This document shows, in pieces, positions 1 through 8,043 of a stretch of DNA of 8,043 nt. Both the position numbers and the translations under genes were made by a program. The stretch lies in assembly GCA_030616195.1 (NCBI GenBank), contig JAUWXW010000061.1, forward strand, positions 1 through 8,043, read 5' to 3'. Source of the stretch: Chloroflexota bacterium. GTDB taxonomy: Bacteria > Chloroflexota > Dehalococcoidia > RBG-13-53-26. The stretch's first letter is position 1, and the number at the start of each line of letters is the position of its first letter. Under the pieces are notes generated by a model. The model was not told where the DNA came from. It saw only the letters and a program-made list of their open reading frames with translations, and searched no databases.

Positions 1-123
1 AAGTCTAACATTTTACCTGGACCGATTTCCGGGGGGCAGGTCACTATGACGACTCTGGTTATTCCACCGGAGAACTATGTGGAAGTCGATGAGCACAAGC
101 TCATCTGGTATAGAAGGAAGTAG
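1..123 (+). CDS. 3' end of an unrecognised protein gene (partial)
   Basis: Frame 1 is open from the first base to a TAG at 121-123, giving the last 40 residues of a protein whose start lies outside the window. Both other + frames are closed early, at 5-7 or thereabouts and at 46-48. The tail contains PENYVEVDEHKLIWYRRK, an ordered charged/aromatic ending with a basic C-terminus that looks like real coding sequence. I do not recognise the family. A 66-base gap separates it from the truncated flavin-oxidoreductase fragment, so it may be the last intact gene upstream of a rearranged stretch. No function is proposed. Confidence 0.4.
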   Translation, partial: KSNILPGPISGGQVTMTTLVIPPENYVEVDEHKLIWYRRK

Positions 124-189
124 GTCAAGGGAATTCCCACAGGGCCGGGGAAAAGGTTGGGTTTATCGGCTTTGGAATAAGGTTAGACA

Positions 190-294
190 ATGAACGGCAA
201 CCGCAAATTCAAGAAGCTACTCGAACCCTGTCGAATCGGGCAACTGGAACTCAAGAACCGGATGTTGCTGGCGATTGCAACGGGCTGGGTCTGA
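190..294 (+). pseudogene. N-terminal fragment of an Old Yellow Enzyme-family NADH:flavin oxidoreductase
   Basis: An ATG with a weak upstream AAGG opens 34 codons that end at TGA 292-294. Residues 7-24 read FKKLLEPCRIGQLELKNR, which matches the opening of the OYE / 2,4-dienoyl-CoA reductase TIM barrel (the F..LFEP..IG.L.LKNR pattern). The following MLLAIATGW sits where the family normally has the VMAPM strand leading into the flavin site. A full member is roughly 350 to 670 residues, so this is only the first strand and cannot be an enzyme. The Shine-Dalgarno site of the next gene starts 4 bases after the stop, so the body of the gene appears to have been deleted, with the SDR gene abutting the break. 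I cannot exclude that the short peptide is still translated, or that it couples translation into the SDR gene. Confidence 0.72.
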
Positions 295-298
295 TAAA

Positions 299-305
299 AG
301 GAGGT
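299..305 (+). promoter_or_regulatory. Shine-Dalgarno site that fixes the first SDR start
   Basis: AGGAGGT lies 7 bases upstream of ATG 313. An in-frame GTG at 304-306 overlaps this site and so cannot be the start it serves. This is why the CDS is taken from 313. Confidence 0.85.
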
Positions 306-312
306 GCTAAAG

Positions 313-1071
313 ATGGGTAAGCTAGATGAAAAGGTGGCTTTGATTACTGGAGCCGGGTCTGGAATCGGGCGAGCTACTGCCCTTCTCTTTGCCGCGGAAG
401 GTGCTAGAGTGGCAGTCGCCGATTGTGTTCCGGCAGGAGGGCAGGAAACGGTCAGGATGATCAAGGAGGCCGGGGGCGAGGCTATCTTTATTGAGGTTGA
501 TGTCTCCAAAGCGGCCGATGTGGAAAGGATGGTCAAGACAACTGTGGATACGTATGGACGAATAGACATCCTTCACAACAACGCCGGTATTCAAGGAGCC
601 TTTACCCCCACAACGGACGTCAAGGAGGAGGATTGGGACACTATCATCAACACTAACCTTAAGGGTATCTTTCTCGGTTCAAAGTATGCCATTCCGGTGA
701 TGCTCAACCAGGGTGGGGGCGTCATCGTCAATACTACCTCTGCTGCCGGCATAGTGGGAATACCATATGTGGCTGCTTATTGCGCTTCCAAGGGAGGAGT
801 CATCCAGCTAACTAAATCAATGGCCTTGGAATATGCCGGGCAGAACATTCGGATCAATTGTGTTTGCCCCGGCGGAGTTCAGACGCCCATGATGGAGCAG
901 TGGATACCGACTGATGCTGAAGCTCGAGCGGCGTTTATGCAGGCACTGCCCGCGGGGAAAGCGATACAGCCAGAGGAGATCGCTCGAGCTGTTCTCTACT
1001 TGGCGTGTGACGATTCCTCATCTGCCATGGGATCGGTCTTGGTAATCGATCGTGGCTGGACAGTTGCGTAA
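313..1071 (+). CDS. Short-chain dehydrogenase/reductase (SDR), first tandem copy
   Basis: A 252-residue cytosolic classical SDR, the usual length for the family. In order: the cofactor-binding TGAGSGIG at residues 12-19; an acidic residue at the end of beta-2 (D37 in VAVADC), which favours NAD over NADP; D63 in the VDV motif; NNAG at 89-92; then the catalytic set N115, S143, Y156 and K160 (YCASK), with the standard 13-residue Ser-Tyr spacing; and CPGGVQTPM after the active site. Members oxidise secondary alcohols or reduce ketones, and many are labelled 3-oxoacyl-ACP reductase (FabG-like) by default. The substrate is not readable here. The nearby ketone-carboxylase genes make a secondary-alcohol dehydrogenase attractive (inference). 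One oddity is the C-terminus IDRGWTVA, where the family normally has DGG. The second copy keeps DGGW. The next SDR starts 63 bases downstream in the same direction, probably on the same transcript. Confidence 0.93.
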   Translation: MGKLDEKVALITGAGSGIGRATALLFAAEGARVAVADCVPAGGQETVRMIKEAGGEAIFIEVDVSKAADVERMVKTTVDTYGRIDILHNNAGIQGAFTPTTDVKEEDWDTIINTNLKGIFLGSKYAIPVMLNQGGGVIVNTTSAAGIVGIPYVAAYCASKGGVIQLTKSMALEYAGQNIRINCVCPGGVQTPMMEQWIPTDAEARAAFMQALPAGKAIQPEEIARAVLYLACDDSSSAMGSVLVIDRGWTVA

Positions 1072-1122
1072 AAAGCCCAGAACCGCTGTTCCAAGGGTGA
1101 GGCAAAACGAATTCACTAAATA

Positions 1123-1128
1123 AGGAGG
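1123..1128 (+). promoter_or_regulatory. Shine-Dalgarno site that fixes the second SDR start
   Basis: AGGAGG sits 6 bases before ATG 1135. The in-frame GTG at 1129-1131 is immediately adjacent to this site and too close to be used. The block GGAGG-GTGCTAA resembles the leader of the first SDR, so the duplicated unit includes the ribosome-binding site. Confidence 0.82.
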
Positions 1129-1134
1129 GTGCTA

Positions 1135-1917
1135 ATGGTGGGCAAGTTAGATGCAAAAGTGGCTTTGATTACTGGAGCCGGATCTGGAATCGGGCGAGCC
1201 ACCGCTTTTCTCTTCGCCGGAGAAGGTGCTAAAGTGGCGGTCGCTGATTGCGTTCCGGCAGGAGGCCAGGAAACGGTCAGGATGATCAAGGAGGCTGGGG
1301 GCGAGGCCTTCTTTATTGGGGTTGATGTTTCCAAAGCGGCCGATGTGGAAAGGATGGTCAAGACAACTGTGGACACATATGGGCGTATCGACATCCTTTA
1401 CAACAATGCTGGCATTACCGGGACAATCGCCCCCACGGCGGACCTCACGGAGGAGGACTGGGACCTCGTCCTCGACACCAACCTTAAGAGTGTCTTTCTC
1501 GGTTCAAAGTATGCCATCCCGATAATGATTAATCAGGGTGGAGGCGTCATCATCAGCACTTCATCTACTATGGGACTGGGCGGAAAAACAACTATAGCTC
1601 CTTATTGTGCCTCCAAGGCGGGAATCGCCCTGTTGACCAAAACAATGGCTGCGGAATATGCCAGCCAAAACATTCGGGTCAACTGCATTTGCCCGGGTAT
1701 GATTGCAACAGCAATGACAGAATCCTGGATTCCGGCACTTCAGATGCAATTTATACCCCTGGGAGGAACAGCAGGACGGGCAGAGGATGTCGCTCGAGCT
1801 GCTCTCTACCTGGCGTGCGATGATTCCGCCTATGTCACCGGGACAGCCCTGGTAGTCGACGGTGGCTGGACAGCCGAGGTAATATTGCCTTTCAAAGAAC
1901 TGCCTGCCCAGGAGTGA
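1135..1917 (+). CDS. Short-chain dehydrogenase/reductase (SDR), second tandem copy
   Basis: A 260-residue classical SDR and paralogue of the preceding gene. It has TGAGSGIG at 13-20, D38 closing beta-2 (NAD preference), NNAG at 90-93, and catalytic N116, S144, Y157 and K161 (YCASK). The canonical DGGW follows near the C-terminus, then an extra tail (EVILPFKELPAQE) that the first copy lacks. Over the first ~92 aligned residues the two copies differ at only 7 positions. From residue 94 to the WIP motif identity falls to about 60% (my hand count), and the loop after the active site, which normally shapes the substrate pocket, differs strongly (CPGMIATAMTESW against CPGGVQTPMMEQW). The pair therefore probably shares a cofactor but not a substrate or stereochemistry. 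An alcohol dehydrogenase or ketone reductase role beside the carboxylase operon is inferred. A FabG-like or bile-acid-type hydroxysteroid dehydrogenase role cannot be excluded. Confidence 0.94.
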   Translation: MVGKLDAKVALITGAGSGIGRATAFLFAGEGAKVAVADCVPAGGQETVRMIKEAGGEAFFIGVDVSKAADVERMVKTTVDTYGRIDILYNNAGITGTIAPTADLTEEDWDLVLDTNLKSVFLGSKYAIPIMINQGGGVIISTSSTMGLGGKTTIAPYCASKAGIALLTKTMAAEYASQNIRVNCICPGMIATAMTESWIPALQMQFIPLGGTAGRAEDVARAALYLACDDSAYVTGTALVVDGGWTAEVILPFKELPAQE

Positions 1918-1970
1918 GCTGATACGTTTCCTGGCTTGTACGGCTGCCTCAAAGGAGAACGTGTTCAGCT
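1917..1970 (+). other. Imperfect inverted repeat overlapping the second SDR stop
   Basis: AGCTGA-TA-CGTT (1917-1928) is mirrored by AACG-TGT-TCAGCT (1958-1970). The arms pair over 6 and 4 base pairs around a small internal mismatch, with a 29-base loop. It begins at the last base of the TGA stop. No T-run follows, so a standard intrinsic terminator is not supported. It could be a 3' stabilising or Rho-associated structure, or chance. Confidence 0.25.
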
Positions 1971-2286
1971 AGACTGGGAGACCTCGTCAAATAGTTATGT
2001 TGAGGAGCGTTGCCACTGGCGAGTAATGCTTTCGTTGACATCGCGTAGAGCAAACTGCTAACCGTTGCGCCATCCTAAGCCAAACTGGCACAAAACGCGG
2101 CTATTGCGCGGACCGGAGGCTAAGTGGTCTTCAGCGCGATAATCCGTATTTCGGTGGATTGAACTTCAGACCGTGCTCAGGTACGATCCTCTCAGACGAT
2201 TCCTCGCGTTTGGACAGCCGAACAAGTCCACATTGGGAAGGGATGCGATAGCTAGAAGATGAGAATTGGTCATGAAATAGAGGGAT

Positions 2287-2307
2287 CCTGTCCACTGGCC
2301 GCTCTCT
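2287..2307 (+). repeat. Short repeat, copy 1 (partner at 4123-4143)
   Basis: CCTGTCC-ACTGGCCGCTCTC here matches CCTGTCCCACTGGCTGCTCTC at 4123-4143 with one single-base gap and one substitution. Both copies lie in non-coding DNA upstream of a gene, about 180 bases before the solute-binding protein start here. A hairpin (CTCTC...GAGAG, 2302-2317) overlaps its right end. It could be a shared regulatory site, or a remnant of duplicated flanking DNA. Confidence 0.4.
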
Positions 2308-2339
2308 GTGAGGAGAGGTCCATTGCCGGGGTGATGGAG

Positions 2340-2368
2340 TTGCCTAATAGCCAAAGTCGTAGTACAAT
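2340..2368 (+). promoter_or_regulatory. Candidate sigma70-type promoter for the solute-binding protein gene
   Basis: TTGCCT at 2340-2345 (4 of 6 to the consensus -35) and TACAAT at 2363-2368 (5 of 6 to the consensus -10) are separated by exactly 17 bases. Transcription would start near 2375, leaving a leader of about 115 bases before ATG 2490. This is the best match I found by eye in the gap. No operator is evident. Confidence 0.45.
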
Positions 2369-2477
2369 GTCGCAACGGAGTAATTGCGGTTGCAAGAAAG
2401 GGGGAAATGCAAACCATAGACGGTAGTGGGGCATGGATTTCCTTCAAGATATATTTCTAAGCTGTCAAACAAAGCAG

Positions 2478-2485
2478 AAAGGGGG
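2478..2485 (+). promoter_or_regulatory. Shine-Dalgarno site that fixes the solute-binding protein start
   Basis: AAAGGGGG lies 4 bases before ATG 2490. It selects this ATG over the in-frame ATG at 2433, which has only a weak purine run and would bury the signal peptide 19 residues inside the protein. Confidence 0.75.
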
Positions 2486-2489
2486 AACA

Positions 2490-3719
2490 ATGAGACATAG
2501 GTGGAAGAAAGTGGTTTTATCCTGTCTTATGGTGTTAGCCCTGGTGGCCACGCTCGGCCTCGGCTGCGGCGAGGACGAGGAAGAGGAGAAGGTGACCATA
2601 ACCATAGGACACTTGACAGACGTTGCGGGACCAGCCGGATCAGCGCTCAAGCCTATTGTAAACTCGCTTATTGATCAGGTTAAGGATTTCAACGAGAAAG
2701 AGGTTATCCCGGGGGTAGAGATAAAAGTAGTGGTCTATGATACCAAGTACGACCCTTCCAGGTTTATCCCTGGCTATAACTGGGCAAGAGATAGGGGTGC
2801 AACGGTAATCTCCACTGAGATGGGCGAGGTTGGAATAGCACTGAAAGCCTTTGCAGAGAGAGATAAACTCCCGGTGTACTGCTACACTGGCATGGAGTCC
2901 ATAATAGATCCTCCCGGATGGGTGTTTTGCGCCAACCCTATTCAGGAATGGCAGGTGAGGGCTACCCTGAAATATGTCGGTGAGCAGTGGGAGGCTCTTG
3001 AGATGGGAAGGCCGGCCAAGATTGGTCTTGTCAGTTGGGATTCCCCCACCTTCTACGAGTATGAGGCGGGGATGGACTACGCCACGGATCACCCGGAGAC
3101 GTTCGATTACGTTGGCGGTTACGCCACTCCGATGGGTGGCCTGACCTGGTCTGGTGAGGTAGCCAAGCTGAAAGACTGCGACTATGTAATGATAGCCGCC
3201 ATTGGCGGGCTGATGCCGGCCACTTTTGCAAAAGAGTTTCGAGACAAGGAAGAAGTACATGCCACGTTTCTGGGCACCGACGCCGTAGCTGCTTTCAAAA
3301 GCCTGCTGATTGACAAGGTTGGCTGGGAAGACATGGACGGGACTATCACCGTGCATGGCTGGACATGGTGGACGTACGACTCCCCGGTCGTGGATTATGT
3401 TATCGACATCCTTGAGAAATACCGCCCCGATGAAGTTGAGGAGACGATAGCGTCAGGCATAGGGGGCATAGGTGGAGGCGTTCAGGTGTATCTCTACCTT
3501 GATGTGCTGCGGCAGGCAATAGAAGCAGTAGGCGCTGAGAACTTCGATGGCCAGGCTTTCTATGACGCAGCCGAGAACTTTAGCGCCACATGGGAAGGCT
3601 TTAAGGAAGCAAGCTGGTCTCCGACCAAGCGCTACGCATCGGATTGGTCCAACCTGTGGGAGTGGGATGCGGACGTAGAAGACCTGGTGTTTATCAAGTG
3701 GGTGGAGGTCATTAAGTAA
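2490..3719 (+). CDS. ABC transporter substrate-binding lipoprotein, LivJ-like type 1 periplasmic-binding fold
   Basis: 409 residues. The N-terminus is a lipoprotein signal: MRHRWKK, a hydrophobic stretch from about residue 8 to 24, then LGLGC with C26 as the likely lipidated cysteine, although the -3 residue is Gly rather than the usual Leu. A strongly acidic linker (GEDEEEEK) follows. The mature domain opens with VTITIGHLTDVAGPAGS, the first strand and ligand loop of branched-chain amino-acid-type binding proteins (Peripla_BP_6), and runs to the C-terminus in the usual two-lobe length. The protein would sit on the outer face of the membrane and deliver a solute to an ABC permease. No permease or ATPase gene is in the window, so it is an orphan here. 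Binding proteins of this type in catabolic clusters often take aromatic or carboxylated compounds, and the protein is rich in Trp and Tyr, but the ligand cannot be read. A decayed paralogue follows directly. Confidence 0.92.
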   Translation: MRHRWKKVVLSCLMVLALVATLGLGCGEDEEEEKVTITIGHLTDVAGPAGSALKPIVNSLIDQVKDFNEKEVIPGVEIKVVVYDTKYDPSRFIPGYNWARDRGATVISTEMGEVGIALKAFAERDKLPVYCYTGMESIIDPPGWVFCANPIQEWQVRATLKYVGEQWEALEMGRPAKIGLVSWDSPTFYEYEAGMDYATDHPETFDYVGGYATPMGGLTWSGEVAKLKDCDYVMIAAIGGLMPATFAKEFRDKEEVHATFLGTDAVAAFKSLLIDKVGWEDMDGTITVHGWTWWTYDSPVVDYVIDILEKYRPDEVEETIASGIGGIGGGVQVYLYLDVLRQAIEAVGAENFDGQAFYDAAENFSATWEGFKEASWSPTKRYASDWSNLWEWDADVEDLVFIKWVEVIK

Positions 3720-3747
3720 GAAAGCTGCTTCGGAAGCTTCAGCTTTC
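3720..3747 (+). terminator. Stem-loop directly after the solute-binding protein stop
   Basis: GAAAGCTG (3720-3727) and CAGCTTTC (3740-3747) are perfect 8-base reverse complements. The 12-base loop can itself pair as CTT-CGG-AAG. The structure starts at the base after the stop codon. Only CTATT follows rather than a T-run, so it may terminate weakly, or protect the 3' end and insulate the binding-protein message. Confidence 0.4.
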
Positions 3748-3805
3748 CTATTGACGCACAGGGTGGCCACTGTCACCCGGGCTGCGCCTCCCCACGGGGT
3801 CTTAA

Positions 3806-4025
3806 AGAAAGGCAATCGAGGAGGTGGCCGCTGAGAACTTCGACGGTCAGGCTTTCTATGATATGGCTGTGAAGTTCAGGCCGCGCTGGGAAGGCTATCC
3901 GGAAGAAGTTGGCTGGAGCCCGACCGACCGACTCTCGTCCAAGTGGTAGATGATATTATGAATACAGTGACGCGGTGGGCGATTTTGTGGTAGCTACAAG
4001 CTGGGTGGAGGTCATAGAAGAATAA
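3806..4025 (+). pseudogene. Decayed C-terminus of a second LivJ-like substrate-binding protein
   Basis: Read from 3806, this encodes RKAIEEVAAENFDGQAFYD and continues to WSPTDRLSSKW. It aligns with residues of the intact upstream gene encoded from 3510 (RQAIEAVGAENFDGQAFYD ... WSPTKRYASDW). AENFDGQAFYD is identical in both. After KW an in-frame TAG stops translation. One extra base shifts to a frame that contains a further TGA (3952 region) and then reads EYSDAVGDFVVATSWVEVIEE to TAA 4023-4025, matching the intact ending (DLVFIKWVEVIK). The remnant thus has a frameshift, a nonsense codon, no N-terminal four-fifths, and a TAA just before 3806. It is a tandem paralogue mostly lost by deletion. 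The divergence from the intact copy shows it is not a recent or assembly duplicate. Confidence 0.85.
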
Positions 4026-4122
4026 AGGCAGGCGGCTCTGGCCCTCTTTCCGAAAGTGGCGCAAACAGGGAAAGGAAAAGGATCTCGGCCTTGTTGTAAC
4101 CGGTGCCAACCAAATGGACTTC

Positions 4123-4143
4123 CCTGTCCCACTGGCTGCTCTC
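4123..4143 (+). repeat. Short repeat, copy 2 (partner at 2287-2307)
   Basis: This copy carries one extra C and a C-to-T change relative to the first copy. It lies 66 bases upstream of the CoA-transferase start, in the 184-base gap after the binding-protein remnant. The remainder of that gap has no coding signal I can support. Confidence 0.4.
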
Positions 4144-4151
4144 ACCTCTCA

Positions 4152-4170
4152 GCCTAGCCAGCGACTAGGC
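4152..4170 (+). other. Small hairpin in the leader of the CoA-transferase operon
   Basis: GCCTAG (4152-4157) and CTAGGC (4165-4170) form a perfect 6-base-pair stem with a 7-base loop, ending 26 bases before the Shine-Dalgarno site AGGAGGT (4196-4202). No T-run follows directly. It might be a leader structure or an inverted-repeat operator half-pair. A chance occurrence is possible. Confidence 0.3.
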
Positions 4171-4209
4171 GTGGTTGACTGAAAAATACTTAGTCAGGAG
4201 GTAGAACAA

Positions 4210-5433
4210 ATGGCAAAGGGAGTTTTTGACGGGGTCAAGATTATTGAGTTCGGCCACTTTCTGCTGGTGCCCACCGCTACTGTTATCCTTGCCGATTGGG
4301 GTGCAGACGTCATCAAAATAGAGAATTTCAGGGCAGGTGGGGACCCAACGCGGTTTCCTCAAGCTATAGAGGGGCAACCGCCACCAGCCGACATCAAGCC
4401 CAGTATGTGGTTCCATTACTTCAATCGGAACAAGAGAGGCATAGCTCTCAATGTCATGACGGAGCGCGGCAGGGAAATACTGTACAAGCTGGTGGAGAAA
4501 GCAGATGTGTTTGCCACCAATTTTGACCCGCGCGCCATCGAAAGAGCCAAGGCCGACTACGATACCCTCAGCAAGATAAACCCCGGGATTATCTACCTTC
4601 AGTGCAGTGGTTATGGTACTGTTGGCCCTGATAGACATAAGCCCGGCTTTGACTACGCAGCCTGGTGGGCCAGGAGCGGAATGATGGACAGAATATCGGG
4701 TCCCGGTGAAGCGCTGCGTCCGCAGCGACCGGGTTTGGGTGATAACCTGGCCTCTCCAGGTATCGCAGGAGCTATTGCCGCGGCCCTCTATTGTCGGGAG
4801 AAAACGGGCGTGGCGCAGAAGGTGGAAATCAACCTTTATCATATGGCGGTCTGGGGGTTACAGTTTGATATCGGCACCGCCCTTCATCAGGGTGTTAACC
4901 TTAAGCAGACGGATAGAGGAAGTGTCACCAACGCGTTGTGGAATTGCTATCAAGCCAAAGACGGGAAGTGGATAATGCTGGTCATGCCGCAGACGGACCG
5001 GTACTGGCCTTCCTTTTGTAAGGCAATAGGGAAGCCTGAATGGGAAAAAGACCCCAGGTTTGATTCTCATATGAAGAGGATGGAGCAGAACATGACCCTG
5101 ATAGGGGCGCTGGATGAGATGATGGCCAGCAAAGACGCTGCGGAGTGGGAAGCAATAGCTCAGGAGTTTGATTTGGTGTTGGGACGCATTCAAACCCCCG
5201 TGGAGGTGGCTAATGACCCGCAGGCCTGGGAAAACGACTTCTTCACGGAAGTGGAGTATGCCCCCGGTGTGCCACTTAAGGTAATAAATAGCCCTGTGAA
5301 GTTCAGCAAGACCCCGGCCATCATAAAGTCTCTTGCCCCCGAGCTGGGGCAACATACAGAGGAAGTCCTGTTGGAGCTTGGTTATACCTGGGATGATATG
5401 GCTGGGCTCAAGGAGGAAGGCACGATTCTTTAG
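4210..5433 (+). CDS. CaiB/BaiF family (class III) CoA-transferase
   Basis: 407 residues, the normal length for the family, with AGGAGGT 7 bases before the ATG. The N-terminus GVKIIEFGHFLLVPTATVIL...DWGADVIKIE (about 8-38) is the family's CoA-binding Rossmann start. FHYFNRNKRGIALN (68-81) and CSGYGTVGPDRHKPGFDYAA (132-151) are typical blocks, and GD at 177-178 places D178 as the likely catalytic aspartate that forms the acyl-anhydride/CoA-thioester chain of intermediates. AAALYCREKTGVAQKVEINL follows, as expected. These cytosolic enzymes move CoA from one acyl-CoA to another carboxylic acid. The stop lies 11 bases before the carboxylase subunit start, so the likely acceptor is the carboxylation product, a beta-keto acid (inference). 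The AAWWARSGMM stretch has Trp where many members have Gln; I recall a similar form in transferases for aromatic acids such as benzylsuccinate, so an aromatic substrate is possible. Donor and acceptor cannot be determined from the sequence. Confidence 0.95.
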   Translation: MAKGVFDGVKIIEFGHFLLVPTATVILADWGADVIKIENFRAGGDPTRFPQAIEGQPPPADIKPSMWFHYFNRNKRGIALNVMTERGREILYKLVEKADVFATNFDPRAIERAKADYDTLSKINPGIIYLQCSGYGTVGPDRHKPGFDYAAWWARSGMMDRISGPGEALRPQRPGLGDNLASPGIAGAIAAALYCREKTGVAQKVEINLYHMAVWGLQFDIGTALHQGVNLKQTDRGSVTNALWNCYQAKDGKWIMLVMPQTDRYWPSFCKAIGKPEWEKDPRFDSHMKRMEQNMTLIGALDEMMASKDAAEWEAIAQEFDLVLGRIQTPVEVANDPQAWENDFFTEVEYAPGVPLKVINSPVKFSKTPAIIKSLAPELGQHTEEVLLELGYTWDDMAGLKEEGTIL

Positions 5434-5444
5434 AAGGAGGCTAA

Positions 5445-7625
5445 ATGGGCATATGTCATCGGGGTAAGACGTTAAAGGAAGTGGTGGATGACAAGGAGCG
5501 ACTTTTCAGGGAAACCGGTTGCGCCTACGGGCTGGAGAAACTTGAGTTAGTCGAAGGTGACCCGGCCAAGTTCATGAGGTTCCAGATGAGGTTGGTGGCT
5601 GCCTGCATAAATGCCAGGGAGATGGCCAAGTTGATATCAGCCAATCCCATGTCCCTGATCCAGGGCGAGCTATTGTTCCTGCTGGCGACTCCAGAGGGGG
5701 ACGTTACCTCCGCTTCATATGGGCTGGCGGGGCATATCCAAGCCTTTCCGTTTATGGTCCGTTCCATAGCTGAACTGGGCTTTGAAGACGACCCTGAAAT
5801 CAACGTGGGGGATGTCTTCTTCAACAATGATGGCTTCTATGGGGCACCCCATAACGCAGACTGTTACAACTTTGTGCCGATCTTTTACAAAGATGAGCTG
5901 ATTGGCTGGACGGTGGGGCTGAACCACATTGTCGATGTGGGGGGTCTCCAGCCTGGCGGTCTGGGGATGATTTCGCCCAGTGTTTTCACCGATGGCTTTA
6001 CCGTTCCGCCTACCAAAATAGGGGGGAATTTCAAGACGTATAAGTGGTGGGAGCTGCACTGGAAGAGGCGAACGCGAACAGAGGCCTTCAACGTCCTGGA
6101 TGATAAGATGAGAACCGCCGGAGCGGTGTCGCTTCATGACCGGATCCTGGACATTGTGGAGGAGTTTGGGATTGACTACTACAGGAGGGGTGTGAAGGAG
6201 ATCATTGAGCGGGAGAGGAGGTTACTGGTACAGAGGATCAAAACCCAGGCAGTGCCGGGAATATATCAGTACCTTCACCTCAACATGGTGAAGTACAAAG
6301 GGGTGGTGGGAAAGCTGTTTGCCGGCTCCAACAGGGACTGGCTGCTTCATGAGCCCGGGGAACTTCAAGTTCTCCCCGATGGCCGGCTGTTCATGGACCT
6401 GGAAGGGTTGACCAGTGAAGGCGATTTTCACTGCAACGGCTATGAGTCTGCGGTGAGGATGCTGACCTCGCTGGGCTGCTGGCCCATGTTCGCCTACACC
6501 TCCACCCTCAACTCCTCGCTGATGTACATGACCGAGTGGAACATAACCCCCGGCAGCATGTTCAACCCGCAGAACCCCTTTGCGGCCACAGTTATGTCTC
6601 TTGCCGAAATCGGCAAATACATCGCTATGTTCCATAATTGCCTGAGCTACGCATTCTTTGCCAGAGGCTACATGGAGGAGTGTTTCCCGCAAGATAGCTG
6701 TGGCGTTGGTTACGGGCTGGCCGGTGTGATGGCTGACGGATTTCGATGGGCTGGCGGGGACATGACCCTTATCACCTGTTGGAGTGAGGGCGCCATGCCC
6801 TACAAAGACGGTCTTTCTGCCGCAGTCTGTTCACCCAACCCGGCACCAGACATGGGTGAGGCTGAGCTGGCTGAATTCATACAGCCAACGAATTTGAATA
6901 TAGGCAGGAAGCTGATACACAACTATTGCGGACATGGTAAGTACAGAGGTGGGCTGGGAATAGGCATGTGCCAGATGATTACTGATCCGGGGCAATCTTT
7001 AATCATAGCCGTTTTTGCCTCCACCAACGGGATGGGCCGGTCCGGTACGGGGATGTGCGGTGGATATCCGGGAGTGAACGATGTTATTGTCTTCGCCCAC
7101 GACACCAACATGAGGGAGATTATAAAGGAGGGCAAGCCTTATCCGACCGATTTCATTGAGATCAGAGAGTGGCTCAAAGACGGGAGGTTGAAGGCTGGGA
7201 GTGTGGAGGTTTTCAAAGGGGCTACACCCAACATTCAGTGCCAGGACGGCGACCTATTTGCCAGTACCTCAGGTTGCCGGGGTGGCTGGGGCGATGTCTT
7301 GGAGAGGGACTTCAGCCTGGCGGAGAACGATGTGAAGTACGGCTGGGTTGCGGCGGATGTGGCGGAGACTGTTTATGGGGTGGTAACCGATGAGAACGGC
7401 AAGGTAAAGGCAGCCGAGAGCGATGTGCTGCGGCAGCAGATGCGCAACAGGCGTAAGGAGAGGTCGGTTGATGCCAGGGATTGGTGGCGGCAAGAGAGGG
7501 AACAGGTATTGAGGAAGGGGTGGACTGAAGACGTCTACAATATGTTTGCCGATGCTTTGAAATACGACAAGTTCCGCCGTCAGTTCATGGGGATGTGGCA
7601 GTTACCTGAGGACTACCGCTTATAA
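5445..7625 (+). CDS. Acetone-carboxylase alpha-type subunit (hydantoinase B/oxoprolinase family)
   Basis: 726 residues, close to the size of the alpha (HyuB-like, acxB-type) subunit of ATP-dependent ketone carboxylases. The start has AAGGAGG at 5434-5440, right after the CoA-transferase stop, suggesting coupled translation. The block FFNNDGFYGAPHNADCYNF (125-143) corresponds to the family's NDPY-GG-HL-D motif, and NHIVDVGG (160-167) to its second metal motif. H136, D139 and H161 thus match the Mn ligands I recall for Xanthobacter acetone carboxylase (H150, D153, H175), with the same +3 and +25 spacing. GHGKYRGGLG (496-505) and GCRGGWGDVLERD (610-622) are the family's C-terminal glycine-rich signatures. 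In the known enzymes this subunit joins CO2/bicarbonate to an activated ketone enol in an alpha2-beta2-gamma2 complex. The gamma gene directly downstream argues for ketone carboxylation rather than oxoprolinase or hydantoinase activity. The substrate (acetone, butanone, acetophenone or other) is open. The HyuA-like partner is not in view. Confidence 0.92.
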   Translation: MGICHRGKTLKEVVDDKERLFRETGCAYGLEKLELVEGDPAKFMRFQMRLVAACINAREMAKLISANPMSLIQGELLFLLATPEGDVTSASYGLAGHIQAFPFMVRSIAELGFEDDPEINVGDVFFNNDGFYGAPHNADCYNFVPIFYKDELIGWTVGLNHIVDVGGLQPGGLGMISPSVFTDGFTVPPTKIGGNFKTYKWWELHWKRRTRTEAFNVLDDKMRTAGAVSLHDRILDIVEEFGIDYYRRGVKEIIERERRLLVQRIKTQAVPGIYQYLHLNMVKYKGVVGKLFAGSNRDWLLHEPGELQVLPDGRLFMDLEGLTSEGDFHCNGYESAVRMLTSLGCWPMFAYTSTLNSSLMYMTEWNITPGSMFNPQNPFAATVMSLAEIGKYIAMFHNCLSYAFFARGYMEECFPQDSCGVGYGLAGVMADGFRWAGGDMTLITCWSEGAMPYKDGLSAAVCSPNPAPDMGEAELAEFIQPTNLNIGRKLIHNYCGHGKYRGGLGIGMCQMITDPGQSLIIAVFASTNGMGRSGTGMCGGYPGVNDVIVFAHDTNMREIIKEGKPYPTDFIEIREWLKDGRLKAGSVEVFKGATPNIQCQDGDLFASTSGCRGGWGDVLERDFSLAENDVKYGWVAADVAETVYGVVTDENGKVKAAESDVLRQQMRNRRKERSVDARDWWRQEREQVLRKGWTEDVYNMFADALKYDKFRRQFMGMWQLPEDYRL

Positions 7626-7632
7626 AAGATAG

Positions 7633-7640
7633 AAGGGGGA
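7633..7640 (+). promoter_or_regulatory. Shine-Dalgarno site that supports a GTG start for the gamma subunit
   Basis: AAGGGGGA lies 3 bases before GTG 7644 in the 18-base gap after the alpha-type subunit stop. There is no ATG in this frame until well inside the conserved domain, so GTG is the natural start. Confidence 0.72.
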
Positions 7641-7643
7641 AGC

Positions 7644-8043
7644 GTGGAAAAAAGAGACGACCGTTTCACCAAGGAAAACCTAAGGCTCCTGGTTGAGGGC
7701 AAGCTTGATTGGGAGGAGGTAAAGAAGGCGATTCGTTTGGCCCCCAAGGATGGGGACCGGTTCTGGAAGTATCTGGAGGTGCTGCAAGAAAGGGTTCCCT
7801 GGAAGGACAAGATCCTGCTCCGCGTCTCGGACCACCTGTATATTGTGGCCAAGGAAGGCGGGGACAGGGTGGTGAAGTGCGATTGCGGGCAGGAATTTGG
7901 AGACTACCGGGCCAACTGGAAGCTGAGCTGCCGGGTCTATGTCAGGAAAACCGTTGAGGAGATGGCAGAGGTGGTCTCGGTGGAGGAGGCAGTGCCCAAC
8001 CCGGACCTGGTGGGGATAAGGGAGTTCTACTGCCCGGGATGCT
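7644..8043 (+). CDS. Acetone carboxylase gamma subunit (partial, runs off the right edge)
   Basis: A GTG start followed by 133 visible codons with no stop. A full gamma subunit is about 170 residues, so roughly 20-25% is missing. LRLLVEGKLDWEEVKKAI (13-30), DRFWKYLEVLQERVPWKDKI (39-58), HLYIV (65-69), VVKCDCGQEFGDYRANWKL (76-94) and REFYCPGC at the visible end form the run of motifs I recognise from the AcxC family. The KCDCG pair and the CPGC pair are spaced as a zinc-ribbon-like site. The gamma subunit of the crystallised Xanthobacter enzyme binds zinc as I recall, with no catalytic role of its own but required for the complex. Because the family is restricted to ketone carboxylases (acetone carboxylase, and a relative in acetophenone carboxylase), this gene is the strongest evidence for the function of the operon. 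It is probably cotranscribed with the alpha-type subunit. Confidence 0.93.
   Translation, partial: MEKRDDRFTKENLRLLVEGKLDWEEVKKAIRLAPKDGDRFWKYLEVLQERVPWKDKILLRVSDHLYIVAKEGGDRVVKCDCGQEFGDYRANWKLSCRVYVRKTVEEMAEVVSVEEAVPNPDLVGIREFYCPGC

What the first reader, a model, noticed from the sequence alone, without database searches (positions are those of the whole stretch)
4210..8043. Ketone-carboxylase operon led by a class III CoA-transferase
Seen: CaiB-family gene, HyuB/acetone-carboxylase alpha-type gene and gamma gene with gaps of 11 and 18 bases. Known: acetone and acetophenone carboxylases make beta-keto acids that must be activated to CoA esters; in Aromatoleum acetophenone metabolism a CoA ligase does this, and acetone pathways use a separate CoA-transferase or synthetase. 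Inferred: here a CaiB-type transferase, encoded as the first gene of the same operon, activates the beta-keto acid without spending further ATP. I know of no characterised ketone-carboxylase operon with this exact arrangement.
Basis: partly seen in the sequence, partly recalled or inferred. Interest (0 to 1): 0.72.

Follow-up and report, generated by a model that had tools for sequence, protein, structure and literature searches.

The report
Ketone carboxylase operon with CoA-transferase
An uncultured, probably Chloroflexota, bacterium carries an operon in which an ATP-dependent ketone carboxylase of an untested lineage is paired with a CoA-transferase that probably passes coenzyme A to the freshly made acid, a cheaper way to use ketones than the ligase route and one that related microbes seem to have reached more than once.

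Summary
Observation confirmed: a CaiB-family (class III CoA-transferase) gene at 4210-5433, an AcxB/HyuB-type alpha gene at 5445-7625 and an AcxC-type gamma gene from 7644 (cut by the window end), gaps 11 and 18 bases. In relatives the kinase subunit HyuA lies directly behind gamma, so the probable operon is CaiB-alpha-gamma-HyuA. Alpha keeps the four Mn ligands and gamma the four Zn cysteines of acetone carboxylase. The order alpha-gamma-HyuA marks its own branch of the alpha tree, apart from X. autotrophicus AcxB.

CaiB keeps the catalytic Asp and passes no curated transferase family's cut-off. It stands directly upstream of alpha in 6 of 15 other visible loci, against about 1% expected, but in 0 of 5 at 66-69% alpha identity. 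Ligases, class I transferases or tandem CaiB genes sit by other ketone carboxylases. Activation of the carboxylation product by CaiB is the best explanation (0.6). A HIBADH-like dehydrogenase that goes with CaiB makes a 3-hydroxy acid a serious alternative acceptor. The ketone is unknown. The window starts with the tail of another HyuA: two carboxylase operons in tandem. New variant of a known kind.

The parts
1..123 (+). last 40 codons and stop of an upstream HyuA/AcxA (kinase subunit): end of a first ketone carboxylase operon
   Evidence: 73% identity over 26 aa to the C-terminus of the HyuA of L001, E 1.6e-12; same tandem layout in L106
190..294 (+). N-terminal stub (34 aa) of an old-yellow-enzyme-type reductase, truncated
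   Evidence: 68% identity over 28 aa to the OYE-type protein of L001, E 2.4e-13
304..1071 (+). short-chain dehydrogenase 1
   Evidence: PF13561 E 4.4e-67
1129..1917 (+). short-chain dehydrogenase 2, tandem copy of the first
   Evidence: PF13561 E 6.9e-63; 69% identical to SDR 1
2490..3719 (+). ABC-type substrate-binding protein (start codon at 2490 is my choice; the ORF opens at 2433)
   Evidence: PF13458 Peripla_BP_6 E 3.5e-25; kin beside CaiB in L001, L004, G108
3806..3949 (+). decayed C-terminal fragment of a second substrate-binding protein
   Evidence: 62% identity over 47 aa to the SBP at 2490-3719, followed by stops
4196..4201 (+). Shine-Dalgarno-like AGGAGG before CaiB
   Evidence: read
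4210..5433 (+). CaiB-family class III CoA-transferase, 407 aa, catalytic Asp at residue 178
5434..5440 (+). Shine-Dalgarno-like AAGGAGG before alpha
   Evidence: read
5445..7625 (+). ketone carboxylase metal subunit (AcxB/HyuB type, 'alpha'), 726 aa, Mn ligands E75, H136, D139, H161
   Evidence: 5svb_A E 1.5e-89; PF02538; ligand mapping
7644..8043 (+). ketone carboxylase gamma subunit (AcxC type), cut by the window end; Zn cysteines C79, C81, C130, C133
   Evidence: 5svb_C E 3.6e-28; PF08882; cysteines

Best explanation
The operon encodes an ATP-dependent ketone carboxylase (metal subunit alpha, zinc subunit gamma, and the kinase subunit HyuA expected directly behind gamma) with a dedicated class III CoA-transferase. 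By analogy with X. autotrophicus acetone carboxylase, the carboxylase phosphorylates a ketone enolate and bicarbonate and joins them at the Mn site to a 3-oxo acid. CaiB then moves CoA from a donor thioester, perhaps succinyl-CoA, by way of Asp178 onto that acid or its close derivative. The product goes to thiolysis without the ATP that a ligase would spend. Shown: the genes, their order, the catalytic residues, the recurrence of CaiB beside alpha. Inferred: HyuA in this genome, the acceptor, the donor, the ketone, the direction and the thiolysis.
Against: CaiB absent from the alpha locus in 8 of 15 inner-clade loci, including all 5 at 66-69% alpha identity, and the CaiB of L012 is only a distant relative, so clade CaiB is directly upstream in 5 of 15. 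Only 18 of 52 loci have any of three CoA-activating families within 7 kb on the same strand (single-sequence searches, so misses are possible). An orthologue of CaiB (65% identical) in G004 stands beside a HIBADH-like gene with no carboxylase gene in an 18 kb stretch (L109). Neither acceptor nor donor is known, and HyuA was not seen on this contig behind gamma.
Confidence: 0.6

Rival explanations
1. The carboxylation product is first reduced by the linked 3-hydroxyisobutyrate-dehydrogenase-like (HIBADH-like) enzyme to a stable 3-hydroxy acid, and CaiB activates that acid. This protects the unstable 3-oxo acid from decarboxylation.
For: HIBADH-like genes stand near CaiB in 4 of 4 CaiB-positive loci with enough flank (4 of 5 counting G108) against 1 of 8 CaiB-negative loci, Fisher p 0.010 (0.032), a post hoc test. 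CaiB-HIBADH pair without carboxylase in L109. The family's catalytic Lys (motif recalled) is kept in 9 of 9 rows.
Against: No HIBADH gene inside this window. The known apc operon carries benzoylacetate-CoA ligase, which acts on the 3-oxo acid directly (PMC5214803, passages read). Small sample; several CaiB-negative contigs are short.
Confidence: 0.2
2. CaiB activates another acid of the pathway, for example one imported through the ABC substrate-binding protein, and is only a neighbour of the carboxylase.
For: CaiB genes are numerous, 19-32 matches per genome; a substrate-binding-protein gene lies beside CaiB in the window, L001, L004 and G108; an orthologue lies away from carboxylase genes (L109).
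Against: Close spacing and repeated pairing with alpha; several unrelated CoA-activating families in a like setting.
Confidence: 0.15
3. The module runs in reverse: CaiB takes CoA off a 3-oxoacyl-CoA, keeping the thioester energy, and the carboxylase decarboxylates the acid to a ketone with gain of ATP.
For: PMC5264521 (passages read) says the reverse reaction was shown in vitro (citing Platen and Schink 1990) and discusses a CoA-transferase as source of acetoacetate.
Against: [quoted passage not shown] OYE and SDR neighbours fit ketone use as well.
Confidence: 0.05

Closest known systems
Acetone carboxylase AcxABC (X. autotrophicus, A. aromaticum)
   Same: three subunit types of Acx length, Mn ligands Glu/His/Asp/His, Zn cysteines in gamma
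   Different: gene order alpha-gamma-HyuA (in relatives) instead of acxA-acxB-acxC; separate branch of the alpha tree; CaiB in front
Acetophenone carboxylase ApcABCDE with benzoylacetate-CoA ligase (A. aromaticum)
   Same: ketone carboxylase genes in one operon with the CoA-activating enzyme (PMC5214803)
   Different: a CoA ligase instead of a class III transferase; extra subunits alpha' and epsilon; alpha only E 3.8e-40 to ApcD
Succinyl-CoA:(R)-benzylsuccinate CoA-transferase BbsEF, SUGCT, formyl-CoA transferase Frc
   Different: 22-29% identity; below every NCBIfam cut-off tested; BbsEF has two different subunits, this gene is single
Chloroflexota/Dehalococcoidia acetone carboxylase genes reported in RBG-1351 and DEH-C11
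   Same: same phylum; carboxylase genes reported from genomes (PMC3971608, PMC4959651, passages read)
   Different: the passages seen mention no CaiB neighbour; PMC3971608 suggests a 3-oxoacid CoA transferase without placing it in the operon

Membership tests
Acetone carboxylase (Acx) | AcxB of about 720 aa, about 50 longer than ApcB-type subunits and 150 longer than hydantoinase ones (PMC5214803 section 7) | tested here: met
   726 aa
Acetone carboxylase (Acx) | gamma subunit with four Zn cysteines | tested here: met
   C79, C81, C130, C133 align with the gamma chain of 5svb; C-terminus outside the window
Acetone carboxylase (Acx) | Mn ligands Glu89, His150, Asp153, His175 (PMC5543143) | tested here: met
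   E75, H136, D139, H161
Acetone carboxylase (Acx) | kinase subunit AcxA/HyuA of about 720 aa in the cluster | tested here: inconclusive
   not seen behind gamma because the window ends; directly behind gamma in relatives, e.g. L001 720 aa, 5svb_B E 1.3e-139
Acetone carboxylase (Acx) | gene order acxA-acxB-acxC (PMC5214803) | tested here: not met
   CaiB, not HyuA, directly before alpha here; alpha-gamma-HyuA in 46 of 75 loci examined, HyuA-alpha-gamma in 17, 12 cut or unclear
Acetone carboxylase (Acx) | carboxylates acetone | not testable with these tools
   needs enzyme assay
Class III CoA-transferase (CaiB/BaiF, PF02515) | full-length domain match | tested here: met
   E 4.9e-101, residues 7-383
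Class III CoA-transferase (CaiB/BaiF, PF02515) | catalytic Asp equivalent to Frc Asp169 | tested here: met
   D178; invariant in 32 of 32 rows of A2
Formyl-CoA, carnitine, mesaconate or succinate-glutarate CoA-transferase (NCBIfam equivalogs) | score above the curated cut-off | tested here: not met
   181.7 of 504.2, 111.4 of 413, 146 of 700, 161.8 of 750 bits
Acetophenone carboxylase (Apc) | order apcABCD(E) with alpha' and epsilon subunits | tested here: inconclusive
   no alpha' or epsilon gene recognised in the window, which is cut; alpha scores 147.5 of 1500 bits for ApcD

The most novel reading that the evidence does not exclude
The alpha-gamma-HyuA branch is a distinct, biochemically untested family of ketone carboxylases, and its CaiB-linked clade is an ATP-sparing ketone-assimilation module of energy-limited anaerobes: OYE/SDR enzymes make the ketone, the carboxylase adds CO2, the HIBADH-like enzyme may trap the product and CaiB recycles CoA onto it, so that ketone carboxylation becomes affordable where it was thought too costly.
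Probability: 0.3. Interest if true: 0.72.

Novelty: new variant of a known kind. Interest (0 to 1): 0.52.

Why it matters
Ketone carboxylation costs two or more ATP equivalents and has been held not feasible for sulfate reducers with their small energy budget (PMC7888143, passages read). A carboxylase operon with its own CoA-transferase saves the further ATP of a ligase. It gives a testable account of how uncultured Chloroflexota could use ketones. It also points to a branch of ketone carboxylases, present in Chloroflexota, Bacillota, Gammaproteobacteria and sulfate-reducer relatives, for which I met no characterised member; the three named Desulfobacterota-type loci of the inner clade (L006, L010, L013) have no CaiB before alpha, so the saving is not shown for them.

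Tried and rejected
A relative in viral contigs: 23 stretches matched a pattern, none encoded a relative. A whole genome for the window: none held. The idea that CaiB replaces the kinase subunit because it sits where acxA usually is: rejected, since HyuA follows gamma in relatives. Membership of CaiB among oxalate or carnitine enzymes: rejected. A sigma-70 promoter or a terminator in 3700-8043: nothing above shuffles, 1 promoter-like and 4 terminator-like sites against 2.4 and 3.9 expected. A note written says HyuA lies behind gamma in ALL 52 loci; that was too strong (L046 has HyuA-alpha-gamma, some loci are cut), and the counts stand instead. The labels of the tree were set by locus number for 54 and 20 rows, of which 46 and 17 pass the strict check. 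That tree is the quick kind and warns of long branches, among them both references. In the CaiB tree the least number of label changes that starred branches force is 2 for the copies behind gamma and 1 for those beside alpha, so separate recruitment is likely but not proved. BbsEF, SUGCT and Mct were compared by fold and score only and are not in the CaiB tree. The class surveys scored only the best 4 (CaiB) or 2 (alpha) candidates per genome, and contig-edge fragments such as CaiB of L002 fall below the CaiB cut-off. The contig-length test used the best 120 rows of each list, of 153 alpha and 6496 CaiB matches. Papers: in the held library no paper holds 'acetone carboxylase' with 'CaiB', 'ketone carboxylase' with 'CoA-transferase', or 'acetone carboxylase' with 'class III CoA'; it lacks most subscription journals. 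Searches were seen as listings, and only the six papers cited here were opened (passages, and one section of PMC5214803).

Full report
What is there. The three genes reported are real: CaiB 4210-5433, alpha 5445-7625, gamma from 7644 (cut by the window end), spaced by 11 and 18 bases. Alpha and gamma match acetone carboxylase alpha and gamma in the PDB. By the length rule of PMC5214803 (section 7 read) alpha (726 aa) is of the acetone carboxylase kind, not the acetophenone carboxylase or hydantoinase kind. The Mn ligands Glu89, His150, Asp153 and His175 (PMC5543143, passages read) are E75, H136, D139 and H161 here, and the Zn cysteines of gamma are kept. CaiB keeps the catalytic Asp, D178.

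What the window does not show. The kinase subunit HyuA/AcxA of this operon is not in view. A scan of genome contigs gave 52 loci. In 46 of the 75 loci later checked (window included, as cut), HyuA follows gamma; in 17 it precedes alpha; 12 are cut or unclear. The HyuA of L001 (720 aa) matches 5svb_B nearly end to end. The probable operon is therefore CaiB-alpha-gamma-HyuA. In the alpha tree the rows labelled alpha-gamma-HyuA form one side of a branch with support 100, and X. autotrophicus AcxB falls among the HyuA-alpha-gamma rows (quick method, labels by locus number). PMC5214803 gives acxA-acxB-acxC as the conserved order.

The surroundings. Bases 1-123 are the end of another HyuA and 190-294 a stub of an OYE-type reductase. 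Then come two SDR genes that are 69% identical, a substrate-binding protein and a decayed fragment of a second one. L106, from the genome of L001, shows a like plan in full: the 3' end of an alpha, gamma, HyuA, OYE, SDR, SDR, HIBADH-like, CaiB, SBP, alpha, gamma, HyuA, HIBADH-like, FMN reductase, then the start of a nitronate-monooxygenase-like gene. So the window is the junction of two carboxylase operons in tandem.

Is CaiB tied to the carboxylase? I count 16 inner-clade loci besides the window (alpha score 800 bits or more: L001-L013, G108, G138, G005:C505). The place upstream of alpha is visible in 15 (L003 starts too close). CaiB is directly upstream in 6 (L002, L004, L005, L011, L012, G108), as contig-edge fragments in L002 and L005; in L001 one gene intervenes; in 8 it is absent. 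The CaiB of L012 is only distantly related (224 bits). With 19-32 CaiB matches per genome about 1% would be expected; the binomial value is 1.4e-8 at 0.012, but the loci are related. All 5 visible loci of 72% alpha identity or more have CaiB upstream (4 directly), and none of the 5 at 66-69%. In 393 genomes of one class, alpha at E 1e-60 is found in 24 and CaiB at E 1e-125 in 9. The 6 CaiB hits of 61% identity or more lie in 5 genomes, all with an inner-clade alpha; the 4 hits of 47-49% lie in genomes without an alpha match at that cut-off. In the protein lists, 11 of 32 nearer CaiB homologues on contigs of 4 kb or more share an exact contig length with an alpha homologue, against 0 of 35 farther ones.

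Other solutions of the same problem. L014 and L042 have a class I CoA-transferase directly before alpha (alpha is broken in L042, without gamma or HyuA behind it), and gammaproteobacterial loci L018, L023, L025, L037, L039 and L047 an AMP-forming ligase behind HyuA. In the HyuA-alpha-gamma lineage 6 of 20 fetched regions have two or three CaiB genes in a row behind gamma (in one, L126, with two genes between); 2 of 20 have a class I transferase gene adjacent on the same strand (L123, L134), and one more (L137) has class I genes a few kb away on the other strand. In the 6 loci with tandem CaiB, the first copy lacks the catalytic Asp and the second has it (L126 is the same locus as L046), as one would expect of a heteromer of the BbsEF kind. 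The tree puts these copies outside the window's CaiB clade; those of L118-L121 are its nearer neighbours, those of L046 and L122 lie farther off. Against this, only 18 of 52 loci have any of the three families within 7 kb on the same strand, and a large gammaproteobacterial block shows none; one proteobacterial locus (L050) has an FAA-hydrolase and a zinc-type dehydrogenase gene behind HyuA.

Novelty. Ketone carboxylase operons with a CoA-activating enzyme are known (benzoylacetate-CoA ligase in the apc operon, PMC5214803). A class III transferase in that role I did not find in print in the searches named, and the alpha-gamma-HyuA order is not among those described in PMC5214803. Acetone carboxylase genes in Chloroflexota were reported before (PMC3971608, PMC4959651, passages read). 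This is a new variant of a known kind.

Noticed in passing
L046, L064, L067, L068, L070, L072, L079, L085-L089, L091: 13 alpha rows (L046 and L079 are identical) of the HyuA-alpha-gamma lineage have Met where acetone carboxylase has the Mn ligand His175 (e.g. VIMEMDIG against VTHVIDTG), which may mean another metal or another reaction.
   Followed up: partly
L077, L081, L083, L084: Alpha rows with Asp in place of the Mn ligand Glu89, as in ApcD; these are the loci with tandem CaiB behind gamma.
   Followed up: no
L118-L122, L046: Tandem CaiB genes behind gamma in which the first copy lacks the catalytic Asp and the second keeps it; looks like a heteromeric CoA-transferase, probably recruited separately.
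   Followed up: partly
L107 (G108 contig 89): Two full-length alpha genes in tandem behind CaiB, 11 bases apart.
   Followed up: no
window 1-123 and 190-294: Tail of another HyuA and a truncated OYE stub: remains of a neighbouring carboxylase operon.
   Followed up: yes
window 3806-3949: Decayed C-terminal fragment of a duplicated substrate-binding protein.
   Followed up: partly
L042 and L065 (genome G007): Alpha is split in this chromosome: an N-terminal piece behind a class I CoA-transferase and a C-terminal piece before gamma and HyuA some 600 kb away.
   Followed up: no
L033, L044, L045: Records titled Klebsiella pneumoniae MAG group with uncultured Gammaproteobacteria in the alpha tree; the titles look like mislabels.
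   Followed up: no
L050 4444-6325: In a proteobacterial alpha-gamma-HyuA locus, an FAA-hydrolase and a zinc-type dehydrogenase gene follow HyuA instead of a CoA enzyme; genes of like length follow in related loci.
   Followed up: partly
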